This document shows, one piece after another, positions 1 to 64,000 of a stretch of 64,000 nt of DNA (position 1 is the stretch's first letter; every line of letters begins with the position of its first letter). This stretch comes from Bacillota bacterium. Its GTDB lineage: Bacteria; Bacillota; Bacilli; Alicyclobacillales; SLC66. Where the stretch lies: contig JAJZCW010000018.1 in assembly GCA_021828865.1 (NCBI GenBank), positions 1 through 64,000 of the forward strand, written 5' to 3'. The notes beneath the pieces are model-generated. The model was not told the DNA's origin and ran no database searches. It was given only the letters and a program-made list of their open reading frames with translations. The position numbers and the translations under genes are program-made.

Positions 1-77
1 CCCGTTACCTAGCCCGCTCCGTTTACTTATGTAAGATAAAACTTCGCGGAAAAATTAATCATGTCACCAATTCCTGA

Positions 78-362
78 TTAAGCTTCCACCACGCCAAGAA
101 TATCGGCTTCACGTACAATCAGCAATTCTTCATCATTGTACTTGACTTCAGTACCAGCATATTTGGAGAAAATAACGCGGTCTCCCACTTTGACGGACAC
201 TGCTACGAGCTTACCGTCCTCATAATGCCCAGGTCCGATTGCGATGACCTCAGCTTCTTGTGGCTTCTCTTTCGCTGTATCAGGGAGTACAATACCGCTC
301 GTTGTTTTTTCTTCACGCTGAACAGCGCGCAAAACGACGCGGTCACCTAGTGGCCGTATCAT
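78..362 (-). CDS. groES: Co-chaperonin GroES
   Basis: GroES is the heptameric lid of the GroEL folding chamber in the cytoplasm. The 94-residue protein has the family length and opens with the typical [10 protein letters not shown] segment. The mobile loop ([18 protein letters not shown], about residues 18-35) and the closing [16 protein letters not shown] strand are both present. The ATG is preceded by a strong GAGGAGGT ribosome binding site. A sigma-A promoter and a CIRCE operator lie just upstream, so HrcA repression is expected. Only 77 bases follow the gene before the window edge, with no coding seen. groEL would normally be next on the minus strand and is presumably off the window. Confidence 0.98.
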
Positions 363-400
363 GCGATTACCTCCTCGTAAACATTGATAATTTTAGTTTG

Positions 401-427
401 TTAGCACTCACTTCGACTGAGTGCTAA
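401..427 (-). promoter_or_regulatory. CIRCE operator of groES
   Basis: Perfect CIRCE inverted repeat TTAGCACTC-N9-GAGTGCTAA, between the groES promoter and start codon. CIRCE is the binding site of the heat-shock repressor HrcA. No hrcA gene is in the window. Confidence 0.97.
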
Positions 428-438
428 TGACAATGAAT

Positions 439-467
439 ATATTACCGATTTCTCACCCATTTTGCAA
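439..467 (-). promoter_or_regulatory. groES sigma-A promoter
   Basis: On the minus strand, TTGCAA (467-462), a 17-base spacer and TAATAT (444-439). The start point would fall just before the CIRCE element, the usual layout for a vegetative promoter repressed by HrcA. Confidence 0.8.
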
Positions 468-511
468 CTAATCGAGAACGAAAAATTTAGGTTAAAGGAA
501 AAAAAGTTGGT

Positions 512-541
512 TTGACAGAAAATCTGACCTGTGGGAAGATA
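512..541 (+). promoter_or_regulatory. Candidate trpS promoter
   Basis: A perfect -35 hexamer TTGACA (512-517) is followed after 18 bases by a weak -10, AAGATA (536-541). The space to the start codon is too short for a T-box leader and none was seen. Confidence 0.4.
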
Positions 542-571
542 TTTCACAAGTTTGCATAAAGGATGAATGGT

Positions 572-1555
572 ATGACTTCACGCGTATTTTCGGGAATTCA
601 ACCCACTGGACAAATCACACTTGGAAATTACTTGGGCGCGTTGAAACAGTTTGTCGCCCTACAGGATCAGGCGGATGCTTTCTACTGCATTGTTGACATG
701 CATGCAATCACCATGCCGCAGGATCCCTCCCAATTGAAAGAACGCATTAAAGATCTGGCAAGCCTTTATCTGGCTGTAGGTCTTGACCCTCAAAAATCAA
801 CACTCTTCGTACAATCGGACGTAAGTGCCCATAGCGAACTTGGCTGGATCCTTCAGTGCCTCGTTCACATGGGAGAACTGTCAAGAATGACGCAGTTCAA
901 GGAAAAAGGCGAAGGCAAAGAAGCGGTATCAGCAGGACTTTTTACTTATCCCGCATTAATGGCAGCGGACATCCTGCTCTATCAATCACACTTAGTACCT
1001 GTTGGTGAAGACCAAAAACAACACCTCGAGTTGACTCGCGACCTTGCCATCAGATTCAACACAAGGTTTGGAGACACGTTCACTATTCCAGATATCATGA
1101 TGATAAAACAAGGCGCTCGGATCATGTCACTTGACGATCCCAGCAAAAAAATGAGCAAAAGCAATCCCAATCCTGGGAGCCGCATCGAAATGCTTGATCC
1201 ACCAGACGTCATTCGCAAAAAAATCAGCCGTGCCGTCACCGACTCTGATCGCGTTGTTCGATTTGACCCTGAAGAAAAGCCAGCCGTTTCCAATCTGCTG
1301 ACCATATTCAGCTTAGTGACAGACAAGTCAATCGAAGAGGTAGTCGCGGCCTACGATGGGAAAGGCTATGGTGACTTTAAAAAAGATCTTGGCGAAGCGC
1401 TCGTTGCCCATCTGTCGCCTATCCAAAATCGCTATGCCGAAATTCGCAACAGCGGTGAAATTGAGCGGTTATTACAACTTGGCGCAGAGAAAGCGAGAGC
1501 CACTGCCGCCACCACGATGGACATCGTACGCCAACACGTTGGTCTTGGCAGTTGA
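572..1555 (+). CDS. trpS: Tryptophanyl-tRNA synthetase
   Basis: Class I aminoacyl-tRNA synthetase charging tRNA-Trp in the cytoplasm. The N-terminal FSGIQPTGQITLGNYLGAL carries the HIGH-equivalent site, and KKMSKSNPN is the KMSKS loop. From ATG 572 the protein is 327 residues, the usual bacterial TrpS size. An upstream ATG at 563 is in frame, but the AAAGG at 558-562 is better spaced for 572 and homologues begin near MTSRVFSGIQPTG. The gene is alone on the plus strand, divergent from groES, and ends at a strong terminator. No T-box was seen upstream. Confidence 0.97.
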   Translation: MTSRVFSGIQPTGQITLGNYLGALKQFVALQDQADAFYCIVDMHAITMPQDPSQLKERIKDLASLYLAVGLDPQKSTLFVQSDVSAHSELGWILQCLVHMGELSRMTQFKEKGEGKEAVSAGLFTYPALMAADILLYQSHLVPVGEDQKQHLELTRDLAIRFNTRFGDTFTIPDIMMIKQGARIMSLDDPSKKMSKSNPNPGSRIEMLDPPDVIRKKISRAVTDSDRVVRFDPEEKPAVSNLLTIFSLVTDKSIEEVVAAYDGKGYGDFKKDLGEALVAHLSPIQNRYAEIRNSGEIERLLQLGAEKARATAATTMDIVRQHVGLGS

Positions 1556-1576
1556 GTCCCTCTCTATATGAATGAG

Positions 1577-1622
1577 AAACCCCCTTTCATGACAGGTTAT
1601 AACTGTTGAAAGGGGGTTTTTT
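1577..1622 (+). terminator. trpS rho-independent terminator
   Basis: A 13-bp perfect stem (AAACCCCCTTTCA at 1577-1589 with TGAAAGGGGGTTT at 1607-1619) is followed by a T-run. The 3' arm also contains the only plausible ribosome binding site for the small gene starting at 1625. Confidence 0.9.
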
Positions 1623-1624
1623 GG

Positions 1625-1834
1625 TTGACTACACCACAGCAAATTGAAACAGCCGCCACAACGGCGCAAAGCCTACATGCCAGTCTTGCCGCATTTGCAC
1701 TAGAAACTCTCGAACCTACGCAAAAAGCAGCCTATCAAGAAATGGCTAACTCTGTATCTCACGTTTACCTGCGTCTGCAAGAGCGACTAGAGCAACTTCA
1801 AACCTTACAGGCAAGCAAAATCCCAAAATCATAA
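1625..1834 (+). CDS. DUF1657-like small helical protein
   Basis: A 69-residue protein with a TTG start. It is predicted as two amphipathic helices (LHASLAAFALETLEPTQKA, then YLRLQERLEQLQTLQ), rich in Ala, Gln and Leu and with no cysteine or membrane segment. Length and pattern resemble DUF1657 proteins of spore formers, often found near spoVA genes; this rests on remembered similarity. The ribosome binding site AAAGGGGG lies inside the 3' arm of the trpS terminator, so translation may be possible only on transcripts that start within or pass the hairpin. It converges on tatC. No function can be assigned. Confidence 0.6.
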   Translation: MTTPQQIETAATTAQSLHASLAAFALETLEPTQKAAYQEMANSVSHVYLRLQERLEQLQTLQASKIPKS

Positions 1835-1841
1835 ATACCGC

Positions 1842-2900
1842 TTATTCCCGTTCATCAAGGTGAATTCCTTGTTTTTGCCTGAATACAGGTGGTTGCTGAA
1901 GTTGTGCCAACAACCGCTCGGATACGACTTGAATATCTCCCAGAACTTCCGTTGCGTCATCCTCGATATTCGGATCGTTAGGCGTCATTGGGTCATCATC
2001 CGACTCACCCACTGGCACTTCAGGGAGAACTGATTCCGTTTGGTCTGCTCCCTCTTGAGGTGTATCCATTGCTTGTCCCGCGACTTCCTCATCGACCTTC
2101 GCTTCTGTAGCTTTACCCTGAGAAACGGCCTGTTCCTCCCGCCACCATGCTTCAGCGGCAAGTTTCCTGCGATAAGCTATTGCTGCAAGCCAGATGCTGA
2201 TCTCATAAATCAACACCATCGGGATGACCACGCTCAAGTGTGAAATGAGTTCAGGTGGGCTGATGAGCACCCCCAACAAAACAAATAAAAAATAAGCGAT
2301 CCTCCGCATTTTTCGAAGCCATTGCGGAGTCAAAACGCCGATTCTCGTCAAAAAAACGATCAGGATCGGCATTTCAAACAACAGCCCAAAAGGGATCACA
2401 ATATTGAACATGAAGGCAAAATACTCTTTTGCGGTAAAGCTGACGGTGAAGTTTTGTTCGGCTAAGTTTTTCAAAAAATGAATAATTTCTGGGAATATAA
2501 TAAAATATCCAAAACTGATACCCAACACAAACATGATCGTTACAGGCAAAATCAATCGCTTGGCATAGCTTTTTTCTTTAGGGTAGAGCCCCGGACTAAC
2601 AAATTTCCATAATTGCCATAGCAAAAAAGGGGTCGTCACGGCAAACGCCACAACCCCCGCGATCATAAAGTATACTTGCACCACATCACCGGGTCCAAGA
2701 ACGAGTAACTTCATCCCGGCAAGCGGTCTGGAAAGGAAGTGATACAGCTTTCCGACAAAAGTCAGTGATCCGACCATCACCACAACAAAGAAAGCTAATA
2801 CAAAGATCAGTCGTTTCCTCAACTCTTCCAGATGGGCAACCAAGGTGCTATTCTTTTCTATCGCTTTGCTTCCCCGCAAGAGGAGGTTAATCCAATTCAT
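1842..2900 (-). CDS. tatC: Twin-arginine translocase subunit TatC
   Basis: TatC is the membrane receptor that binds twin-arginine signal peptides and recruits TatA to export folded proteins. The N-terminus has the signature LVAHLEELRKRL, followed by six hydrophobic segments and conserved FSRPL- and FGISFGYF-like stretches (here LSRPL and LGISFGYFIIFPE). At 352 residues it is about 100 longer than usual. The extra part after residue about 245 is a highly acidic, Pro/Gln-containing, probably cytoplasmic tail. It follows tatA by five bases, in the rex-tatA-tatC order known from Bacillus. Confidence 0.96.
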   Translation of the reverse strand: MNWINLLLRGSKAIEKNSTLVAHLEELRKRLIFVLAFFVVVMVGSLTFVGKLYHFLSRPLAGMKLLVLGPGDVVQVYFMIAGVVAFAVTTPFLLWQLWKFVSPGLYPKEKSYAKRLILPVTIMFVLGISFGYFIIFPEIIHFLKNLAEQNFTVSFTAKEYFAFMFNIVIPFGLLFEMPILIVFLTRIGVLTPQWLRKMRRIAYFLFVLLGVLISPPELISHLSVVIPMVLIYEISIWLAAIAYRRKLAAEAWWREEQAVSQGKATEAKVDEEVAGQAMDTPQEGADQTESVLPEVPVGESDDDPMTPNDPNIEDDATEVLGDIQVVSERLLAQLQQPPVFRQKQGIHLDERE

Positions 2901-2905
2901 CTCTG

Positions 2906-3094
2906 CTATTCAGCATCTTTCCGCTCGATTTGCTCTGGACGGCTATCGCTTGTTATGTCTTTCGTTGCATCTTTGAATTCGCGCAATCCTTTGCCGAATG
3001 CCCGGCCGATCTCCGGCAGCTTGCTTGGGCCAAACACTAGTAGTAAAGCTACAAGGATAAGGACAAGACCCGAAATCCCAATATTGCCTAGCAC
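2906..3094 (-). CDS. tatA: Twin-arginine translocase TatA
   Basis: A 62-residue TatA with one N-terminal transmembrane helix ([18 protein letters not shown]), the conserved [21 protein letters not shown] hinge and amphipathic helix, and a short charged tail. TatA oligomers form the pore partner of TatC. The GTG start has an AGGAGGGG site seven to eight bases upstream. It is co-transcribed with tatC; a single TatA plus TatC is the minimal Gram-positive system. Confidence 0.96.
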
Positions 3095-3133
3095 GCTACA
3101 CCCCTCCTATCTTTAGGCTATCTGCGACCTTTT

Positions 3134-3721
3134 TTATTGTGCATAGATTCGACGCAAATGAAGTGAATGTAATTCTCCGATGATATCCAGATGTTGCACG
3201 TCCACGTCTCCAGGAAGTTGGATATATTTCGCCGTACAGTTCAATATGGATCGGATTCCCGCCTGCACCACGACTTCCGCTGCGTCTTGAACTTCACCGG
3301 AAGTAGCGAGAATGGCAATGTCAACAGCATGAGTGGCCGCATAAGATGCAAGATCGTCGATGGAATACACCGGAAAACTATTGTCATTATTGATTAATTC
3401 TTGAATAGAGGTTGTAAAAATGGCAGTAACCTCGTACCCCTCATCCAGCATGAACTGGTTTTCACATAATACTTGGTAAAAGTGTAAGGAACCGATAAAT
3501 ACCATTTGAACTGGTTGATCCTGATACAGCAAATGAGCAATGAATTGCTTCAAGTAGGCCACATCGTAGCCGTATCCGCGTCTTCCGAAATCACCCAAAT
3601 TGGAGAAGTCCTTGCGAACTGTTGCCGGGTCTAAATGAAGTGCTTCACTTACTTCTTGAGAAGAAACGCGCTCCTTCCCATTATCCAATTGCGCTTTCAA
3701 AAAACGATAATATAATGGCAA
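3134..3721 (-). CDS. rex: Rex-family redox repressor, divergent
   Basis: Rex proteins sense NADH/NAD+ and repress fermentation and respiration genes. The winged helix is well kept (RVSSQEVSEALHLDPATVRKDFS, then GRRGYGYDV). The Rossmann part is unusual: the GxGNLG loop is replaced by GSLHFY (about residues 77-82), and the acidic residue ending the next strand is missing (IFTTS). The first conventional start is TTG 3721, but in-frame codons back to 3749 read INLPEITAKR, matching the normal Rex N-terminus. The only candidate start there is ATT (3751-3749), because a TGA lies six bases further up. It overlaps nothing and follows mobB closely. Confidence 0.9.
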   Translation of the reverse strand: MPLYYRFLKAQLDNGKERVSSQEVSEALHLDPATVRKDFSNLGDFGRRGYGYDVAYLKQFIAHLLYQDQPVQMVFIGSLHFYQVLCENQFMLDEGYEVTAIFTTSIQELINNDNSFPVYSIDDLASYAATHAVDIAILATSGEVQDAAEVVVQAGIRSILNCTAKYIQLPGDVDVQHLDIIGELHSLHLRRIYAQ

Positions 3722-3760
3722 TCTTTTCGCTGTTATTTCCGGTAAATTAATCGTCTTTCA

Positions 3761-4294
3761 TTACCCCATCATCACTTCAATCGCAGACAAAATCCCCAAG
3801 ATATTATCTCTATGATACACTGGCAGACTGGTATCGGCAACCTTCAATGGTGGGGCTGGAACGATGATTCCCCTGATATGTCCAAGAATATCCGGATTTT
3901 TAGAAAAATAAGGGAGTTTATACGGTGGATCTCCCTCATTATCTTCAAGTAAAATCCATTTAGGAATGGGTAACTCTTTATACCCTTCCACAATCACAAG
4001 ATCCACGCTGCCAAGCCTTGCGACCCATTCATTCAAAGTTACTTGCTCCTGGCGCCTCCATTCGGAAAGTACATGCCCCGTGCTGCTCACCACCATACTG
4101 ACGGTCGCCCCGGAATCTAAAAATATTCCTGTGTCTGCATCTGGCTTCTGATAGGAAAAATCATGCCCATCATGCTTAATACATCCCACACGCCATCCTC
4201 TCGCAGACATGGCGGCCACGAGCTTCGAGATCAGCGTGGTCTTGCCAGTGTGCTTAAATCCCGCAAATGAGATCACAGGCACTTCCGCACTCAT
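3761..4294 (-). CDS. mobB: Molybdopterin-guanine dinucleotide biosynthesis protein MobB
   Basis: MobB is a P-loop GTP-binding adaptor that helps MobA and MoeA in late molybdenum cofactor assembly. The Walker A motif is FKHTGKTT (about residues 13-20), followed by the family segment CIKHDGHDF and VIVEGYKELP. The length of 177 residues is typical. Its ATG overlaps the moeA TGA as ATGA, implying translational coupling in a mobA-moeA-mobB operon. Its stop is directly followed by the rex reading frame. Confidence 0.94.
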   Translation of the reverse strand: MSAEVPVISFAGFKHTGKTTLISKLVAAMSARGWRVGCIKHDGHDFSYQKPDADTGIFLDSGATVSMVVSSTGHVLSEWRRQEQVTLNEWVARLGSVDLVIVEGYKELPIPKWILLEDNEGDPPYKLPYFSKNPDILGHIRGIIVPAPPLKVADTSLPVYHRDNILGILSAIEVMMG

Positions 4295-5271
4295 TTCAAT
4301 AACCCGCCATAGCCCAGCGCTGCCACTTCCTGCGCCGTCACGCGAACTCCTGCTAGCACCCTTGGGAGCACCATATCAAAGGAGGTGTAGCGATCATACA
4401 AAACGCCGCCTGGAAGCCCCATGATGGTGGCTTGCTCATGATAGGCGAGCATCAGCATAGAGCCTGGCAACACCGGAAACCCATAAGTAACGACATCTTT
4501 TGCCACACTGCGAATCGAGGCGGGCGTGCGATCATCTGGGTCAACAGACATGCCGCCTGTCACGAGCACCAGATTCGCCCCTCGACTGATCCATTGGTTG
4601 ATCGCTTCCACGATCGCTTCCATGGCATCCCCCACGATGGTCTGCCCAAGCCACTCGATTGGATAGGCGCTCAGCTTTTCTTTCAAGAGCGGCCCGAATT
4701 TGTCCTGGATCAAACCGCTGAACACCTCGCTGCCTGTAGTCACGACTCCTACCCGAATGTCCTTATAGGGCAACACTTCAAGAATAGGCGCACTTTTCGC
4801 TGCGACTTCTGTGAATTCTTGAAGAACTTCCCGCTTGATAAGAAGCGGAATTGCGCGCGCCACCGCCACTGTCTCTCCCACTTGCACTGGTACCAACGAC
4901 TTTTTGGTGACAAGCAGTAACTCGCCGTTGCCATTCAGTGCAGTCATCTGATCGGCGTTCACCCGCAATACGCCAGTTATAGCAGCTCGAAGCGCCGCTT
5001 TTCCCTCATGCGCTTCCTCTATCGTCAAGCTATCGCTTAAAAGCGCTTCTGCCATCGCTTTTGCGGCTTCATCCTCATGAACCTCATCAGCATCCGGTTC
5101 CAGCACATATAGGTGCTCCTTGCCAATCGAACGGAGCGGCTCAATATCTTCCGCCTGGATCACATGCCCTTTTTTGAACAAACGCCCCTTATATTGCCCC
5201 GGGATAATTTGCGTGACATCGTGGGCCAGTACCATCCCCACCGCTTCTTCTACCGCCACCTCACGTTTCAT
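4291..5271 (-). CDS. MoeA/CinA-type molybdopterin-binding protein
   Basis: A molybdenum cofactor biosynthesis protein with the MogA-like nucleotide-binding fold that inserts molybdate or handles adenylated molybdopterin. VGVVTTGSEVFSG (about residue 175) and LVLVTGGMSVDPDDRTP (about 240) are the diagnostic GTGSE and TGGxSxGxxD equivalents, and a LPGGVLYDRYT segment follows. At 326 residues it is shorter than classic MoeA (about 400), so domain content at the N-terminus is reduced. It sits between mobA and mobB with four-base overlaps on both sides. The symbol is left open because Bacilli carry both MoeA and this shorter type. Confidence 0.88.
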   Translation of the reverse strand: MKREVAVEEAVGMVLAHDVTQIIPGQYKGRLFKKGHVIQAEDIEPLRSIGKEHLYVLEPDADEVHEDEAAKAMAEALLSDSLTIEEAHEGKAALRAAITGVLRVNADQMTALNGNGELLLVTKKSLVPVQVGETVAVARAIPLLIKREVLQEFTEVAAKSAPILEVLPYKDIRVGVVTTGSEVFSGLIQDKFGPLLKEKLSAYPIEWLGQTIVGDAMEAIVEAINQWISRGANLVLVTGGMSVDPDDRTPASIRSVAKDVVTYGFPVLPGSMLMLAYHEQATIMGLPGGVLYDRYTSFDMVLPRVLAGVRVTAQEVAALGYGGLLK

Positions 5272-5906
5272 TCCCTAAACTCCCCTTCCAATAGCTCACG
5301 AACTTTCTGATACTCCTCTTGTGTGTTCATCATCCAAAAACTCACTTCATTCGGATCTTCCGAGATCCACTCACATTCTGTCACGTACCTCACATGAATT
5401 TGATCAAATAAATCTTTCACCCGCCGCTTCCCATTGTCAAGCAATTCTCCAATGACTTTCAGAACCTCTTGATGGTAACAACCAAATAGCGGATAAATTT
5501 GCTCTCCTCGCTTAAAAATAAACGCCTGTATGTCCGCATGACTTCTGCTTGCCTCTGCTACCAATGTGGTCAGTTTGAAGAGTAGAGACGGTCTAATCAT
5601 CGGGGCATCTGCCGGCGCGACGAGACCCCAACTATTTTTCATATGGGCCAATCCCGCTTCCATACCAGCCAGCGGCCCCTCTCCGGGACGCACATCATGA
5701 ACCACACCCGTAACGAACTCATTCGTTTCGATCGGTGCCTGATCCGGTCTTCTCACTACCCAAATATCCTCTGCTACGTGAGTTAGCACTTTTGCGACAT
5801 GGACATAACTCGGCGCCCCTGCGATAGGCAAAAGCGCTTTATCCGTTCCCATCCTCGAACTGTATCCACCGGCGAGTACGATACCGCTGAACGCCATCGC
5901 ATTCAA
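5268..5906 (-). CDS. mobA: Molybdenum cofactor guanylyltransferase MobA
   Basis: MobA transfers GMP from GTP to molybdopterin to make the guanine dinucleotide cofactor used by DMSO-reductase-family enzymes such as formate dehydrogenase. The nucleotidyltransferase signature LAGGYSSRMGTDKALL is at residues 11-26, with VRPGEGPLAGMEAGL and APADAPMI as the next two motifs. TTG 5906 has an AGGTGA site seven bases upstream, although ATG 5897 is also possible. It overlaps moeA by four bases and the upstream cyclo-ligase gene by four. Confidence 0.93.
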   Translation of the reverse strand: MNAMAFSGIVLAGGYSSRMGTDKALLPIAGAPSYVHVAKVLTHVAEDIWVVRRPDQAPIETNEFVTGVVHDVRPGEGPLAGMEAGLAHMKNSWGLVAPADAPMIRPSLLFKLTTLVAEASRSHADIQAFIFKRGEQIYPLFGCYHQEVLKVIGELLDNGKRRVKDLFDQIHVRYVTECEWISEDPNEVSFWMMNTQEEYQKVRELLEGEFRE

Positions 5907-6484
5907 AACGAGATCACCTTAGTCGGCGTCACCACACCGTCTATTCTTTGGTCTTCAGGCGTTACCGGAAGTTTTGGATACACTTGCCAATCATAGGCAA
6001 CCGCCAGCAAAAAAGGCCGACTCTCCTGATGATGGATCAGTCGGTCATAGTATCCTCCTCCATAGCCAATTCGTTCCCCATTTTCCCCGAAAGCCAGTCC
6101 CGGCATAATCAAAAGATCGAACTCGCTCAAACGCATTTCAGGTGATCCCGCATCAGGTTCACGGATCCCGAAGACCCCAGCGATCAACTGATCATCTTTT
6201 GCAAAGTGATGGACATGCAAGCGCTTTGTTTGACGATTGACTCGGGGGAGCCCCACTTTTTTTCCCGCGGAGATGGAGTCATCCACCAATAAATCGACGC
6301 TGATTTCATGAGGCATCGCCATGTACAGCATTACGGTGGAGGCACTCATATAGAGAGGATGAGCCATAACGGCAGCAGCTATTTTCTCATCCCAGCCCTT
6401 TTTTTGCCATAAATCGATCGTCTTTCGCTTTTCCAACACTTCTTTACGAATGGCTTGTTTTGCATCCCATAACGACTGCTCCAA
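5903..6484 (-). CDS. 5-formyltetrahydrofolate cyclo-ligase
   Basis: Converts 5-formyltetrahydrofolate to 5,10-methenyltetrahydrofolate using ATP. The YqgN/MTHFS family signature is clear: LLIMPGLAFGENGERIGYGGGYYDRLI at about residues 130-155, plus the N-terminal RKEVLEKRK lysine-rich substrate helix. The length of 193 residues is normal. The TTG start has an AGGGG site. It heads the minus-strand run into mobA. No functional tie to molybdenum cofactor is implied beyond co-transcription. Confidence 0.94.
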   Translation of the reverse strand: MEQSLWDAKQAIRKEVLEKRKTIDLWQKKGWDEKIAAAVMAHPLYMSASTVMLYMAMPHEISVDLLVDDSISAGKKVGLPRVNRQTKRLHVHHFAKDDQLIAGVFGIREPDAGSPEMRLSEFDLLIMPGLAFGENGERIGYGGGYYDRLIHHQESRPFLLAVAYDWQVYPKLPVTPEDQRIDGVVTPTKVISF

Positions 6485-6602
6485 CTTTCAATCCCCTTTT
6501 GCTTCATGGCTCCTACCTATTAATAAAAGCGTACACCACTTTACGGACAAAGCGAAGCGGTATGTTACACTATGTCAAGAAATTCTTTACGAAGGGATTA
6601 TC

Positions 6603-8498
6603 ATGAACTTACTACGCATTCAGGATCTACACGTCGCTTATGGCGCCAATACCATTCTTCATGGCGTGAATATGGAAATACAAAGCGGAGAGCGCGTGGC
6701 GCTGGTGGGCCACAACGGAACAGGCAAGTCTACGTTGCTTCGAACGATCACGGGGCTCCTTTCTCCAGATCAAGGGGAAATCATCAAGGCTGGTCAAATC
6801 CGTATCGGCTATCTCGCGCAAATGCCCCCTCTGCACGAAGATAAAACGATCTGGCAGGAAGCCAGAGAGGTGTTTCACTATGTCGATGAGTTGGAGATAA
6901 AGTGGCAGGAATTAGCCCAGTCACTCTCGCAGGCAAAAGCCTTCGAGGCAGAAGGATTAGCAGAGAAATATGCGCGTGCAGAACAGGAATTCACGAACGC
7001 GGGCGGATACGAAGTCGATAGCCGCGTGCGAAAAGTGTTGGCGGGCATGGGCTTTCCTGCGGACCGCTTTGAACAACCGGTACAGTCACTCAGCGGCGGT
7101 CAAAAAACACGCCTGCAGTTGGCCAAATTGTTGCTGGAAGAACCGGATTTGTTATTGCTCGACGAACCCACCAATCACCTGGATCTAGAGACCGTGGAAT
7201 GGCTGGAAGACCATTTGATGCGTTATCGGGGAGCGGTGCTGGTAGTGTCCCACGACCGCTTTTTCCTCGACCGAGTAGCCCAGATCACCTACGAATTGGC
7301 ACAGGGGGTTCTCATCCGTTACGCCGGTAACTACAGCGCATATGTAGCGATCAAAGAATTGCAGGTGGCGCAGGCGCTGGAAGCCTATGAAAGACAACAA
7401 GAGGAAATTCAGCGGTTGGAAACGTTTGTGAATAAAAACATCGCGCGCGCCACCACGACCAGCCGTGCACAGAGCAGGCGTAAAACGCTTGAAAAAATGG
7501 AGCGACTGGTCCCGCCCACAAAAGACAAATACGCCTATTTGACGTTTCCCGTCAACGAAGACAGCGGCAAATCCGTGCTCGAATTAAAACAAGTGACGAT
7601 TATCCGAAGTGGCAGGACACTTTTTCCACCTCTGAACCTGCAGGTGTGGCGCGGGGAGAAAATCGCCATCACGGGTGCCAACGGCATCGGCAAATCCTCA
7701 CTACTACGTGCCATTCTGGAACAATCGGCTGATCAGGGAAGCATTCAATTTGGCACCAAAATCAAAACCGCCTATTTTGAGCAGGAGTTCTCATTTGCCG
7801 ACCCTGAACGAACGGTCCTCGATGAACTTTGGGCGGCTTACCCAATGAAAACGGAAACGGAGATCCGTACACGTCTGGGTCACCTGCTCTTTAACGGTGA
7901 AGATGTCTTCAAACAAGTGAAAAACCTGAGCGGAGGAGAGCGAAACCGACTGCAGCTCGCCATTCTTTCCTGGACTGGCGCCAATTTGCTCATATTCGAC
8001 GAACCCACCAACCATTTGGACATTCCCGCCAAAGAAGTGCTGGAAAAAGCGTTGATGGAGTATCCGGGCACGCTTCTTTTCGTTTCCCATGACCGCTTTT
8101 TTATCAACCGACTTTGCCACCGATTGGTTCACTTGTCGATAGACGGCAATCCAATCATAGAGGGTAATTACCTAGATTTTTTAAAGTGGCGAGAAGAATC
8201 CCGAACAGAGCGCAACGAACCCACCATAACAGCGCCGAGCGCATCGGAACAAGCCTATAGCAAACGCAAGCAGGAACGAAGCGATGCGCGAAAATTGCAG
8301 ACTAAAATGGATCGCTTGGAAAAGGAGATTGCAAGGCTCGAGGATAAAAAACAAGAGCTGGAAATGATGTTATCGGAGCCTGAACTTTATGAGGACAGGG
8401 AGCGGGCAGATGCTGTGCAAAAAGAATTTCTGGCAGTAACCGCTGAGCTAGAAGGATTCTATGAAGAGTGGACGATAACAGCATCCGAAATTGAGTAA
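6603..8498 (+). CDS. ABC-F family ATPase, YdiF-like
   Basis: A soluble ABC-F protein with two ATPase domains and no membrane domain. Such proteins act on the ribosome (translation factors or antibiotic protection). Walker A motifs are GHNGTGKST and GANGIGKSS. Signatures are LSGGQKTRLQLAKLL and LSGGERNRLQLAIL, with LLLLDEPTNHLD and LLIFDEPTNHLD. A charged linker joins the halves and a Lys/Glu-rich coiled coil forms the last 80 residues. ATG 6603 is the real start (631 residues); the frame stays open upstream to 6450 but lacks a ribosome binding site there. Position opposite tsaD matches Bacillus ydiF. Confidence 0.93.
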   Translation: MNLLRIQDLHVAYGANTILHGVNMEIQSGERVALVGHNGTGKSTLLRTITGLLSPDQGEIIKAGQIRIGYLAQMPPLHEDKTIWQEAREVFHYVDELEIKWQELAQSLSQAKAFEAEGLAEKYARAEQEFTNAGGYEVDSRVRKVLAGMGFPADRFEQPVQSLSGGQKTRLQLAKLLLEEPDLLLLDEPTNHLDLETVEWLEDHLMRYRGAVLVVSHDRFFLDRVAQITYELAQGVLIRYAGNYSAYVAIKELQVAQALEAYERQQEEIQRLETFVNKNIARATTTSRAQSRRKTLEKMERLVPPTKDKYAYLTFPVNEDSGKSVLELKQVTIIRSGRTLFPPLNLQVWRGEKIAITGANGIGKSSLLRAILEQSADQGSIQFGTKIKTAYFEQEFSFADPERTVLDELWAAYPMKTETEIRTRLGHLLFNGEDVFKQVKNLSGGERNRLQLAILSWTGANLLIFDEPTNHLDIPAKEVLEKALMEYPGTLLFVSHDRFFINRLCHRLVHLSIDGNPIIEGNYLDFLKWREESRTERNEPTITAPSASEQAYSKRKQERSDARKLQTKMDRLEKEIARLEDKKQELEMMLSEPELYEDRERADAVQKEFLAVTAELEGFYEEWTITASEIE

Positions 8499-8517
8499 TC
8501 CACTAACTTTTAATGAG

Positions 8518-8562
8518 TTATCCACAGATTTTGTGGATAACTCGTGGATAAGTGGTGGATAA
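8518..8562. promoter_or_regulatory. Cluster of four DnaA boxes
   Basis: Four DnaA-box motifs lie in 45 bases between the ABC-F gene and tsaD. TTATCCACA (8518-8526) is perfect. Its inverted copy TGTGGATAA (8532-8540) is also perfect. CGTGGATAA (8543-8551) and GGTGGATAA (8554-8562) each differ at one outer base. The last three are in one orientation with an exact 11-base period, about one helical turn. It is probably a DnaA titration or regulatory site rather than an origin, since no dnaA/dnaN or AT-rich unwinding region is nearby. Confidence 0.85.
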
Positions 8563-8592
8563 ACCTGTGTGAAACGCTTACAAACCCTTATT

Positions 8593-9669
8593 TCACCACG
8601 CTTCCAGCGACAAGTTGGCAAGCGCGGTCAACGAGAGGTCAGCGAGTTTTCCGCGCAGGTAGCGTGGATAAGCCGCCGCTCCGATCATCGCTGCATTATC
8701 TGTGCATAACCAAAGAGGCGGGATCGCCACCTGGACGCCAAGCGGCTCGCACACCTCTTGAATGCGACGACGCAGCAGCGCATTGGCTGCCACACCTCCT
8801 GCGAGCACTAAGGTATGCATGCTTGTCTCCCGCAGCGCAAGTTCCGCTTTTTCCACTAGTGCTTCCACCACAGCAGATTGAAAGCTGGCCGCGATGTTCT
8901 CCACGGCAATCGGATCGCCTGATTTTTTCCTCCGATCCATATACAGCATGACGCTCGATTTTAATCCACTAAAGCTAAAATCCAGACTGCCTTCTGGCAG
9001 TTTGGCGCGGGGAAATTCCATCGCGGAGGGGTCCCCATGTAGGGCCGCTTTTTGTATCGCAGGTCCGCCCGGGTACCCGAGTTCTAGTGCCCGCGCGATC
9101 TTGTCAAAAGCCTCACCGGCCGCATCGTCCCTTGTTTTCCCCAGGCGATGCATCGTGCCATCCTTCTCCACCTGTACCAACTCCGTATGACCGCCAGAGA
9201 CGATCAGCGCCAGAAAAGGGGGTTCCACGCCTTCCGAGATGGCGGAGGCATACATGTGCCCTGCGAGGTGGTGCACGCCAATCAGCGGTAGCCCTGCCAC
9301 CTGCGCAAGCGTCTTCGCTGCTGTCACGCCAACAAAAAGCGCGCCAATCAGTCCCGGCGCGTACGTTACGGCGATGGCCTGGAGGTCATGCAACTTCATC
9401 TTTGCTTCCTGTAGCGCCTGATCTACTACCCGGGTGATCACTTCGACGTGCGCCCTCGAAGCCACCTCAGGCACTACTCCGCCAAATTGCTGGTGTGTAG
9501 CAATCTGCGATGCCACAACAGAACTCACCACCTGTTTGCCATCTTTTACGATGGCGGCTGCCGTCTCATCACAACTCGATTCAATAGCTAGGATATGCAC
9601 CGGATTACCAGACTTCGCATCGCGAGCATACTTCTCTCTCACCAATTCGTCATACCGCATGATCTTCAT
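8593..9669 (-). CDS. tsaD: tRNA threonylcarbamoyladenosine transferase TsaD
   Basis: TsaD transfers the threonylcarbamoyl group to A37 of ANN-decoding tRNAs, with TsaB and TsaE. The ILAIESSCDETAAAIV start, the metal-binding HHLAGH (residues 133-138), LIVSGGHTELV and the C-terminal TDNAAMIGAA are all present. The protein is 358 residues, with about 20 extra at the N-terminus if ATG 9669 is used. It overlaps the end of rimI by 20 bases. Older names are gcp and ydiE. Confidence 0.97.
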   Translation of the reverse strand: MKIMRYDELVREKYARDAKSGNPVHILAIESSCDETAAAIVKDGKQVVSSVVASQIATHQQFGGVVPEVASRAHVEVITRVVDQALQEAKMKLHDLQAIAVTYAPGLIGALFVGVTAAKTLAQVAGLPLIGVHHLAGHMYASAISEGVEPPFLALIVSGGHTELVQVEKDGTMHRLGKTRDDAAGEAFDKIARALELGYPGGPAIQKAALHGDPSAMEFPRAKLPEGSLDFSFSGLKSSVMLYMDRRKKSGDPIAVENIAASFQSAVVEALVEKAELALRETSMHTLVLAGGVAANALLRRRIQEVCEPLGVQVAIPPLWLCTDNAAMIGAAAYPRYLRGKLADLSLTALANLSLEAW

Positions 9670-10144
9670 CCTCTGGTTCGGGAATGTCCGCCCACATGAT
9701 GATGGCGTCCTCCTTATTGTCAGTGTAATACCCCTTGCGCAGTCCTGCTTCCAAAAATCCCATTTTAAGGTACAAATTTTTCGCTTGAAAGTTGGACACC
9801 CTCACTTCCAGCGTCATTCTACGTGCCCCTTCGGTATACGCCACTGCCATCATAAAGCGTAGCAACCGCTCTCCGAGTTTTTTGCCGCGATATAAGGGGT
9901 AAACGGCAATATTGGTCACATGCGCCTCATCAATGATTATCCACATGCCACCATACCCAATGATTTCATCGCCCATCTGCATCACGAGATAACGGGCAAA
10001 ATGGTTGTCTGACAATTCACCCGTAAATGCGTTTCGCGACCAAGGCGCCGAAAAAGAAGCTTTTTCAATCGCCATGATGCGATCTAAGTCTTTTAGCGTC
10101 ATGCGCCGAAACGTAACTTGGTCCATTGTATCGATGGACTCCAC
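9650..10144 (-). CDS. rimI: Ribosomal protein S18 alanine N-acetyltransferase RimI-like
   Basis: GNAT-family N-acetyltransferase. The core has IEKASFSAPWSRNAF near the N-terminus, the acetyl-CoA loop VYPLYRGKKLGERLL and the final VRVSNFQAKNLYLKMGF typical of RimI. The open frame extends to 10222, but GTG 10144 has an AAGGGGG site eight bases upstream and gives 164 residues; ATG 10126 is an alternative. It lies between tsaB and tsaD as in other Bacilli. Confidence 0.9.
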   Translation of the reverse strand: MESIDTMDQVTFRRMTLKDLDRIMAIEKASFSAPWSRNAFTGELSDNHFARYLVMQMGDEIIGYGGMWIIIDEAHVTNIAVYPLYRGKKLGERLLRFMMAVAYTEGARRMTLEVRVSNFQAKNLYLKMGFLEAGLRKGYYTDNKEDAIIMWADIPEPEDEDHAV

Positions 10145-10148
10145 CCAC

Positions 10149-10910
10149 TCAACCCCCTTGTCGATCAGGCAAAAGTCGTGCCTGTGCCTCCGCCATTTGC
10201 ACATAATTGGGAACGAGGTCATGAACGGACTCCCACATGCCTTGAGTAGTGATCAAATCAGGCTGTTTCTGAATGGCCCTCAACCCAACCCGGAAAATCA
10301 ACTCCCCAGATAAAAGAGTTCTCTCATCATATACGCCAACTATCCCGTCTTCCCCTTTTTGACGAAAAAAATCCACAATAGAGGAGGCCGAATTGCCAAG
10401 TAACCAAACTTTTTCGTCCTCTCTTGCGACTTCAAGCACCTCTTGCACCAATTGGGAAAATTCCCTCCGCCCATCTGGCAAAGCGCGTTCCCATGCTTGT
10501 TCATACGGATCTGAACGAAAAGCCGCACAGTACGCCGCATGCCTTCGCGCGTCCCAAGCCGGTATTACCAAGCCCTGATGCGCCCTTGCAGCATAGGCCG
10601 CCGCCTCCAGTGAAGAGACGGTAACCACTGGGATATTTAGCGTATAAGAAAAAACTTTGGCTGCTGTCACGGCAATGCGTACCCCTGTATAGGAACCTGG
10701 GCCCACTCCTACCACCACAGCCCCAACATCCTGAAGGCTTACTTTCACTGCAGCCAGCATTTGATCCAATAATGGATGAAACAAAGTCGCATGCATTTTA
10801 GGCACCGCACTTGTCCACGATGCAAGCACTTCTCCACTGTCCCGGCCCAGCGCCAGACTCAATTGGTCTGTTGCTGTATCCATTGCCAAGATGACCATCG
10901 ATCGATCCAC
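10149..10910 (-). CDS. tsaB: tRNA threonylcarbamoyladenosine biosynthesis protein TsaB
   Basis: TsaB is an inactive TsaD paralogue that forms the core of the TsaBDE complex. It has the ASKHA-type start MVILAMDTATDQLSLAL and the strongly conserved VGVGPGSYTGVRIAVTAAK at about residues 70-88. At 253 residues it is of family length. The N-terminus overlaps the tsaE end by 52 bases if ATG 10910 is used; ATG 10898 would shorten this. Confidence 0.95.
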   Translation of the reverse strand: MDRSMVILAMDTATDQLSLALGRDSGEVLASWTSAVPKMHATLFHPLLDQMLAAVKVSLQDVGAVVVGVGPGSYTGVRIAVTAAKVFSYTLNIPVVTVSSLEAAAYAARAHQGLVIPAWDARRHAAYCAAFRSDPYEQAWERALPDGRREFSQLVQEVLEVAREDEKVWLLGNSASSIVDFFRQKGEDGIVGVYDERTLLSGELIFRVGLRAIQKQPDLITTQGMWESVHDLVPNYVQMAEAQARLLPDRQGG

Positions 10911-11383
10911 TCTTTAAACACATCCATCGCTAATTTTCCATAGGAGATCACCTGTATTTCACGGGCATCCGGCTTATCCAGCTTATGTATAGTCAGTTCC
11001 AGACGATCGTCAGGCAAAAAGTCCTGAATCCACTGCGCCCATTCCACGATGCACACGCCATCTCCATATAAATACTCGTCAAAAAGGTCGATTTCCAGGG
11101 ACGCTTGCTCTGAAAGGCGGTATAGATCCATATGATACATGGGAATGCGCCCATTTAAGTACTCTGCAACCAGTGTAAAGGTAGGGCTCTGCGTAACCGC
11201 ATCAAGACCCAAGCCCTGGGCAATTCCCGAGGCAAGAGTCGTCTTGCCTGCACCAAGTTCGCCATTTAAACAAAAAACAATGCCGGGACGCGCCACCTCA
11301 CCGCCAATGCGCCCAAATTGTATCGTAGCATCGGCACTATCCAATGTTAACAAGTGAACGTTACCTAATGGCCACTCTGTCAT
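10859..11383 (-). CDS. tsaE: tRNA threonylcarbamoyladenosine biosynthesis ATPase TsaE
   Basis: TsaE is the ATPase of the t6A complex. The P-loop LNGELGAGKTTLASGIAQGLG, followed by SPTFTLVAEY and the MYHMDLYRL motif, is diagnostic. At 174 residues it is slightly longer than usual because of a C-terminal extension that overlaps tsaB. It follows thiL in the same operon. Confidence 0.95.
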   Translation of the reverse strand: MTEWPLGNVHLLTLDSADATIQFGRIGGEVARPGIVFCLNGELGAGKTTLASGIAQGLGLDAVTQSPTFTLVAEYLNGRIPMYHMDLYRLSEQASLEIDLFDEYLYGDGVCIVEWAQWIQDFLPDDRLELTIHKLDKPDAREIQVISYGKLAMDVFKEWIDRWSSWQWIQQQTN

Positions 11384-11398
11384 GGTATCCCCCCGATG

Positions 11399-12403
11399 CT
11401 AGCCCCGGAAATGGTCAAATCCCCTTTGCTCCAAGGCTTCCCGCTTGCCTTCACGCATCACATCGATCCCTGGGTTTCCGTCTTCCACACGACCGATCAT
11501 CGTGACGCGTACCCCTACCGCTTCGAGGCGCGTGAGCAATTCTCCTGCTCCTCGCGACTTGACTGTGCCTACTATTTGATAATCTTCCCCGCCAAATAGA
11601 GCAAAATCAAGCGGATCGGCGCCAGCCATTCGTGCATAACGACGAAGCGATGGCAGAGTGGGGATTCTGTCTGCCTCTATGATCATTCGCACTTGACTAG
11701 CAGTCGCAATTTCATGCAACTCTGAAGCTAACCCGTCACTAATATCATCGGTAGAAGAACAGTCAGGGAGATTGGCCAGTACCTCTGCTGCGGATAATTG
11801 TGGCCTTGGACGCCGATGACGCATCGCCAGATCCCATTCGTCAACTGGTGACAGAAACACGGGATGTGATTGATTTTTATAATGCAAATAGGCCCCCGCA
11901 CCACCCAGGTCCCCCGTGACAAAGATCAGGTCACCAGGTTCTGCGCCACTACGCAGCAATGGCCGAGCTCCCAACAACTCCCCAAACACCGTAACAGAAA
12001 TCGCAAGTGTCAGCGGAGATTTGACAATATCGCCGCCCACGATGCGAACGCCAAACTCATCTCCTGCTTCCTTCAACCCCCGATAGATGGATTCACACGT
12101 CTCCACCAAAGTGGCTTCAGGCAATAACAGCGTGATGAGCGCATGGTACGGGTTCGCTCCCATGGCGATCACATCGCTCAGCGATGATGTCAAAGCCTTA
12201 TACCCTAAGGAAACATCATCAATTAAATCAGGCCGAAAGTGAACATTTTCCACCATCGCATCCGTGGTGACAACAATTGGACGATGATACTCGAGTACTG
12301 CCGCGTCATCGCCAATCCCCACTATCGTTCGCGAATCACCGTGTGGCAAAATTTGTCGCAGTCGGTCTATCAGTTCAAATTCACCCAAGTCTTTCACTAA
12401 CAA
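11399..12403 (-). CDS. thiL: Thiamine-monophosphate kinase
   Basis: ThiL phosphorylates thiamine monophosphate to the active pyrophosphate. Motifs include IVGIGDDAAVL (about residues 27-37), VVTTDAMVENVHF with a metal-binding Asp, SLSDVIAMGANP, IVGGDIV and FVTGDLGGAGA. The length (334) fits the PurM/ThiL fold. It is the first gene of the thiL-tsaE-tsaB-rimI-tsaD run, the same order as in Bacillus. Confidence 0.95.
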   Translation of the reverse strand: MLVKDLGEFELIDRLRQILPHGDSRTIVGIGDDAAVLEYHRPIVVTTDAMVENVHFRPDLIDDVSLGYKALTSSLSDVIAMGANPYHALITLLLPEATLVETCESIYRGLKEAGDEFGVRIVGGDIVKSPLTLAISVTVFGELLGARPLLRSGAEPGDLIFVTGDLGGAGAYLHYKNQSHPVFLSPVDEWDLAMRHRRPRPQLSAAEVLANLPDCSSTDDISDGLASELHEIATASQVRMIIEADRIPTLPSLRRYARMAGADPLDFALFGGEDYQIVGTVKSRGAGELLTRLEAVGVRVTMIGRVEDGNPGIDVMREGKREALEQRGFDHFRG

Positions 12404-12457
12404 AAAATAGCCCTCGCTCTCTGTGAGATTATACCACCAAGCCAGGTTGATTCATAA

Positions 12458-13621
12458 CTACGCGCCAATATCCGAACGTTTCACCACCAACAGGGTGAAT
12501 GGCAATTTTGTCATATCCATTCCGGGTACCCCGACAATTTCAAACTGCACTTGTCCTGTTTGACCAGGCATTATAGACTGGTACGTCTTCCCCAGTGGAA
12601 GCACATCGTCAAAATATTTATAGGTAGCAGCAGACAAGATCGAAGCATGAGAGTCTGTCTTAAAAAACAACATGCCGAGTAACGACGATAATGGCAACGG
12701 GGTAGTGCCCTGATTTTTAACCGTCGCTTGAATGCGCAGGAATTGAATCTGAGGAGATACCTCTTTATATACAATCATTCGATCCTTCTTTAATTGTATT
12801 GGTAAAGGATGAATGACAAAACTAGGCGCACCTGTCATGTTTTGATTGGTCAACCACACAATGTGCACATAGCGATGTTGGAGTGAAGTGTAGGGTGGCG
12901 CAGGGTTAGGAGAGAAAGACCAGTTGACCGCTTGGTGAGCAGGAATCACTTGATTTGGTCCATTTACAAAGTACTCCCAGTCACTCTCTTTGCTAGGTGT
13001 CAGTTGCCCAGGACGATTCAAAATGAACAGCATACCCAGCAATTTTTTTCCCTGAATCGCTTGATTACTGGAATTATACAATTGACACCGCACGGTAAAC
13101 CGTTGTTTGGACAGCGAACTGATACGATCCGCCATCTGAGGTAGCAAATTTTGCACTTGTCCCTTGTCATTTGCCTGTTTCGTACTCACGACTCCCTGTA
13201 CCAACTGAATGTTCTCTGTGCTAATCGCTGCAAATTTACCAAACACCACCGCTTCCGACTCCGTGGCGTTAGCAGACGAAGTCCCCGTAGCACTTGTGGA
13301 ACTGGATTTCATGAGGCTATCCGATCCTGCCATATGCATGTCACTAAATTGCATTTGGTTTTGCGCGGGTTGGGTTACCCTTGCACCCACAAAGGCAATC
13401 ATGGCGACAATCATCACGGCGGCCACGCTTTGCCACATGAACACCATCCAGCGCTTGTTTCGTGTTCCATATCGAAGCCAATTTCCGTATTTCCCATGCC
13501 GCTCCTGAATTGTCTCGAGCACCTTCGCCTGGAAGCTCGACGAGACGTTCACTGATTCAATTCGGTCCTGAAGTAACTTTTGTAGCGCTTCATCAAATTC
13601 CCGATCCTCCTCATGCGTCAT
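12458..13621 (-). CDS. Membrane-anchored anti-sigma-like protein
   Basis: Probable regulator of the ECF sigma factor encoded immediately upstream. The N-terminal 60 residues are cytoplasmic and charged. One transmembrane segment follows (VAAVMIVAMIAFVGARV, about residues 66-83). Then come a Ser/Thr-rich stretch and a large outside domain of about 280 residues. There is no HxxxCxxC zinc anti-sigma motif, so the assignment rests on position, topology and overlap. ATG 13621 is preferred over GTG 13630 because AAGGA is better spaced. The outside domain was not recognised. Confidence 0.65.
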   Translation of the reverse strand: MTHEEDREFDEALQKLLQDRIESVNVSSSFQAKVLETIQERHGKYGNWLRYGTRNKRWMVFMWQSVAAVMIVAMIAFVGARVTQPAQNQMQFSDMHMAGSDSLMKSSSTSATGTSSANATESEAVVFGKFAAISTENIQLVQGVVSTKQANDKGQVQNLLPQMADRISSLSKQRFTVRCQLYNSSNQAIQGKKLLGMLFILNRPGQLTPSKESDWEYFVNGPNQVIPAHQAVNWSFSPNPAPPYTSLQHRYVHIVWLTNQNMTGAPSFVIHPLPIQLKKDRMIVYKEVSPQIQFLRIQATVKNQGTTPLPLSSLLGMLFFKTDSHASILSAATYKYFDDVLPLGKTYQSIMPGQTGQVQFEIVGVPGMDMTKLPFTLLVVKRSDIGA

Positions 13622-14138
13622 GGTCTTCACTTCCTTTCCAGGCTTTTTTTAATAATTCTCGTCCTCGAAACAACCTAGTTTTGACCGCCGACTCTCCCAG
13701 GCTCAACACTTGGGAAATTTCATCGATTGAGAACTCTTTTGCATAATATAGCCAAATCACTTCGCGGTATAAATCAGGCAATTCCGTCACCGCCCTCCAC
13801 AGGCGTTCATCGCGAATTTTGCTAATCACCGTTTGCTCCACAGAAAATTCACTATCTACATGGGAAAAATGGTCCATCGATAGGTTTTTTCTAGCAGATG
13901 AACGCAAAAAATCTTTTGCCCTGTTCACTGCGATGCGAATAATCCAGGTTTTATAGCTACTCTCTTGGCGAAAGGTATCCATATGATCATATACCTTCAC
14001 AAAGACATCCTGTGCCAAATCCTCTGCGATATGACGGTCTTTTACGTAGCTAAGCAACACATGAAATACATCACGGCTGTAGGCTTCCATCAATTCCCGC
14101 AGTAATTCGGTACGGTCGTCCCTATTTGCCGGTGCCAA
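13611..14138 (-). CDS. ECF-type RNA polymerase sigma factor
   Basis: Extracytoplasmic-function sigma factor of 175 residues. Region 2 contains DRHIAEDLAQDVFVKVYDHMDTF and SYKTWIIRIAVNRAKDFLR. Region 4 contains LPDLYREVIWLYYAKEFSIDEISQVLSLGESAVKTRLFRGRELLKK. The TTG start follows a GAGGTGG site. The downstream anti-sigma gene overlaps it by 11 bases. A promoter of SigW type sits 28 bases upstream, suggesting autoregulation. It resembles SigW/SigV in general, but a specific assignment is not possible. Confidence 0.92.
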   Translation of the reverse strand: MAPANRDDRTELLRELMEAYSRDVFHVLLSYVKDRHIAEDLAQDVFVKVYDHMDTFRQESSYKTWIIRIAVNRAKDFLRSSARKNLSMDHFSHVDSEFSVEQTVISKIRDERLWRAVTELPDLYREVIWLYYAKEFSIDEISQVLSLGESAVKTRLFRGRELLKKAWKGSEDHDA

Positions 14139-14165
14139 ACTACCACCTCATTGCACTACTGATTA

Positions 14166-14191
14166 GACGTTAAAAAAAACAATAGGTTACA
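14166..14191 (-). promoter_or_regulatory. Candidate ECF-dependent promoter of the sigma operon
   Basis: On the minus strand TGTAAC (14191-14186), a 16-base spacer with an eight-T tract, then CGTC (14169-14166). The SigW-type consensus is TGAAAC-N16-CGTA, so each element differs at one base while spacing is exact. Confidence 0.55.
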
Positions 14192-14255
14192 ACGCTCATT
14201 GTAATTCGCAATCGATATGATAAAATCGAACAAAATTGCAGGAGTTGAATTCGCT

Positions 14256-14489
14256 GTGGAAATTCAGGTTATTGAATATTGCACCACGAATATCGAACAA
14301 GACGTTCTCACAGCGATACAAGAATTGAGGTTGCTTTATCCAAAGGCAAAAATCCAGGAATGGGGCTGTCTTGGCCACTGCCACCATTGTTTTCGCAATC
14401 CTTTTGTCTTCCTTAACGAAAAAATGATCGTAGAGGCAAGGAGCGCCTCTGAGCTGGTGATGCTGGTACAAAAAGCCGCTGCAGAATAA
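14256..14489 (+). CDS. DUF1450 protein, YuzB-like
   Basis: A 77-residue protein with the DUF1450 pattern: VIEYCTTN at the start and EWGCLGHCHHCFRNPFVFLNE in the middle, giving a C-x-GxxHC-xxC arrangement that suggests a thioredoxin-like or metal-binding fold. GTG 14256 is chosen because it restores the family length and follows a GGAG 11 bases away; the frame is open to 14217. It is divergent from the sigma gene. The function of the family is unknown. Confidence 0.85.
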   Translation: MEIQVIEYCTTNIEQDVLTAIQELRLLYPKAKIQEWGCLGHCHHCFRNPFVFLNEKMIVEARSASELVMLVQKAAAE

Positions 14490-14523
14490 AATTCCACAGC
14501 GGCTCGCAGGCAGTTTGAACGAC

Positions 14524-14742
14524 CTAACTCAGTGCAATCGAAGTGGAATCTGAGGTGTTGAGCGCGGCAGCCACTTTTTTCACAATCCGTCCATTCGTGA
14601 AGGCAAAAATGTCTGCAGCGACAATGGCATCCATCGCCTGATTGACAGCCTGCGGATCAACTGGTGTTTTGGGATCTGGAATCTGAATGCGTACCGTTTT
14701 GTTCAGCGAAGTTAAAAACGACATGGTAATCGACTCTTTCAT
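14524..14742 (-). CDS. DUF2922 protein
   Basis: A 72-residue protein beginning MKESITMSFLTSLNKTVRIQIPDPK, characteristic of DUF2922, and ending in a short helical VVKKVAAALN-like part (here IVKKVAAAL). The start at 14742 has a GGGGGA site; an upstream in-frame ATG at 14769 lacks one. DUF2922 and DUF1659 genes are commonly adjacent in Bacilli, as here. The function is unknown. Confidence 0.85.
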   Translation of the reverse strand: MKESITMSFLTSLNKTVRIQIPDPKTPVDPQAVNQAMDAIVAADIFAFTNGRIVKKVAAALNTSDSTSIALS

Positions 14743-14769
14743 CACGTTATCCCCCTTTTGTAAGTGCAA

Positions 14770-15012
14770 TCAGACTGTGGTAGTGCTTCCAGAAGCTGCA
14801 GGCAGGATTTCTACCGTATCGACGTGACCGCTCGCGTACACTTGAGATAGAAAAAGCGGCGTAAGCGCGGTTAACACCTGTGCCATTTGATCCTCTGTAG
14901 CGACAGGGTCGACATTCGGAAAAAGATGATTCTGCAACTTCGGTTGACCATTTGCACTGATACCCGCTTGCAGTTGAACCAGCAACTGACGATTTGAAAT
15001 ACTGGTTGCCAT
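14770..15012 (-). CDS. DUF1659 protein
   Basis: An 80-residue protein that starts MATSISNRQLLVQLQAGISANGQPKLQ, the usual DUF1659 opening with an alternating beta-strand pattern. AAGGGGG precedes the ATG. It forms a two-gene unit with the DUF2922 gene 27 bases downstream. A structured inverted-repeat leader lies directly upstream. The function is unknown; the pair is typical of spore-forming Firmicutes. Confidence 0.85.
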   Translation of the reverse strand: MATSISNRQLLVQLQAGISANGQPKLQNHLFPNVDPVATEDQMAQVLTALTPLFLSQVYASGHVDTVEILPAASGSTTTV

Positions 15013-15026
15013 GATCCATTCCCCCT

Positions 15027-15092
15027 TATCCGGTGAAGCATTGGCCTGGGCCCTGGCGCTTGCTTCACTCAGCGGATAAAGTGCACCGGATA
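15027..15092 (-). repeat. Inverted-repeat leader before DUF1659 gene
   Basis: TATCCGGTG (15027-15035) pairs perfectly with CACCGGATA (15084-15092). Inside, TGAAGCA (15034-15040) pairs with TGCTTCA (15061-15067), and CGGATA (15073-15078) competes for the same TATCCG. The outer arm abuts the GGGGG ribosome binding site of the DUF1659 gene. There is no T-run, so it reads as a leader structure or puuD 3' structure, not a terminator. Confidence 0.5.
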
Positions 15093-15110
15093 TGCTTTAG
15101 AGGGACAAGC

Positions 15111-15836
15111 TTATTGAGCCTTTTGCCCTGATTTTGCCGCCTCCACAAATGCGGTAAACAGCTTGAAGTTCCGCTCTGATGACCGCCACAAATTCTCAGG
15201 GTGCCACTGAACTCCGATTACAAAAGTCCGCAATGGGTCCTCAATGGCCTCGATGAGTCCGTCACGACTATGAGCACTGGGAGCAAGACCTGGTGCGATC
15301 TGCTTGACCGCTTGATGATGAAACGTGTTGGTCTGCAGATCCTCTGGTCCCACGATTTGATTGAGCTTGGTCCCTTTGCTGATTTTTACCACATGGGCAA
15401 AGTGATCCCGTGGCGCTTTTTGCGAATGCTGCAAAGAACTGGGCCATTCTCTCGGAAGGTCTTGAAAAAGCGTGCCTCCCATCACCGCATTCAGCACCTG
15501 AATGCCTCTGCATATCGCAAATACAGGTTTATTTTGTTCGATCATATACACCAATAATTTGGCCTCAAAGTAATCCCTGACCGGGGAAATTTCCCCGAGT
15601 CCCTGACGTGGTTCCTCTCCATAAAGCGCAGGGGCGATGTCTTCTCCGCCAGTCAGCAATAGACCATCAAGACGATCTGCCCACTCTCGCATCTCCCCTT
15701 GATTCGTGGAAAGGGGCAGTATCACTGGCAGGCCTCCAGCCGCATATACCCCATCCGTGTAGTCCTTTCCGAGGAATATCCCCGGATTCCCGTTTCTGGA
15801 CATTTCATTGACGGTCAGACCGATTAGCGGTCGCAT
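15111..15836 (-). CDS. Gamma-glutamyl-gamma-aminobutyrate hydrolase family protein
   Basis: Class I glutamine amidotransferase-like hydrolase (PuuD/YvdE type) that cleaves gamma-glutamyl amides. The nucleophile elbow is FAICRGIQVLNAV, and the His-Glu pair is in VIGVQWHPENLW. The LLLTGGEDIAPALYGEEP motif is typical. ATG 15836 is preferred because GGGGG is ten bases upstream; ATG 15845 has it one base away. It follows ahcY directly with no gap. The physiological substrate cannot be told from sequence. Confidence 0.88.
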   Translation of the reverse strand: MRPLIGLTVNEMSRNGNPGIFLGKDYTDGVYAAGGLPVILPLSTNQGEMREWADRLDGLLLTGGEDIAPALYGEEPRQGLGEISPVRDYFEAKLLVYMIEQNKPVFAICRGIQVLNAVMGGTLFQDLPREWPSSLQHSQKAPRDHFAHVVKISKGTKLNQIVGPEDLQTNTFHHQAVKQIAPGLAPSAHSRDGLIEAIEDPLRTFVIGVQWHPENLWRSSERNFKLFTAFVEAAKSGQKAQ

Positions 15837-15837
15837 T

Positions 15838-17118
15838 TCACGCATGCCCCCAACTCTTCAGATAAGCTTGCTGTTCTTCTGTTAACTGATCAATCTCTAC
15901 ACCGATAGCTTTCAATCTCATACGAGCCACTTGTTCATCCAGTTCCTGAGGCAAATTGTGCACTCCCGCATCGAGCACGCCTTTTGCTACCAATCGAAGC
16001 GCGAGCGCCTGAAGACCAAAAGTCATATCCATCACTTCCGCCGGGTGACCATCGCCCGCGGCCAAGTTGACCAATCTGCCTTCTGCAAGCAAATACAATT
16101 TCCTACCGTCCTTCATGGCGAATTCTTCCACATTTGGACGGACCTTACGAACCGACGATGCACGCGCATTTAAATCCGGCTTGCTAATCTCCACGTCAAA
16201 ATGACCGGCATTCGCCATCACGGCTCCATTTTTCATCACGTCAAAATGAGCACCTGTCAGGCAGTTTTTGTCTCCGGTGACCGTGATAAAAAAGTCACCA
16301 TACTTTGCCGCTTCCAAGGATGGCATGACTTCGAAACCGTCCATTACCGCTTCCACGGCCTTGATGGGGTCCACTTCTGTCACGATGACTTTTGCGCCAA
16401 GGCCTTTCGCGCGCATCGCCACTCCTTTTCCACACCATCCATAGCCTACGACCACCACGTATGTCCCTGCCACCACCAGATTGGTGGTTCGCATAATGCC
16501 ATCCCAGACAGACTGACCCGTCCCATAACGATTGTCGAACAAATACTTCGAAAACGCATCATTCACCGCAATCATCGGAAATTTCAGGGCACCATCCTCC
16601 GCCATCGCGCGAAGCCGCAATATGCCAGTGGTGGTTTCCTCACACCCGCCTGTCACTTCCTTGACCTGCTCAGGCCGCACGCGATGAAGCATCGTGACCA
16701 GATCTCCCCCATCGTCGATGATCAATTGAGGATGCGTGTCGAGCGCCGCCATGATATGGCTCTCGTACTCTTCCGGTGTGGCGCCGTGCCACGCGTGTGC
16801 GGCGATCCCATCATGAACCAGTCCCGCCACCACATCGTCCTGAGTCGATAACGGATTGGAGGCCACCACCGTCACTTCGGCTCCTCCTGCCTTCACCACT
16901 TTGGCTAAATAAGCGGTCTTGGCTTCCAAATGAAGGCAAATCACCACTCGTTTCCCTGCAAATGGCTGTTCTCGCGTAAATTCTTCTTCGAGTGCCCGTA
17001 GAATTGGCATCCGCTCTTTTACCCATTCAATTTTTAAGAGTCCACTTTCATATAAATTCAAATTCTTTATATGCGAACGTTCCCATGCGCTTTTTGACTG
17101 ATCTACAACAGAAGTCAC
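15838..17118 (-). CDS. ahcY: Adenosylhomocysteinase
   Basis: NAD-dependent hydrolysis of S-adenosylhomocysteine to homocysteine and adenosine. Motifs are LHLEAKTAYL, GGCEETTTGILRL, VNDAFSKYLFDNRYGTGQS with the catalytic Lys/Asp, GYGWCGKGVAMRAKGLGA as the NAD site, and VEEFAMKDGRKLYLLAEGRLVNLAAGDGHP. At 426 residues it is of the shorter bacterial/archaeal type without the 40-residue insert. GTG 17118 follows AAGGTGGGG. No SAM or SAH riboswitch was recognised upstream. Confidence 0.97.
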   Translation of the reverse strand: MTSVVDQSKSAWERSHIKNLNLYESGLLKIEWVKERMPILRALEEEFTREQPFAGKRVVICLHLEAKTAYLAKVVKAGGAEVTVVASNPLSTQDDVVAGLVHDGIAAHAWHGATPEEYESHIMAALDTHPQLIIDDGGDLVTMLHRVRPEQVKEVTGGCEETTTGILRLRAMAEDGALKFPMIAVNDAFSKYLFDNRYGTGQSVWDGIMRTTNLVVAGTYVVVVGYGWCGKGVAMRAKGLGAKVIVTEVDPIKAVEAVMDGFEVMPSLEAAKYGDFFITVTGDKNCLTGAHFDVMKNGAVMANAGHFDVEISKPDLNARASSVRKVRPNVEEFAMKDGRKLYLLAEGRLVNLAAGDGHPAEVMDMTFGLQALALRLVAKGVLDAGVHNLPQELDEQVARMRLKAIGVEIDQLTEEQQAYLKSWGHA

Positions 17119-17256
17119 TTACAATCCCCACCTTCCGCGATGCTTACTCAATGTATAAGCTTACATGCTTTTTATGTCTACTGACAAGAAAATTCTTCCT
17201 CGCAAATTAAAAAGGCCGCAGCTATCATCGCTCGACCCCACTGTTTTGCCGAATTG

Positions 17257-17607
17257 TCAAAATTCAATTAACCCTAGGCTAATTTGCAAAGAATCATTGA
17301 CTTTTTGCATCAGTTCATCGTTCAAATGCGTGATTTTTTCCGTTAATCGTTGTTTATCAATCGTACGAATTTGCTCCAGCAAAACAACGGAATCCCGTTC
17401 GAGTCCGTACTCGGACGCCTCCACCTCAACGTGTGTCGGTAATTTCGCTTTCTGAATCTGTGCCGTAATCGCAGCGACTATCACTGTGGGACTGAATCGA
17501 TTGCCGATATTGTTCTGAATGATCAGGACAGGCCTGAATCCACCCTGCTCAGAGCCCACGACAGGGGAAAGGTCTGCAAAAAAAACATCGCCGCGCTTGA
17601 TGTTCAT
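17257..17607 (-). CDS. mazF: Type II toxin MazF (EndoA-like)
   Basis: Sequence-specific mRNA endoribonuclease toxin of 116 residues. [33 protein letters not shown] is almost the canonical Bacillus EndoA N-terminus. The catalytic Arg in GGFRPV and the Thr in AAITAQ are present. The antitoxin gene precedes it by two bases, and both follow alr, the same order as in Bacillus subtilis. Confidence 0.96.
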
Positions 17608-17609
17608 GA

Positions 17610-17882
17610 CTACACCCCGCTGACAAGCCGATCGGCGAGTTTCTCCGCTTCTCTTTCTGCGTCAAAAGCTTCAGAGGCTATCCGCAAATTAATGCCTGCC
17701 ATTTCCTGATAGCCTTGCTGCAAGAGTTCCCGGATGCGTTGTTTTTTGTGCTCATGCACATACATTGCCGTTGCCTGCCGTATCAAATTACTGCGCGTTT
17801 CTTGTTCTTCAGCCACGATCCCATCCACCTCGTTCAATAAATGCAGCGGCATATTGACAGCGATTCGCCTAGACTTAGACAA
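17610..17882 (-). CDS. mazE: MazE/EndoAI-type antitoxin
   Basis: Ribbon-helix-helix antitoxin neutralising Maz[23 protein letters not shown] followed by [15 protein letters not shown] is the RHH DNA-binding fold, and the acidic C-terminus would bind the toxin. TTG 17882 has GGAGGG eight bases upstream and gives 90 residues; the frame extends to 17945 without a site. It is likely co-autorepressed with mazF. Confidence 0.9.
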
Positions 17883-17974
17883 CGTCAGATCCCTCCAGCT
17901 CCAGCAAATCCCTTTTGTATTATAACGCAATATGGAGTCTCCCATCCAGTTTTGGCGGGTTTTTTAACATGTTT

Positions 17975-19102
17975 TTAGAAAATATAGTGACGCGGCACGC
18001 GACTTGTAATCCTACACAACAATTCATAGGGAATCGTGGCAAGCAAGTCCGCATGATGTTGTATGGACGCTTTACTTTCTATACGTTTACTGTAAATGAT
18101 GACTGGATCACCAACCTCAACGTCAATCCCTGTGACGTTGATCATTAGTTGGTCCATGCAGACAGTGCCCACAATCGGCACGACGGCCCCATTAACCTCT
18201 ACATATGCTCGGTTGGCAAGTGCCCTCGGAATGCCATCCGCGTAGCCGACGGGAATTGTGGCAATGACCTCTTCTTTTTCCGTCACATAAGTACGGCCAT
18301 AACTCACCGCTTCACCCGCCTGCATCCTGGCAATTCGAGTAATGCCAGTCCTGAGTTCCAGCACCGGCTGCAAATCAATCGCCTGCTTCCACACAGATGC
18401 GGGATGATAACCATACATCGCAATTCCCGGTCTCACCATATCAAAATGATATTCCGGGCCCCAAAGCATGGCAGCACTGTTCGCCATATGGGCAATGGGA
18501 ATATGATAACCGGCGTGTTTCGCGGCATCCAGCCAATCGATAAAACGCCGACGTTGCATCTCGGTATAGACTCGCCCATCCGCCAGATGCATTTCATCAG
18601 CCGATGACAAATGGGTAAACATCCCTTCCAATTCTATCGGGGAAGCATCGGAGATATGCGATAACACATTCAGCATTTCCTCAATACTTCGTACACCAAG
18701 CCGTCCCATACCCGTATCTAGCTTCACATGCACACGAACAGGCCGATGATGACCGTTCGCAGCATCAGCCAGTATCTGAATATCCTTTGCTCCTGCTACC
18801 GTGACTGTAATGTCATAATCCACAACTGCGCTTGCCGCCTGTTCAGGCATTGCGCCGTATACCAAAATAGGCGCTTCGATCCCCGACTGACGTAAGACAA
18901 CCGCTTCTTCCACCGTGGCCACGCCAAGTTGGTTTGCGCCAGCAGACAGCACTGCTTTGCTTACCTCAACCGCTCCATGACCGTAGCCGTCCGCCTTTAC
19001 TGTGGCCATCATCTGAACGCCAGGCGACAACTCCGCCTTTAAAACACGAATGTTATGCTGCAGCCGATCTAGATGAACCAATGCCTCTGTCTGTCTCCAC
19101 AC
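17975..19102 (-). CDS. alr: Alanine racemase
   Basis: PLP-dependent interconversion of L- and D-alanine for peptidoglycan. The PLP lysine is in ATVKADGYGHG (Lys36 from the chosen start). The catalytic tyrosine region is AVSYGRTYVT, and CMDQLMINVTG is the conserved C-domain motif. GTG 19102 is chosen because GGTGAG lies just upstream (375 residues); ATG 19123 is in frame but lacks a site. Order lipoprotein-alr-mazE-mazF follows Bacillus ydcC-alr-ndoAI-ndoA. Confidence 0.95.
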   Translation of the reverse strand: MWRQTEALVHLDRLQHNIRVLKAELSPGVQMMATVKADGYGHGAVEVSKAVLSAGANQLGVATVEEAVVLRQSGIEAPILVYGAMPEQAASAVVDYDITVTVAGAKDIQILADAANGHHRPVRVHVKLDTGMGRLGVRSIEEMLNVLSHISDASPIELEGMFTHLSSADEMHLADGRVYTEMQRRRFIDWLDAAKHAGYHIPIAHMANSAAMLWGPEYHFDMVRPGIAMYGYHPASVWKQAIDLQPVLELRTGITRIARMQAGEAVSYGRTYVTEKEEVIATIPVGYADGIPRALANRAYVEVNGAVVPIVGTVCMDQLMINVTGIDVEVGDPVIIYSKRIESKASIQHHADLLATIPYELLCRITSRVPRHYIF

Positions 19103-19164
19103 ATTTCTCACCAAGAAAAGCATATCATAATTTGATTTTGTTTTGATACGATGAACATCATGAA

Positions 19165-20157
19165 TTATTTCCCACCACTGTCTACCGTTGAAATGGCCAC
19201 ATGCAAAAAATCTGATCGTTTCATTTTGGAGGTCATCGTGTATTCCACATTCTGATTGATCCAGTACAACTGGTGGGTAGCGCCATTGCCCGTCCAGATG
19301 GCAGGAAGGCCATTCAGGGTTAGCAGTTCGCCGCTACCAAGGTCTATCGCCCCACTTTTCGGACGGTTCTCGATGATAGTAAACGGCTCAGCCCCGTTAT
19401 AGCGGATAAACACCACTCCATTTTGCTCTGATTCATCCTGTAACGTATCTCTCGCCGGTATCCAGGATGGCTCGATCACGCCAAATCCCTGTTGGGACAT
19501 ATTAACTGGCCATTCCAATGGCTTCAGTGTGGTAGTTTGTTCTGAAGAGAAGGCGCTCGGTCGAAATGTCACGCCTTTTTTGAAAGAGGTATAACGTATA
19601 CTCAACACAGGCTTTTGCTGCTTGTCGAGAAACACCAGACTTTGTGGGAAGAAGCTCTTGCGGTCCATGCTCAATTGTTCTACTGCCGCATACGGCGATA
19701 CGTCAGCAGGTTTCCAATCAAACGTAATAGATTCTTTCTCTGTCCGATAATGAAGTGGATTAGTCGCCACGATGTCTTTGAGTATCGTTTGATAGAGGTA
19801 AAGCTGCCCTTGCTGCTCCGCCCAATTGCCTTGAAACCGAATGACTTTTTTGGCACTTGGCGTAATCAGGTACGTGCCTTTTTCATTGTGAACAATAATC
19901 TGTGAGATTTCCTTATTGTCGTTGCCAAGTGCAATCCGATAGTGATCAGGAGCCTCATACCATGTCTCCACATAGTATTGCTGACTTGCCCCCACACCAT
20001 TTACCGTCATCAGTGCCGTACTTTGATACGTATGGAGCGTTTGCGAAAAATTCTGTAGTTGTTTGACCATCCCCGAACTGCCTAGCGGCCCGCAACCAGC
20101 GAGTAATCCGCCAAACAACAACGTAAACCCTATACTCCAGTACACTTTTTTCTGCAC
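19165..20157 (-). CDS. YdcC-like lipoprotein, LolA-type fold
   Basis: Exported lipoprotein with a signal peptide ending in the lipobox LLAGC. The first 190 residues fit the LolA-like beta-barrel seen in sporulation protein YdcC and GerS-type proteins (MVKQLQNFSQTLHTYQSTALMTV, then YYVETWYEAPDHYRI). The last part (PAIWTGNGATHQLYWINQNVEYTMTS) resembles a DUF4367 module. GTG 20157 has GAGGGG seven bases upstream. Position before alr supports the YdcC relation. It is likely on the membrane surface; its exact role is unknown. Confidence 0.8.
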   Translation of the reverse strand: MQKKVYWSIGFTLLFGGLLAGCGPLGSSGMVKQLQNFSQTLHTYQSTALMTVNGVGASQQYYVETWYEAPDHYRIALGNDNKEISQIIVHNEKGTYLITPSAKKVIRFQGNWAEQQGQLYLYQTILKDIVATNPLHYRTEKESITFDWKPADVSPYAAVEQLSMDRKSFFPQSLVFLDKQQKPVLSIRYTSFKKGVTFRPSAFSSEQTTTLKPLEWPVNMSQQGFGVIEPSWIPARDTLQDESEQNGVVFIRYNGAEPFTIIENRPKSGAIDLGSGELLTLNGLPAIWTGNGATHQLYWINQNVEYTMTSKMKRSDFLHVAISTVDSGGK

Positions 20158-20191
20158 ACGAACACCCCTCACCAGAACCAAGGGATTCTGG

Positions 20192-21760
20192 TCAATTACC
20201 GGTCGGGAAAAGAGGTGTATAGGCTCGGCTCAACCACAAGAGCAAGTCACTCGCCATCAATGATTCTTCGCAATTACCGGCGACCCTGGCAAGGTCCGCC
20301 GCCTTTCCGTGCAGATAAACTCCTAGTGGAGCGGCAATTTCGGCATGGTATCCTGATGCGAGCAGTCCCGTAAGGTAACCAGCCAGTACATCTCCGGAAC
20401 CTCCCGTAGCAAGACCGGAATTCCCTGACGTGTTTATATACACCCGTCCATCAGGAAGTGCTGTCACTGTCCCAGCTCCCTTCAACACCACTACCACCTG
20501 ATGCTTGGTGGAATAGGAGCGAGCATGCCACACGCGATTTTGTTGCACTGCCGCCGTATCCATTTCAACAAGACGGGCAAATTCTTTAGGGTGCGGCGTA
20601 ATAATGGTAGAGTGCCTGCGAGTGGCGTACCATTCCCTTCCCTGATCTGGCATCAGGGAGAGCGCATGCAGAAAATCCGCATCAAGCACCATCGGAAGCG
20701 GGATCTCTGCCAGTCTCAACAATGCTTCGGGTTGAGAAGAAGCTAGTCTTCTGATCCCATGACCCATGCCGGGCCCAAAAAGCAAAGCAGTCTGCCCCTT
20801 TGACCACTCAAGCAGATAGGAGATCACATGCTCCTGCCATTCCCCACTTTTCCCTTCGTACAGGTGAACCAATACTTCTGCAGGTAATGTGGTCCAAAAT
20901 GAATCAGGCGTATCTAAGCTGCAGAACCATTCCACCAGTCCAGCTCCGGCTCGGTACGCAGCTTCAAGCGCCATGCGGGCAGCCCCTAGCATGCCTTGGG
21001 AACCGGCAACCACTCCTGCCTTCCCAAAGGTGCCCTTATGACTGTTATGGTCTCTGCACATTCGCATTTGCAGCCATTCGTCATCTTGCAGGGCAATCGC
21101 GTATGCACCATGATCCACAGCAAGATCATCTGGCATGGACAGCGATTCCAGCACCACTTTGCCAACAAAGTCTGTTCCAGGATATTGATACAAACCCATT
21201 TTGGCATACCCCAGCGTTACCGTCACACTGGCCAAAATGACGTCTGGATCCACCTGACCGGTGCTTGCATCTACTCCTGAGGGAATATCCACGGCCACGA
21301 CAGGACTTCCACTTTCCCCGATCGCTTTCACAAAAGGACGCAGCGATTCCTCTAGCGGCAACCGGCTCCCAGTGCCTAGGATTGCGTCAATAATGACATC
21401 CGCTTTTGCCAGGTCATCATCGCTTTGGGCCAATTGCCCTCCAAGAGCAAGATAAGCTTGCATTTGCTTTTTGCAGGCATCAGAAAGTTGTGATACTTCT
21501 GACGTTACCCATACGAGCACATGATGTCCCTGTGCCATAAGATGCCTGGCTGCCACAAAACCATCTGCCCCGTTATGGCCTTTCCCGGCCACCACATGTA
21601 CGCTTAACCAACCATTTTTCCCGATATTGCGAGCATAGTCGATACAGCTTCTGGCTACTGCAGAACCGGCAAGTTCCATGAGAGCCAGTCCATCTACGCC
21701 AACTTTCCCCATCATGAATTGATCGATGTTGCGCATTTGCTCACGATCTACGAGCCACAC
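20192..21760 (-). CDS. nnr: Bifunctional NAD(P)H-hydrate epimerase/dehydratase
   Basis: Repairs hydrated NAD(P)H. The N-terminal YjeF epimerase domain (about residues 1-210) has VHVVAGKGHNGADGFVAARHL and VVAVDIPSGVDASTG. The C-terminal ADP-dependent dehydratase domain (about 220-515) has HKGTFGKAGVVAGS, LLFGPGMG, ITPHPKEFARL and the NSGLATGGSGDVLAG motif. GTG 21760 with GGAGGG gives 522 residues, the normal length. It sits upstream of the ydcC-like gene, an arrangement also found in Bacillus. Confidence 0.95.
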   Translation of the reverse strand: MWLVDREQMRNIDQFMMGKVGVDGLALMELAGSAVARSCIDYARNIGKNGWLSVHVVAGKGHNGADGFVAARHLMAQGHHVLVWVTSEVSQLSDACKKQMQAYLALGGQLAQSDDDLAKADVIIDAILGTGSRLPLEESLRPFVKAIGESGSPVVAVDIPSGVDASTGQVDPDVILASVTVTLGYAKMGLYQYPGTDFVGKVVLESLSMPDDLAVDHGAYAIALQDDEWLQMRMCRDHNSHKGTFGKAGVVAGSQGMLGAARMALEAAYRAGAGLVEWFCSLDTPDSFWTTLPAEVLVHLYEGKSGEWQEHVISYLLEWSKGQTALLFGPGMGHGIRRLASSQPEALLRLAEIPLPMVLDADFLHALSLMPDQGREWYATRRHSTIITPHPKEFARLVEMDTAAVQQNRVWHARSYSTKHQVVVVLKGAGTVTALPDGRVYINTSGNSGLATGGSGDVLAGYLTGLLASGYHAEIAAPLGVYLHGKAADLARVAGNCEESLMASDLLLWLSRAYTPLFPTGN

Positions 21761-21823
21761 GGTTTTCCCTCCGGTTTGTACCACTATATTCAGAAACAGG
21801 TACAAGTAGTACCTTGTTCAATG

Positions 21824-23176
21824 TTATGCGTACACCACTACGGCACTAGGATTAGGGCTACCAGGAGATACGATACTGTTACCAGTAGCAAGATATCTTC
21901 CTACTTGCCAACCCCAGGCCGGTTCACCACTCGGATAATCGATTTGAACAGGATAAGTTCCATTGCCGGGTCCCATGATTTGTACGTTAAATCCTGCTGC
22001 TTTCAAGCGATCTGCATAGGTTTGCGAACCATACAGCTGTACTGTCACTGAACTCGGATTGGGTAAAGTCTGCAAACCAGTGCTTGAACCTTTAGACCCG
22101 TAAGGCTTGAGCATTTGGTATACGTCTTTGGTGCTGATAATGTCGTAGTAGGCACCTGTGATGTAATTTTCTCTGTTGACTCCTGGCAATGCAGTGCTCG
22201 TCAATTGCATCGAATCTCCGATTTTCCCAATGGTCAAGTGGATAATTTTCGCTCCTGAGGCTTCATTGGCAATTTGAACCAATTGCGTCGTCGACAAATT
22301 GGTAACTACATCTTTTTGCCAGGTTCCGATCAGTGCTGGCAAATGGGCCAGATCGCTTCCCGGGCTTAACAGCTTTTGCTTCAGCGCATCAATCATCTGC
22401 ACTTCTGCATCCATGCGTTGGAAGTCATTGACGCGGATGGTGCTGCTCGCCTGATTTTGGCGAATCCGAATAAAGGCAAGCGCCTGTTGTCCATTCAAAG
22501 TTTGCCATCCAGGGTACAGATTAGCCCCGCTGTTAATAGGATCATATAATCTTCCCGGTACATCAATGCGAATTCCGCCGACTGCGTTGATCGCATCGAC
22601 AAACCCTTGAAAGTCTGTCACGACATAATGTTTGATCTTTAATCCAGTTAATTGGGATACTCCCTGCATGGTGAGTTGGGCAGCTTGATTGGGCTGCATC
22701 TGAGCGCCAATGAAAAATAACGTCTTAAGCTTAGGAATGGGGTCATTGAACTGAGGTTGCGCAAAAAGCACATTTCTGGGGATGGTTATCATCACAATTA
22801 GATGTTTAGTCGGATCAATATGCGCGACCATCATGATGTCGGCCTGACCTCCACCATCTCCCAGACTGATTGGCGAAGTGGCATTGCGGGCATTGTTCCC
22901 TATCAACAGGATGTTTTCTACTCCCGATTGACCTACAATAGTGCCCACGGCAGAATGAATCAATCCGGACAATTCGTTTCCCTGATTGCTCCCGTTTTTT
23001 CCATGTAAATTGACGGTAGTAGCTGCAACGGCTGCACCAAGCAGTACCGCAATGACTCCCACCGATATCCACGCCGTTCTACGTCTTCTTTTTTTTCTAC
23101 TTTTATTTTTATCATTTGGATTTTTCTGGCTTTTTATCGTATTTTTTTTAGGTGTATTAGGCATGTATCGCAGCAC
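21824..23176 (-). CDS. LytR-CpsA-Psr family cell-wall ligase
   Basis: LCP proteins attach teichoic acid or other glycopolymers to peptidoglycan. A Lys/Arg-rich N-terminus is followed by a transmembrane helix (about residues 34-55). The LCP domain has ILLIGNNARN, QADIMMVAHIDPTKHLIVMITIPRNVLF, VVTDFQGFVDAINAVGGIRIDVP and LNGQQALAFIRIRQ. The catalytic-site arginines are kept. A LytR_C module (about 365-430) ends the protein. The start is uncertain: GTG 23176 has GGAG too close and ATG 23164 too far. Confidence 0.88.
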   Translation of the reverse strand: MLRYMPNTPKKNTIKSQKNPNDKNKSRKKRRRRTAWISVGVIAVLLGAAVAATTVNLHGKNGSNQGNELSGLIHSAVGTIVGQSGVENILLIGNNARNATSPISLGDGGGQADIMMVAHIDPTKHLIVMITIPRNVLFAQPQFNDPIPKLKTLFFIGAQMQPNQAAQLTMQGVSQLTGLKIKHYVVTDFQGFVDAINAVGGIRIDVPGRLYDPINSGANLYPGWQTLNGQQALAFIRIRQNQASSTIRVNDFQRMDAEVQMIDALKQKLLSPGSDLAHLPALIGTWQKDVVTNLSTTQLVQIANEASGAKIIHLTIGKIGDSMQLTSTALPGVNRENYITGAYYDIISTKDVYQMLKPYGSKGSSTGLQTLPNPSSVTVQLYGSQTYADRLKAAGFNVQIMGPGNGTYPVQIDYPSGEPAWGWQVGRYLATGNSIVSPGSPNPSAVVVYA

Positions 23177-23352
23177 ATCTCCTATACTAATTTTTACAAA
23201 TCAATATAAAAATCATCTCAAAAGCGGATTATGACACAAAATCTGATCAAGGTAAAGAGGATACCCTATTTAGAGTATCCTCTCTTCTGCTTAACGTTAT
23301 TGTACAAATGATGCCTATGGTTTTATTCTATAAAAAATACGCGGCATATGAA

Positions 23353-23925
23353 TTATTTTTGCGTCTGCTTCATGAGCCAGTCTGCAACTTGCTTGATCTG
23401 CGCGCTGCTGGTCAATCCACCACCGGGAGGCATCATGCCCTTACCGCTGGTGATGAAGCTCACTACTTTCGATTCATTGGCGACATTTCCCATTCCGCGA
23501 AGCTCTGGCCCTACGCCACCTTCCAGGTCACTGCCATGGCATCCGGAACATGTATTATTAAAAATTGTATAACCCGGCATGGAAGTATCGAGCAACGTCT
23601 TACTCTTGGGGCTTTGCGGGAGAAATGGCAATCCAGTAAAACCTCCTGAACTGTATCCTCCTGAGGCACTTTGCGTCCCAGAAGAACCGCCGGACGTACT
23701 CGAACTTGTCCCAGTGCTCGCAGAACTACTACTGCTGCTACTACTGCTAGAGCCGCCTGATGAACTGGCAAGTGGATCAATTGCTACTGGAGGCAGTTTG
23801 GCCAAATTCTCATTGGTTGCGCTAGGCATTCCAAAAATAGCTCCCATCCACAAACCAAGGCTCACCACGACACCCAGTGCAACCAGCGTTGCGCCAGCAC
23901 CAGAGATCCCTCTTTCTTTACTCAC
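23353..23925 (-). CDS. Membrane-anchored c-type cytochrome
   Basis: Electron-transfer protein anchored to the outer face of the membrane. An N-terminal transmembrane helix (about residues 8-32) leads to a 45-residue Ser/Gly/Thr linker and a class I haem domain. The haem site CSGCH is at residues 126-130. The axial methionine lies in GKGMMPPGGG (about 161-170), as in Bacillus cytochromes c-550/c-551. GTG 23925 has GGAGGG six bases upstream; an in-frame ATG at 23997 lacks one. The gene stands alone and no oxidase genes are nearby. Confidence 0.9.
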   Translation of the reverse strand: MSKERGISGAGATLVALGVVVSLGLWMGAIFGMPSATNENLAKLPPVAIDPLASSSGGSSSSSSSSSSASTGTSSSTSGGSSGTQSASGGYSSGGFTGLPFLPQSPKSKTLLDTSMPGYTIFNNTCSGCHGSDLEGGVGPELRGMGNVANESKVVSFITSGKGMMPPGGGLTSSAQIKQVADWLMKQTQK

Positions 23926-24176
23926 TTTCAGCCCTCCTATAGTCGGTACCACGATTTTATAATTATACTGGTAGTCATGGTATTCGTACAATTTCATTAC
24001 AGCCTAACAAACGACAATTATTTGACGTATTTCAAACAACCCAAGAAAAAAAGATCACCCAAAAAATTTAGCTTTTAAGGATAATCGGAAAATTACTCCG
24101 TTTGACAACTTTTGAATTTTATTTGATTATTTCTATATAACCAATAATCAGTATTTTGGAGATGAGACTGAACACG

Positions 24177-25010
24177 ATGACCACTCTGGAAGAACTGATT
24201 CCATTTTTGCCTGCCATACAAAAAAGCTACGCAGAAGATACACATTTACTTTTGTTTGATCAACAAAAGGTGATAGCATCATTACCAGGTAAACAATTGA
24301 ACATTCCCATTTATGTGGAAGATAAACTCGAAGACTTAAATCAGACGGTCACTTATCAGTCTAAACTACAAAAAAAAACCACGCGCGATGAACGAGGACC
24401 TGAGCAATTTGGCATTTCCTATGTGGCAACGGCTACCCCGATATTCAAAGACGATAACCAGAACAGGGAGATCATCGGCTATTTGACCGCTGTCACCTCG
24501 AATCAAAATCTGCACCAATTGCGATCAGATTCACATGAACTGGCAGCGATGGTGGAAGAACTTAGTGCCACAACGGATGAAATTGCCCATGCCTCGGTCT
24601 CCATTGCAGAAGATTTAACTGTGCTAGCCACGTACTCTAACGAAATCGCACAAGACATCAACAATATTCACGAGGTTGTGAACTTCGTACAGGATATCGC
24701 GTCTCAGTCTAACTTGCTGGGACTAAACGCAGCTATAGAATCGGCTCGAGCAGGAGATGCCGGACGCGGGTTTGGCGTAGTGTCTGACGAAATTAGGAAA
24801 ATGGCCACGCAGAGCAAAGACTCTGCAGAAAAAATCCGCATGCGACTAGAGGCACTGGAGAATGCACTGATCAATCTGAACGATGCCGTCAAACGCGTCT
24901 CGCAAAATCAGGACCAACATTCCGCTAGTGTAGAGGAGCTTCGTTCCGTCTTTGAACACATTGCAAAGGTCGCTGACGATCTCGTCAAACGTTCCTCCGT
25001 TACTGAATAG
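24177..25010 (+). CDS. Soluble methyl-accepting-type chemoreceptor, YfmS-like
   Basis: A cytoplasmic receptor of 277 residues with no membrane segment. An N-terminal sensor part (about 1-115) is followed by a short four-helix signalling domain with the hairpin tip [34 protein letters not shown]. Size and layout match Bacillus YfmS. Start choice is uncertain: ATG 24177 is used, though TTG 24156 and ATG 24162 are in frame. Its last 11 bases overlap the end of the converging FTR-like gene. A paralogue lies at 44659. Confidence 0.85.
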
Positions 25011-25632
25011 TCACCATAAAAGCATCCTCAAATGGTTTAAATTCGGCGTTCAATTTTTTTAGTTTTGCAAACTGTAGGATATTGATGGCAGACTGTTCTC
25101 TTGCCACGATAACTTCAAGTGGCAATGAAGATACTTGGTTTAAGGCTTGCTTGATTTGATGAAGCGGATCAGGCACGTCCATTTGCCTGTTGTCACTTTT
25201 AGGCACATCACGGGTATCCAGTATATTTCCTACTAAATTTAAGGAAATTCTGTATTCCTTCATCAAGTCCTTCTCAGCGGCAACAAAGTCTGCATCTGTA
25301 AAATCTCCGCGTGCAAATAACTTACAATGACATGTCCCTGTTTTTGCAATATCCTCTTCCGCAAATGAGCAGGGACAAATCAACTTGCGATCTGTCTTTG
25401 CATCACCAGTCGCTTCAAAACACGGGCAAATTCTCGTGCCATACATCTCTTGATTTTCTGCGATCCATATTTTTAAATTCGTTAAATACATAGGATGCGG
25501 ATTGACGCGAAATCCTTTCCGTTCTGCGTATTTTTGGATCCATTGGTCCATTTTTTTAAGATCACTACGATATCTGAGATACCCCTTCATAAAATCTTTA
25601 TACATTTTCGCTGTAGTTTTCCATTTTGACAA
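25000..25632 (-). CDS. Ferredoxin-thioredoxin reductase catalytic-subunit-like protein with TusA-like tail
   Basis: The middle of the protein has the FTR beta-chain cysteine pattern CPC (69-71), CPC (86-88) and CHC (101-103), which in the family binds a [4Fe-4S] cluster next to a redox disulfide. The first 60 residues are a charged helical lead. Residues about 151-210 look like a TusA sulfur-carrier fold ([14 protein letters not shown], then [19 protein letters not shown]), but the catalytic CPxP cysteine is a valine. It lies 133 bases downstream of the formate dehydrogenase on the same strand, with a hairpin between. No partner FTR alpha chain is nearby. Confidence 0.75.
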
Positions 25633-25651
25633 CCTAATCTACCTCTCCTGA

Positions 25652-25666
25652 TGAGAATAATATTCA
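25652..25666 (-). promoter_or_regulatory. Candidate 7-1-7 (Fur/PerR-like) operator
   Basis: TGAGAATAATATTCA matches the Bacillus Fur-family 7-1-7 layout, with five of seven symmetric positions, about 20 bases before the FTR-like start. The region is AT-rich, so chance is a real possibility. Confidence 0.25.
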
Positions 25667-25706
25667 TATTTTGCAATGAATTTAATTCATAATAATACTA
25701 TATAAT

Positions 25707-25745
25707 AAACCCGCACTGATTGCCATATGCAACCAGAACGGGTTT
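25707..25745 (-). terminator. Hairpin between formate dehydrogenase and FTR-like gene
   Basis: AAACCCG (25707-25713) pairs with CGGGTTT (25739-25745), with an inner TTGC/GCAA pair. On the minus strand it is followed by TTTATTATATAG, a weak U-tract. It may terminate or attenuate transcription from fdhF into the FTR-like gene. Confidence 0.5.
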
Positions 25746-25765
25746 CAATTGATTATTGAATTAAA

Positions 25766-27832
25766 TTAAATTCTTTCTAACCGAACCGCCGTATATTTAT
25801 AAGGTGAAACCCCTGATTTTGAATCAACAACATCATTGGTCAACGTGTTCGTGTTCACCTGTTCAGGAAAATGGAATGTCATAAACACATACCCTTCCAT
25901 CACCCGGTCAGTAATTTTCACAGGCACTTCCACACTGCCGCGTCGTGATGACACTTTGATCCGCGTACCATTTTCCAGTTGATACTTCGCGGCATCTGTC
26001 GGATTGATCTCCATATATTCTTCCTGATCTTTGACCTTCCCGCCTTCATATCGCGTCATGACCCCTGTGTTGTAAAATGCAAGACGTCGACCGGTGATGA
26101 GTACAAAGGGAAACTCCTCATCAGCAGGTTCGAGCGGCTCCTCATATTCCACTGGGGAAAATTTCGCGCGCATTCCCACGTTGTCAGAGTGCAGCCTCGT
26201 ATGAAGCACTTTTTCCGGAGGTTCCGTCAAACTGGGGCAAGGCCACTGCAGTTCATACTCTCTTTCCAACCGTTCGTATGACATGCCGTAATGAGACGGA
26301 GAGAGGGAACGTAGCTCATTCCAAACCTCTTCCGCAGATTGATAGTGCCAGTTCGCACCGAGATAATTGGCAATTTCCTGCAAGATCCAGAGGTCATCCT
26401 TAGCCTCCCCAGGTGCATTGACCATTTTGCGAACTCTTTGTATTCCACGTTCGCTGTTGGTAAATGTCCCATCCACTTCACCCCAGCCAGAAGCGGGTAA
26501 GACCACATCCGCGATTTCCGCGGTTTTGGTCATGAACAAATCCTGTACCACCAACATCTCAAGATTTTCAAATGCACTTCTGGAATGACCAGAATTGGCT
26601 TCAGATTGAATAGGATTTTCACCGATGACGAACATAAATTTGATACGGCCATCGCGCATCGCAGAAAACATGGCAGATTGATTCAACCCGTTCTTAGCAG
26701 GAATCTTACAGTTCCATACTGCTTCAAATTTCGCACGTGCGCCGTCGTCCTCTACATTGAAAAAGCCAGGCAACTTATTCGGGAGAGCTCCCATATCGCC
26801 GCCGCCCTGCACATTGTTTTGCCCACGAAGCGGCATCAAGCCACTTCCTGGCTTGCCCACTTTACCGGTCAACAGCGAGAGATTGATTAGTGCAAATACG
26901 TTGTCAGCACCATTGTGATGTTCGGTGATTCCCAACGTCCATGCAATTACCGCGCGGTCCACTGTCGCATATAATCTTGCCACTTCACGAATCTGATCCG
27001 CAGGAACTCCCGTGATGGTCTCCGCAAATTCAGGCGTGTATTTGGCTACCACTTCTTTATAACTCTCATAAAATTCAGTGGCATGTTCAATAAATTTCGC
27101 ATCATAAAGCTTTTCTTCGATAATCACATGACCAATCGCATTGGCCAGTGCGATATCGGCACCCACACGCACGGGAAGATAATGCGTGGCAAAATTCGCC
27201 ATCGGAAGTTTACGAGGATCCACCAGCACCATTTTGGCACCGTTTTTGATTCCGCGGCGAATATGATTGTAAATGATGGGGTGTGCTTCCTGGGTGTTCG
27301 ATCCCCAAACAATGATCAGATCAGTATTTTCAAAATCCTCATAGGAATTAGTATCTGCTCCACTTCCAAACACTGCCGTCAAACTGACGACGCTGGGAGC
27401 GTGTCAAGTACGGTTACAACTGTCGATATTGTTAGTTCCAATCACCTGGCGCATCAACTTCTGAGCAAGAAAGTTCAATTCATTGGTAGCCCTTGATGAA
27501 CTAAAGCATCCAAAAGCGTCCGCGCCGCTTGCGTCTTTCACTTTGCGTACGCCGTCAGCGATCACCTGCAGTGCTTCTTCCCAAGTAACTTTGACGAGTT
27601 GACCGTTTTTTCGCACCATTGGGTAAGTAAGTCGATCCTTGGACTGGGAATACGTCCAGGCTTGGCTTCCTTTCACACAGGTTTCGCCATGACTGACGGG
27701 TGAATTTTTATCGCCTACCACACTGACGATTCTCCCATCTTTAGCAGTCACAGAAAGTCCACATCCCGTTCCACAAAAACTGCATATGGTGGACTTGGTG
27801 ACTGTTTCAATCGTATCCATTTCGACTGCCAT
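25766..27832 (-). CDS. fdhF: Formate dehydrogenase alpha subunit, selenocysteine-containing (FdhF type)
   Basis: Molybdenum or tungsten bis-MGD enzyme oxidising formate to CO2. An in-frame TGA at 27404-27406 stands exactly where FdhF enzymes carry catalytic Sec or Cys: SCNRT-U-HAPSV, with Sec at residue 143 (140 in E. coli FdhF). Both sides are intact and homologous, giving 688 residues. The N-terminal [4Fe-4S] cysteines are C17, C20, C24 and C52. MGD-binding stretches such as PLRGQNNVQGGGDMGALP and the C-terminal ITDRVMEGYVFMTFHFPE are present. No twin-arginine signal, so cytoplasmic. ATG 27832 follows GGAGGA. A SECIS hairpin lies just past the UGA. Confidence 0.93.
27375..27406 (-). promoter_or_regulatory. 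Bacterial SECIS element with UGA codon
   Basis: On the minus strand the UGA (27406-27404) is followed after 12 bases by GTCGTC-AGTTT-GACGGC (27391-27375). This is a six-pair stem, including one G-U, with a five-base apical loop that has G at its second position. The loop starts 18 bases after the UGA, inside the range known for bacterial SECIS elements read by SelB, and the layout parallels E. coli fdhF. Confidence 0.8.
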
Positions 27833-27941
27833 CAATGTTCCTCCTCTCACGAGTTAAAACTAATTATTATTTTACACCATATAATAAACGCGACAAGGCT
27901 AATAAAGTGACAATTTATTCGTATACCTCAGATCCATTGCG

Positions 27942-30776
27942 TCATTCAAGCTCTCCCAATTTTGAGATTTGCCTGCCAAACATGCCATCGAGAGTGATGA
28001 CAAAGTCATGAAAAGCATTCAACATATTGTCGCGCAACTCATATAGGTATGGAATGCCATGAATGATGGCCGCCTCATTACCCTGTGCTTTTACCGCAAT
28101 GAGGTATCTTCCGTGTTCGTGGATTTCTTCATGGATTCGACGGACCGTCTCCATTTGTGGAATTTCCCCAAAACGGCTCTTTCCGACATGGTCATACCAT
28201 CTTCCAAAATGACAAGCATGCGGATCGAGTTCAGGCGGATTCATGCTGACGTCTTCAACATTTTGTAGAAAGTGAACCATTTGATCGACCCATTGACGAT
28301 GCTCAAGTGGCAATAAAAACAACTGGCTTAGGTACCTGGCCACGTTCATTTCACGAACCGTTTGCCACTCCTCGTATCCTTCATAACTCTGGATCCAGGT
28401 GGGAATGAAGTCAGGCGGCATTGGTCTTGCAATCAGATAGCCTTGCGCCAATTCGCATCCCAATTGGATCAGCGTTTTCCCCTGTTCAATCGTTTCGACG
28501 CCCTCTGCGATCACATCACACTGAAAAACCCTTGAAAGCTCAATGACTGCGCTAATAATGGCCAAATTCCCTTCGCTCATGCTCATATGTCGGACAAACG
28601 ACTGATCAATTTTCAAAATATCGAGCGGGAGATGGCTCAAATAAGTTAACGAAGAATACCCTGTTCCAAAGTCGTCAAGCGATACATGCACACCCAGTTC
28701 TCGCACCGCTTCGATAATTTTTTTGGCCGCCTGCAGGTCACCAAGCTCGTCCGTTTCAAGAATTTCCAATTCCAAATCACCTGGATTGACCCTCGGATGA
28801 CGTTGGAGGACACTTTTCAAATGATTAGGGAAATCGCCATATTTCAATCGTTTTGCCGAGATGTTGATACTCACTTTCAGATGAATGCCTTGTCGCTGCC
28901 AAGATTCAAGTTGGCGAATCGCTTCTTCTTTGACCCAATCATCAAGCAAAATCATAAAATCAGTATGTTGTAAATCTGGCAAAAAAGTCCCGGGAGGCAA
29001 AATACCTTTATCAGGGTGGTTCCAGCGGATTAATGCCTCAACGCCGTACACTTTATGCTTTGTCATTTCTACTTTTGGCTGATAATATAAGACAAATTCC
29101 CCGTTATTGATCGCCTGATGCATTCTGGCATAATCCACGGAGTTGTTTATTAACTGATCCTGTTCCGCATTGAAAATAGTATAATGGTTTTTCCCCGTGG
29201 CTTTAGATCGATACATGGCTTTATCCGCATTTCTAAGTAGTTCGTCGCCGTTAACCCCGTCCAATGGATAAAAAGTTACCCCCACACTGACAGCAGGATA
29301 AAAAACATGATCATTTTCCAAATATGGTTTGGATATTTCGTTCATCATATCAGCGATCAGGACGTGAAAGTCAGAAGGATTTTGCAGGTCATGAAATAAA
29401 ATCATGAACTCATCGCCACTCGGTCTTGAAACCGTGTCTGATTTTCGAATTCGCTCTTGGATGCGGTTGGAGAGCTCAATCAGCAGTCGGTCCCCTCGAT
29501 CATGACCATAATCCGCGTTAAATTGTTGAAAATCATCGACATCGAGGGAACAAACAGCAAGCAGTGTATGGTTGCGGTTGGCACGTTCGATCGCCACATT
29601 TAGGCGATCAAGAAAGAGAATTCGATTGGGGAGATGAGTGAGCGGATCGAAATAAGCAGATCGGTTGTCTTTCGCCCCTTCCAAACCTTCATCCATGACG
29701 GTGGAAAAGGTGGAGATGTATTGTTTGAACGGATGCCCATCGGTCGAAACCGCCGCAATGCTTAAAAACTCCTCAAAAATCTCCCCGTTTTTTTTCCGAT
29801 TAATAATCCTTCCCTTCCACTTTCCGCTCGTTTCCACCTCATCCCACATTTGCTGATAAAATGCCGAGTCATGATAGCCTGATTTAAGCAAATTGGTAGA
29901 TTGACCAATCACTTCATCGCGGTCATAACCTGTAATCCGCAAAAAAGCCTGGTTCACTTCAAGAAATTGGCCATTTTCATTTGTGATAAATACGCCTTCC
30001 TCCATATTGTCAAAGACGGCCGCCGTCAGTTGCAGTTGGTGTTCATAATTTTTCCGTGTCGTCACGTCTCGCTGCAACCCTACATAATGCGTCAATTCGC
30101 CAGCATCATTGTATAGCGGTGCAATCGTCAATTCATTCCAGAAAAGCGATCCGTCCTTGCGATAATTTCTCAGTTCAACAGTGCATCCCCGCTGTTCTTT
30201 AATGGCCAGGCGAATTTCGTCTATCCCTTCCTGATCGCGGTCATCGCCTTGTAAGAACCGACAATTTCTCCCCAATGACTCTTCTGGAGAATACCCCGTC
30301 AACTCATAAAATGCAGGATTGGCATAGATGATGCGCATTTCTTTATCATAATGATCGACGATGGTGACGCCATTAACCGTATACTCGACCGCCTGCTGGA
30401 ATAGTGAGAGGTACTCCTGCGCACGCTTCAGGAGGTCCACATCAATTAGCCAGACCTCATATGTATAACTGCCATCAGGAAGCCGTTCCACCACTTGCGC
30501 TTGCAACGACTTCCACACTCTTGGATTTGTTAAACCTTGAAAAAGAATATGTTGGTCAGTGACACGATTTATTTTTTTTAACTGATTGATGAGATCCAGA
30601 TAATCTGTAGGATGATAAAAAATGTCGGAAGGATTGAACGGATAGGAACCGGATTCATTCCTATTTTCAAGAATATCGAGAGATGCTCTCAGAAATTTGT
30701 TCATTCCCAACCATTCGTCCGTAGATTTCGCACGGAAATAGCAAAAGGGAATATTATCCTGCTCGTCTGTAAGCAC
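27942..30776 (-). CDS. LOV-PAS-GGDEF-EAL-CZB cyclic-di-GMP enzyme
   Basis: Probable blue-light-sensing diguanylate cyclase/phosphodiesterase, cytoplasmic, 944 residues. Domains: an N-terminal region (1-120); a LOV domain (about 120-240) with photoactive GRNCRFLQG (Cys172) and flavin ligands Asn204, Asn214 and Gln235; a second PAS (about 248-360); GGDEF (about 375-537) with SGDEF at the active site (453-457); EAL (about 550-800) with EALIRW and DDFGTGYSS; and a C-terminal CZB zinc domain with DPHACHFGRWY (Cys855). Cys-to-Asn spacing of 32 and 10 equals that of Bacillus YtvA. GTG 30776 has AGGGGGAGGGAG upstream; the frame is open to 30809. Confidence 0.93.
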   Translation of the reverse strand: MLTDEQDNIPFCYFRAKSTDEWLGMNKFLRASLDILENRNESGSYPFNPSDIFYHPTDYLDLINQLKKINRVTDQHILFQGLTNPRVWKSLQAQVVERLPDGSYTYEVWLIDVDLLKRAQEYLSLFQQAVEYTVNGVTIVDHYDKEMRIIYANPAFYELTGYSPEESLGRNCRFLQGDDRDQEGIDEIRLAIKEQRGCTVELRNYRKDGSLFWNELTIAPLYNDAGELTHYVGLQRDVTTRKNYEHQLQLTAAVFDNMEEGVFITNENGQFLEVNQAFLRITGYDRDEVIGQSTNLLKSGYHDSAFYQQMWDEVETSGKWKGRIINRKKNGEIFEEFLSIAAVSTDGHPFKQYISTFSTVMDEGLEGAKDNRSAYFDPLTHLPNRILFLDRLNVAIERANRNHTLLAVCSLDVDDFQQFNADYGHDRGDRLLIELSNRIQERIRKSDTVSRPSGDEFMILFHDLQNPSDFHVLIADMMNEISKPYLENDHVFYPAVSVGVTFYPLDGVNGDELLRNADKAMYRSKATGKNHYTIFNAEQDQLINNSVDYARMHQAINNGEFVLYYQPKVEMTKHKVYGVEALIRWNHPDKGILPPGTFLPDLQHTDFMILLDDWVKEEAIRQLESWQRQGIHLKVSINISAKRLKYGDFPNHLKSVLQRHPRVNPGDLELEILETDELGDLQAAKKIIEAVRELGVHVSLDDFGTGYSSLTYLSHLPLDILKIDQSFVRHMSMSEGNLAIISAVIELSRVFQCDVIAEGVETIEQGKTLIQLGCELAQGYLIARPMPPDFIPTWIQSYEGYEEWQTVREMNVARYLSQLFLLPLEHRQWVDQMVHFLQNVEDVSMNPPELDPHACHFGRWYDHVGKSRFGEIPQMETVRRIHEEIHEHGRYLIAVKAQGNEAAIIHGIPYLYELRDNMLNAFHDFVITLDGMFGRQISKLGELE

Positions 30777-30825
30777 AATCTCCCTCCCCCTATTACAATA
30801 TCTTCTCATTTTCCTATTTCCATTA

Positions 30826-30854
30826 ATTATAGCGATTCAATTTTCATTCGACAA
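30826..30854 (-). promoter_or_regulatory. Sigma-A promoter of the LOV protein gene
   Basis: On the minus strand TTGTCG (30854-30849), 17-base spacer, perfect TATAAT (30831-30826). The expected start point is about 40 bases before the GTG. Confidence 0.7.
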
Positions 30855-30955
30855 GAAAGAACAAAAAGTGTGATGGATATCATCTGTTACTTTCATCTCT
30901 ACGATTACAATGTGTGGGACTCATCGAAACACCTATTGCGAAAGGAGTAAGTACA

Positions 30956-31414
30956 ATGGCTGCTTCAGAACACTTTTCATTTAATGAGATGCACATGATC
31001 AAAAGAAAATCTTTGGGTAATGTCGTTCCCCTCGAATTATTCAGATCGATTCGATTAATCGGCATGTACCAGGGTTTACCCTTAAACGGGAAAGGCACCA
31101 CCAGCGTAATCGGCAAGAAAATTGGCGAAAGTCTTCCGGTGAACACGGTGGAAGATGTTTTACAATTATTTAAGGAATTAAAAATTGGGATTCCAAAAGT
31201 GCTGCATCAGGATGAACGTGGTATGCGAATCGCGATAGAAGATTGTTTTTGCGAAGGATTACCCGTTCATGAGGGCAAATTCGTATGCGATCTTGAAGGA
31301 TCTATTTTTGAAGGGGCATTAATCAAAATTCTAAAAAGAAATGTAAGCGTCAGGGAAATCAAATGCAATGTGAATGGTGATGACCATTGCGAATATGACG
31401 TTAGATTTATGTGA
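30956..31414 (+). CDS. V4R-domain protein
   Basis: A 152-residue protein whose C-terminal 80 residues match the V4R (vinyl-4-reductase) small-molecule-binding domain: RIAIEDCFCEGLPVHEGKFVCDLEGSIFEGAL and then KCNVNGDDHCEYDV, with conserved Cys/Gly spacing. The domain usually binds small ligands in regulators or in bacteriochlorophyll and methanogenesis proteins. ATG 30956 follows AAAGGAG; the frame is open to 30914. It is divergent from the LOV gene and four genes of unknown relation follow. Its role is unknown. Confidence 0.75.
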   Translation: MAASEHFSFNEMHMIKRKSLGNVVPLELFRSIRLIGMYQGLPLNGKGTTSVIGKKIGESLPVNTVEDVLQLFKELKIGIPKVLHQDERGMRIAIEDCFCEGLPVHEGKFVCDLEGSIFEGALIKILKRNVSVREIKCNVNGDDHCEYDVRFM

Positions 31415-31486
31415 TACTTGCCTTTGGATGTGGAAAGAATAAGCGCTGTTGGACGTTTTTACCCCTACATTCGGAGGCACCGATAC

Positions 31487-32239
31487 ATGCGCAAAACGAT
31501 CATCCATCATGCCTATTTCTTCGTATTTTTCACCTCGCTGATAACGGCATATGCCGCTATCAGCGAAAAAGCTTATGCGTCGAATTATGAAGAGCAATTC
31601 CCCCATGTGTTTAAGAGACACGGTCCTCCTGTGTATAAAGTCGCACTAACATTCGATGATGGTCCTGACCTGACCTATACCCCAAAAATACTGAACATAT
31701 TGAAAAGAGAACACGTTAAAGCGACTTTCTTTGTACTCGGGGTCCATGCGGCTTGCCACCCAGAGATGATTCGCCGGATTATTAAAGAAGGACACACGAT
31801 AGGCAATCACACTTTTGATCACATCAATCTCATTCACAGCACACGCTCAAAAATTAAATGGGAGATCGCAGCGACTGAACAAGTGCTCGTGAGAATCTCT
31901 GGTCAGACACCAAAATGGTTTCGTGCACCATACGGTAATGTCAATCCGCTCGTGCTTACCGAGTTGCAACAATTGGGTTATCGCGCAGTCAATTGGTCGG
32001 TGGATTCCAATGATTGGAAGAGCCTTCCTGCAAAAATAGTCAAGCAAAACATTTTACAACAGGTGAAACCAGGAGCCATCATCCTGCAACACTGCGCTGG
32101 CAACGAAAAGGAGGATTTAACAGGCACTGTTCGCGCTTTGCCAGATGTCATTCATACCTTAAAAAAAAGGGGGTATCAGTTTGTGACGATTCCCCAGTTA
32201 CTCAATGCAGACACGAAAACTGTCCATGCGAAAAAGTAG
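31487..32239 (+). CDS. Polysaccharide deacetylase (NodB/PdaA-like), exported
   Basis: Removes acetyl groups from peptidoglycan or related glycans outside the cell. A signal or anchor helix (residues 4-24) precedes the NodB domain. TFDDGPD (55-61) carries the catalytic and metal Asp residues, GNHTFDH (His108, His112) completes the metal triad, and RAPYGNVN and LQHCAGNEKED are the later motifs. ATG 31487 follows CGGAGG nine bases away; the frame opens at 31418. It converges on the S-layer-type gene with an eight-base gap. Confidence 0.93.
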   Translation: MRKTIIHHAYFFVFFTSLITAYAAISEKAYASNYEEQFPHVFKRHGPPVYKVALTFDDGPDLTYTPKILNILKREHVKATFFVLGVHAACHPEMIRRIIKEGHTIGNHTFDHINLIHSTRSKIKWEIAATEQVLVRISGQTPKWFRAPYGNVNPLVLTELQQLGYRAVNWSVDSNDWKSLPAKIVKQNILQQVKPGAIILQHCAGNEKEDLTGTVRALPDVIHTLKKRGYQFVTIPQLLNADTKTVHAKK

Positions 32240-32247
32240 TGCGATCA

Positions 32248-34539
32248 TCAATTGCTGACCGTCGCACCACCTGCAGTGACACCGACATTAAAAATGCCTT
32301 GGCTACTCGAATAATCCGACACCATGCCAACCACCGCTTGCGCTGCATCTGCAATGGTCACATTCCCATCAGGATGAAAAGCACCCGATTGCAAAGGCAA
32401 CAATCCGAGTGTGCTGGCAATGGCATCGCCTGCAAACTGATTACTTGGTATCGCCGATGCATCGCCCGCATTTAACTGAAATAATTCCGGATGGCCAAGC
32501 AATTCGCTATAGCCAAGTGCACGAGCAAGCAATTGTGCCGCGTCACCTCGAGTAATCGGTTGATTGGGTTCGAAAACTTGACCGTTATTTAACCAGCCAT
32601 TAACAAAAGCTGAATACACTTCTGAATAGCCCGAAGAAGCACTGTTCGTCATCGCCATTGCGTTTTGATAGACTCCCAACTGATTGGCAAAAGGCAATGG
32701 CTGATTCCGTCCCAACGCATCCACCACCAGTTTGACAAATTGTTCCCGTGTCATGTCCTGATTGGGGTGCACATTGCCATTTGCATCGACAGCTAAAAGT
32801 CCATGCTGGACAAGGAGTTGGATTTGATCCGCCTGCGCCACATTGCCAATGTCATTGATTTTCCCTGTATACGCTGGCGTACTGCCACTGGCAGACATAA
32901 ATTGTCCTGTGGTGGCATCCATGACCGTTCCATTTTCGATAATGTTGCCAGTGGGAGCGTAGGCTAAAATCACTTTCCCTTGAGGCGTAATGCCTGACGC
33001 CTTATCAAAGCCAGGTTGTGTCTGAAGGTAGACGAGTTGCAGAGGTTGCCCCGCCGTCCAATCGTTCTTGGCTTTTGCCTGTGTGATCGCTTGGCGAGGA
33101 GAAGGGAATTTTGTCTTGCCTAGTTGAAAATTAGTGTAGTAGGTAGTCACATCCCCGGTTTTTGCATCGACCGTAATGTTACCTGTATCCGAAATATCCG
33201 GGATGCCACTTATCAGCGGTTCAATTAGAAAATTGGTTAGTACTTTCCCCTGCTGTGCACTGTAGTTAGAGGGGATGACCGCTATTCCGCCAGAATCGCC
33301 TGGCAATGCCTTCTTCACAAAAGCAATAGCCGCACTCGTTACCTGTGACTGTGTAATTTTTTTGCCACTTACCGAGGACCCACCTGTCATTGGGATTTTT
33401 GTCGACCATTCATTAAAATTCGTGAGGATGCCATAGGTAGAATCCACCGTTGCGCTGTACTGATCTCCACCTGGAACCGTCCAAGAAAAATCCCATGTCA
33501 CATCCCCATTAGGGAGACTTGTATTTTGATTCGCAGCCGACAATTTTGCATTTCCCGGAATCTTCAACATTGATTTCGCAACATCGAGCGCCTTTTGCTC
33601 CGTCCAATTAACGAGCACTGATCCTATACTTTGCTGTTTCCCACCTGGCACGATCGCGTGAACAGGCGTATAGACTGGCAAAGCAGTATTTTTTCCAGCG
33701 GCATCCACGGGTTGGCCAGTTAGCGCATCAATGACTGGAATTCCCGATATTCGCAAATTGGGATCGCTGTATTGATTATTCCACCACGCTGAATAATTTC
33801 CGACCACCTGCTGATAGGTCAGGTAAGGCACAGCTTGCCCGTTCGCACTCCAATTTGACCAATATGCTTGATACAAATGAAGGTCACGCTTATAAATCTG
33901 ATTGGCTTTGACAATAGACATGACATGTTTGTCAGAGGGAAAAACGGCCTGGTTCCAGTTTTCATCGGCGCTGACGAGTGTCCCGTTTTGGTCGATCGTA
34001 ATAGAAAACCCGTTAAATGGAGCCGGAATGCCGTTCACTACGCGCTCAAAATTATACTGATAATTGACTACCTGGTTGAGTGCTCCGCTCATCGGGGCAA
34101 GTGGTTGAATTTTTACCTGATTCACATAGTGGGGGTAAAGCTTTTGCGCCCAAGAGATTGCTAATTTTTGCGCTTGCGCCGAACTGACAGGCAGCGGATA
34201 AACAAACCCAGTTGCACTAGAGGATCGATCGTAAGAGGTGATCAGCCCTGATTTGGCATCTACTGTGATGTTGATCCACTCATTCTGATTATCAGGACTT
34301 GTATAAGAAAATCCAAAATTATAAAAGGCATTTCCGTTTTGATCGTTAGAAAAAGATTCTGAACTGAGTTTGAACTCCGAAGGCACCTGCAATATCGCTT
34401 TCGCGTGGTCAAGCGCCTGACTTTCCGAGATATTTGTGGGGCCAGTCTGCGCGTGGACGAAATCAGTTGAACCAATACCAACAAAAGAAAGGCTCGTTAA
34501 CAATGCTACGCCAAGCGGAAGCCTGCGAATCCCTTTCAT
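32248..34539 (-). CDS. YcdB/YcdC-repeat protein with SLH domains
   Basis: A secreted 763-residue protein with a signal peptide (about 1-30, ending VHA). Repeated PepSY-like YcdB/YcdC units follow, for example ITVDAKSGLITSYDR, ATVDSTYGILTNFNE and ITVDAKTGDVTTYY. Three S-layer homology motifs end it (about 575-750): NIGNVAQADQIQLL-type, SEVYSAFVNGWLNNGQVFEPN and the last with PDGNVTIADAAQAV. SLH domains attach proteins to pyruvylated wall polymers. AAAGGGGAG precedes the ATG. A substrate is not predictable. Confidence 0.85.
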   Translation of the reverse strand: MKGIRRLPLGVALLTSLSFVGIGSTDFVHAQTGPTNISESQALDHAKAILQVPSEFKLSSESFSNDQNGNAFYNFGFSYTSPDNQNEWINITVDAKSGLITSYDRSSSATGFVYPLPVSSAQAQKLAISWAQKLYPHYVNQVKIQPLAPMSGALNQVVNYQYNFERVVNGIPAPFNGFSITIDQNGTLVSADENWNQAVFPSDKHVMSIVKANQIYKRDLHLYQAYWSNWSANGQAVPYLTYQQVVGNYSAWWNNQYSDPNLRISGIPVIDALTGQPVDAAGKNTALPVYTPVHAIVPGGKQQSIGSVLVNWTEQKALDVAKSMLKIPGNAKLSAANQNTSLPNGDVTWDFSWTVPGGDQYSATVDSTYGILTNFNEWSTKIPMTGGSSVSGKKITQSQVTSAAIAFVKKALPGDSGGIAVIPSNYSAQQGKVLTNFLIEPLISGIPDISDTGNITVDAKTGDVTTYYTNFQLGKTKFPSPRQAITQAKAKNDWTAGQPLQLVYLQTQPGFDKASGITPQGKVILAYAPTGNIIENGTVMDATTGQFMSASGSTPAYTGKINDIGNVAQADQIQLLVQHGLLAVDANGNVHPNQDMTREQFVKLVVDALGRNQPLPFANQLGVYQNAMAMTNSASSGYSEVYSAFVNGWLNNGQVFEPNQPITRGDAAQLLARALGYSELLGHPELFQLNAGDASAIPSNQFAGDAIASTLGLLPLQSGAFHPDGNVTIADAAQAVVGMVSDYSSSQGIFNVGVTAGGATVSN

Positions 34540-34568
34540 TATGATGCACTCCCCTTTCGCGCTCTCAA

Positions 34569-37175
34569 CTACACACTACTTCGCTCTACGACAAATTGCA
34601 ATTCATCGCCCTCTGCTGCCAGTGTCACCACATTGCCTGACACCACTTCTTCCGCAATCACCATCCGGCTGAGAGGGGTTTCGATAGCTTGTTGCAGAAA
34701 CCTTCGCAATGGTCTCGCCCCATACGCTGGATCATATCCCCGTTTGGCTAGGTATTTCAGTGCAGAAGGCATCCATTCCACATGAACTCCCGTTGCCTCT
34801 AGCACCCTAGTTGCGAGACGCTCTAGCATCGCGGCAGCAATGGCTTCCACATGGCTTTCATCAAGTCCATGAAACACCACGGTTTCGTCCACCCGATTCA
34901 AAAACTCGGGGCGAAAATGTTGGCGCAAAATCCCTATCACATGCTCGCGGATCTCTTCCATAGATGTTTCTTGTTCTTGCATCTGCAGAATATCCGCGCT
35001 GCCCAAATTAGAGGTCATAATCACTACTGTATTCTTGAAGTTTACCGTTCTTCCCTGTCCGTCTGTCAATCTGCCATCGTCAAGCAATTGCAGCAACACA
35101 CTCCACACTTCAGGGTGAGCTTTTTCAATTTCATCAAAAAGCACGACAGAATAAGGTTTTCTCCTCACTGCCTCGGTCAACTGACCGCCTTCATCGTATC
35201 CCACATATCCCGGAGGAGCTCCGACCAGACGCGAAACTGTGTGTTTTTCCATGTATTCCGACATGTCGATGCGCACCATTTGACGTTCGTCATCAAAGAG
35301 AAGTTGCGATAGTGCCCGCGATAATTCTGTCTTTCCGACTCCAGTCGGTCCAAGGAAAATAAAGCTTCCGATCGGCCGATTGGGATCCTTGATTCCCGCC
35401 CGCGCGCGAAGTACTGCATCGGACACCGCCTTTACCGCTTCATCCTGCCCGATGACACGCTGATGCAGTTCCTCCTCGAGATGCAGCAGTTTATCTTTCT
35501 CTCCCTGCATCAACCGCCGAAGCGGAATACCCGTCCAGCGGCTGACGACGAGTGCAATTTCTTCCTGATCGACTTCTTCTTTCAACAGGCGGTGTGAATC
35601 TTCCTTGCCTGCCACCACAGATTCCACTTCTCTCAACGCTTGTTCTAACACGGCAAGTCGACCGTACTTCAATTCTGCGAGACGGTTCAAGTCATAGGCA
35701 CGTTCCGCGAGGTCCATCTCTTGCCTGACGTTCTCGAGTTGTGCCTTTAACTCGCGTACTTTAGCAATACTTTGTTTTTCTACTACCCATTTCGCATTCA
35801 ATTCCTCAGATTCCTGACGAAGGTCGGCCAGTTGTTCCCGCAGTTTTTCCAATCTTTCCGTAGAATTCACGTCCTGCTCCCTGATTAGTGCCGCCTCTTC
35901 AATTTCAAATTGCATGATCCGGCGAAGCAGTTCATCCAGTTCCGCTGGCATACTATCGATCTCGGTGCGAAGTCGCGCGGCCGCTTCGTCCATGAGATCG
36001 ATCGCTTTATCCGGCAAAAAACGGTCGCTGATGTACCGATCAGAGAGCGTAGCCGCAGCGATAATCGCACTATCCTTGATTCTCACCCCGTGAAAAACCT
36101 CATACCGCTCCTTCAATCCACGCAAAATCGAGATGGTATCCTCAACGGATGGCGGATCGACCATGACCGGTTGAAACCTTCGTTCAAGCGCGGCGTCTTT
36201 CTCTATGTATTTTCGATATTCATCGAGCGTAGTGGCCCCCACCGTTCGCAGCACGCCGCGCGCGAGCAGAGGTTTTAAGAGATTTCCCGCATCTACCGCT
36301 CCCTCAGCCGCGCCAGCACCAACCACCGTATGTAATTCATCAATAAATAAAATGACGGCACCATCCGATTTTTCGACCTCTTTTAATACCGCCTTGAGCC
36401 GTTCCTCAAATTCTCCCCGATACTTGGCGCCGGCAAGTAAAGTCCCCATATCCAAACTAATCAATCGCTTGTTTTTCAGACCATCCGGCACATCACCCGC
36501 CACAATTCTGCGTGCAAGTCCCTCCACAATCGCCGTCTTGCCAACGCCTGGCTCTCCGATCAGCACTGGGTTATTTTTCATTCGTCTCGATAGAATTTCG
36601 ATGGTGCGTCGGATTTCTTCATCGCGTCCGATGACCGGGTCCAACTTCCCCTCTTTCGCTTCCAACGTAAGATCTCTACCATAGCGTTCAAGCGCTTGGT
36701 ATTTTTCCTCGGGATTATCGTCACTCACCCGTTGGTTACCGCGTATGGAACGCAGTGCAGATAGCACCTTATCTTTCGTGACAGAAAGTGACTGCAAGAC
36801 ACGTTTGGTATCTTGCTCCCCCTCTTCGATCAGTCCTATAAACAAATGCTCTACGCTGGTATACTCGTCTTTCATCTCTTTTGTTTCCTGTTCCGCACGT
36901 GACAGCACACGTAACAACCCACTGTTCATGTACATCGGGCTGTCATAGCCTGTCACAGCCGGAATGCTCCGCAAAAGCGATTCTATTTGCGTAGTAAATT
37001 GTCCCCTATCCACTTTCATCAGTTCTAGCAGCCTGGGAACTAATCCTTCTTCTTGATTCGCAAGTGCGAACAAAAGATGTTTGCCCGTCACTTCTTGATG
37101 ATGCCGTTCTGCCGCCACCTGTTGGGCAATTTCAAGCGCTTCTCGAGATTTTTGAGTATAGCGATTCAAATTCAT
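34569..37175 (-). CDS. clpB: ATP-dependent disaggregase ClpB
   Basis: Hexameric AAA+ chaperone that resolubilises aggregates with DnaK. N-domain repeats (about 1-150) come first. NBD1 has [15 protein letters not shown] and [14 protein letters not shown] long coiled-coil M-domain (about 400-525) distinguishes it from ClpC, and no UVR motif is present. NBD2 has [42 protein letters not shown] and [13 protein letters not shown] 37175 gives 868 residues, the usual ClpB size; the frame is open to 37250. No CIRCE or CtsR box is visible upstream. Confidence 0.95.
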
Positions 37176-37248
37176 GAGCACATCCATCCTCTCGACTATC
37201 TTGAAGTTCAATAATAAGGTAAGCTGAAAAGACGTCGACACTAGTAGC

Positions 37249-37263
37249 ATTATATCGCGATAT
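37249..37263 (-). promoter_or_regulatory. clpB -10 region with palindrome
   Basis: A TATAAT on the minus strand (37254-37249) overlaps a perfect 12-base palindrome ATATCGCGATAT (37252-37263). No good -35 is found at 17 bases; TTGTAA lies 19 bases away. The palindrome could be an operator. Confidence 0.35.
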
Positions 37264-37339
37264 GATCTAATACTTACAATAATTAGCGATGAGCAGAAAA
37301 GAATTAAATCAGGAAATTAATCCATTAGGAGGAATCCTC

Positions 37340-38212
37340 ATGTCCACAATTGGTTGGATCGGCACAGGCACCATGGGCTATGCCATGGTAGAAAATGCCT
37401 TACAAGCAGGCTACTCACTCCGTGTCTATAATCGTAGCAAGGAAAAGGCGGCACCGTTACTGGAAAAAGGAGCAATGTGGGCCCCTACGCCTGCCGCTGC
37501 CGCAGCGGGTGCGGACGTAATCTGGACCATGCTCGCGGATGATGCCGCCATCACGGAAGTTTTTACTGGAGAAAATGGCATCCTATCCGCCATTTCACCA
37601 GGGGGCCTCGTGATCGACAGCAGTACGGTCTCGCCTTCCACCAGTATGGCCATAGGCACGGCAGTTGCAGAAAAGCGCGCAGAATTTTTAGATGCTCCGG
37701 TTAGCGGCAGCAAACCGCATGCAGAACAAGCGGCGTTAACGTTTATGGTGGGCGGTACCCAAAATGCCTACGAAAAGGCGATACCTTACTTTGAAGCGCT
37801 TGGCAAAAAAAGTTTTTATCTTGGCGAACAAGGCGCCGGGAGCAAAACAAAGCTTGCCATTAACACTTTGCTTGGCATTCAATTGTTAGGCTTTGCCGAA
37901 ACGCTGACCTTTGCAGAAAAAGCGGGGATCAATGCGCGGCAATTTGTCGATGTCATCATGAGCGGCGCGGTGAGAAGCGGCGTAGTGGAAGCAAAGGCGG
38001 GAAAAATGATCGACCATGAATTTTCGCCACAATTCACCTCGACGTTACTACTCAAAGACTTGAAACTGGCGCAGCGATTTGCAGATGAAGAAGGCGCCTA
38101 TATGCCACTGCTTGCGGGAGTTAAAGAAATTTTACGGGCATTTGTCGCGCGCGGTGGGGCCGATGACGACATGAGCGCCATCGTCACTCTTTTTGAAGAA
38201 GCCTCCCGATAA
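37340..38212 (+). CDS. 3-hydroxyisobutyrate dehydrogenase-family NAD(P)-dependent oxidoreductase
   Basis: Beta-hydroxyacid dehydrogenase family, 290 residues. The N-terminal IGWIGTGTMGYAMVENAL is the nucleotide-binding GxGxMG motif. DAPVSGSKPHAEQAALTFMVGG is the substrate-binding signature, and the catalytic Lys lies in GAGSKTKLAINTLL. Candidate substrates are tartronate semialdehyde, hydroxyisobutyrate or succinic semialdehyde; the sequence does not decide. ATG 37340 follows AGGAGG; the frame opens at 37289. The next gene follows 27 bases later. Confidence 0.92.
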   Translation: MSTIGWIGTGTMGYAMVENALQAGYSLRVYNRSKEKAAPLLEKGAMWAPTPAAAAAGADVIWTMLADDAAITEVFTGENGILSAISPGGLVIDSSTVSPSTSMAIGTAVAEKRAEFLDAPVSGSKPHAEQAALTFMVGGTQNAYEKAIPYFEALGKKSFYLGEQGAGSKTKLAINTLLGIQLLGFAETLTFAEKAGINARQFVDVIMSGAVRSGVVEAKAGKMIDHEFSPQFTSTLLLKDLKLAQRFADEEGAYMPLLAGVKEILRAFVARGGADDDMSAIVTLFEEASR

Positions 38213-38239
38213 AAAAGATACCGAAAGAAGGATGGGAAC

Positions 38240-38875
38240 ATGGAGATCGCCAACCACATACACCTGTTGGAGGAAACCAAAGGTAGTTACGTGTATGTCA
38301 TTCTTGGTGAAGAGCCGGTGCTCGTAGATACTTTTTTCCCTGGTCGAAGCGACAAAGTCATCGAAGGCTTACGTAAAATTGGATTGGAGCCCACTGATAT
38401 TGCCCACATTGTGCTGACTCACCATGATGTGGATCATGTCGGCAACGCACGGGTACTTCGAGACCTAAGCGGCGCCACACTTTGGGCACCAAAGGAAGAT
38501 ATACCACTCCTACGAAGAGAACAGGCCGATAAGGGCTTTCGTCGCGTGATCAAGGCGATGATGAAAGTGGAGGTGCCGGAGGTGGACCGCGTTTACGAGC
38601 AGGGGATGCGCATCGGCAATGTGGAAATTATCCCTTCACCCGGTCACACGCCTGGACACGTATGCGCTCATGTCGATGATGTGCTGATCGCAGGCGACCT
38701 TGTCACTACGCGAAACGGCAAGCTCAAACCATCGCCAGGCTTTCTCACTTATGATAAAGCCGCACTCAAACGCTCCCTCCGGGAAGTAGGTAGTTTGCGC
38801 TTTGACTGGATTTGCCCGGCGCATGGTGAACCGGTTCAACGCGGCAACTTGTGGGATGCGCTCATCCGCCCTTGA
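38240..38875 (+). CDS. Metallo-beta-lactamase-fold hydrolase
   Basis: A 211-residue MBL-fold protein with the metal site THHDVDHVGNA (about residues 54-64), SPGHTPGHV, LIAGDLV and CPAHGEP, giving a complete di-metal set. The compact form resembles YflN/GloB-like thioesterases or lactonases. It is co-directional with the preceding dehydrogenase and probably co-transcribed. The substrate is unknown. Confidence 0.88.
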   Translation: MEIANHIHLLEETKGSYVYVILGEEPVLVDTFFPGRSDKVIEGLRKIGLEPTDIAHIVLTHHDVDHVGNARVLRDLSGATLWAPKEDIPLLRREQADKGFRRVIKAMMKVEVPEVDRVYEQGMRIGNVEIIPSPGHTPGHVCAHVDDVLIAGDLVTTRNGKLKPSPGFLTYDKAALKRSLREVGSLRFDWICPAHGEPVQRGNLWDALIRP

Positions 38876-38940
38876 AAGTTGGAGACAAGAGTGACATGAT
38901 AGCTACAAAATGGCACGTAAGCTAAAGGAAGTTGTCGTAT

Positions 38941-39900
38941 ATGCACGAACACCATGAACATAATCATGACCACGATCATTCGCATGATGCGTTATTTCAT
39001 ACACATGCTCCCATCGCAAAAATGCGTCAGGCTTTTTGGTTGACCATATTGATTTTAGCGGTCGAAGTCACAGGCGGAATATTATCACACAGTTTAGCGT
39101 TATTATCTGACGCAGGACACGTGGTCACGGACATTGCAGCGATCGGTCTCACCTGGTACACGCTGAATCTTTCGCAAAAACCCCCGAGTGAATCGATGAC
39201 TTTTGGTTATCATCGCACAGGGATACTGGCGGCGCTCATCAATGGTATTGCCCTGATCGTCATTGCGATCTTGATTCTGGCAGAAGCTTACCGCCGGTTC
39301 CTTCATCCAGAACCAGTATCCAGCCTGTGGATGTTTATCAGTGCCGGAGTAGGACTTATCATTAATTTGTACCTGGGGCTGGGGCTCAGATCAGAAGATA
39401 GCTTGAATCTGCGCAGCGCAGTATTGCACATCATTGGAGATGCGGCCGCATCGGCCGGAGTGATCGTGGGTGGCGTGATCATTTCGTTCACGCATTTTTA
39501 CTCGATAGATCCACTGCTCAGTGTGTTGATCGCTCTGCTGATCGCATTTGGCGCATGGCGAATCGTAAAGCAAACTGTCACCATTCTTCTTGAAGGGACG
39601 CCAAGAGGTATTCATTTGCCTGATGTCGAGCGGGCAATTCGTTCCACTCCCGGCGTGAAAGATGTGCATGATCTTCACGTATGGAGCATTACCAGCGGCC
39701 GCAACGCGCTCTCCTGCCATGTCATTCTCGAAGGCGGATTGACCATTCGCGACAGCCAACCCATTCTCCGTGAGATAGAACATTCTCTTGTCCACTTAGG
39801 AATTGGCCATGTAACCATTCAGACAGAAGATGCGGGGCACCCTCACAGTGATTCTGTGCTTTGCTGCGATGATAACCCGGTAGAAGAACACGTCCACTAA
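38941..39900 (+). CDS. Cation diffusion facilitator, zinc efflux type (CzcD-like)
   Basis: Inner-membrane divalent-metal/proton antiporter of 319 residues. The N-terminus is His-rich (about ten His in the first 25), typical of zinc binding. Six transmembrane helices follow; LLSDAGHVVTDIAAIG in helix 2 and HIIGDAAASAGVI in helix 5 give the HxxxD and HxxxD metal site. The C-terminal cytoplasmic domain has DVHDLHVWSITSG and a Cys-Cys end. ATG 38941 is preferred to TTG 38932 for spacing from AAGGA. It ends at a strong terminator. Confidence 0.93.
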   Translation: MHEHHEHNHDHDHSHDALFHTHAPIAKMRQAFWLTILILAVEVTGGILSHSLALLSDAGHVVTDIAAIGLTWYTLNLSQKPPSESMTFGYHRTGILAALINGIALIVIAILILAEAYRRFLHPEPVSSLWMFISAGVGLIINLYLGLGLRSEDSLNLRSAVLHIIGDAAASAGVIVGGVIISFTHFYSIDPLLSVLIALLIAFGAWRIVKQTVTILLEGTPRGIHLPDVERAIRSTPGVKDVHDLHVWSITSGRNALSCHVILEGGLTIRDSQPILREIEHSLVHLGIGHVTIQTEDAGHPHSDSVLCCDDNPVEEHVH

Positions 39901-39920
39901 CGTGTGAAAATGGAAAATAA

Positions 39921-39960
39921 CAAAAGGCCGGAAGGAATAGATTTCCTACCGGCCTTTTTC
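39921..39960 (+). terminator. Terminator after CDF transporter
   Basis: AAAAGGCCGG and AAGGAA pair with TTTCCT and CCGGCCTTTTT around a short loop. The A-run on one side and T-run on the other make it usable from both strands, serving also the converging coat gene. Confidence 0.88.
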
Positions 39961-39973
39961 TGTGTCTACATAG

Positions 39974-40369
39974 TTACATGCGATAGTTGTTTGCACTTGC
40001 CCCAAAGTTTTGCGGTTGACTTTGCGGAGCGCTGTACATCATCGGACCCGTGTTGCTTGTGGATACTCTTTGCTGGATGAACTGATTGGTTTGCTGCAGT
40101 TCCTGCTGATGTTGTTGAATTTGATTCGCAATCTCATGGCGCATCGCCGGAGACGGGGGTTGATACCATCCCTGTTGAGACATCAATTGATAAATCTCGC
40201 CTTGTATTTGCAACGTATCATTTAAAAGCGAAGTGAACATCTGCCTCACATTCTGGCAATTGGCCTCTGTCACCGCCGTCGCGTATTCACCTGCCACACG
40301 CTTGGTTTCGACGAGAATTTGAAAGACCAGATCCTTTTCAGGAAGGGTAGTCGTATTTTGCGTGTACAC
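39974..40369 (-). CDS. CotF-like spore coat protein
   Basis: A 131-residue protein with the CotF/YraD ferritin-like helical pattern: LPEKDLVFQILVETKRVAGEYATAVTEANCQNVRQMFTSLLNDTLQIQGEIYQLM. A Gln/Asn/Ser-rich tail follows (about 85-131). The GTG start follows GGAGGAG. The family coats the endospore. A second, shorter coat-type gene lies immediately upstream, so the two are likely expressed together late in sporulation. Confidence 0.85.
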   Translation of the reverse strand: MYTQNTTTLPEKDLVFQILVETKRVAGEYATAVTEANCQNVRQMFTSLLNDTLQIQGEIYQLMSQQGWYQPPSPAMRHEIANQIQQHQQELQQTNQFIQQRVSTSNTGPMMYSAPQSQPQNFGASANNYRM

Positions 40370-40392
40370 GATGATGTCTCCTCCTTTACTTT

Positions 40393-40611
40393 TTACTGTA
40401 ACTGACTGGGAGCAATCGACTGATGATGCTGCAATTCATTCATCAGATGATGGTGATGTTGTTGATGCCGCTCGACCAATTGCGTAAAAAGTTGACGAAC
40501 CTGCGGGTGCTGACTGACTCCCACCAAGTTGGCGCACTGTTTCATCAATAAATCTTCATTGGAAAGAGAATCTGAGATGTAATCCATTTCTTTGCTCGTC
40601 AGTGGTTGCAC
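40393..40611 (-). CDS. Small CotF-family coat-related protein
   Basis: A 72-residue protein, LTSKEMDYISDSLSNEDLLMKQCANLVGVSQHPQVRQLFTQLVERHQQHHHHLM, resembling the N-terminal half of CotF-type proteins, with a His/Gln-rich end. GTG 40611 follows GAAGGAGG; the frame opens at 40665 without a site. It precedes the longer coat gene by 23 bases. Confidence 0.75.
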   Translation of the reverse strand: MQPLTSKEMDYISDSLSNEDLLMKQCANLVGVSQHPQVRQLFTQLVERHQQHHHHLMNELQHHQSIAPSQLQ

Positions 40612-40708
40612 GCTTATGCCTCCTTCCGCGTTTGAAATTGAACACGGATAGTTTGCCAAGCGCATGGATTTTTATGTAAAAAAAAGGGGGGAGGAAGTGT
40701 CTTATCGG

Positions 40709-41425
40709 TTACATGCCGGTGTACCCGCCATAAAGACGAGTGAGCCAGGAAGTGATATCGACAAACTTTCCGGTGAGCAATAAGATTCCCATCACCACGA
40801 GGATTCCGCCGCCGACCTGACTGATTCTTTCGCTGTACTTGAGCAACCAGCGGAGTGAACCAAGCGTATATGCAAGAATCAAAAACGGCAACGCGAATCC
40901 CAGCGCATAAAAAAACATCAGCAACATGCCGCTCGCCTGGCTGGTGGCCGCCAGTGCAATCACAGAAGCGAGAATGGGACCAATGCAAGGCGTCCAACCG
41001 GCAGAGAAACTGATCCCAACCACAAACGCCCCCAGATAGCCAGCCGGTTTTTTGCGTACACTCCATTTGGCTTCCCGCATAAAAAAGTCCCATTTAATCA
41101 CTTTCATCAGCACAAGCCCCATGGCGATGATGATCATTCCACCTATCTCACTGACGGCATCGCGATATTCGGAGAATATGACACCAATCAGACTGGCTGA
41201 GGCACCGAGCGCCACAAAAATCACCGAAAACCCCAGCACAAAAAACAAAGCATGGCTTAAGGCTTTACGCCTGATGACCCCCGTTACTTCCTCTTCTGAT
41301 CCCCTGCTAAAAGAAACACCAGAGATGTAGGAGATATAGGAAGGATAGAGAGGCAACACGCAAGGAGAGACAAAGGATAACAACCCTGCCAAAAATGCGA
41401 GCCAAATCGTCGGATTCGCAGCCAT
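40709..41425 (-). CDS. ccdA: Cytochrome c biogenesis/thiol transporter CcdA
   Basis: Six-helix membrane protein moving reducing equivalents from cytoplasmic thioredoxin to outside thiol-disulfide proteins, used in cytochrome c maturation and sporulation. SFVSPCVLPLYPSYISYISG has the first conserved Cys in a Pro-Cys setting, and SAGWTPCIGPILASVIALA the second. The length of 238 residues is normal. It follows a ResA-like gene by 20 bases, its natural partner for haem-site reduction; the window also has a c-type cytochrome. Confidence 0.95.
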   Translation of the reverse strand: MAANPTIWLAFLAGLLSFVSPCVLPLYPSYISYISGVSFSRGSEEEVTGVIRRKALSHALFFVLGFSVIFVALGASASLIGVIFSEYRDAVSEIGGMIIIAMGLVLMKVIKWDFFMREAKWSVRKKPAGYLGAFVVGISFSAGWTPCIGPILASVIALAATSQASGMLLMFFYALGFALPFLILAYTLGSLRWLLKYSERISQVGGGILVVMGILLLTGKFVDITSWLTRLYGGYTGM

Positions 41426-41445
41426 ACACTCACCTCACTTCGAAT

Positions 41446-41964
41446 CTATGAACTGGCTAGCAATTTATTAAATTCTGTTTGCATTTGTGATGCGATCAAC
41501 GCCCCCACGTAATGATACATGATCACGCCGTTCGATTTGATGAAGAAACTGGTGGGGATCGCCATCACTTTGTAAGTCTTCGTCACTGTGCCTTTTTTGT
41601 CTAATAGAACCGGGTAGGTGACGCCATACGTCTTGATAAACTGCTTCAACCTAGGTACGGTGTCATTAAAAGCTAGGTTGACGCCGATAAAAGTGATTTT
41701 ATTTCCGTATTTTTTGTACATTTTCTCTACATCCGGCGTCTCAAATTGACAGGGTGGACACCAGGAAGCAAAGAAATTGACGTACAATGGTTTGCCTCTA
41801 AACTGGGACAAATTGATCGATTGCCCCTCAAGGTTCGTCAAGATAATATTGGGGGCGACATGCCCGACTTCTGGTGCAGTACTTGGCCTTTTGGACAGTA
41901 TGATCACTGCCGCAACAATAATCACCAGCACCACAATCAAGGCACTCCAGCGCCTAGCCTTCAT
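41446..41964 (-). CDS. ResA/TlpA-type thiol-disulfide oxidoreductase
   Basis: Membrane-anchored thioredoxin-like protein of 172 residues, with an N-terminal anchor (about 8-24) and a TlpA/ResA fold. The active site is CPPC (69-72) within FFASWCPPCQFETP, with the cis-Pro in IPTSFFI. ResA reduces the apocytochrome c haem-site cysteines. Adjacent ccdA would supply electrons. GGATGG and an ATG define the start. Confidence 0.9.
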   Translation of the reverse strand: MKARRWSALIVVLVIIVAAVIILSKRPSTAPEVGHVAPNIILTNLEGQSINLSQFRGKPLYVNFFASWCPPCQFETPDVEKMYKKYGNKITFIGVNLAFNDTVPRLKQFIKTYGVTYPVLLDKKGTVTKTYKVMAIPTSFFIKSNGVIMYHYVGALIASQMQTEFNKLLASS

Positions 41965-42049
41965 ATAGAAAAAACCATCCTTTCAAGAAAAAATTCTGTA
42001 TACTAAATATTATTTTAATCAAATTACCACTCACAAGGAAGTGTAAACT

Positions 42050-42577
42050 CTGAACGTTTTATATCGTACTTTTATTGGAATTGTGATCATGCTATCTATT
42101 CCCGTTATTTCCCTGGTGATCTCGGCACGTCTGCATCATCAGAATCCTACGCTAAAAGTGGGAGACAAGGTGCCTGAAACCTCCCTTACAAACTTGCAAG
42201 GAACTATTTTTCACTTTCCTAGTCACCTGAATAAACCGGTGATCATTAATTTTTTTGCCACATGGTGCCCTCCCTGTCAGTCAGAAGCGCCAACTTTGGC
42301 GAACTTCGCAAAAACCCACGCGAAACAAATTAAACTCATTATGGTAGATCGACGAGAAGGTCCCCCGTTGGTTCGGCAGTTTATCGATACCTATCACCTA
42401 CAGGGGACCACCACGTTACTCGATCAGAACAACCATTGGGCCACCCTATTTGGCGTGACCGGCCAGCCGGAAACGATTGGAATCGATACGAAGGGTGTCA
42501 TCCGATTTCACCAATTAGGCCCTGAAACCGCCTCACAATTGGATGACGATCTCACTATGCTTTTGCATTCCCATTAG
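42050..42577 (+). CDS. Second TlpA-type thioredoxin-like protein
   Basis: Membrane-anchored thiol-disulfide protein with active site CPPC in FFATWCPPCQSEAP. The first conventional start is GTG 42083, but this would cut into the anchor and lacks a ribosome site. An in-frame CTG at 42050 follows AGGAAG at eight bases and an in-frame TAA, giving a full anchor (NVLYRTFIGIVIMLSIPVISLVI) and 175 residues. It is divergent from the ResA-like gene. Its last 23 bases overlap the end of the converging S9 peptidase gene. Confidence 0.85.
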   Translation: MNVLYRTFIGIVIMLSIPVISLVISARLHHQNPTLKVGDKVPETSLTNLQGTIFHFPSHLNKPVIINFFATWCPPCQSEAPTLANFAKTHAKQIKLIMVDRREGPPLVRQFIDTYHLQGTTTLLDQNNHWATLFGVTGQPETIGIDTKGVIRFHQLGPETASQLDDDLTMLLHSH

Positions 42578-44504
42578 ACCAGTTGTCAATCTCCACTTCC
42601 GCCACTGCATCTGCCAGTGAAAAATCAAAGACCTGAGCATAGAAATATAACTCGTTTTCCAGTGTTTGTTTGATGGCTGCTGCACTTCTGAATCCGTGGC
42701 CTTCCCCCGCAAAAGTGACATAGGACGTAGGAATACCTTTTGCCTTCAGTGCCTCATACATTTTTTCTGACTGATCAGGTAGGACAATTTTATCATCCAA
42801 CCCTTGAAAAAAAATCACCGGACAATTCAAGCGATCCACATGATAAATTGCAGAGCGCTCATGATACAATTCTTTCATTTCCGGATAGGGGCCAATCAGC
42901 CCAAACGTATAACGGGACTCAAACTTATGCGTGTCAGTCGCAAGCGTCTCCGCATCACTCACTCCGTAGTAGCTGGCACCAGCCTTGAAGACATCGCTGA
43001 AAGCCAGCGCGCAAAGCGTGGTGTACCCACCGGCGCTTCCACCGCGAATAGCTAGGCGCTTTTCATCCACATCTCCGCGTTCCACAAGGTACTTGGCCCC
43101 ACTTACACAGTCCTCTACATCGACAACGCCCCAATTGCCTTTTAAGCGTTCGCGATACACGCGACCATAGCCTGTGCTTCCTCCGTAATTGACATCCAGC
43201 ACCGCAAAACCGCGACTAGTCCAATAGGCAATTTTTAAATTATAGACCGCATGAGTTTCGGAAGTTGGCCCTCCATGACTCATCACAATAAGCGGCGGCA
43301 GTTCGTCAGGTAACCCGTCATAATCCTGATTTTTAGGGGAGTAGAAAATCCCGTGCGCTTTCATTCCGTCTTCACTAGGAAATTCAACAACCTCAGGTAT
43401 CGGCATATATCCTGGATCCATGACGCGACTCACGCTATTTTCTAATTCAGTAAAATGTTCTAATGCAAAATCCGCCGCTACGAGTACCAAAGGTTCTGTT
43501 GGCGAAGCAGCCATCATAAAGACCCTTCCCGTCCCCACTCTCACATCGGAAAAATAAGTATAGGGAGCAGGTATCGAGGTCCATTTGCGCGTGGATGCAT
43601 CCACCTTCGCCAGCTTCCAATGGCCTTTTTCTTCATACGTGACCAAAATGTCCTTCGCAGATAAAAAACCATATGTAGAGAGCCCAAACACCCATTGTGG
43701 CACGCCCATCTCAGCAGATCGCATGAACACGGGCTCCACTCGCTCACCTGTATAGCGAAACAAGTTCCACCAGTTGGTCTTATCGGTGACAAAATAAAGC
43801 ATCCCGTCCGGCGAAAAACTAGGTTGGAATATCGATTCATCCTGGCTTCCCGACACTTTTTTGGACTGCACCAATTGTCCATTTTCATCGAGGTCCGCAA
43901 GCCATAGTTCTGACCCATCCCACGGCATCAGCGGATGGTTCCATGACATCCATGCCAGTTTGGTTTTTTCTGCATTCAGGCAAGGCGAAGCATAAAAGTC
44001 AGCCCCTGTAGCGAGAACGCTCACCATTCCCGTTTTGATATTGATCGACACCAGTTCATTCACCGCTTCACCAGCACCCTCGTGCGATTCACGGACGCAA
44101 ATCAACCGATCATATCGATCGTCCATTAAAAAATCTGCATAACGCATTCCTTCATCACGGGTTAAAACTTCAGGTGCTTGGCCCACTTTTTGCTTATATA
44201 CCTGATGATCGTTGAAATTCGAAAAATAAACCTCTCCTCGATAGACGGTGAACGCTCCCCCACCATACTCATGGACGCGCGTCCTTACATTGAATCCGCC
44301 AGGGGTTACGTCTGTTTTCTGGCCATCGGCGTCAATTCGCACCACTACGCCCCGTCCACCTTCTTGCGGCCGACCTTCAAGCAGATATACGTCCTCTCCG
44401 TCCACAACGTGTTCCATTAAAGCAAGCGAGCCTTGGACGATTTCATCCGAAGTAATCGGTGATTTCCAAGACCCATAGGGAGCCAGAGTTTCTCTTGTCA
44501 TCAT
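42555..44504 (-). CDS. S9-family prolyl oligopeptidase/acylaminoacyl peptidase
   Basis: Cytoplasmic serine peptidase of 649 residues. A seven-bladed propeller (about 1-390) with WxxW-type repeats precedes the alpha/beta hydrolase domain. The nucleophile elbow is RGGSAGGYTTL, the Asp is in FFQGLDDKIV and the His in FAGEGHGF. LIVMSHGGPTSETH is the oxyanion region. ATG 44504 follows GGAGG; the frame opens at 44522. No signal peptide is seen. Confidence 0.92.
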   Translation of the reverse strand: MMTRETLAPYGSWKSPITSDEIVQGSLALMEHVVDGEDVYLLEGRPQEGGRGVVVRIDADGQKTDVTPGGFNVRTRVHEYGGGAFTVYRGEVYFSNFNDHQVYKQKVGQAPEVLTRDEGMRYADFLMDDRYDRLICVRESHEGAGEAVNELVSINIKTGMVSVLATGADFYASPCLNAEKTKLAWMSWNHPLMPWDGSELWLADLDENGQLVQSKKVSGSQDESIFQPSFSPDGMLYFVTDKTNWWNLFRYTGERVEPVFMRSAEMGVPQWVFGLSTYGFLSAKDILVTYEEKGHWKLAKVDASTRKWTSIPAPYTYFSDVRVGTGRVFMMAASPTEPLVLVAADFALEHFTELENSVSRVMDPGYMPIPEVVEFPSEDGMKAHGIFYSPKNQDYDGLPDELPPLIVMSHGGPTSETHAVYNLKIAYWTSRGFAVLDVNYGGSTGYGRVYRERLKGNWGVVDVEDCVSGAKYLVERGDVDEKRLAIRGGSAGGYTTLCALAFSDVFKAGASYYGVSDAETLATDTHKFESRYTFGLIGPYPEMKELYHERSAIYHVDRLNCPVIFFQGLDDKIVLPDQSEKMYEALKAKGIPTSYVTFAGEGHGFRSAAAIKQTLENELYFYAQVFDFSLADAVAEVEIDNWSNGNAKA

Positions 44505-44658
44505 TACGCCTCCATCCCACACATGTCAGTTGTAGTATACGATGAAATCCCAAATCATAAAATGTTCGCAATTTCCCTCGCCTACGATTGCAGAAAATAG
44601 TAACATAATAGGATAAAAGACACTGGGGAATGCGCATAAATAGAAACGAGGGGACCAT

Positions 44659-45489
44659 ATGGCTGAGGAAGAAAACACAACGTTTCCCGCAGATTGGTTT
44701 TTTCAAAATGTGGTGGCTATCGTACCCAAAGAATCCATGATCGTGATGGTCGATCGCAACGGACTTACTTCGCACCTTCGCAAAGTAGAGCTTTTTCCGT
44801 TTCGAATCGAAATTGGCGATCATGTGGACAGCCCCAACATCACTCGTACCATTACAGCGAAAGCATGGAGAGAACACAAAGTTTATGCAGTGGAAGATGG
44901 TCCCAAACTTTTTGGTATCCCTTATTACACTGTTGCGAACCCCATTAATTGGAACGGTGAATTTGCAGGCGTCATTAACATCGTGATGCCCATTTCCCAT
45001 ACACAGGAGTTAAAAGATGGGGTCAGCAACCTAAACGATCAAGTTCAGATGTTGAACACCTTATCCCACGACCTTGCAAATGCAGGGACCACATTTGCTC
45101 AGAATGTCGATTTGATTGCAGCGGCCGTCAATGAGTTGAATGAAAATGCGAAAGCGCTGGTCGAAATCAACAATTTGGTCGGAGAGGTGGCCGCACAGAC
45201 CAATTTGCTTGGATTGAATGCGGCGATTGAATCAGCCCGAGCGGGAGAATTGGGACGCGGATTTGGAGTGGTCGCGGACGAAATCAGGCGCTTATCTCAA
45301 ACCGTGAGAGATTCTTCACAGCGGGTACAAGACAAGGTGGAGGAAATCACTGGCGAAATCAGTCACATCCAGGAATCTGTGCAGGAAAGCATGGCAGCGA
45401 GTGAAGAACAAGCGGCTCAACTTGAAGAATTATCAGCAACCGTGTCGCATGTAAAAGACACGACAGAAGCACTGAAGAAATTAGGATAA
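44659..45489 (+). CDS. Soluble methyl-accepting-type chemoreceptor, second copy
   Basis: A membrane-free receptor of 276 residues. An N-terminal sensor part (about 1-120, with a PAS/Cache-like strand pattern) leads into the signalling hairpin [34 protein letters not shown]. It has the same plan and length as the receptor at 24177, but the sensor halves differ clearly, so the ligands may differ. A GAGGGGAC site precedes the ATG. No cheA or cheW is in the window. Confidence 0.87.
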
Positions 45490-45504
45490 TTTCTTTAGTG
45501 CTTC
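45466..45504 (+). terminator. Long hairpin over the chemoreceptor stop codon
   Basis: An 18-pair stem (45466-45483 with 45487-45504, one G-U) closes a GGA loop. It includes the last seven codons and the stop. The following U content is poor, so it may protect the 3' end or terminate weakly. Confidence 0.6.
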
Positions 45505-45546
45505 TTCCCTTGGTAGACCAATGCTCATACGATGGCGATCCTGAGA

Positions 45547-46314
45547 TCAGGACGTCACCAATTCATAGGTGACGGAAATCTGCGTCGAAAGTTCAGAACT
45601 CCCGCTATTGCCATTGTTGATTAAATTGATTCCCCCGATCGAAGGCTGATTAGGCATACTCCCATAGCCTGGTTGATAATTTTCTTGAGGATTCACATTA
45701 ATAGTGACGACAGGCCCCAGATTATCCCCCACCTGCGTTGCCAGCATGGTGGCTTGGGTTTTTGCGTCCGCCAGCGCCAGATCAAACAATTTTGCTCGAA
45801 GTACCGTTGGATTTACTGGTACCGATTGCAAATTGGAATACATATTATTCACATAGTTTGGCATGATATTTAAGTTCTGCATCAATTTTTCCACTTCCGT
45901 ATTGCTCTTGGTTTCCACATTAAGGGACAAATTCGCACTAGGCATCTGATTTCCGACATTCACAGAATTAAAATACAGTTGATAATTGCTTGGAGATACA
46001 CCTAATTGACGTAACTTATTCTTCAGGCGAGTGACAAGACTTTGTTCATCCTTCATCACTGCACTGACCGCACTGTCAGTGATATTGTAATTGATTTGAA
46101 GCTGGTTGATTACATTCGTCACCGCCATGCTAGCATCGCCGGTCACCGTGATAGTATTGATTGAATTTCCTGATGTTTGGGAAGAAGTCACGCTACTCGC
46201 AACATTTCCTCCCATCCCTTGTGCCTGTGCTAAAAAATTGGAATTGATGATCGTTCCCAATAAAAAAGACAACCCTACTGTCATTCCGGCTGCCATCATT
46301 AATTTACGATTCAT
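45547..46314 (-). CDS. SIMPL-domain (DUF541) secreted protein
   Basis: Exported protein of 255 residues with a signal peptide (about 1-31, ending AQAQ). The SIMPL pattern is clear: ITVTGDASMAVTNVINQLQINYNITDSAVSAV, then LDLALADAKTQATMLATQVG and VTINVNPQENY. The family has unknown or varied outside roles. The middle and end are Asn/Ser-rich. GAGGGGG precedes the ATG at ten bases. Confidence 0.88.
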   Translation of the reverse strand: MNRKLMMAAGMTVGLSFLLGTIINSNFLAQAQGMGGNVASSVTSSQTSGNSINTITVTGDASMAVTNVINQLQINYNITDSAVSAVMKDEQSLVTRLKNKLRQLGVSPSNYQLYFNSVNVGNQMPSANLSLNVETKSNTEVEKLMQNLNIMPNYVNNMYSNLQSVPVNPTVLRAKLFDLALADAKTQATMLATQVGDNLGPVVTINVNPQENYQPGYGSMPNQPSIGGINLINNGNSGSSELSTQISVTYELVTS

Positions 46315-46372
46315 TATTTGATAACCCCCTCATCGTTTCCATTTTAGACGAATAACCTCACGAAAAAGATGC

Positions 46373-46427
46373 AAAAAAAATGCCCAAAGTCATTTGGGCA
46401 ATAAAAAAAGCCCCTTTACAGGAGCCC
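46373..46427 (-). terminator. Tandem terminators of the Asn/Ser-rich protein gene
   Basis: On the minus strand, a first hairpin (46427-46403, GCTCC/GGGGC) ends in a T7 run. A second, TGCCCAAATGACTTTGGGCA (46400-46381), is followed by eight T. Two complete terminators in 55 bases isolate the gene from the SIMPL gene. Confidence 0.85.
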
Positions 46428-46446
46428 AACCTCATTTTTTTAGTTA

Positions 46447-46953
46447 TTAAGCATAAACATCAACACCACTGCGTTTCTTGCTCACCATTATTGTACTGTT
46501 TGCACTATTGGTTGCCCCATTCGACAAGTTGTTCATCGAATTACTCGATGAGGAAGCCTGAGATGCATTATTCACATTAGTCGTTTTTGCCGCAGAAGTG
46601 TTATTCGTCACGCTGGAATTCCCATTTGTCGCACTTGATTGATTCGATTGTGATGCACCAGATACTGCGCTTTTGTATTGAGTCACCAATTCTGCATTCG
46701 AGGATTGCTTGGATTGTTGAAATTGATTCGATTGATTGGAAGTTTGGTTGGAACTCGGTTGACTACTGTTTTGAATCGAATTGAACTGAACAGGTGGAGT
46801 ATAGGTCGCCTGTGAAATCGTCTGTTGTACCTGTTGATCTGATTGAGTTAATTTTTGAGCCATCTCCGATGCCACTTGATTCAAATATTCACTAATCACA
46901 TAAGGTATCGGAGTAATCATTGGTGGAATCCCCAATTGAATATTCATATTCAT
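46447..46953 (-). CDS. Asn/Ser/Gln-rich low-complexity protein
   Basis: Not recognised. From ATG 46953, with AAGGAG nine bases upstream, it is 168 residues. Residues 1-45 are ordered and hydrophobic-helical (IQLGIPPMITPIPYVISEYLNQVASEMAQKL). The rest to about 155 is a disordered Gln, Asn, Ser and Ala stretch, and the end is a basic VSKKRSGVDVYA. There is no signal peptide. The composition suits a spore-coat, matrix or phase-separating protein, but nothing proves it. Two terminators follow. Confidence 0.6.
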   Translation of the reverse strand: MNMNIQLGIPPMITPIPYVISEYLNQVASEMAQKLTQSDQQVQQTISQATYTPPVQFNSIQNSSQPSSNQTSNQSNQFQQSKQSSNAELVTQYKSAVSGASQSNQSSATNGNSSVTNNTSAAKTTNVNNASQASSSSNSMNNLSNGATNSANSTIMVSKKRSGVDVYA

Positions 46954-47058
46954 GGCTCTACACTCCTTGCATGTTCTACTATTCGACCATATCATACCAC
47001 AGTAATACCATTTCTGACAATTTTGTTTTCGCAATTTTGTTGAAAAATTATTTCTCCC

Positions 47059-47487
47059 CTAAAAATGATTCTTAAAGTTGATCGTCTTATCCAGCCGTTC
47101 TGTAAAAGCGTGTTTCATCTCCTCTAGGCTGGATATTTTGTCATCTATTTTGTCAATAATACCTTTCAAATGTTGGATGTATTCATCGACAATTAGCCGC
47201 TTTTCGTGTTCATTACTGATTCCTCTGTAACTTTCCTTGAGGCGTTCCAACGCGTCTTCAACTTCCATTATTTCCTTTATTTCCTGAAGGGAGATGCCCA
47301 AGCTGTCCTTAATTTGTAAAATACGGTTGAGTTTATCCACCACTGGTTCATCATAGATACGATGACCGCCAGCCGTTCTAGTCACGGGTAAAATTAGCCC
47401 CATCTCTTCATAGTAGTGGAGAGTACGTGGTGTGACATTAAGTTTTTTGGCTACTTCTTCCACTGAAAATGTTTTACGGTCGCTCAT
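47059..47487 (-). CDS. MerR-family transcriptional regulator
   Basis: A 142-residue regulator. The winged helix FSVEEVAKKLNVTPRTLHYYEEMGLILPVTRTAGGHRIY is canonical, followed by a dimerising coiled coil. No cysteines are available for metal sensing, so a hydrophobic drug or another ligand is more likely. It is divergent from an EmrB/QacA-type exporter, its probable target; two dyads lie between them. Confidence 0.92.
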   Translation of the reverse strand: MSDRKTFSVEEVAKKLNVTPRTLHYYEEMGLILPVTRTAGGHRIYDEPVVDKLNRILQIKDSLGISLQEIKEIMEVEDALERLKESYRGISNEHEKRLIVDEYIQHLKGIIDKIDDKISSLEEMKHAFTERLDKTINFKNHF

Positions 47488-47513
47488 TTCCTCACCTTTA
47501 TTTTTATTATCAT

Positions 47514-47583
47514 TTGTTCATTATAACATGGAACAATGAAACAGAAAGAAATAAATGACGTTAACGTAAGATAGTGATATAAT
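47514..47583 (+). promoter_or_regulatory. MFS promoter and dyads in merR-MFS intergenic region
   Basis: ATGACG (47555-47560), 17-base spacer and TATAAT (47578-47583) form the exporter promoter. A palindrome ACGTTAACGT (47558-47567) overlaps its -35. Another dyad, TTGTTC (47514-47519) and GAACAA (47531-47536), sits nearer merR. Both are candidate operators. Confidence 0.5.
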
Positions 47584-47634
47584 GTTTCTTGCTCAAAAAT
47601 CCATTTTTCATAAGATAGGAAGGAGTGCAATACA

Positions 47635-49410
47635 GTGTCTCGAACTAACGCCATCAACAAAAGTGCACTTCATCTCAAGGACCATTACAAATGGATTGCA
47701 CTTACCAACACCACACTCGGTGTTTTGATGGCATCCATTAACGGAACCATCCTGATTATTGCGCTTCCAGCGATTTTTGCAGGCATTCATGTGAATCCAC
47801 TCAACCAAGGACAGTCTAGCCTTTTACTTTGGGTGTTACTTGGCTTTAACGTGGCTACCACCATTTTTCTCGTTGCTTTTGGAAGAATCTCTGACACCTA
47901 CGGAAGAGTCAAACTATACAATTTGGGGTTCGCCATCTTTACACTTGGCTCTATTTTGCTATTTATCACGCCGAGTCAAGGCATTTCCGGTGAATGGGAA
48001 CTGATCATCTTCCGGTTTATTCAGGGCATTGGCGGCGCCTTTCTATTTTCCAACAGTACCGCTATACTTACCGATGCATTTCCCGCTAATCAAAGAGGCT
48101 TTGCACTTGGCCTGAATCAAATTGCCTCTGTTGGCGGCTCCGTGATCGGACTTGTGGTTGGCGGTCTGCTGGCGGTGGTCAACTGGCGCCTCATCTTTCT
48201 CGTCAGTGTGCCGGTAGGACTGATAGGCACGATTTGGGGCTATATGTCACTGAAAGAAATGGCCAAAACCAGGGATTCGAAACACCTAGATTTCTTTGGC
48301 AATATCACTTTTGCATTAGGGCTACTTGCGATTTTGATCGGGCTCACCTACGGAATATTGCCTTATGGAAAGTCTCCAATGGGATGGAGCAACCCGTGGA
48401 TCATCACCGCTCTTGTCGTTGGGGTCGTACTGCTCCTTGCTTTCATTCAAATTGAGCGCACGGTAAAGGACCCCATGTTCCACCTTGATTTATTTAAAAA
48501 TCAGGCATTTTCGCTCGGCAATCTCAGCGGTCTCCTGTCTTCCATCGCCCGCGGGGGACTTCAGTTTATGCTGATTATCTGGCTGCAGGGGATTTGGCTT
48601 CCACTTCACGGCGTTTCCTACGCCAATACACCACTCTTGGCTGGTGTGGCCACGCTTCCGCAAATGGTTGGCTTTTTATTAGCAGGACCGCTAAGCGGAT
48701 GGATCTCTGACCGTCTTGGCGCCCGCTGGTTCGGTTTTGCAGGGATGATGGTATCGGGCGTTGGTTTCTTCCTGCTAAACACACTCCCTGCAGATTTTTC
48801 GTATATATGGTTTGCCATTTATGTGTTCATTATCGGTGCCGGCATGGGCATGTTTGCTTCTCCCAACACGAGTATGGTCATGAACGCAGTTCCGCCAAGA
48901 TTTCGCGGGGTGGCATCCGGGATGAGAGCGACCTTTCTTAATGGTGGAATGATGATGAGCATGGGCATTTTCTTTAGCATCGTTATTACCAATCTCTCCG
49001 GGCATTTGCCATCGGCGATGCTGCAGGGACTGAGTCACTATCAACTCCCTCCGGCACTGGTCCATGGCATTTCGGGATTACCCCCGACTGCAGCGCTTTT
49101 TGCAGCGATGCTCGGTTATAATCCCATGGCGAGCCTGATCCCTGCTGCCGCCCTGCATGCACTTCCCGCGAGTCAGGCGGCACAAATTGTAGGACGGGAA
49201 TTTTTCCCCAACCTGATTGCCGTTCCATTTATGCTGGCGTTGCGAGCCGTATTCATTTTTGCCCTCGTCATGTCAGTCATTGCTGCTTTTGCTTCTCTCT
49301 TCAGCGGAAAGAAATACATTTTTGATGAAGAGGCAAATTCATTACCAAGTGACAACATCGCACCTCAAGAAGTGGCCGCCACAAGGCTCCACCCGAGAGA
49401 AGGCGAGTAA
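47635..49410 (+). CDS. MFS drug exporter, DHA2 (EmrB/QacA) type
   Basis: Proton-driven multidrug exporter of 591 residues with 14 predicted membrane helices. LGVLMASINGTILIIALPAI in helix 1 is the DHA2 family signature with its Asp replaced by Asn-Gly context. The loop motif FGRISDTYGRVKLYNLGF is motif A, and GGAFLFSNSTAILTDAFP is motif C-like. GTG 47635 follows AAGGAG. Divergent merR suggests ligand-induced expression. It ends at a bidirectional terminator. Confidence 0.92.
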   Translation: MSRTNAINKSALHLKDHYKWIALTNTTLGVLMASINGTILIIALPAIFAGIHVNPLNQGQSSLLLWVLLGFNVATTIFLVAFGRISDTYGRVKLYNLGFAIFTLGSILLFITPSQGISGEWELIIFRFIQGIGGAFLFSNSTAILTDAFPANQRGFALGLNQIASVGGSVIGLVVGGLLAVVNWRLIFLVSVPVGLIGTIWGYMSLKEMAKTRDSKHLDFFGNITFALGLLAILIGLTYGILPYGKSPMGWSNPWIITALVVGVVLLLAFIQIERTVKDPMFHLDLFKNQAFSLGNLSGLLSSIARGGLQFMLIIWLQGIWLPLHGVSYANTPLLAGVATLPQMVGFLLAGPLSGWISDRLGARWFGFAGMMVSGVGFFLLNTLPADFSYIWFAIYVFIIGAGMGMFASPNTSMVMNAVPPRFRGVASGMRATFLNGGMMMSMGIFFSIVITNLSGHLPSAMLQGLSHYQLPPALVHGISGLPPTAALFAAMLGYNPMASLIPAAALHALPASQAAQIVGREFFPNLIAVPFMLALRAVFIFALVMSVIAAFASLFSGKKYIFDEEANSLPSDNIAPQEVAATRLHPREGE

Positions 49411-49417
49411 GTGTTAC

Positions 49418-49459
49418 AAAAAAAGTCCTCATTCCGTCAAGCCGGGTGAGGACTTTTTT
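49418..49459. terminator. Bidirectional terminator between MFS and M3 peptidase
   Basis: AAAAAAAGTCCTCA pairs with TGAGGACTTTTTT around a 15-base loop. The A- and T-runs allow use by both converging genes. Confidence 0.88.
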
Positions 49460-49468
49460 ATATGGCGA

Positions 49469-51163
49469 TTAGAATTTGCGATCATCTACCGCTTCCAACC
49501 ACCGATTGACCGGTTCAAGCGTCGATGCGATCGCACCATCTTCGAGTGGAGAGCGAAGTCCTGCAGCAGCAACGAGTTCATTGAAAGACTGACTGCCACC
49601 CATGTTGCATAGATTAACATAATCATTCCAGGCCGATGCGTGATCTGCCTGTGCTTTTGCCCAGAATTGCAGCGCACAGAGTTGAGCCAGCGTGTAATCG
49701 ATGTAATAGAATGGTGAGGTATAAATGTGCAATTGATGTTGCCAGTAACCGCCTTGCTCTAGGTACGCGTTTCCGCCGTGATCATCAATGCCCAGGTATT
49801 TACGCTCTATCTCACGCCATGCCGCCTTACGCTCTCTTGGTGTCCATTCCGGGTGCTCGTAGACCTCATGCTGAAACTCGTCGACAGATACCCCATAAGG
49901 AATAAAAGTAACCGCACTCGCCAAATGCATGAATTGGTACTTGTCGGTTTCCTCTTCAAAGAAGAGATTCATCCATGGCCAGGTGAAAAACTCCATGCTC
50001 ATCGAATGAATTTCTGCCGCGTCAAACGTTGGGAACATGTACTCTGGTACAGGAATCTTACGGCTGGAGTAAGCTTGAAACGCGTGGCCCGCCTCATGCG
50101 TTAACACGCCAATATCACCTTCGGTACCGTTGAAATTGGAGAAGATAAATGGAGCTTCATACGCGCCGATGTATGTACAGTAACCCCCACCCGCTTTTCC
50201 CGGCTTGCTGACGAGGTCCATTAGTTCGTTATCCAGCATATAGGAAAAGAATTCATGGGTCTCTGCAGATAGTTCCTGATACATCCGCTTTCCATTGTCG
50301 ACAATCCATTCCGATGAACCATGCGGTTTTGGATTGCCATTTAAAAATTCAAATGGACGATCGAAATAACTGAGCCTTTCCACGCCTATCCTCGCAGCTT
50401 GTCGATCACGTAAACGCTTGGCCGCAGGAACGATATGCGCTTCGACTTGTTGACGAAATGCTTTCACCTTTGTCGCGTCATAATCTGTGCGGTTCAAACG
50501 CGCATATGCCAACTCGACAAAATTGGTAAAGCCCAGCTTTTTCGCTATTCTTGTACGCGTTTTCACTAGATCGTCGTAAATGCGATCAAGTTCCTGTCCA
50601 TTTTCTTCGTAGAATCCAAAGTACGCATCCGCCGCCCGTTTGCGAAGGTCGCGATCAGGAGACTGCATGAATGGGATCAGTTGGGGAAGCGTTCTTTCTT
50701 CTCCTTCAAACATGATTTTCGCAGATGCCGTCAACTTGGTGTATTCACTGGAAAGTTTGTTTTCCTGCTGGAGATCGCTCACTACCTCAGGGGAAAAAGT
50801 GCGAAGTGTGTTTTCTGCGGTGCGAAAGAGTTGTGGTCCCCACTTCTCTTCGAGTTCCTGACGGTGGGGAGAATCCAGCATGGCCTGGTAATATTCCGTG
50901 ACCAACCCTTGATAAAGCGGTTGCGTTTCATCCAGATAATCCTGCTCATTTTTGTAAAATTCATCGTTGGTATCGATGGTATGGCGAATCATCGCGATTT
51001 CTCTGGAGGATTCCATTTTGCTCCGAAGCGAGTTGACGGCCTCCATCACTTCGTTTTGGGTAGCGAAGCTGGAGGCCGCTTTGAAATCTTCCAACAAGCG
51101 ATGAAAGTCCTGGTGAAATGTATCCATGTCAATTCGCTCATAGGGCATTTGACTGAATTTCAT
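49469..51163 (-). CDS. M3-family oligoendopeptidase
   Basis: Zinc metallopeptidase of 564 residues cleaving oligopeptides in the cytoplasm. The zinc site HEAGH is at 356-360, with the third ligand Glu384 in DAAEIHSMSMEFF. GGGYCTYIG and the C-terminal YYIDYTLAQLCALQFW are typical of the PepF/M3B group. It stands alone between converging MFS and the flavin reductase gene. Confidence 0.95.
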   Translation of the reverse strand: MKFSQMPYERIDMDTFHQDFHRLLEDFKAASSFATQNEVMEAVNSLRSKMESSREIAMIRHTIDTNDEFYKNEQDYLDETQPLYQGLVTEYYQAMLDSPHRQELEEKWGPQLFRTAENTLRTFSPEVVSDLQQENKLSSEYTKLTASAKIMFEGEERTLPQLIPFMQSPDRDLRKRAADAYFGFYEENGQELDRIYDDLVKTRTRIAKKLGFTNFVELAYARLNRTDYDATKVKAFRQQVEAHIVPAAKRLRDRQAARIGVERLSYFDRPFEFLNGNPKPHGSSEWIVDNGKRMYQELSAETHEFFSYMLDNELMDLVSKPGKAGGGYCTYIGAYEAPFIFSNFNGTEGDIGVLTHEAGHAFQAYSSRKIPVPEYMFPTFDAAEIHSMSMEFFTWPWMNLFFEEETDKYQFMHLASAVTFIPYGVSVDEFQHEVYEHPEWTPRERKAAWREIERKYLGIDDHGGNAYLEQGGYWQHQLHIYTSPFYYIDYTLAQLCALQFWAKAQADHASAWNDYVNLCNMGGSQSFNELVAAAGLRSPLEDGAIASTLEPVNRWLEAVDDRKF

Positions 51164-51245
51164 GGTGGTATCCCCTCTCTTTGCAGATCACTCTCCTTAA
51201 CAATACTATACTTTTTCCTGCATGCATAAAGCCGTTTTCTAATTG

Positions 51246-51713
51246 CTATTCGCCAATGCGCCGATAATTTCCCTGAAAATATAGCAGTGGCACTCCACCG
51301 TCTCGTTCCATTTTTTCAACGAGTCCCACAAATAGCGTATGATCGCCTCCATCATAAGTAGCCCATAATTTGCAAGATATCCGTGCCATCCCCTCACGCA
51401 ATACCGGGACATCGTCAAACCATTCAAAAGCGAGTCCCGCTTCCACTTTTTCATCCGGTTTCCCCGCAAAATGGTTCGAAACGTCCTGCTGACTTTCATT
51501 CAAAATGGTGATGCCAAATTTGCCTACACGTTCCACTATCTCATGCGCCTTAGCCCGTTTATCAATCGAAACCAATATTAATGGCGGTTCCAGCGATACA
51601 GAGGTAAAGGAATTAGCGGTCATGCCGTGCACTGTGTTTGCTTCAGGAATGGTGACTACCGTTACGCCCGTTGAAAAAAGCCCCATTACCCTTCGAAATT
51701 CTTTGGTATCCAT
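51246..51713 (-). CDS. Flavin reductase-like FMN-binding protein
   Basis: Flavin reductase domain protein of the HpaC/NTA-B type that supplies reduced flavin to monooxygenases. FSTGVTVVTIPEANTVHGMTANSFTSVSLEPPLILVSID is the FMN-binding signature, and GDHTLFVGLVEKME is the conserved end. ATG 51713 (155 residues) is preferred; ATG 51725 and 51746 are in frame but have poor ribosome sites. No partner monooxygenase is nearby. Confidence 0.88.
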   Translation of the reverse strand: MDTKEFRRVMGLFSTGVTVVTIPEANTVHGMTANSFTSVSLEPPLILVSIDKRAKAHEIVERVGKFGITILNESQQDVSNHFAGKPDEKVEAGLAFEWFDDVPVLREGMARISCKLWATYDGGDHTLFVGLVEKMERDGGVPLLYFQGNYRRIGE

Positions 51714-51892
51714 GCCTGTATCCATCTCTCCATTCCGTATGGTCATTATATCGACTTACGCATTCTCTTTCGCTTCGGCAACGTATTCTGTTTTTTGTTG
51801 ATTCTGCTTCCTTTGATACAAAATAAATGGCTTTTCTAGATAATCATTGCGAACTTCCTGTCAATTCCATCGTGTCAATACCCCTCTCCCGC

Positions 51893-51940
51893 TTGAATAC
51901 CAGTAAAATTTAAGGTATACCATATACTGTATCAGTATAT
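51893..51940 (+). promoter_or_regulatory. Esterase promoter with 19-base palindromic operator
   Basis: TTGAAT (51893-51898), 17-base spacer, TATACC (51916-51921). Directly after lies ATATACTGTATCAGTATAT (51922-51940), a perfect 8-3-8 inverted repeat over the start site, a classic repressor position. Confidence 0.6.
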
Positions 51941-51978
51941 CCGCTTATGGATGGCAAAAACGACAGTGAGGTAACTGC

Positions 51979-53019
51979 TTGAACATGGCAAACAAGTGGA
52001 GCCGGCTCATCATTTCATGTATGATCATTTTCTTAGTTGGACAAGCATTCACCTATGGAAATGCATCCCCACCGCATGCATATGCTGCAAGTGGCAGTCA
52101 TGACCCTTTGCAACATTTAAGAAACCAACTCTCGCCGGCTGATCTGGTGTGGAATCATGCACTAATCGGAATTCGGACTGAATACTATTATGAGAGCATC
52201 AATGGAATTAATGAAAGTTTATTTCTTTTTCGCCCCACAACCGCAGGAGCCTTACCTTTGCCTCTTGTCGTCTACATTCACGGAGGCGGACTGTATTCTG
52301 GGACTGCCATCATCGGGGAGAAATCCGATGCACATAATTTTGTCATGACGAGGATTGAAGATGAACTAGTCGCCCACGGTATTGCCTTTGCATCGATCAA
52401 CTACCGTTTGGCTCCCGACTTCAAGTGGCCCACGCAACTTGAAGATGCCAAAGCTGCCATCCGTTTTTTGCGGGCAAACGCTGCAAACCTTGGGATTGAT
52501 CCCTCTCGAATCGCTGTGATCGGAGATAGCGGTGGCGGAGAACTCGCCACTTTTGTCGGGTTAACGAGCACTCTTTCCTATGGCGTTGCCGGCCCCTGGC
52601 TTGGCGTTTCCAGTAGTGTGCTTGGTGTCGTCGATATGTTTGGCCCTACTAATCGCGCCTATTTCGCCAAAAAAAGGCTGATGAAATACGGGAACCTGAA
52701 CGATCCCGTATATGGGCTCTATACACCAACCACTATTTATCAGGAGAGCGCCATTAATTATGTGCAGCCTGGCGATCCGCCTTTTTTGATCATTCAAGGG
52801 GAAAAAGACCCTTTGGTCCCACCGAGTCAATCCATCCAACTCTATCGTAAATTAAGGGATGCAGGAGACAGCGTCCGACTTATATTGGTAAAAAATGCAA
52901 TGCACGAGTTTTTTCCGGATGGTGGTCCTATTCACCCCAGTCTAATCTCGATCAGCAAGACCGTTTCTCATTTTTTTGAAAATTTATTACTCAGCAGTCC
53001 ATCTTCTTCTTCATCCTAA
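51979..53019 (+). CDS. Secreted alpha/beta hydrolase, HSL-type esterase
   Basis: Exported carboxylesterase of 346 residues with a signal peptide (about 1-37, ending AYA). The oxyanion motif HGGG is at 101-104 and the nucleophile GDSGGG has Ser184. The Asp is in GEKDPLVPP and the His in NAMHEFF, completing the triad. TTG 51979 follows GTGAGG at eight bases. It is preceded by a promoter with a strong palindrome. Its last nine bases overlap the end of the converging beta-glucosidase. Confidence 0.92.
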   Translation: MNMANKWSRLIISCMIIFLVGQAFTYGNASPPHAYAASGSHDPLQHLRNQLSPADLVWNHALIGIRTEYYYESINGINESLFLFRPTTAGALPLPLVVYIHGGGLYSGTAIIGEKSDAHNFVMTRIEDELVAHGIAFASINYRLAPDFKWPTQLEDAKAAIRFLRANAANLGIDPSRIAVIGDSGGGELATFVGLTSTLSYGVAGPWLGVSSSVLGVVDMFGPTNRAYFAKKRLMKYGNLNDPVYGLYTPTTIYQESAINYVQPGDPPFLIIQGEKDPLVPPSQSIQLYRKLRDAGDSVRLILVKNAMHEFFPDGGPIHPSLISISKTVSHFFENLLLSSPSSSSS

Positions 53020-54351
53020 TGAGCGAGTGCGGATGACTTGCTGATACCACTTGGCGCTGTCTTTGACAAGACGCTCTTGCGTAGCATAATCCACATAAAC
53101 GATGCCAAAGCGCTTCGAATAGCCGAAGGACCATTCAAAATTATCCATGAGTGACCACACGTAATATCCTTTCAAATTGCCACCTTCCTGCAAAAACTTC
53201 GCAGAGGCCAGAAAGTGATCGCGCAGAAATTCCTTTCTTTTCTCATCATGTACCTGGCCATCTACCACCTTATCCTCATAGGCAGCTCCGTTCTCCGTGA
53301 TATACAAAGGAATGGACGTGTACTCCCTTTCCACCCTTTTTAACAAATGGTACAGCGACTCCGGATGCACTTCCCAACCCATTTCCGTCGGTTCGCCTTC
53401 AGGTGGCAACATACGGATACCGAAAAGTTCACTTTTTTCATCGTAAACCACTCGGTTGCGTGAATAATAGTTGATCCCCAGAAAATCAATCGGTGTCGCT
53501 ATTTTAGAGAGATCCCCCTGCTGAATAAAATCCAGCGGCCCAAACGTTTGCGAGTAAAAAGCCACCATATCTTCGGGATACGCACCATGAAATAATGGAT
53601 CGAGAAACCAACGGTTGCTGTTGCCATCGACGATCTGTGCTATGGCCAGATCATCAGGCTGCCTCGTGCCTGCTTCTGTAGGAGTCAGGTTTAAGGTGAT
53701 GCCAATTTGCCCTTTTTGGCCAGAGTGGCGGAACGATTCCACCACCTCACCGTGTGATAAGAGCAAATGATGCGAGACTGATAGCGCTTCCCGCCAGTCA
53801 GTGTGACCAGGCGCGTGTTGCCCAAAGGCGTGGCCGAGAAACGAGGTGCACCAAGGCTCGTTGTGCGTGATCCAAAGCGGGACCATATCACCCAATTCTC
53901 GAAACATCGTTTCCGCGTAATCCACAAAGTAAGGGATGGTTTCGCGCGACCGCCAACCGCCTTCCTCTTCTACCCACTGAGGTAAATCCCAATGATAAAG
54001 CGTGACTGCGGGAATGAGATGATGGGAATGTAATTCCTCCAACAAGCGCTTGTAAAAGTCGACTCCTTTTTGGTTAAAGGCGCCCTTTTCAGGAAAAATC
54101 CTAGGCCACGCAACAGAGAATCGATAGGATTTCATCCCAAGATCAGTCATCATCGCGATGTCGTCTCGAAAACGGTGATAATGATCGCATGCCACATCTC
54201 CGGTTTGGCCTTCTAATGTCTTGCCTGGCGTATGGGAGAAAACATCCCATATCGATGTCCCCCTACCATCCTCATTTACTGCCCCCTCTACTTGATACGC
54301 CGCAGTAGCTGTTCCAAAGAGGAAATTTTCAGGAAAAAGATGCCCACTCAT
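53011..54351 (-). CDS. GH1 beta-glucosidase
   Basis: Family 1 glycoside hydrolase of 446 residues, cytoplasmic. The acid/base is Glu165 in THNEPW and the nucleophile Glu353 in ITENGA. The N-terminal FLFGTATAAYQVEGAVNEDGRGTSIWDVF signature and the C-terminal SLMDNFEWSFGYSKRFGIVYVDY are complete. The lack of a phosphate-binding motif favours beta-glucosidase or galactosidase over 6-phospho activity. It lies downstream of an amino-acid permease but behind its terminator. Confidence 0.95.
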   Translation of the reverse strand: MSGHLFPENFLFGTATAAYQVEGAVNEDGRGTSIWDVFSHTPGKTLEGQTGDVACDHYHRFRDDIAMMTDLGMKSYRFSVAWPRIFPEKGAFNQKGVDFYKRLLEELHSHHLIPAVTLYHWDLPQWVEEEGGWRSRETIPYFVDYAETMFRELGDMVPLWITHNEPWCTSFLGHAFGQHAPGHTDWREALSVSHHLLLSHGEVVESFRHSGQKGQIGITLNLTPTEAGTRQPDDLAIAQIVDGNSNRWFLDPLFHGAYPEDMVAFYSQTFGPLDFIQQGDLSKIATPIDFLGINYYSRNRVVYDEKSELFGIRMLPPEGEPTEMGWEVHPESLYHLLKRVEREYTSIPLYITENGAAYEDKVVDGQVHDEKRKEFLRDHFLASAKFLQEGGNLKGYYVWSLMDNFEWSFGYSKRFGIVYVDYATQERLVKDSAKWYQQVIRTRSLG

Positions 54352-54411
54352 ATTAAGTCCCTCCTGATTATTTATGTCGTGTCCATTATATCGCTTACCA
54401 TATCAATATCC

Positions 54412-54452
54412 TGAAAAAGATAAAAGCCTGCCAGAATGATCCTGACAGGCTC
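54412..54452 (-). terminator. Terminator after APC permease
   Basis: On the minus strand an imperfect stem GCCTGTCAGG/CCAGAATG... closes as GCCTG-TCAG with CTGG-CAGGC (54450-54426), followed by TTTTATCTTTTT. Confidence 0.8.
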
Positions 54453-54465
54453 GAAATCGCTACTA

Positions 54466-56052
54466 TTACAGACTTGCCATTTCACCATCAAATTCTTCTT
54501 CAGTTTCTTCCTTATCCAAAAGAACTGGTTGCGGTAATGCGGAGGCCTTACCCCAGTAATAGGCGATAAGAGAAACAACAATGACCAAAATTTGATCCCA
54601 CGGCGAAGGGATAAGATTCTTGCCGCCAAAGTCCCCGATATACGAAATAATAAACATGGCGACAAAGTAAATGACGAGCCACCATGAAGATTTCAACTGC
54701 TGCCCAAAAGGAACAGCATCCATCGGCATGACATTTTTCAGGATCAGGTAAACTACGAACATGATAATCTGAAGTCCAATCAGCCAACTGTCAATGCTCC
54801 ACCCTGTCCAATAGATGATCAATGCGCCAACCACAAATGCGATAGGAGCAATAACCCCCATCCCACCAAGGCGGAAAGGACGATGAAGATCAGGAGCTGT
54901 TCTGCGAAATGCTGCAGCAGATACCGGACCGATGATATAGGTCATAACCGTTGCGGAAGAAACAACGCCAACCAATTGAGACCAGATTGGGAATGGACCA
55001 GTCCAAAACACTGCCAAAATAAAGGCAAGAATCATAGCCGGACGAGGAATACCAGTTTTTGACTCCACTTTACTAAACACTTTGAAAAATGTTCCCGTTC
55101 TCGCCCAAGCAAAAATGACACGAGCTGTTGAAGACTGATAGATATTTCCTGTTCCACTCGGAGAAATGGCACCATCAATGAACAATAGGGTAGCCAGCCA
55201 GCCTACTCCAAGAAGGGTAGCCAAATCAGCAAATGGAGCCTTAAAGGATAGTTTATCCCAGCCACTAGCCAAACTAGATGCAGGCACTGCGCCGATAAAC
55301 ACTACTTGCAAGAGCACGTAAAGAGCAGCGCCTAGTATAATAGCGAGTACAATGGCGAGCGGCACATTGCGTTGTGGATTTTTTGCTTCACCAGCAAAGT
55401 CAACCGCTTGTCTGAACCCGAGGAAGGCAAAGACGATACCGCCAGTAGATACAGCGCTTTCAATTCCTGTAAAGCCATGAGTTGCAAATCCATGCGAGGA
55501 GAAATTGCTACCATGAAAACTTGAGAACAAGATGATAATGGTCAATAATGGCACGATAAACTTAATCGCGGTGATGATGGAATTAAACTTACCAAAAACG
55601 TTAACACTCCAATAATTGATGAGGAAGAAAATTACCAGCAATGCCAACTGGACAAACCAGCCAAGTGCCGTCACATTCCCACTTGCAGTACCAAGCCCAG
55701 GCCACCATTGTTGAGCGTATTGGCGAACCGCCTCCACTTCAATACCAGCCACGCTGGAGTATGCAATTAGCGCAGCAAATCCCATCATATATCCAACAAT
55801 GGGACCATGAGAATAATCAGGATAACGGATAATTCCACCCGCTCGAGGCATTGCGCCTCCAAGTTCGGCATAAACAAGACCGATTAAAAGAACTGCGACA
55901 GCACCAATGACCCAAGATAACCAAGCAGCAGGACCAGCAATATTGGCTCCACCAAGCGATGCCATCAACCACCCAGAACCGATGATCGCCCCAAGACCCA
56001 AAAATGTCAGGTCCAAAAGATTCAACTGACGTTTCAGTTTTCCGGATTCCAT
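54466..56052 (-). CDS. APC-superfamily amino-acid permease
   Basis: Membrane transporter of 528 residues with 12-14 helices. LNLLDLTFLGLGAIIGSGWLMA is the APC helix-1 signature with the GSGW substrate loop, and LGFRQAVDFAGEAKNPQRNVPLAI is the conserved helix-6 region. The C-terminus is acidic. The substrate is unknown (amino acid or polyamine). Its 390-base upstream region carries repeated ATTAGAA motifs that may regulate it. Confidence 0.92.
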   Translation of the reverse strand: MESGKLKRQLNLLDLTFLGLGAIIGSGWLMASLGGANIAGPAAWLSWVIGAVAVLLIGLVYAELGGAMPRAGGIIRYPDYSHGPIVGYMMGFAALIAYSSVAGIEVEAVRQYAQQWWPGLGTASGNVTALGWFVQLALLVIFFLINYWSVNVFGKFNSIITAIKFIVPLLTIIILFSSFHGSNFSSHGFATHGFTGIESAVSTGGIVFAFLGFRQAVDFAGEAKNPQRNVPLAIVLAIILGAALYVLLQVVFIGAVPASSLASGWDKLSFKAPFADLATLLGVGWLATLLFIDGAISPSGTGNIYQSSTARVIFAWARTGTFFKVFSKVESKTGIPRPAMILAFILAVFWTGPFPIWSQLVGVVSSATVMTYIIGPVSAAAFRRTAPDLHRPFRLGGMGVIAPIAFVVGALIIYWTGWSIDSWLIGLQIIMFVVYLILKNVMPMDAVPFGQQLKSSWWLVIYFVAMFIISYIGDFGGKNLIPSPWDQILVIVVSLIAYYWGKASALPQPVLLDKEETEEEFDGEMASL

Positions 56053-56441
56053 AAGACTCCCCTTTCAGATTTAATGGAAAAATTAGAATATAGCGTTTTC
56101 TTTTGATCCCCCCCATACCTATAATTTAGAGATTGTACGCAGAATAATTGCAAGAAGTTCAAAGTATTAGAACACTTTAAACATTCTTTTTGTTGGGTAT
56201 ATTCTAATATAACCTCTATTCAATTGCAATTTAATAAGACAAAGTATTTTATATTATCTGCATTTTTTTGAATAGAAATAGGAAAACGCAATCATTTTCC
56301 TTGGCAGTTATTGGATTCCCCTTATAAACAATAGCTTCCCTATAAGCTTATGAGTCCACCGCAAGTTAACGACTAGTCTCTGGTATAATCAACAGAGTCT
56401 TTATCAAAGCCTGTTAGTGATATAGGAGGGGCAAAACCGAT
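56053..56441. promoter_or_regulatory. Long AT-rich divergent regulatory region
   Basis: A 389-base gap between the permease and the MATE pump, with no ORF. It holds ATTAGAATATA (56082-56092) and its exact inverted copy TATATTCTAAT (56198-56208), plus a related ATTAGAACA (56166-56174). Toward the MATE gene there is an extended -10, TGGTATAAT (56381-56389), with a poor -35. Confidence 0.5.
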
Positions 56442-57782
56442 TTGGCAAGCACATGGAAGATCCCGATGGAGGCCAGGCGAATCGCAAACATTGCACTCCC
56501 TGCCATAGGAGAAGCCTACTTGCAAAACCTCCTCGGCGTTGTCGATGCATTTTTTATTGCCAAATTGGGGCTAACCGCTATCGATGCCGTTGGCGTAACG
56601 AATGTATACAGCATGACTTACATCGGGGTGTTCATTGCAGTTTCCACGACCATTTCCGTGTTTTTATCACGAGCCGTTGGCGCAAAAGATGAAGCTAGAG
56701 GTCGATCTGCCATTTGGCACGGTCTATTAATTGTGGTACTGATTGGACTAATTCTTTCTATCATTTCCTTGGTATTTACACAACCTCTTTTACACATTAT
56801 GGGTGCCGATGGCGTGCTTAGGCGCACTGCGCTCCCTTATTTTTCAATCCTCCTTGGCATCTCGCCACTCATTGCCCTTTTTACTGCTCAATCAGCAGCA
56901 TTTCGTGCCATCGGGGATACCAAAACGCCGCTTCATATTGGACTTGAGATGAATATCCTGCATATTGTTTTGGATTATTTCCTGATTTTCGGGATCGGAT
57001 CTTTTCATGGATTAGGACTAAAAGGGGCGGCATTGGCAATGGTGATCGCACGCCTGTATGCTTTTTTGCGATTATGGATGAAAAGCCGTCACCACCCGGC
57101 ACTCGCACTTCACCGCGCTGACCTTACGTTGTCTTCAGGATTAAGCTGGCGCATGATTAAGTTTGCAGTACCCACCACGCTGGAGCGACTTTCGATGCGA
57201 CTGGGACAAGTACTGTACTTCGGTTTAATCGTGAGAATGGGAGTCGCCGTGTACGCCACACACAACATTGCTGGTACTTTCACCACTTTTGCTTCGACGA
57301 TAGGAAGCGGATTTGCGGTTGCTGCCACTAGCACCATTGGCCAAGCTATCGGAAGCGGCAACAAAGAGGCTGTAACTACATATCGCTTTTGGAGTTACCT
57401 TGAAGCGGCAGTCTCCATGACATTCGTCACGATGATCCTTTGGAGCCTCAGCCCATGGCTTGGACTGCTTTTCACTCATGACAGACAGGTGATTCATCTG
57501 CTGTTTATCATCCTGGCCATTGATATTGTCTCCCAACCCTTTCTGGCTGCTGTCCTCGTCGATACTTCAGCCATTCAAGCGGGGGGTAACAGCCGTTTCC
57601 CTATGATCACTACCATGGTGGGAATATGGTTGATTCGGACCCTTGGCGTCTACATTTTTGCCTGGAGGCTGCAATTTGGGCTTCCCGCCGTTTGGGCCAG
57701 CATCGCGACTGACAATGCGCTTCGTGCAGGTCTTTTCCTATGGTATCGCCGAAATCGCCCCTGGGTTCGAAAGCTTCCGTGA
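56442..57782 (+). CDS. MATE-family efflux transporter
   Basis: Multidrug/toxin or metabolite exporter of 446 residues with 12 helices in two halves. ARRIANIALPAIGEAYLQNLLGVVDAFFIAKLG is the N-terminal MATE signature. RAIGDTKTPLHIGLEMNILHIVLDYFLIFG and the second-half TTLERLSMRLGQVLYFG are conserved. TTG 56442 follows AGGAGGGG. The MATE gene may share its message with the UPF0178 gene that follows. Confidence 0.93.
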   Translation: MASTWKIPMEARRIANIALPAIGEAYLQNLLGVVDAFFIAKLGLTAIDAVGVTNVYSMTYIGVFIAVSTTISVFLSRAVGAKDEARGRSAIWHGLLIVVLIGLILSIISLVFTQPLLHIMGADGVLRRTALPYFSILLGISPLIALFTAQSAAFRAIGDTKTPLHIGLEMNILHIVLDYFLIFGIGSFHGLGLKGAALAMVIARLYAFLRLWMKSRHHPALALHRADLTLSSGLSWRMIKFAVPTTLERLSMRLGQVLYFGLIVRMGVAVYATHNIAGTFTTFASTIGSGFAVAATSTIGQAIGSGNKEAVTTYRFWSYLEAAVSMTFVTMILWSLSPWLGLLFTHDRQVIHLLFIILAIDIVSQPFLAAVLVDTSAIQAGGNSRFPMITTMVGIWLIRTLGVYIFAWRLQFGLPAVWASIATDNALRAGLFLWYRRNRPWVRKLP

Positions 57783-57842
57783 ATATGGACAAGATTATAA
57801 ATTAAGGAATAAGCCCCTCGATCCTAAAAAGAGGTGAAATCC

Positions 57843-58304
57843 ATGCCAGTGACAATTTACATCGATGCCGATGCCGCGCCAAAAGATGTAGTGGAAACGG
57901 CAAGAAGGTTGGGGAACTCATATGGAGCGATCGTAGTGACAGTGAGCTCCATCAACCATCAAATTCAAGGGAAAAATCACATCCAGGTCGATGCCCATCC
58001 ACAAGCGACCGATATGGAGATTATTGGGCGAATAAAAAGAGGTGATCCTACCATTGTGATCACCCAAGATTATGGTCTTGCCGCCATCGCGCTTGGAAAA
58101 GGTGCAAAAGCACTATCCCCTAAAGGCATGGAATACACAGAAGGCAATATTGATCTTTTGCTATACGAGCGAGCGCTACATCAGCATGAAAGAAAAGCTT
58201 CAATCCGTCATCGAGGGCCTAAAGCAAGAACAGCAGAAGATCGAATTCAATTTGCAAAGCAACTTGATGCCTTATTAAAATCTTACAACAACTACTCATT
58301 TTAA
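57843..58304 (+). CDS. UPF0178 (YaiI/YqxD) protein
   Basis: A 153-residue protein of the YaiI/YqxD family (DUF188, PIN-like fold). TIYIDADAAPKDVVETARRL at the N-terminus and ITQDYGLAAIALGKGAKALSPKGMEY are hallmark segments with conserved Asp residues, suggesting a nuclease-like fold of unknown function. ATG 57843 follows GAGGTG; the frame opens at 57834. Confidence 0.93.
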   Translation: MPVTIYIDADAAPKDVVETARRLGNSYGAIVVTVSSINHQIQGKNHIQVDAHPQATDMEIIGRIKRGDPTIVITQDYGLAAIALGKGAKALSPKGMEYTEGNIDLLLYERALHQHERKASIRHRGPKARTAEDRIQFAKQLDALLKSYNNYSF

Positions 58305-58353
58305 CCTCCACCAGGGGTCTTCTCATTCCGCAATCTTGTCATTATGCGATTAT

Positions 58354-59331
58354 TTATTCACCCAACAATTCCTTAATATAGATTAAAGGATTCGCATTCA
58401 AATCAATAAATTCATCGTTAATTCTGACCAATGGTCGCAAGGGTGCCACCGGATTGATCCAAATGATTTCACCAATCTGTCCATTAGAAAGCTGCACATG
58501 GGAACCAATTAAAAATTCCATCATATTTTTCATAAACACCGAAACTATAGAAGGATCAAAATAACCAAAAAGTCCTTGTTGCAATTCATCTAACACGTAA
58601 TAGATAGGCAATGCATCATGATATACTCTGTGGGTAGACATCGCATGAAAGACATCAGCCACTGCCACAATTCTCCCAAACTGACTGATTCGGTCGCCTT
58701 TTAGGTGCAATGGATAACCGCTACCATCTGTCCTTTCATGATGTTCTAGGGCCACTAATGCTTGACGATGTGAAACGCCCACTGTGTTTTTAAGTATCTG
58801 ATAACCTAAAATAGTGTGTTTTTTCATCACCTCATATTCTCCGGGAAGTAGTTTCTCAGGTTTATTCAAGATTTCCAAGGGGATTAATGTTTTCCCAATA
58901 TCATGCAATAACCCAGCTAATATGAGAGACTCCCTATCCCGTTCACTCAACTTTAACCAATTTCCAATTAACGCCGAAAGGATGCCTACAGCAATAGAGT
59001 GATGCAAAGTGTAATTATCTTTGCCTTGCAGCGCAATAAATAACCGTGACAAATCCAGATCATGCAACATGTTAGAAAGCCCAGGAATAATCTTTTTATT
59101 CACCAAATCAAGCGGAACCTTCTTATGAACCTTTGCGTAGAGGAGAACTTCATTTAATTCTTTTATGGAGTCTTGAATAATTTGTTGATAATCAACCTTG
59201 TCATTTTGTAGCGTTGGATTCAATGTCATTACTTCATTATTGGCATTGCCTTGTAGCAACTCTTCCAATGAAAAAGCCCCAGAATCTGTTACTTCCGTAT
59301 TATTAAGCTTATTCACAAGTTGATGTTCCAT
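58354..59331 (-). CDS. HD-GYP cyclic-di-GMP phosphodiesterase
   Basis: Probable c-di-GMP hydrolase of 325 residues, cytoplasmic. Residues 1-100 are an unrecognised helical lead. The HD-GYP domain has the metal residues HHSIAVG (110-116), LLHDIGK (HD at 143-144), KKHTILGYQIL, LEHHERTDGSGYP (GYP at 205-207) and VADVFHAM. A C-terminal PilZ-unlike 60-residue tail has GQIGEIIWINP. ATG 59331 follows AGGGG; the frame opens at 59361. It trails a small gene by five bases. Confidence 0.9.
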   Translation of the reverse strand: MEHQLVNKLNNTEVTDSGAFSLEELLQGNANNEVMTLNPTLQNDKVDYQQIIQDSIKELNEVLLYAKVHKKVPLDLVNKKIIPGLSNMLHDLDLSRLFIALQGKDNYTLHHSIAVGILSALIGNWLKLSERDRESLILAGLLHDIGKTLIPLEILNKPEKLLPGEYEVMKKHTILGYQILKNTVGVSHRQALVALEHHERTDGSGYPLHLKGDRISQFGRIVAVADVFHAMSTHRVYHDALPIYYVLDELQQGLFGYFDPSIVSVFMKNMMEFLIGSHVQLSNGQIGEIIWINPVAPLRPLVRINDEFIDLNANPLIYIKELLGE

Positions 59332-59336
59332 AATAA

Positions 59337-59666
59337 CTACCCCTTCAATCTCATCAACCATTCTTTAAACCATTCTTTTGGCATTTCCAGCGTAGATTTA
59401 TTTTCATCGCTGAGCTCATGAACAGCTAACGAATTAATAAGGTGCCCTTCCCATTTCAAATCTACCTCGTATGCGATATCCACTGCTTTCTTATCCAATG
59501 TAGTGTTAATTGAAATGTGATGATATTCAGCCGCTTTAATATAATCACCACACCAATCGGCAAAATCATTATGTGTATAATGAGTTGTGCCATTTTGTAT
59601 GGAAATTAGCAAATGAAGTAAATTATTAGGCGTGAATGAATCCCTAATGCATCTATTGTTCCACAA
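59337..59666 (-). CDS. Hypothetical protein before HD-GYP gene
   Basis: Not recognised. A 109-residue acidic protein with a GTG start after AAGAGGTGG, no signal peptide or membrane segment, and two cysteines. Segments such as FADWCGDYIKAAEYHHISI and MPKEWFKEWLMRLKG look folded. It is five bases upstream of the HD-GYP gene and probably co-translated, so it may be a partner or regulator. The following gap to 59903 holds only an AT-rich region with an 8-3-8 inverted repeat (59864-59882). Confidence 0.6.
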   Translation of the reverse strand: MWNNRCIRDSFTPNNLLHLLISIQNGTTHYTHNDFADWCGDYIKAAEYHHISINTTLDKKAVDIAYEVDLKWEGHLINSLAVHELSDENKSTLEMPKEWFKEWLMRLKG

Positions 59667-59903
59667 AGCAAACCACCTCTTAAATCATCTATTTATTTGT
59701 AAAAATACTACCAGGTTTGACTATTATGGAGGAATTAGAGTATTATCCCTTGTTTCATCTTATCACAATTTGTTAAAATGTAAATTATCGTATCTTTTAT
59801 AAAACAATGGTCAAGTATTTTTTAAAATAAAAATAACAGCCACGACATATCACATCGCAACCGTTATGAATTTTATTCATAAGCAAATATTGATTTTGGT
59901 TTA

Positions 59904-60488
59904 TTATTCCTTTACTTCCAAACGGCGTTGAATTACTTTATGCACCCACCAGACTATCACAAGTACAATAACCAAAATAGGAACAGTTATATACCAATGA
60001 GTAATCAACGTTTGCCCGTAATGTTTCCATATCAATTCAAGGTAACGCCCCATCACCAGAAAAAGCGCAGACCATGCCATGGCAGCCATCGTATTGTACA
60101 GACTGAACCACCCATAGGCCACTTTATTGATTCCCGCCAGATAAGGAATGGCAATTCGAACAAAGGCAATGAATTTGCCTATAATTAAAAACGCTAATTG
60201 AAAACGTTGAAAATTCACTTCTACCGAATGAAAACGAGCTTCAGTAATCCGTACCCATCGTCCGTAACGAAGAATCGCCGTTCTGCCGATGAACCTACCT
60301 ATCAAATAAGCCACGTTAGACCCTACCACGTTCCCCATAAACGCCATCACCCAAAGGGGCCAAAACGAAAAAACGCCACGATTCATTTCAATACCTGTTG
60401 TAATTAAAATTGTTTCAGAAGGAAACGGAACACCAATCGCTTCGAAAAAAAGCGCCAAAAAAACCCCCACATATCCTAAGTGTTGCAC
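59904..60488 (-). CDS. DedA-family membrane protein
   Basis: DedA/SNARE-associated family membrane protein of 194 residues, recently linked to phospholipid carrier flipping and membrane homeostasis. FFEAIGVPFPSETILITTG is the signature with Glu/Pro re-entrant helix. GNVVGSNVAYLIGRFIGRTAI and FIIGKFIAFVRIAIPYLAGI are conserved. The GTG follows GGAGGGG. It stands alone. Confidence 0.92.
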   Translation of the reverse strand: MQHLGYVGVFLALFFEAIGVPFPSETILITTGIEMNRGVFSFWPLWVMAFMGNVVGSNVAYLIGRFIGRTAILRYGRWVRITEARFHSVEVNFQRFQLAFLIIGKFIAFVRIAIPYLAGINKVAYGWFSLYNTMAAMAWSALFLVMGRYLELIWKHYGQTLITHWYITVPILVIVLVIVWWVHKVIQRRLEVKE

Positions 60489-60548
60489 CCGTTCCCCTCC
60501 TCGAATGCGATCAACAACAAATCAACAACAAATGAACTATCATCCATT

Positions 60549-61328
60549 CTATAACTGTAACAAGGTATTTTGAAACATCCACGGGGCAAATTGTTTGACT
60601 TGTTGAGCTGATCCCACCATCACTTCACTCCAGTATCCCCCCATCGTCTGAGAAGATAATGGATGATAAAGAGCAAACCCCGCCAAATTTCGATGATCCG
60701 CCTCCTTATATCCCCATAGTTTTACATTAGAATTCCAATTCACAATGGTAACTGGGAGATCCTCCATATAAGGCCCCTGATAGCCGCCATAGCTAGTAGC
60801 TTGTTTGCGCGCCGAGGGGAAAAACATGGAGGCCGCGTCCACCGCGCAACCCTGGCATCCACCAGTAGAGGTGAGATCGACTTCCATCCCGTGTCCCTTC
60901 AGGGTGACATCATACGACCCATCCTCCCCCACCTGCGCCACACTGCTCATCTCATTTGGAGCCACAATATATAATAAAGCGCCTCCCCCAAGCGGAAAAT
61001 AATAGGCAGTAAGTTTAGACGCCAGTGACGGGGGAATGCTCCTACGAACGCGAGTTGGCAATTTGGAAATATTGGGCGCCGGATAGGCATAGCTTGGGTG
61101 AATGGGTTTTACTGAAAGCCATGCATTCATTCGCTTCTTGGGAATGCGGGGAACAAAAGAAGGCGCAACAGGATTCCCGCCCATCAATGTCTCCCCTTTT
61201 TTTAATCCATGGTGACTCACAGCAGGTTGCGACTTAGCCGCTACAACAGGCAGGGGGGTTGGTGACATTAGTCCGGCTACAGAAACAGCTCCCACTATGA
61301 TTACCAAAAAATTCATCCCACGTAGCAT
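60549..61328 (-). CDS. Exported DUF4850-like protein
   Basis: Secreted protein of 259 residues with a signal peptide (about 1-31, ending VVAA). The central GCQGCAVDAASMFFPSARK has a Cys pair that could form a disulfide and recalls DUF4850 proteins, but this is remembered, not searched. A Pro-rich lead (about 32-85) precedes the fold. The start codon overlaps the stop of the upstream membrane gene as TGATG, implying translational coupling. Confidence 0.6.
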   Translation of the reverse strand: MLRGMNFLVIIVGAVSVAGLMSPTPLPVVAAKSQPAVSHHGLKKGETLMGGNPVAPSFVPRIPKKRMNAWLSVKPIHPSYAYPAPNISKLPTRVRRSIPPSLASKLTAYYFPLGGGALLYIVAPNEMSSVAQVGEDGSYDVTLKGHGMEVDLTSTGGCQGCAVDAASMFFPSARKQATSYGGYQGPYMEDLPVTIVNWNSNVKLWGYKEADHRNLAGFALYHPLSSQTMGGYWSEVMVGSAQQVKQFAPWMFQNTLLQL

Positions 61329-62095
61329 CAGTAATTTCTCCTTAAGGAATCATCGCGTTTTTGAATGTCAAGATGAGTCACCGTCAGATACCCAACGAAA
61401 ATCACAATGAGCACAGCCAAAATTGCCGCAACAGGACCATCCCCATAACCAAGTCCACTGATACTCGGCGATTTACTGAACCAGTCCGCAAAGGAAGCGC
61501 CAAGTGGGCGCGTCATTACATAGGCGAACCAAAATGCAAAAATGCTGTTGTGGCGAAAAAAGAAATACCCTCCCGCAGGAAGTAAAAACAATATCGCAAA
61601 CACAATTCCCGAAGCGAAATAGCCTAAATGCAATGTGGTAGCAGTCATATCCCCGGCTGCCGTGCCAAGCGCAAAAGTAGCAAGCACTGTCGCCCAATAA
61701 AAGACTTCGCGACGACGAGTGAAGATACTGTGAATAGACAACGTTTTTTCTGTTTTATTCCACAAGATAAACACAATCGCCAAAATAACCGCAAAGGTGA
61801 TGGTGGACAAATAATAAGGAACACCTAGTACGATGTGCGTCACATCCGCCACCATTGTACCGAAAATTGCCACCATCACCACAAGAAGCCAATACACCCA
61901 CGCTACGTACTTTCGCACACTGAACTGCAATATGAGTGCGACAACGAACCCTATTCCACCGATGGTAACCGCCACATAGGGATTAATATGATAAACCAGA
62001 TAATCCGATGTGGCTTCGCCCATGGCGGTCGTCAACAATTTGACTAGCCAGAAAAAAATTGTGATTTCAGGAACCTTGCTCAATAACCTTTTCAT
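61328..62095 (-). CDS. COG4705-type membrane protein
   Basis: Membrane protein of 255 residues with about eight helices in two repeats. Each repeat carries a related motif, TTAMGEATSDYLVY (about 22-35) and FALGTAAGDMTATTL (about 140-155), and each is followed by a second motif (TMVADVTH, GASFADWFSK). The acidic residues inside the membrane suggest transport of a cation. The family is uncharacterised. It is coupled to the secreted gene downstream. Confidence 0.65.
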   Translation of the reverse strand: MKRLLSKVPEITIFFWLVKLLTTAMGEATSDYLVYHINPYVAVTIGGIGFVVALILQFSVRKYVAWVYWLLVVMVAIFGTMVADVTHIVLGVPYYLSTITFAVILAIVFILWNKTEKTLSIHSIFTRRREVFYWATVLATFALGTAAGDMTATTLHLGYFASGIVFAILFLLPAGGYFFFRHNSIFAFWFAYVMTRPLGASFADWFSKSPSISGLGYGDGPVAAILAVLIVIFVGYLTVTHLDIQKRDDSLRRNY

Positions 62096-62247
62096 TGCTT
62101 CAATTTTGCCCTCTCATTGCTGTTTAGTGACTCGTTAATTCTAGCACATAAATGAGGAACCCATTTGCGTAATTTCTTCTCAATTACCGCACTGATGTGG
62201 TAACGATTATCATGAACGTGTATGCTATTTGACAGAGGCGATGAACG

Positions 62248-62679
62248 ATGGAACTTCAAAGCATAGACGAGAACTTACAACACGAAATGGACGAAATTTT
62301 AGAAGAAATGAAAGTCCGGCATGGTTGGATAGAACGAAACGGAAATATATATAAAAAAGGGGCAGCAGAACCACCAGATATGCTGTCAGAACTTTTTCAT
62401 TCCTTATTCCTATGGATGGCCGTACTATTTACCGCAGTCGCGCTTACCTTTTTTAATCCTTCCTTTTATCAGGCGCTGGGAATGCAAGGAGAAACAATGG
62501 CAGCCTTGTCATCGTCAGTCGTTTTTTCCCAACACGGACTAATAGTGATCAGCCTTGTTTCCTTGTTATGGGCGATGGTTCGGGTCGTGGTCAACAATTA
62601 TTATTGGTGGAAAAACCGGTTGGTGATGACTAAAGCAGAGGCGATGCAAAAGATAATAGATTCGGTAACCTCGCCTTAA
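62248..62679 (+). CDS. Hypothetical two-helix membrane protein
   Basis: Not recognised. 143 residues with a charged acidic N-terminus (about 1-45) and two transmembrane helices (about 52-70 and 97-117), with loops rich in hydrophobic residues. GAGGCGATG precedes the ATG. It is isolated between divergent and converging genes. Confidence 0.6.
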   Translation: MELQSIDENLQHEMDEILEEMKVRHGWIERNGNIYKKGAAEPPDMLSELFHSLFLWMAVLFTAVALTFFNPSFYQALGMQGETMAALSSSVVFSQHGLIVISLVSLLWAMVRVVVNNYYWWKNRLVMTKAEAMQKIIDSVTSP

Positions 62680-62732
62680 TTCTCTATGCTTACCTCCTGT
62701 TTTCTATTTCCTAAACTACTGTTCCACTTCTA

Positions 62733-62964
62733 TTACCCAATCCAATCTTCAAACGGCTTTAATAGCTTCGTCACTACGTCCTCCACCGTCCAAAAGATGG
62801 CATGATTCGAATTGATTTTTTCAAATGAGAACCTTAACCATATATGTAGAAGTGCTACCTCTGGAACGAGTCGATAACATTTTGGGGTTTACCATGTGTT
62901 GAGGTAATAATTTCGCAATTTGCCGGGCAAAATCAGTAACGTTATTCACGGAGATGCCAATCAT
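62733..62964 (-). pseudogene. Frameshifted small gene
   Basis: A short reading frame opens at ATG 62964 with GGAGGT six bases upstream and stops at 62821 after 47 codons. A second frame takes over within the run CCCCAAAA (62887-62880) and stays open to TAA at 62733, reading CYRLVPEVALLHIWLRFSF and later TVEDVVTKLLKPFEDWIG. The 232-base length is 77 codons plus one base, so a single extra C or A explains it. The restored protein would be about 76 residues and is not recognised. The rest of 62680-63050 shows nothing else. Confidence 0.6.
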
Positions 62965-63050
62965 AAGCATACCTCCATCACATAACATCTCTCATTCAGG
63001 AAAAAAATCGCACATATCTACTATACACTCAAGTAAAGAAGCGTAACTTC

Positions 63051-63800
63051 TCACCACTCAATTTTTTCTGGATATTCCCACTTCAACCGAATATTTTCTA
63101 CGGGACAATGATATTCTCTTGCAGATTGTTCTACCTCTCGTTTTACCTTTTGATACTCCTTCCCCTGTTCAGAAATTCGTTTCGCCATGGTTAACAATTT
63201 CTTTTTTCGTTCCTCTTTGCCCATGTAAAGAAATTCAATATTGAGCATGTCTAAATATTGAGTGACGTACCCACCTAGCCAAGAATATTCGTGATGAAGC
63301 AAGTTAAAAATTCGAGTATAAGAAGCCTCCGACACTGATTCTTTCAAGCATTCTGCTATGATGGATTGAAACAATCGCACTCTTGCCACATCGCCATCCC
63401 AAATCACTCGTTTATCCATCAGCGGAAAGGTCGCTTGCTTAGCTTTGGTTTTGGCATGTAGACGAATAAAATCATTTAGCGCCATCATCACAAAGAAAAG
63501 TTCAGGAAAGTAGATTTTGAAACTAAATTGCAGATTCTTGGTAGGAGTGACCACTTCCAACAGCTTCATTTTAAACTCGTCCATCCCGTTGTCCACAAAC
63601 TCGATTTCACCGTCTCCCATGATCGCGTGACGGATATCATAACACACACCAAGAACCCGCAAGCGGGGACCCTCGTAATTTCTATAATCACTTTCATTTC
63701 CGACAATCATATGCAATGCCATGTATAAGGCATCAAGTTCGCGATAGTCTCCAGAAATGATCACGCCTGCATAATTGGGCGTAGTTTTTGCGTATAACAC
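63051..63800 (-). CDS. DUF6904-like protein
   Basis: A 249-residue protein with the start VLYAKTTPNYAGVIISGDYRELDALY and the motif RLRVLGVCYDIRHAIMGDGEIEFVDNGMDE, which I recall from DUF6904 proteins of Bacilli, although no search was run. No membrane segment; a Lys-rich coiled-coil end (about 195-235). GTG 63800 follows AAGGAGG; the frame opens at 63848. Its function is unknown. The frameshifted small gene lies directly downstream on the same strand. Confidence 0.7.
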   Translation of the reverse strand: MLYAKTTPNYAGVIISGDYRELDALYMALHMIVGNESDYRNYEGPRLRVLGVCYDIRHAIMGDGEIEFVDNGMDEFKMKLLEVVTPTKNLQFSFKIYFPELFFVMMALNDFIRLHAKTKAKQATFPLMDKRVIWDGDVARVRLFQSIIAECLKESVSEASYTRIFNLLHHEYSWLGGYVTQYLDMLNIEFLYMGKEERKKKLLTMAKRISEQGKEYQKVKREVEQSAREYHCPVENIRLKWEYPEKIEW

Positions 63801-63920
63801 TGTGGTCCTCCTTGATCGTACGAATCCATGACAGTCTATACCGTTCAACTTCGGATAAGAGTCATTTTACTAGGGGTACGAGTGAATTGGATACTACTTC
63901 GCCTGGCTTTTCTTTTCTGT

Positions 63921-64000
63921 TTATCTTGCCGGCCTACTTGCCGCCTCAATCCCTGCCTTTAATTCAGGATGCTGTTTTAAGAGTTGGTCTTGACTCACAA
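63921..64000 (-). CDS. Partial gene, C-terminus only
   Basis: An open minus-strand frame enters at the window edge and ends at TAA 63923-63921, reading VSQDQLLKQHPELKAGIEAA and then SRPAR. The codon pattern looks coding, and the residues form a helix. Too short to name. Confidence 0.4.
   Translation of the reverse strand, partial: VSQDQLLKQHPELKAGIEAASRPAR

Follow-up and report, generated by a model that had tools for sequence, protein, structure and literature searches.

Does a TGA inside a formate dehydrogenase (FDH) gene mark the end of the protein, or is it read as selenocysteine (Sec)? The question is raised by a gene on the minus strand of a 64,000-nucleotide stretch of DNA (the window) from a member of the Alicyclobacillales (Bacillota), for which a first-pass annotation had proposed the latter reading. 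The features that bear on it are as follows.

25766..27832, minus strand: formate dehydrogenase alpha subunit (fdhF/fdhA-type), 688 aa with U143
27404..27406, minus strand: in-frame UGA, predicted to be read as selenocysteine, residue 143, in the column of E. coli FdhF U140
27375..27391, minus strand: apical hairpin of a bacterial SECIS element, with a stem of 6 bp and the loop AGUUU, assigned from covariation and published bSECIS rules
25000..25632, minus strand: ferredoxin-thioredoxin-reductase beta-like protein (PF02943, 68.5 bits) in its Cys form, the C-terminus weakly YedF-like

The FDH frame runs on the minus strand from an ATG at 27832 to a TAA at 25766 and its sole interruption is the TGA at 27406-27404; the two frames described in the first-pass annotation do abut exactly there, forming a single reading frame, 27832-25766. 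Across the join, the translated protein matches the TIGR01591 equivalog over residues 15-684 (795.6 bits against a cut-off of 666.25), whilst PF04879 (Molybdop_Fe4S4), PF00384 (Molybdopterin) and PF01568 (Molydop_binding) all score above their cut-offs. The [4Fe-4S] Cys motif and the molybdopterin and dinucleotide-binding domains make up the full Pfam set of a molybdopterin oxidoreductase. E. coli FDH-H is among the PDB matches, the best of which is the FdhF of a hydrogen-dependent CO2 reductase (PDB 7qv7, aligned over residues 15-539 and 566-688). Unlike the window FDH, the 7qv7 FdhF chain has Cys in the Sec143 column, and no partner genes of a hydrogen-dependent CO2 reductase were recognised next to the window gene.

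The residues flanking the UGA read NIDSCNRT-U-HAPSV. The proposed equivalence to Sec140 of FdhF, the formate dehydrogenase H of E. coli, holds: U143 aligns with U140 of the K-12 protein (MG1655 record), and the two genes share UGA-CAC at the homologous site. The UGA occupies the identical column in homologues from Bacilli, Acidobacteriota and Actinomycetota that are 96%, 69%, 68%, 66% and 51% identical to the window FDH, and non-UGA homologues have Cys there. An in-frame UGA stands at a conserved Sec/Cys position, one of the criteria for a UGA-encoded selenoprotein. We also listed TGA read-through frames in the window that keep 60 or more codons ahead of the TGA and 30 or more behind it. Among these 32 frames the scan yielded no further UGA-recoded frame, and a SECIS-type hairpin follows the TGA in FDH only (1/32).

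The hairpin itself, GTCGTC-AGTTT-GACGGC, is as the first-pass annotation had described it, starting 12 nt past the UGA, with its loop at 18 nt and G as the second loop base. The hairpin (27391-27375) includes one G-U pair, and ViennaRNA adds an A-U closure that reduces the loop to 3 nt (-7.2 kcal/mol). Published rules for bacterial SECIS elements give a loop of 3-9 nt, a stem of 4-16 bp, a G in the first two loop positions and a distance of 16-37 nt from the UGA (PMC13188914), and the claimed fit to such rules is borne out by a loop of 5 (or 3) nt, a stem of 6 (or 7) bp, a G at position 2 (or 1) and a spacing of 18. The corresponding energy rule is an MFE of -7.5 kcal/mol or lower (PMC13188914); the 17 nt of the hairpin alone fold at -7.2 kcal/mol, the hairpins of relatives at -6.8 to -9.5 and segments of 40-57 nt at -12.4 to -16.6. 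Longer single-sequence folds are unremarkable, with z-scores of -0.4 to -1.5 that constitute weak evidence, and the optimum for an 81-nt fold of the UGA region is built from pairs other than the SECIS stem. Single-sequence folding of 40-81 nt segments is too weak to decide the matter.

That the hairpin goes beyond chance follows instead from covariation across homologues, which settles the question. Among 22 Sec homologues (21 distinct) the six stem pairs are formed in 126 of 126 cells, four of the six show compensatory changes on both sides, and the stem covariation score is 0.527, compared with 0.221 for shuffled alignments and no more than 0.257 once the partners are slid. Numbered from the U of the UGA, the loop bases G23, U24 and U26 never vary among the Sec homologues. 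Coding constraint was handled by redrawing synonymous codons under a fixed protein: an equally stable hairpin arose in 3.2% of recodings for the window FDH alone, and in 0.3-7% per gene when the homologues were included. In a 4 kb search Rfam gives SECIS_3 as its sole match, at 27351-27409; the match covers the whole model and keeps register with the UGA, yet its 22.7 bits lie far under the gathering threshold of 63. SECIS_3 represents one family of fdhA SECIS and does not define all bacterial SECIS.

The hairpin of E. coli fdhF shares this register and likewise has G23-U24 in its loop. Drawings of its positions 15-31 usually show an unpaired U; in the window hairpin no such bulged U is evident, the stem being six contiguous pairs. 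Closer to the window gene is the Sec-FDH of Alicyclobacillus ferrooxydans TC-34 (L027; 66% identity), with the same UGA and the same AGUUU loop. A Cys paralogue (L065, at G090:C11:206861-208879) keeps three of the six stem pairs and has no hairpin, and the genome that encodes it also carries a UGA copy of FDH (G090:C9). L065 is a natural Sec-to-Cys conversion in which the SECIS has been lost.

Decoding of the UGA would require the Sec machinery, and the first-pass annotation had inferred that the host encodes all of it. A search of the host genome, a draft of 3.08 Mb in 45 contigs and 94% complete, found selA, selB, selC and selD, all intact. The selA gene (TIGR00474, 600 bits) shares contig C2 with selC (C2:71315-71407; RF01852, 66.5 bits against a cut-off of 47), which ARAGORN calls as tRNA-SeC, tca, with a UCA anticodon. 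On two other contigs are selB (C45; TIGR00475, 388 bits), whose product has the SelB-specific C-terminal winged-helix domain SelB-wing_3, and selD (C43), itself encoding a UGA-coded Sec protein with its own hairpin. The fdhD gene is found on contig C18 (267 bits). Within the window, the ThiL at 11399-12403 gave a SelD-like score; being a thiamine-phosphate kinase, it was rejected as a SelD candidate.

How widespread is the arrangement? The view that a Sec system is uncommon in Bacilli proved too strong: Sec decoding is near-universal in the host family, where selA is present in 16 of 18 genomes (both exceptions are incomplete), and is found in about one-fifth of sampled Bacilli, with selB above cut-off in 84 of 400. 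The UGA form of FDH was seen in 20 of 400 sampled Bacilli, every one of them (20/20) with selB; the hypergeometric P of 4e-15 treats genomes as independent, which overstates the significance, and it assumes that one set of 400 genomes underlay both searches. Within the host family, the short FDH occurs in 4 of 18 genomes, each time with the UGA, whilst the remaining FDH matches are long Cys enzymes (frames of about 900-1050 codons) at 36-39% identity. A tree of 43 FDHs places the Sec forms on the side of E. coli FdhF, separate from these long enzymes, and parsimony requires three Sec/Cys changes. The UGA is therefore the rule of this FDH clade and not a mutation in a single genome.

These observations bear directly on the most obvious alternative, that a nonsense mutation (leaving a pseudogene) or a sequencing error has split an ordinary Cys formate dehydrogenase. 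A single base separates UGA from the Cys codons TGT and TGC and the host genome is a draft, but the same UGA recurs in other phyla and in independent genomes with identities as low as about 50%, the downstream hairpin covaries and the codons past the UGA stay open and conserved. The first-pass annotation had named two findings that would favour such a mutation, a genome lacking selA, selB, selC and selD, and close relatives with Cys codons and no hairpin; all four genes are in the host genome, and its close relatives retain both UGA and hairpin. Because the sel genes are intact and the relatives keep these two features, a nonsense mutation is excluded to the extent that sequence allows, and we regard mutation or error as barely credible. 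No better placed is decoding of the UGA without SelB as another amino acid, either as Trp under code 4/25 or as Cys through near-cognate misreading. An in-frame UGA alone does not tell the identity of the amino acid; however, UGA is an ordinary stop for the other ORFs of the window, FDH is the only one of the 32 listed frames in which the TGA joins the halves of one protein ahead of a SECIS hairpin, the host has both SelB and a tRNA-Sec with a UCA anticodon, and the residue-143 column is Cys in non-UGA homologues, making this reading extremely improbable. Termination at the UGA followed by re-initiation to give two separate proteins, for which a TTG at 27382 offers a possible start, is hardly tenable, since the join falls within the catalytic Molybdopterin domain (PF00384, residues 67-489), a protein from the second frame would be missing both the Fe4S4 domain and the active-site residue, and Cys homologues are single chains.

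We conclude that the window FDH is almost certainly a genuine selenoprotein gene, with SelB-dependent decoding of the UGA and Sec143 as a predicted metal ligand of formate dehydrogenase, because the UGA, the covarying SECIS, selA/B/C/D, fdhD and the conservation of the site are all seen in sequence. By analogy with its known family, Sec insertion, a Mo or W centre and the oxidation of formate, or else the reduction of CO2, may be attributed to the enzyme. When the ribosome arrives at UGA143, SelB-GTP carrying Sec-tRNA(Sec) would bind the hairpin immediately 3' of the codon, and selenocysteine would be inserted instead of termination taking place; Sec143 would then ligate the Mo/W-bis-pyranopterin centre of the catalytic subunit, as in FdhF. 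Among bacterial selenoproteins FDH alpha is the most widespread (PMC5029168), and the window gene, correctly read in the first-pass annotation, is an ordinary addition to the family of bacterial selenoproteins that is best known. It offers a clean, checkable example of stop-codon recoding and a caution for gene callers, which the first-pass annotation had expected to split the gene in two; E. coli fdhF is a single CDS in RefSeq.

For the host family the near-universality of Sec decoding contrasts with the presence of Sec-FDH in just 4/18 genomes. UGA-SelD is found in 17 of the 18 genomes, all 17 SelD-bearing genomes having the UGA form. It has been suggested that SelD alone can maintain the Sec-decoding trait (Zhang et al. 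2006, PMC1794560), and the combination of near-ubiquitous UGA-SelD with infrequent Sec-FDH fits this idea. Candidate reasons for the trait in genomes without Sec-FDH are that Sec decoding is kept for SelD alone, or that there are unseen selenoproteins.

A divergent version of SelD was also observed (L101-L104, in G016, G014, G015 and G011), in which the UGA is followed by ACK or AAK, not GCK, and each copy has a GGUCC-type hairpin after the UGA. Some host-family genomes carry both versions, whilst G014 and G015 showed the AAK version only.

Unlike for E. coli FdhF, no formate-hydrogen lyase partner was found beside the window gene, and Bacilli Sec-FDHs have no conserved partner gene beside them, their neighbours being unrelated (FBPase, response regulator, MFS transporter). 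FDH copies of Acidobacteriota and Actinomycetota adjoin NuoEF-like genes: in the NAD-dependent FDH operons of Bryobacterales and Acidimicrobiales (L028, L030; 51% identity, with UGA and a GGUCU loop in the SECIS) the FDH is followed by NuoEF-like diaphorase genes, whereas the Bacilli gene is solitary. In the host genus the electron partner may come from a gene located elsewhere, or a generic carrier of the ferredoxin type may take its place.

The FtrB-like gene at 25000-25632 lies 133 nt downstream of FDH and, within the host family, is found in the host genus only; A. ferrooxydans TC-34 has no such neighbour among the ORFs listed downstream. Its product has a six-Cys CPC/CPC/CHC pattern and a weak C-terminal YedF match (E=8e-4). 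The NCBIfam model closest to it describes a double-selenoprotein family, and it scores 65 bits against NF041072, under the cut-off of 160; the gene contains no UGA and encodes a Cys form. Adjacency alone makes a functional tie with FDH possible. That the solitary Sec-FDH of the host genus is tied to this FTR-beta-like/YedF-like neighbour in an undescribed branch of formate-driven thiol/disulfide (or sulfur-relay) reduction is a proposal we consider very unlikely. Just upstream of FDH, at 27942-30809 on the minus strand, is a gene for a large protein of PAS-PAS-GGDEF-EAL architecture that carries a chemoreceptor zinc-binding (CZB) domain at its C-terminus.

Follow-up and report, generated by a model that had tools for sequence, protein, structure and literature searches.

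A LOV-PAS-GGDEF-EAL-CZB protein of a Bacillota bacterium as a candidate light- and zinc/redox-regulated c-di-GMP phosphodiesterase

The window analysed in this work, a stretch of 64,000 nucleotides from a Bacillota genome, carries a gene whose product joins LOV, PAS, GGDEF, EAL and CZB domains in a single chain. This domain combination is real, conserved and unusual, and it is made from known parts: EAL-CZB and LOV-GGDEF-EAL proteins are both recognised classes already, and what is unusual is the LOV domain in front and the Bacillota host. The best explanation of the data is a soluble, cytosolic c-di-GMP enzyme with its own promoter. On balance, and by a modest degree of confidence, we favour the view that it would act chiefly as a light- and zinc/redox-regulated c-di-GMP phosphodiesterase, with a GGDEF domain that is regulatory or weakly active.

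Gene, promoter and genomic surroundings

The whole gene maps to positions 27942..30776 of the minus strand, from a GTG start at 30776 to a stop at 27942, and encodes 944 residues. The same frame also offers an ATG start (30809..27942, minus strand, 955 aa). We consider the GTG to be the better start, because it is preceded by AGGGGGAGGGAGATT and because the orthologue (L013) has a closed frame immediately before the equivalent GTG, where a similar ribosome-binding site is found. Residues are counted here from the GTG unless ATG numbering is indicated. A sigma-A-like promoter, TTGTCG-17-TATAAT, maps to 30826..30854 on the minus strand with 10/12 matches and is present in the sister genome too; the evidence for it consists of its conservation and position, the promoter scan by itself being no better than chance.

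In the Pfam searches, PAS_9/LOV, PAS, GGDEF, EAL and CZB all exceeded the curated cut-offs. The order along the chain is N-terminal region, LOV, PAS, GGDEF (as SGDEF), EAL and CZB, and the succession of domains that an earlier note on this DNA had proposed behind the LOV domain is thereby borne out. For the N-terminal region (residues 1-124; 30405..30776, minus strand), Pfam yielded nothing at a threshold as loose as E 5; the earlier note made no reference to this region and gave no strand for the gene. An AlphaFold model of the full protein, built with two sequences, reached a pLDDT of 35, too poor for the domain arrangement or the zinc site to be judged from it.

Divergently from the LOV gene, a V4R-domain protein is encoded at 30914-31414 (plus strand), in an arrangement that recurs in the sister genome; a functional link between the two is possible. 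At 25766-27850 (minus strand), a formate-dehydrogenase-like molybdopterin oxidoreductase is split into two frames by one in-frame TGA (27404-27406). This protein is probably a selenoprotein, since the TGA lies in SCNRT*HAPSV, the usual selenocysteine position, and a tRNA-Sec was matched in the host genome at 66.5 bits; for a SECIS at this gene there was no Rfam match, and the hairpin following the TGA folds no better than shuffled sequence. Just downstream lies the gene of a ferredoxin-thioredoxin reductase catalytic-chain domain protein (25000-25632, minus strand), adjoined by that of a short MCP-domain protein (24156-25010, plus strand). Contamination of the metagenome bin was considered and rejected, given that the LOV gene lies among ordinary Bacillota genes and has the same upstream neighbours in the sister genome. 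Its GC content, 44.4% against 46.8% for the window, is not telling on recent transfer.

The host genome (3.1 Mb) contains 22 EAL-domain matches, which amounts to a large c-di-GMP repertoire, but only 3 PilZ matches. Since EAL, PilZ and flagellin matches (2 of the latter) are all found, the host has the means to use a c-di-GMP signal.

Sensor, catalytic and CZB domains

The LOV domain comprises residues 125-250 (30027..30404, minus strand; Pfam PAS_9/LOV match at 148-250 in ATG numbering), and its identity, as judged from Pfam and solved-structure matches, is far beyond chance. Specifically, the best solved relative is 7a6p, a short LOV protein of the PpSB1 type (E 2e-38), and YtvA (2pr5) is matched at E 4e-30. 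The photochemical set is complete and kept in the orthologue: the adduct-forming cysteine in GRNCRFLQ is C172 (30261-30263), accompanied by N204, N214 and Q235, and these four residues, already named in the earlier note, are exact under GTG numbering. The YtvA-like spacing that the same note attributed to them has to be corrected. The observed C-N-N-Q spacing of 32/10/21 is of the PpSB1 type and aligns without gaps to PpSB1-type short bacterial LOV proteins, whereas YtvA has two residues fewer in the part that is matched.

The PAS domain and its linker to GGDEF follow at residues 251-366 (29679..30026, minus strand; Pfam PAS match 263-346 in ATG numbering, E 4e-28). From the PAS domain to the DxLT motif there are 15 residues, a normal length; in both genomes this stretch has two glycines and has lost the DIT-type signalling-helix pattern that most of the compared PAS-linked GGDEF-EAL proteins show. 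Because this pattern is eroded in both genomes, the coupling between sensor and cyclase appears to be weakened.

In the GGDEF domain (residues 374-531; 29184..29657, minus strand; Pfam match 385-542 in ATG numbering, E 4e-42), the DxLT motif, the metal-ligand aspartates and the I-site RKSD (444-447) are intact. The signature motif at 453-457 departs from the GG[DE]EF consensus in both proteins, reading SGDEF here and, through a GGC>GAC change, SDDEF in the orthologue, where it hinges on a single base of a metagenome contig with very low coverage (1.19) and could be a sequencing error. The erosion of the PAS-GGDEF helix is a second sign against cyclase coupling, independent of that base. The non-canonical motif lowers the claim of a predicted cyclase activity, not that of GGDEF homology. 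The EAL domain (residues 553-785; 28422..29120, minus strand; Pfam match 564-796 in ATG numbering, E 1e-71) has a complete catalytic and metal-binding set (the E of EAL, N, E, DD, K, E and Q), as determined by alignment with MorA (4rnh) and by motif positions, and the catalytic residues are all retained in the orthologue.

The CZB domain (residues 826-890; 28107..28301, minus strand) was matched by Pfam PF13682 at 837-901 in ATG numbering (E 1e-8, 35.6 bits against a curated cut-off of 29.4), and it sits C-terminal to GGDEF-EAL, as in the GGDEF-EAL-CZB class. Its predicted zinc ligands H826, C855, H882 and H886, together with CHFGRW, align with the CZB structure of E. coli DgcZ (3t9o). The 3-His/1-Cys set and the CxFGxW motif are complete and the ligands are kept in both sisters, as is a Trp three residues after the first His, which one study describes as a specific feature of the cyclase CZB subgroup (PMC8262984). 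An AlphaFold model of the CZB tail was all-helical with a pLDDT of 70, and Foldseek gave no significant match for it.

The host genome encodes a second CZB protein (L048, G000:C43:84654-84851), which is soluble, 404 aa long and chemoreceptor-like, with an MCP-type signalling hairpin. Its presence alongside the LOV-CZB enzyme in one species runs against the statement of a 2021 survey that species have CZB chemoreceptors or CZB cyclases, not both (PMC8262984).

Conservation, distribution and origin

A single orthologue was found, L013 on contig JAJZAS010000053.1 ('MAG: Bacillota bacterium isolate HSP1.bin31'), which is 94% identical and shares the promoter and upstream neighbours of the LOV-CZB gene. 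All the named catalytic and ligand residues are kept in it, the cyclase motif excepted. The overall dN/dS between the window gene and this orthologue is 0.098, and the gene is under purifying selection. By region, the LOV domain is the lowest of all domains (0.035), followed by EAL (0.07), GGDEF (0.095) and PAS (0.14); CZB is the highest among the assigned domains (0.17), its ligands nonetheless being conserved, and the N-terminus stands at 0.25.

Among 59 genomes of the order, the LOV-CZB protein occurs in the host genome and in its sister (G003) only, and a scan of genome contigs with the full protein likewise returned the sister as the only match. In 400 genomes of the class, no further CZB frame longer than 800 aa was detected. 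Across 399 genomes of the phylum, CZB was present in 93, and the longest frames gave one more EAL-CZB protein (L037, in G428). That protein is a GAF-GAF-GGDEF-EAL-CZB with a degenerate GGDEF motif and no first CZB His where one would be expected; its contig is 9 kb long, and contamination is possible. In a partial check that covered the longest frame per fetched locus, neither the rest of the host genome nor the relatives examined showed another LOV domain with the reactive Cys; the remaining matches were ordinary PAS domains.

On plasmids, EAL-CZB proteins were found in Aeromonas (HAMP-PAS-GGDEF-EAL-CZB) and in Acidithiobacillus caldus (Protoglobin-GGDEF-EAL-CZB, its CZB just under the cut-off), none of them with LOV; conversely, the LOV-like GGDEF-EAL plasmid proteins examined, from Halomonas, Acinetobacter and Shewanella, are without CZB. 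A LOV-CZB fusion was not found in the literature searched. All together, in the order, class and phylum genomes and the plasmids sampled, LOV and CZB in one chain were confined to the host genome and one close sister; the sampling concerns Bacillota genomes and plasmids, and proteobacterial genomes, which lie outside it, may hold such proteins.

The pairing of a CZB domain behind EAL with a LOV domain in front had been called unusual. This is right for the LOV domain, while CZB behind EAL is not unusual in itself: EAL-CZB proteins make up 3.4% of about 10,000 CZB sequences (PMC8262984) and are known from Aeromonas and Acidithiobacillus, the latter having AFE_1725 (PAS-GGDEF-EAL-CZB) as well as Protoglobin-GGDEF-EAL-CZB, with some such proteins on integrative elements (PMC6416229). 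The Aeromonas plasmid protein WP_223949404.1 has PAS, GGDEF, EAL and a C-terminal CZB in the same order as here. The known EAL-CZB proteins, however, carry protoglobin, HAMP or plain PAS in front and have Pseudomonadota hosts, whereas the present one has a photoactive-type LOV domain and a Bacillota host.

Outside the sister, the best match of the GGDEF-EAL core is an Aeromonas EAL-CZB protein (389-391 bits), the best paralogue in its own genome scoring 363 bits. In the tree, the core falls near EAL-CZB proteins and one paralogue group and away from LOV-GGDEF-EAL proteins, with weak support (57/79 and 93/92). A plausible history is the addition of a LOV module to an EAL-CZB chassis.

Proposed function and alternative readings

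Flavin binding, zinc binding, dimerisation, the sign of each signal and net phosphodiesterase activity are what we infer from sequence. In the working model, the protein, probably a homodimer, would have as its main output the hydrolysis of c-di-GMP by EAL. Blue light would lead the flavin-bound LOV domain to form an adduct at C172, altering the LOV dimer, and the PAS layer would relay this rearrangement to the GGDEF-EAL core or EAL dimer. The CZB domain, directly behind EAL, would bind zinc through H826, C855, H882 and H886 and adjust the EAL dimer; activity would then change when zinc is lost or the thiol oxidised. The GGDEF domain would mainly be a regulatory, nucleotide-binding or weakly active part, and the net effect would be a choice between motile and attached life set by light and the zinc/redox state. 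The earlier suggestion of a single polypeptide that may integrate blue light, a PAS signal and zinc to set c-di-GMP is a reasonable one.

Known systems resemble the protein in part. SL2 and other LOV-GGDEF-EAL blue-light phosphodiesterases (PMC8846402) likewise have a canonical LOV domain upstream of GGDEF-EAL and an intact EAL site, but lack the PAS domain between LOV and GGDEF and the C-terminal CZB. The LadC LOV-GGDEF cyclases (PMC10396304) are LOV-controlled c-di-GMP enzymes, as predicted here, yet their LOV domain is joined straight to GGDEF via a coiled coil, with neither EAL nor CZB. E. coli DgcZ (CZB-GGDEF) shares a 3-His/1-Cys CZB in a c-di-GMP enzyme, whereas its CZB is N-terminal and controls a cyclase, and it has no LOV and no EAL. 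DgcZ, to which the earlier note had turned for zinc inhibition, is therefore not a good model for whether zinc would raise or lower activity in a protein whose CZB follows EAL, whose cyclase motif is non-canonical and whose intact site is that of a phosphodiesterase.

The phosphodiesterase reading is favoured because the cyclase motif is SDDEF in the orthologue and the PAS-to-GGDEF helix is eroded, while the EAL site is intact and conserved. In addition, SL2 is a phosphodiesterase that light activates (PMC8846402), and light did not regulate synthesis in LOV-GGDEF pieces taken from LOV-GGDEF-EAL proteins, light being thought to act on EAL (PMC10396304). A rival reading is a true bifunctional switch, in which an active SGDEF cyclase would allow light or zinc to flip the balance of synthesis and hydrolysis. 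The remaining GGDEF residues and the I-site are present, and activity is known for two SGDEF enzymes, ECA3270 and CdgB (PMC3974145, PMC9683572); against this stand the SDDEF of the orthologue, the helix with two glycines in place of a DIT motif, and VCA0965, whose activity was lost once the first motif position became Ser (PMC3974145). We regard such a switch as unlikely.

Two further readings concern the sensors. The LOV domain might be a flavin redox sensor, or light might fail to reach the output, CZB giving the operative signal (zinc, HOCl or redox), in keeping with the sensing of HOCl and zinc by the CZB of DgcZ and TlpD (PMC8262984, PMC6715182). The strongest constraint in the protein, however, falls on the photoreactive Cys and the entire LOV core, and the other LOV-like matches of the host are, in the frames read, ordinary PAS domains, which points to specific retention of LOV and makes this reading quite improbable. 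That CZB might be a mere dimerisation tail, with no zinc signalling, we hold to be more doubtful still: both sisters retain the four ligands, the CxFGxW motif and the Trp that follows the first His, even if dN/dS among the assigned domains peaks in CZB and the Bacillota L037 protein is without the first His at its expected position.

Our preferred reading remains the regulated phosphodiesterase. A bolder version, which we put forward as speculation with a low chance of being correct, is a single-chain logic gate in which blue light at LOV and zinc or oxidant at CZB would jointly set EAL, LOV having been added to an EAL-CZB chassis shared with Pseudomonadota. If true, the cell would read light together with the photo-oxidative consequence of light.

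In conclusion, the surprise lies in the combination and not in any mechanism, the separate parts being well known. If both sensors act, light and zinc/redox control of c-di-GMP would become measurable on one enzyme, as additive or gating effects. The CZB-regulated c-di-GMP enzymes would then extend to Bacillota, against the 2021 survey, which had them in Proteobacteria only and none in Bacillota (PMC8262984), and a CZB chemoreceptor and a CZB c-di-GMP enzyme would have been shown to occur together in one species.
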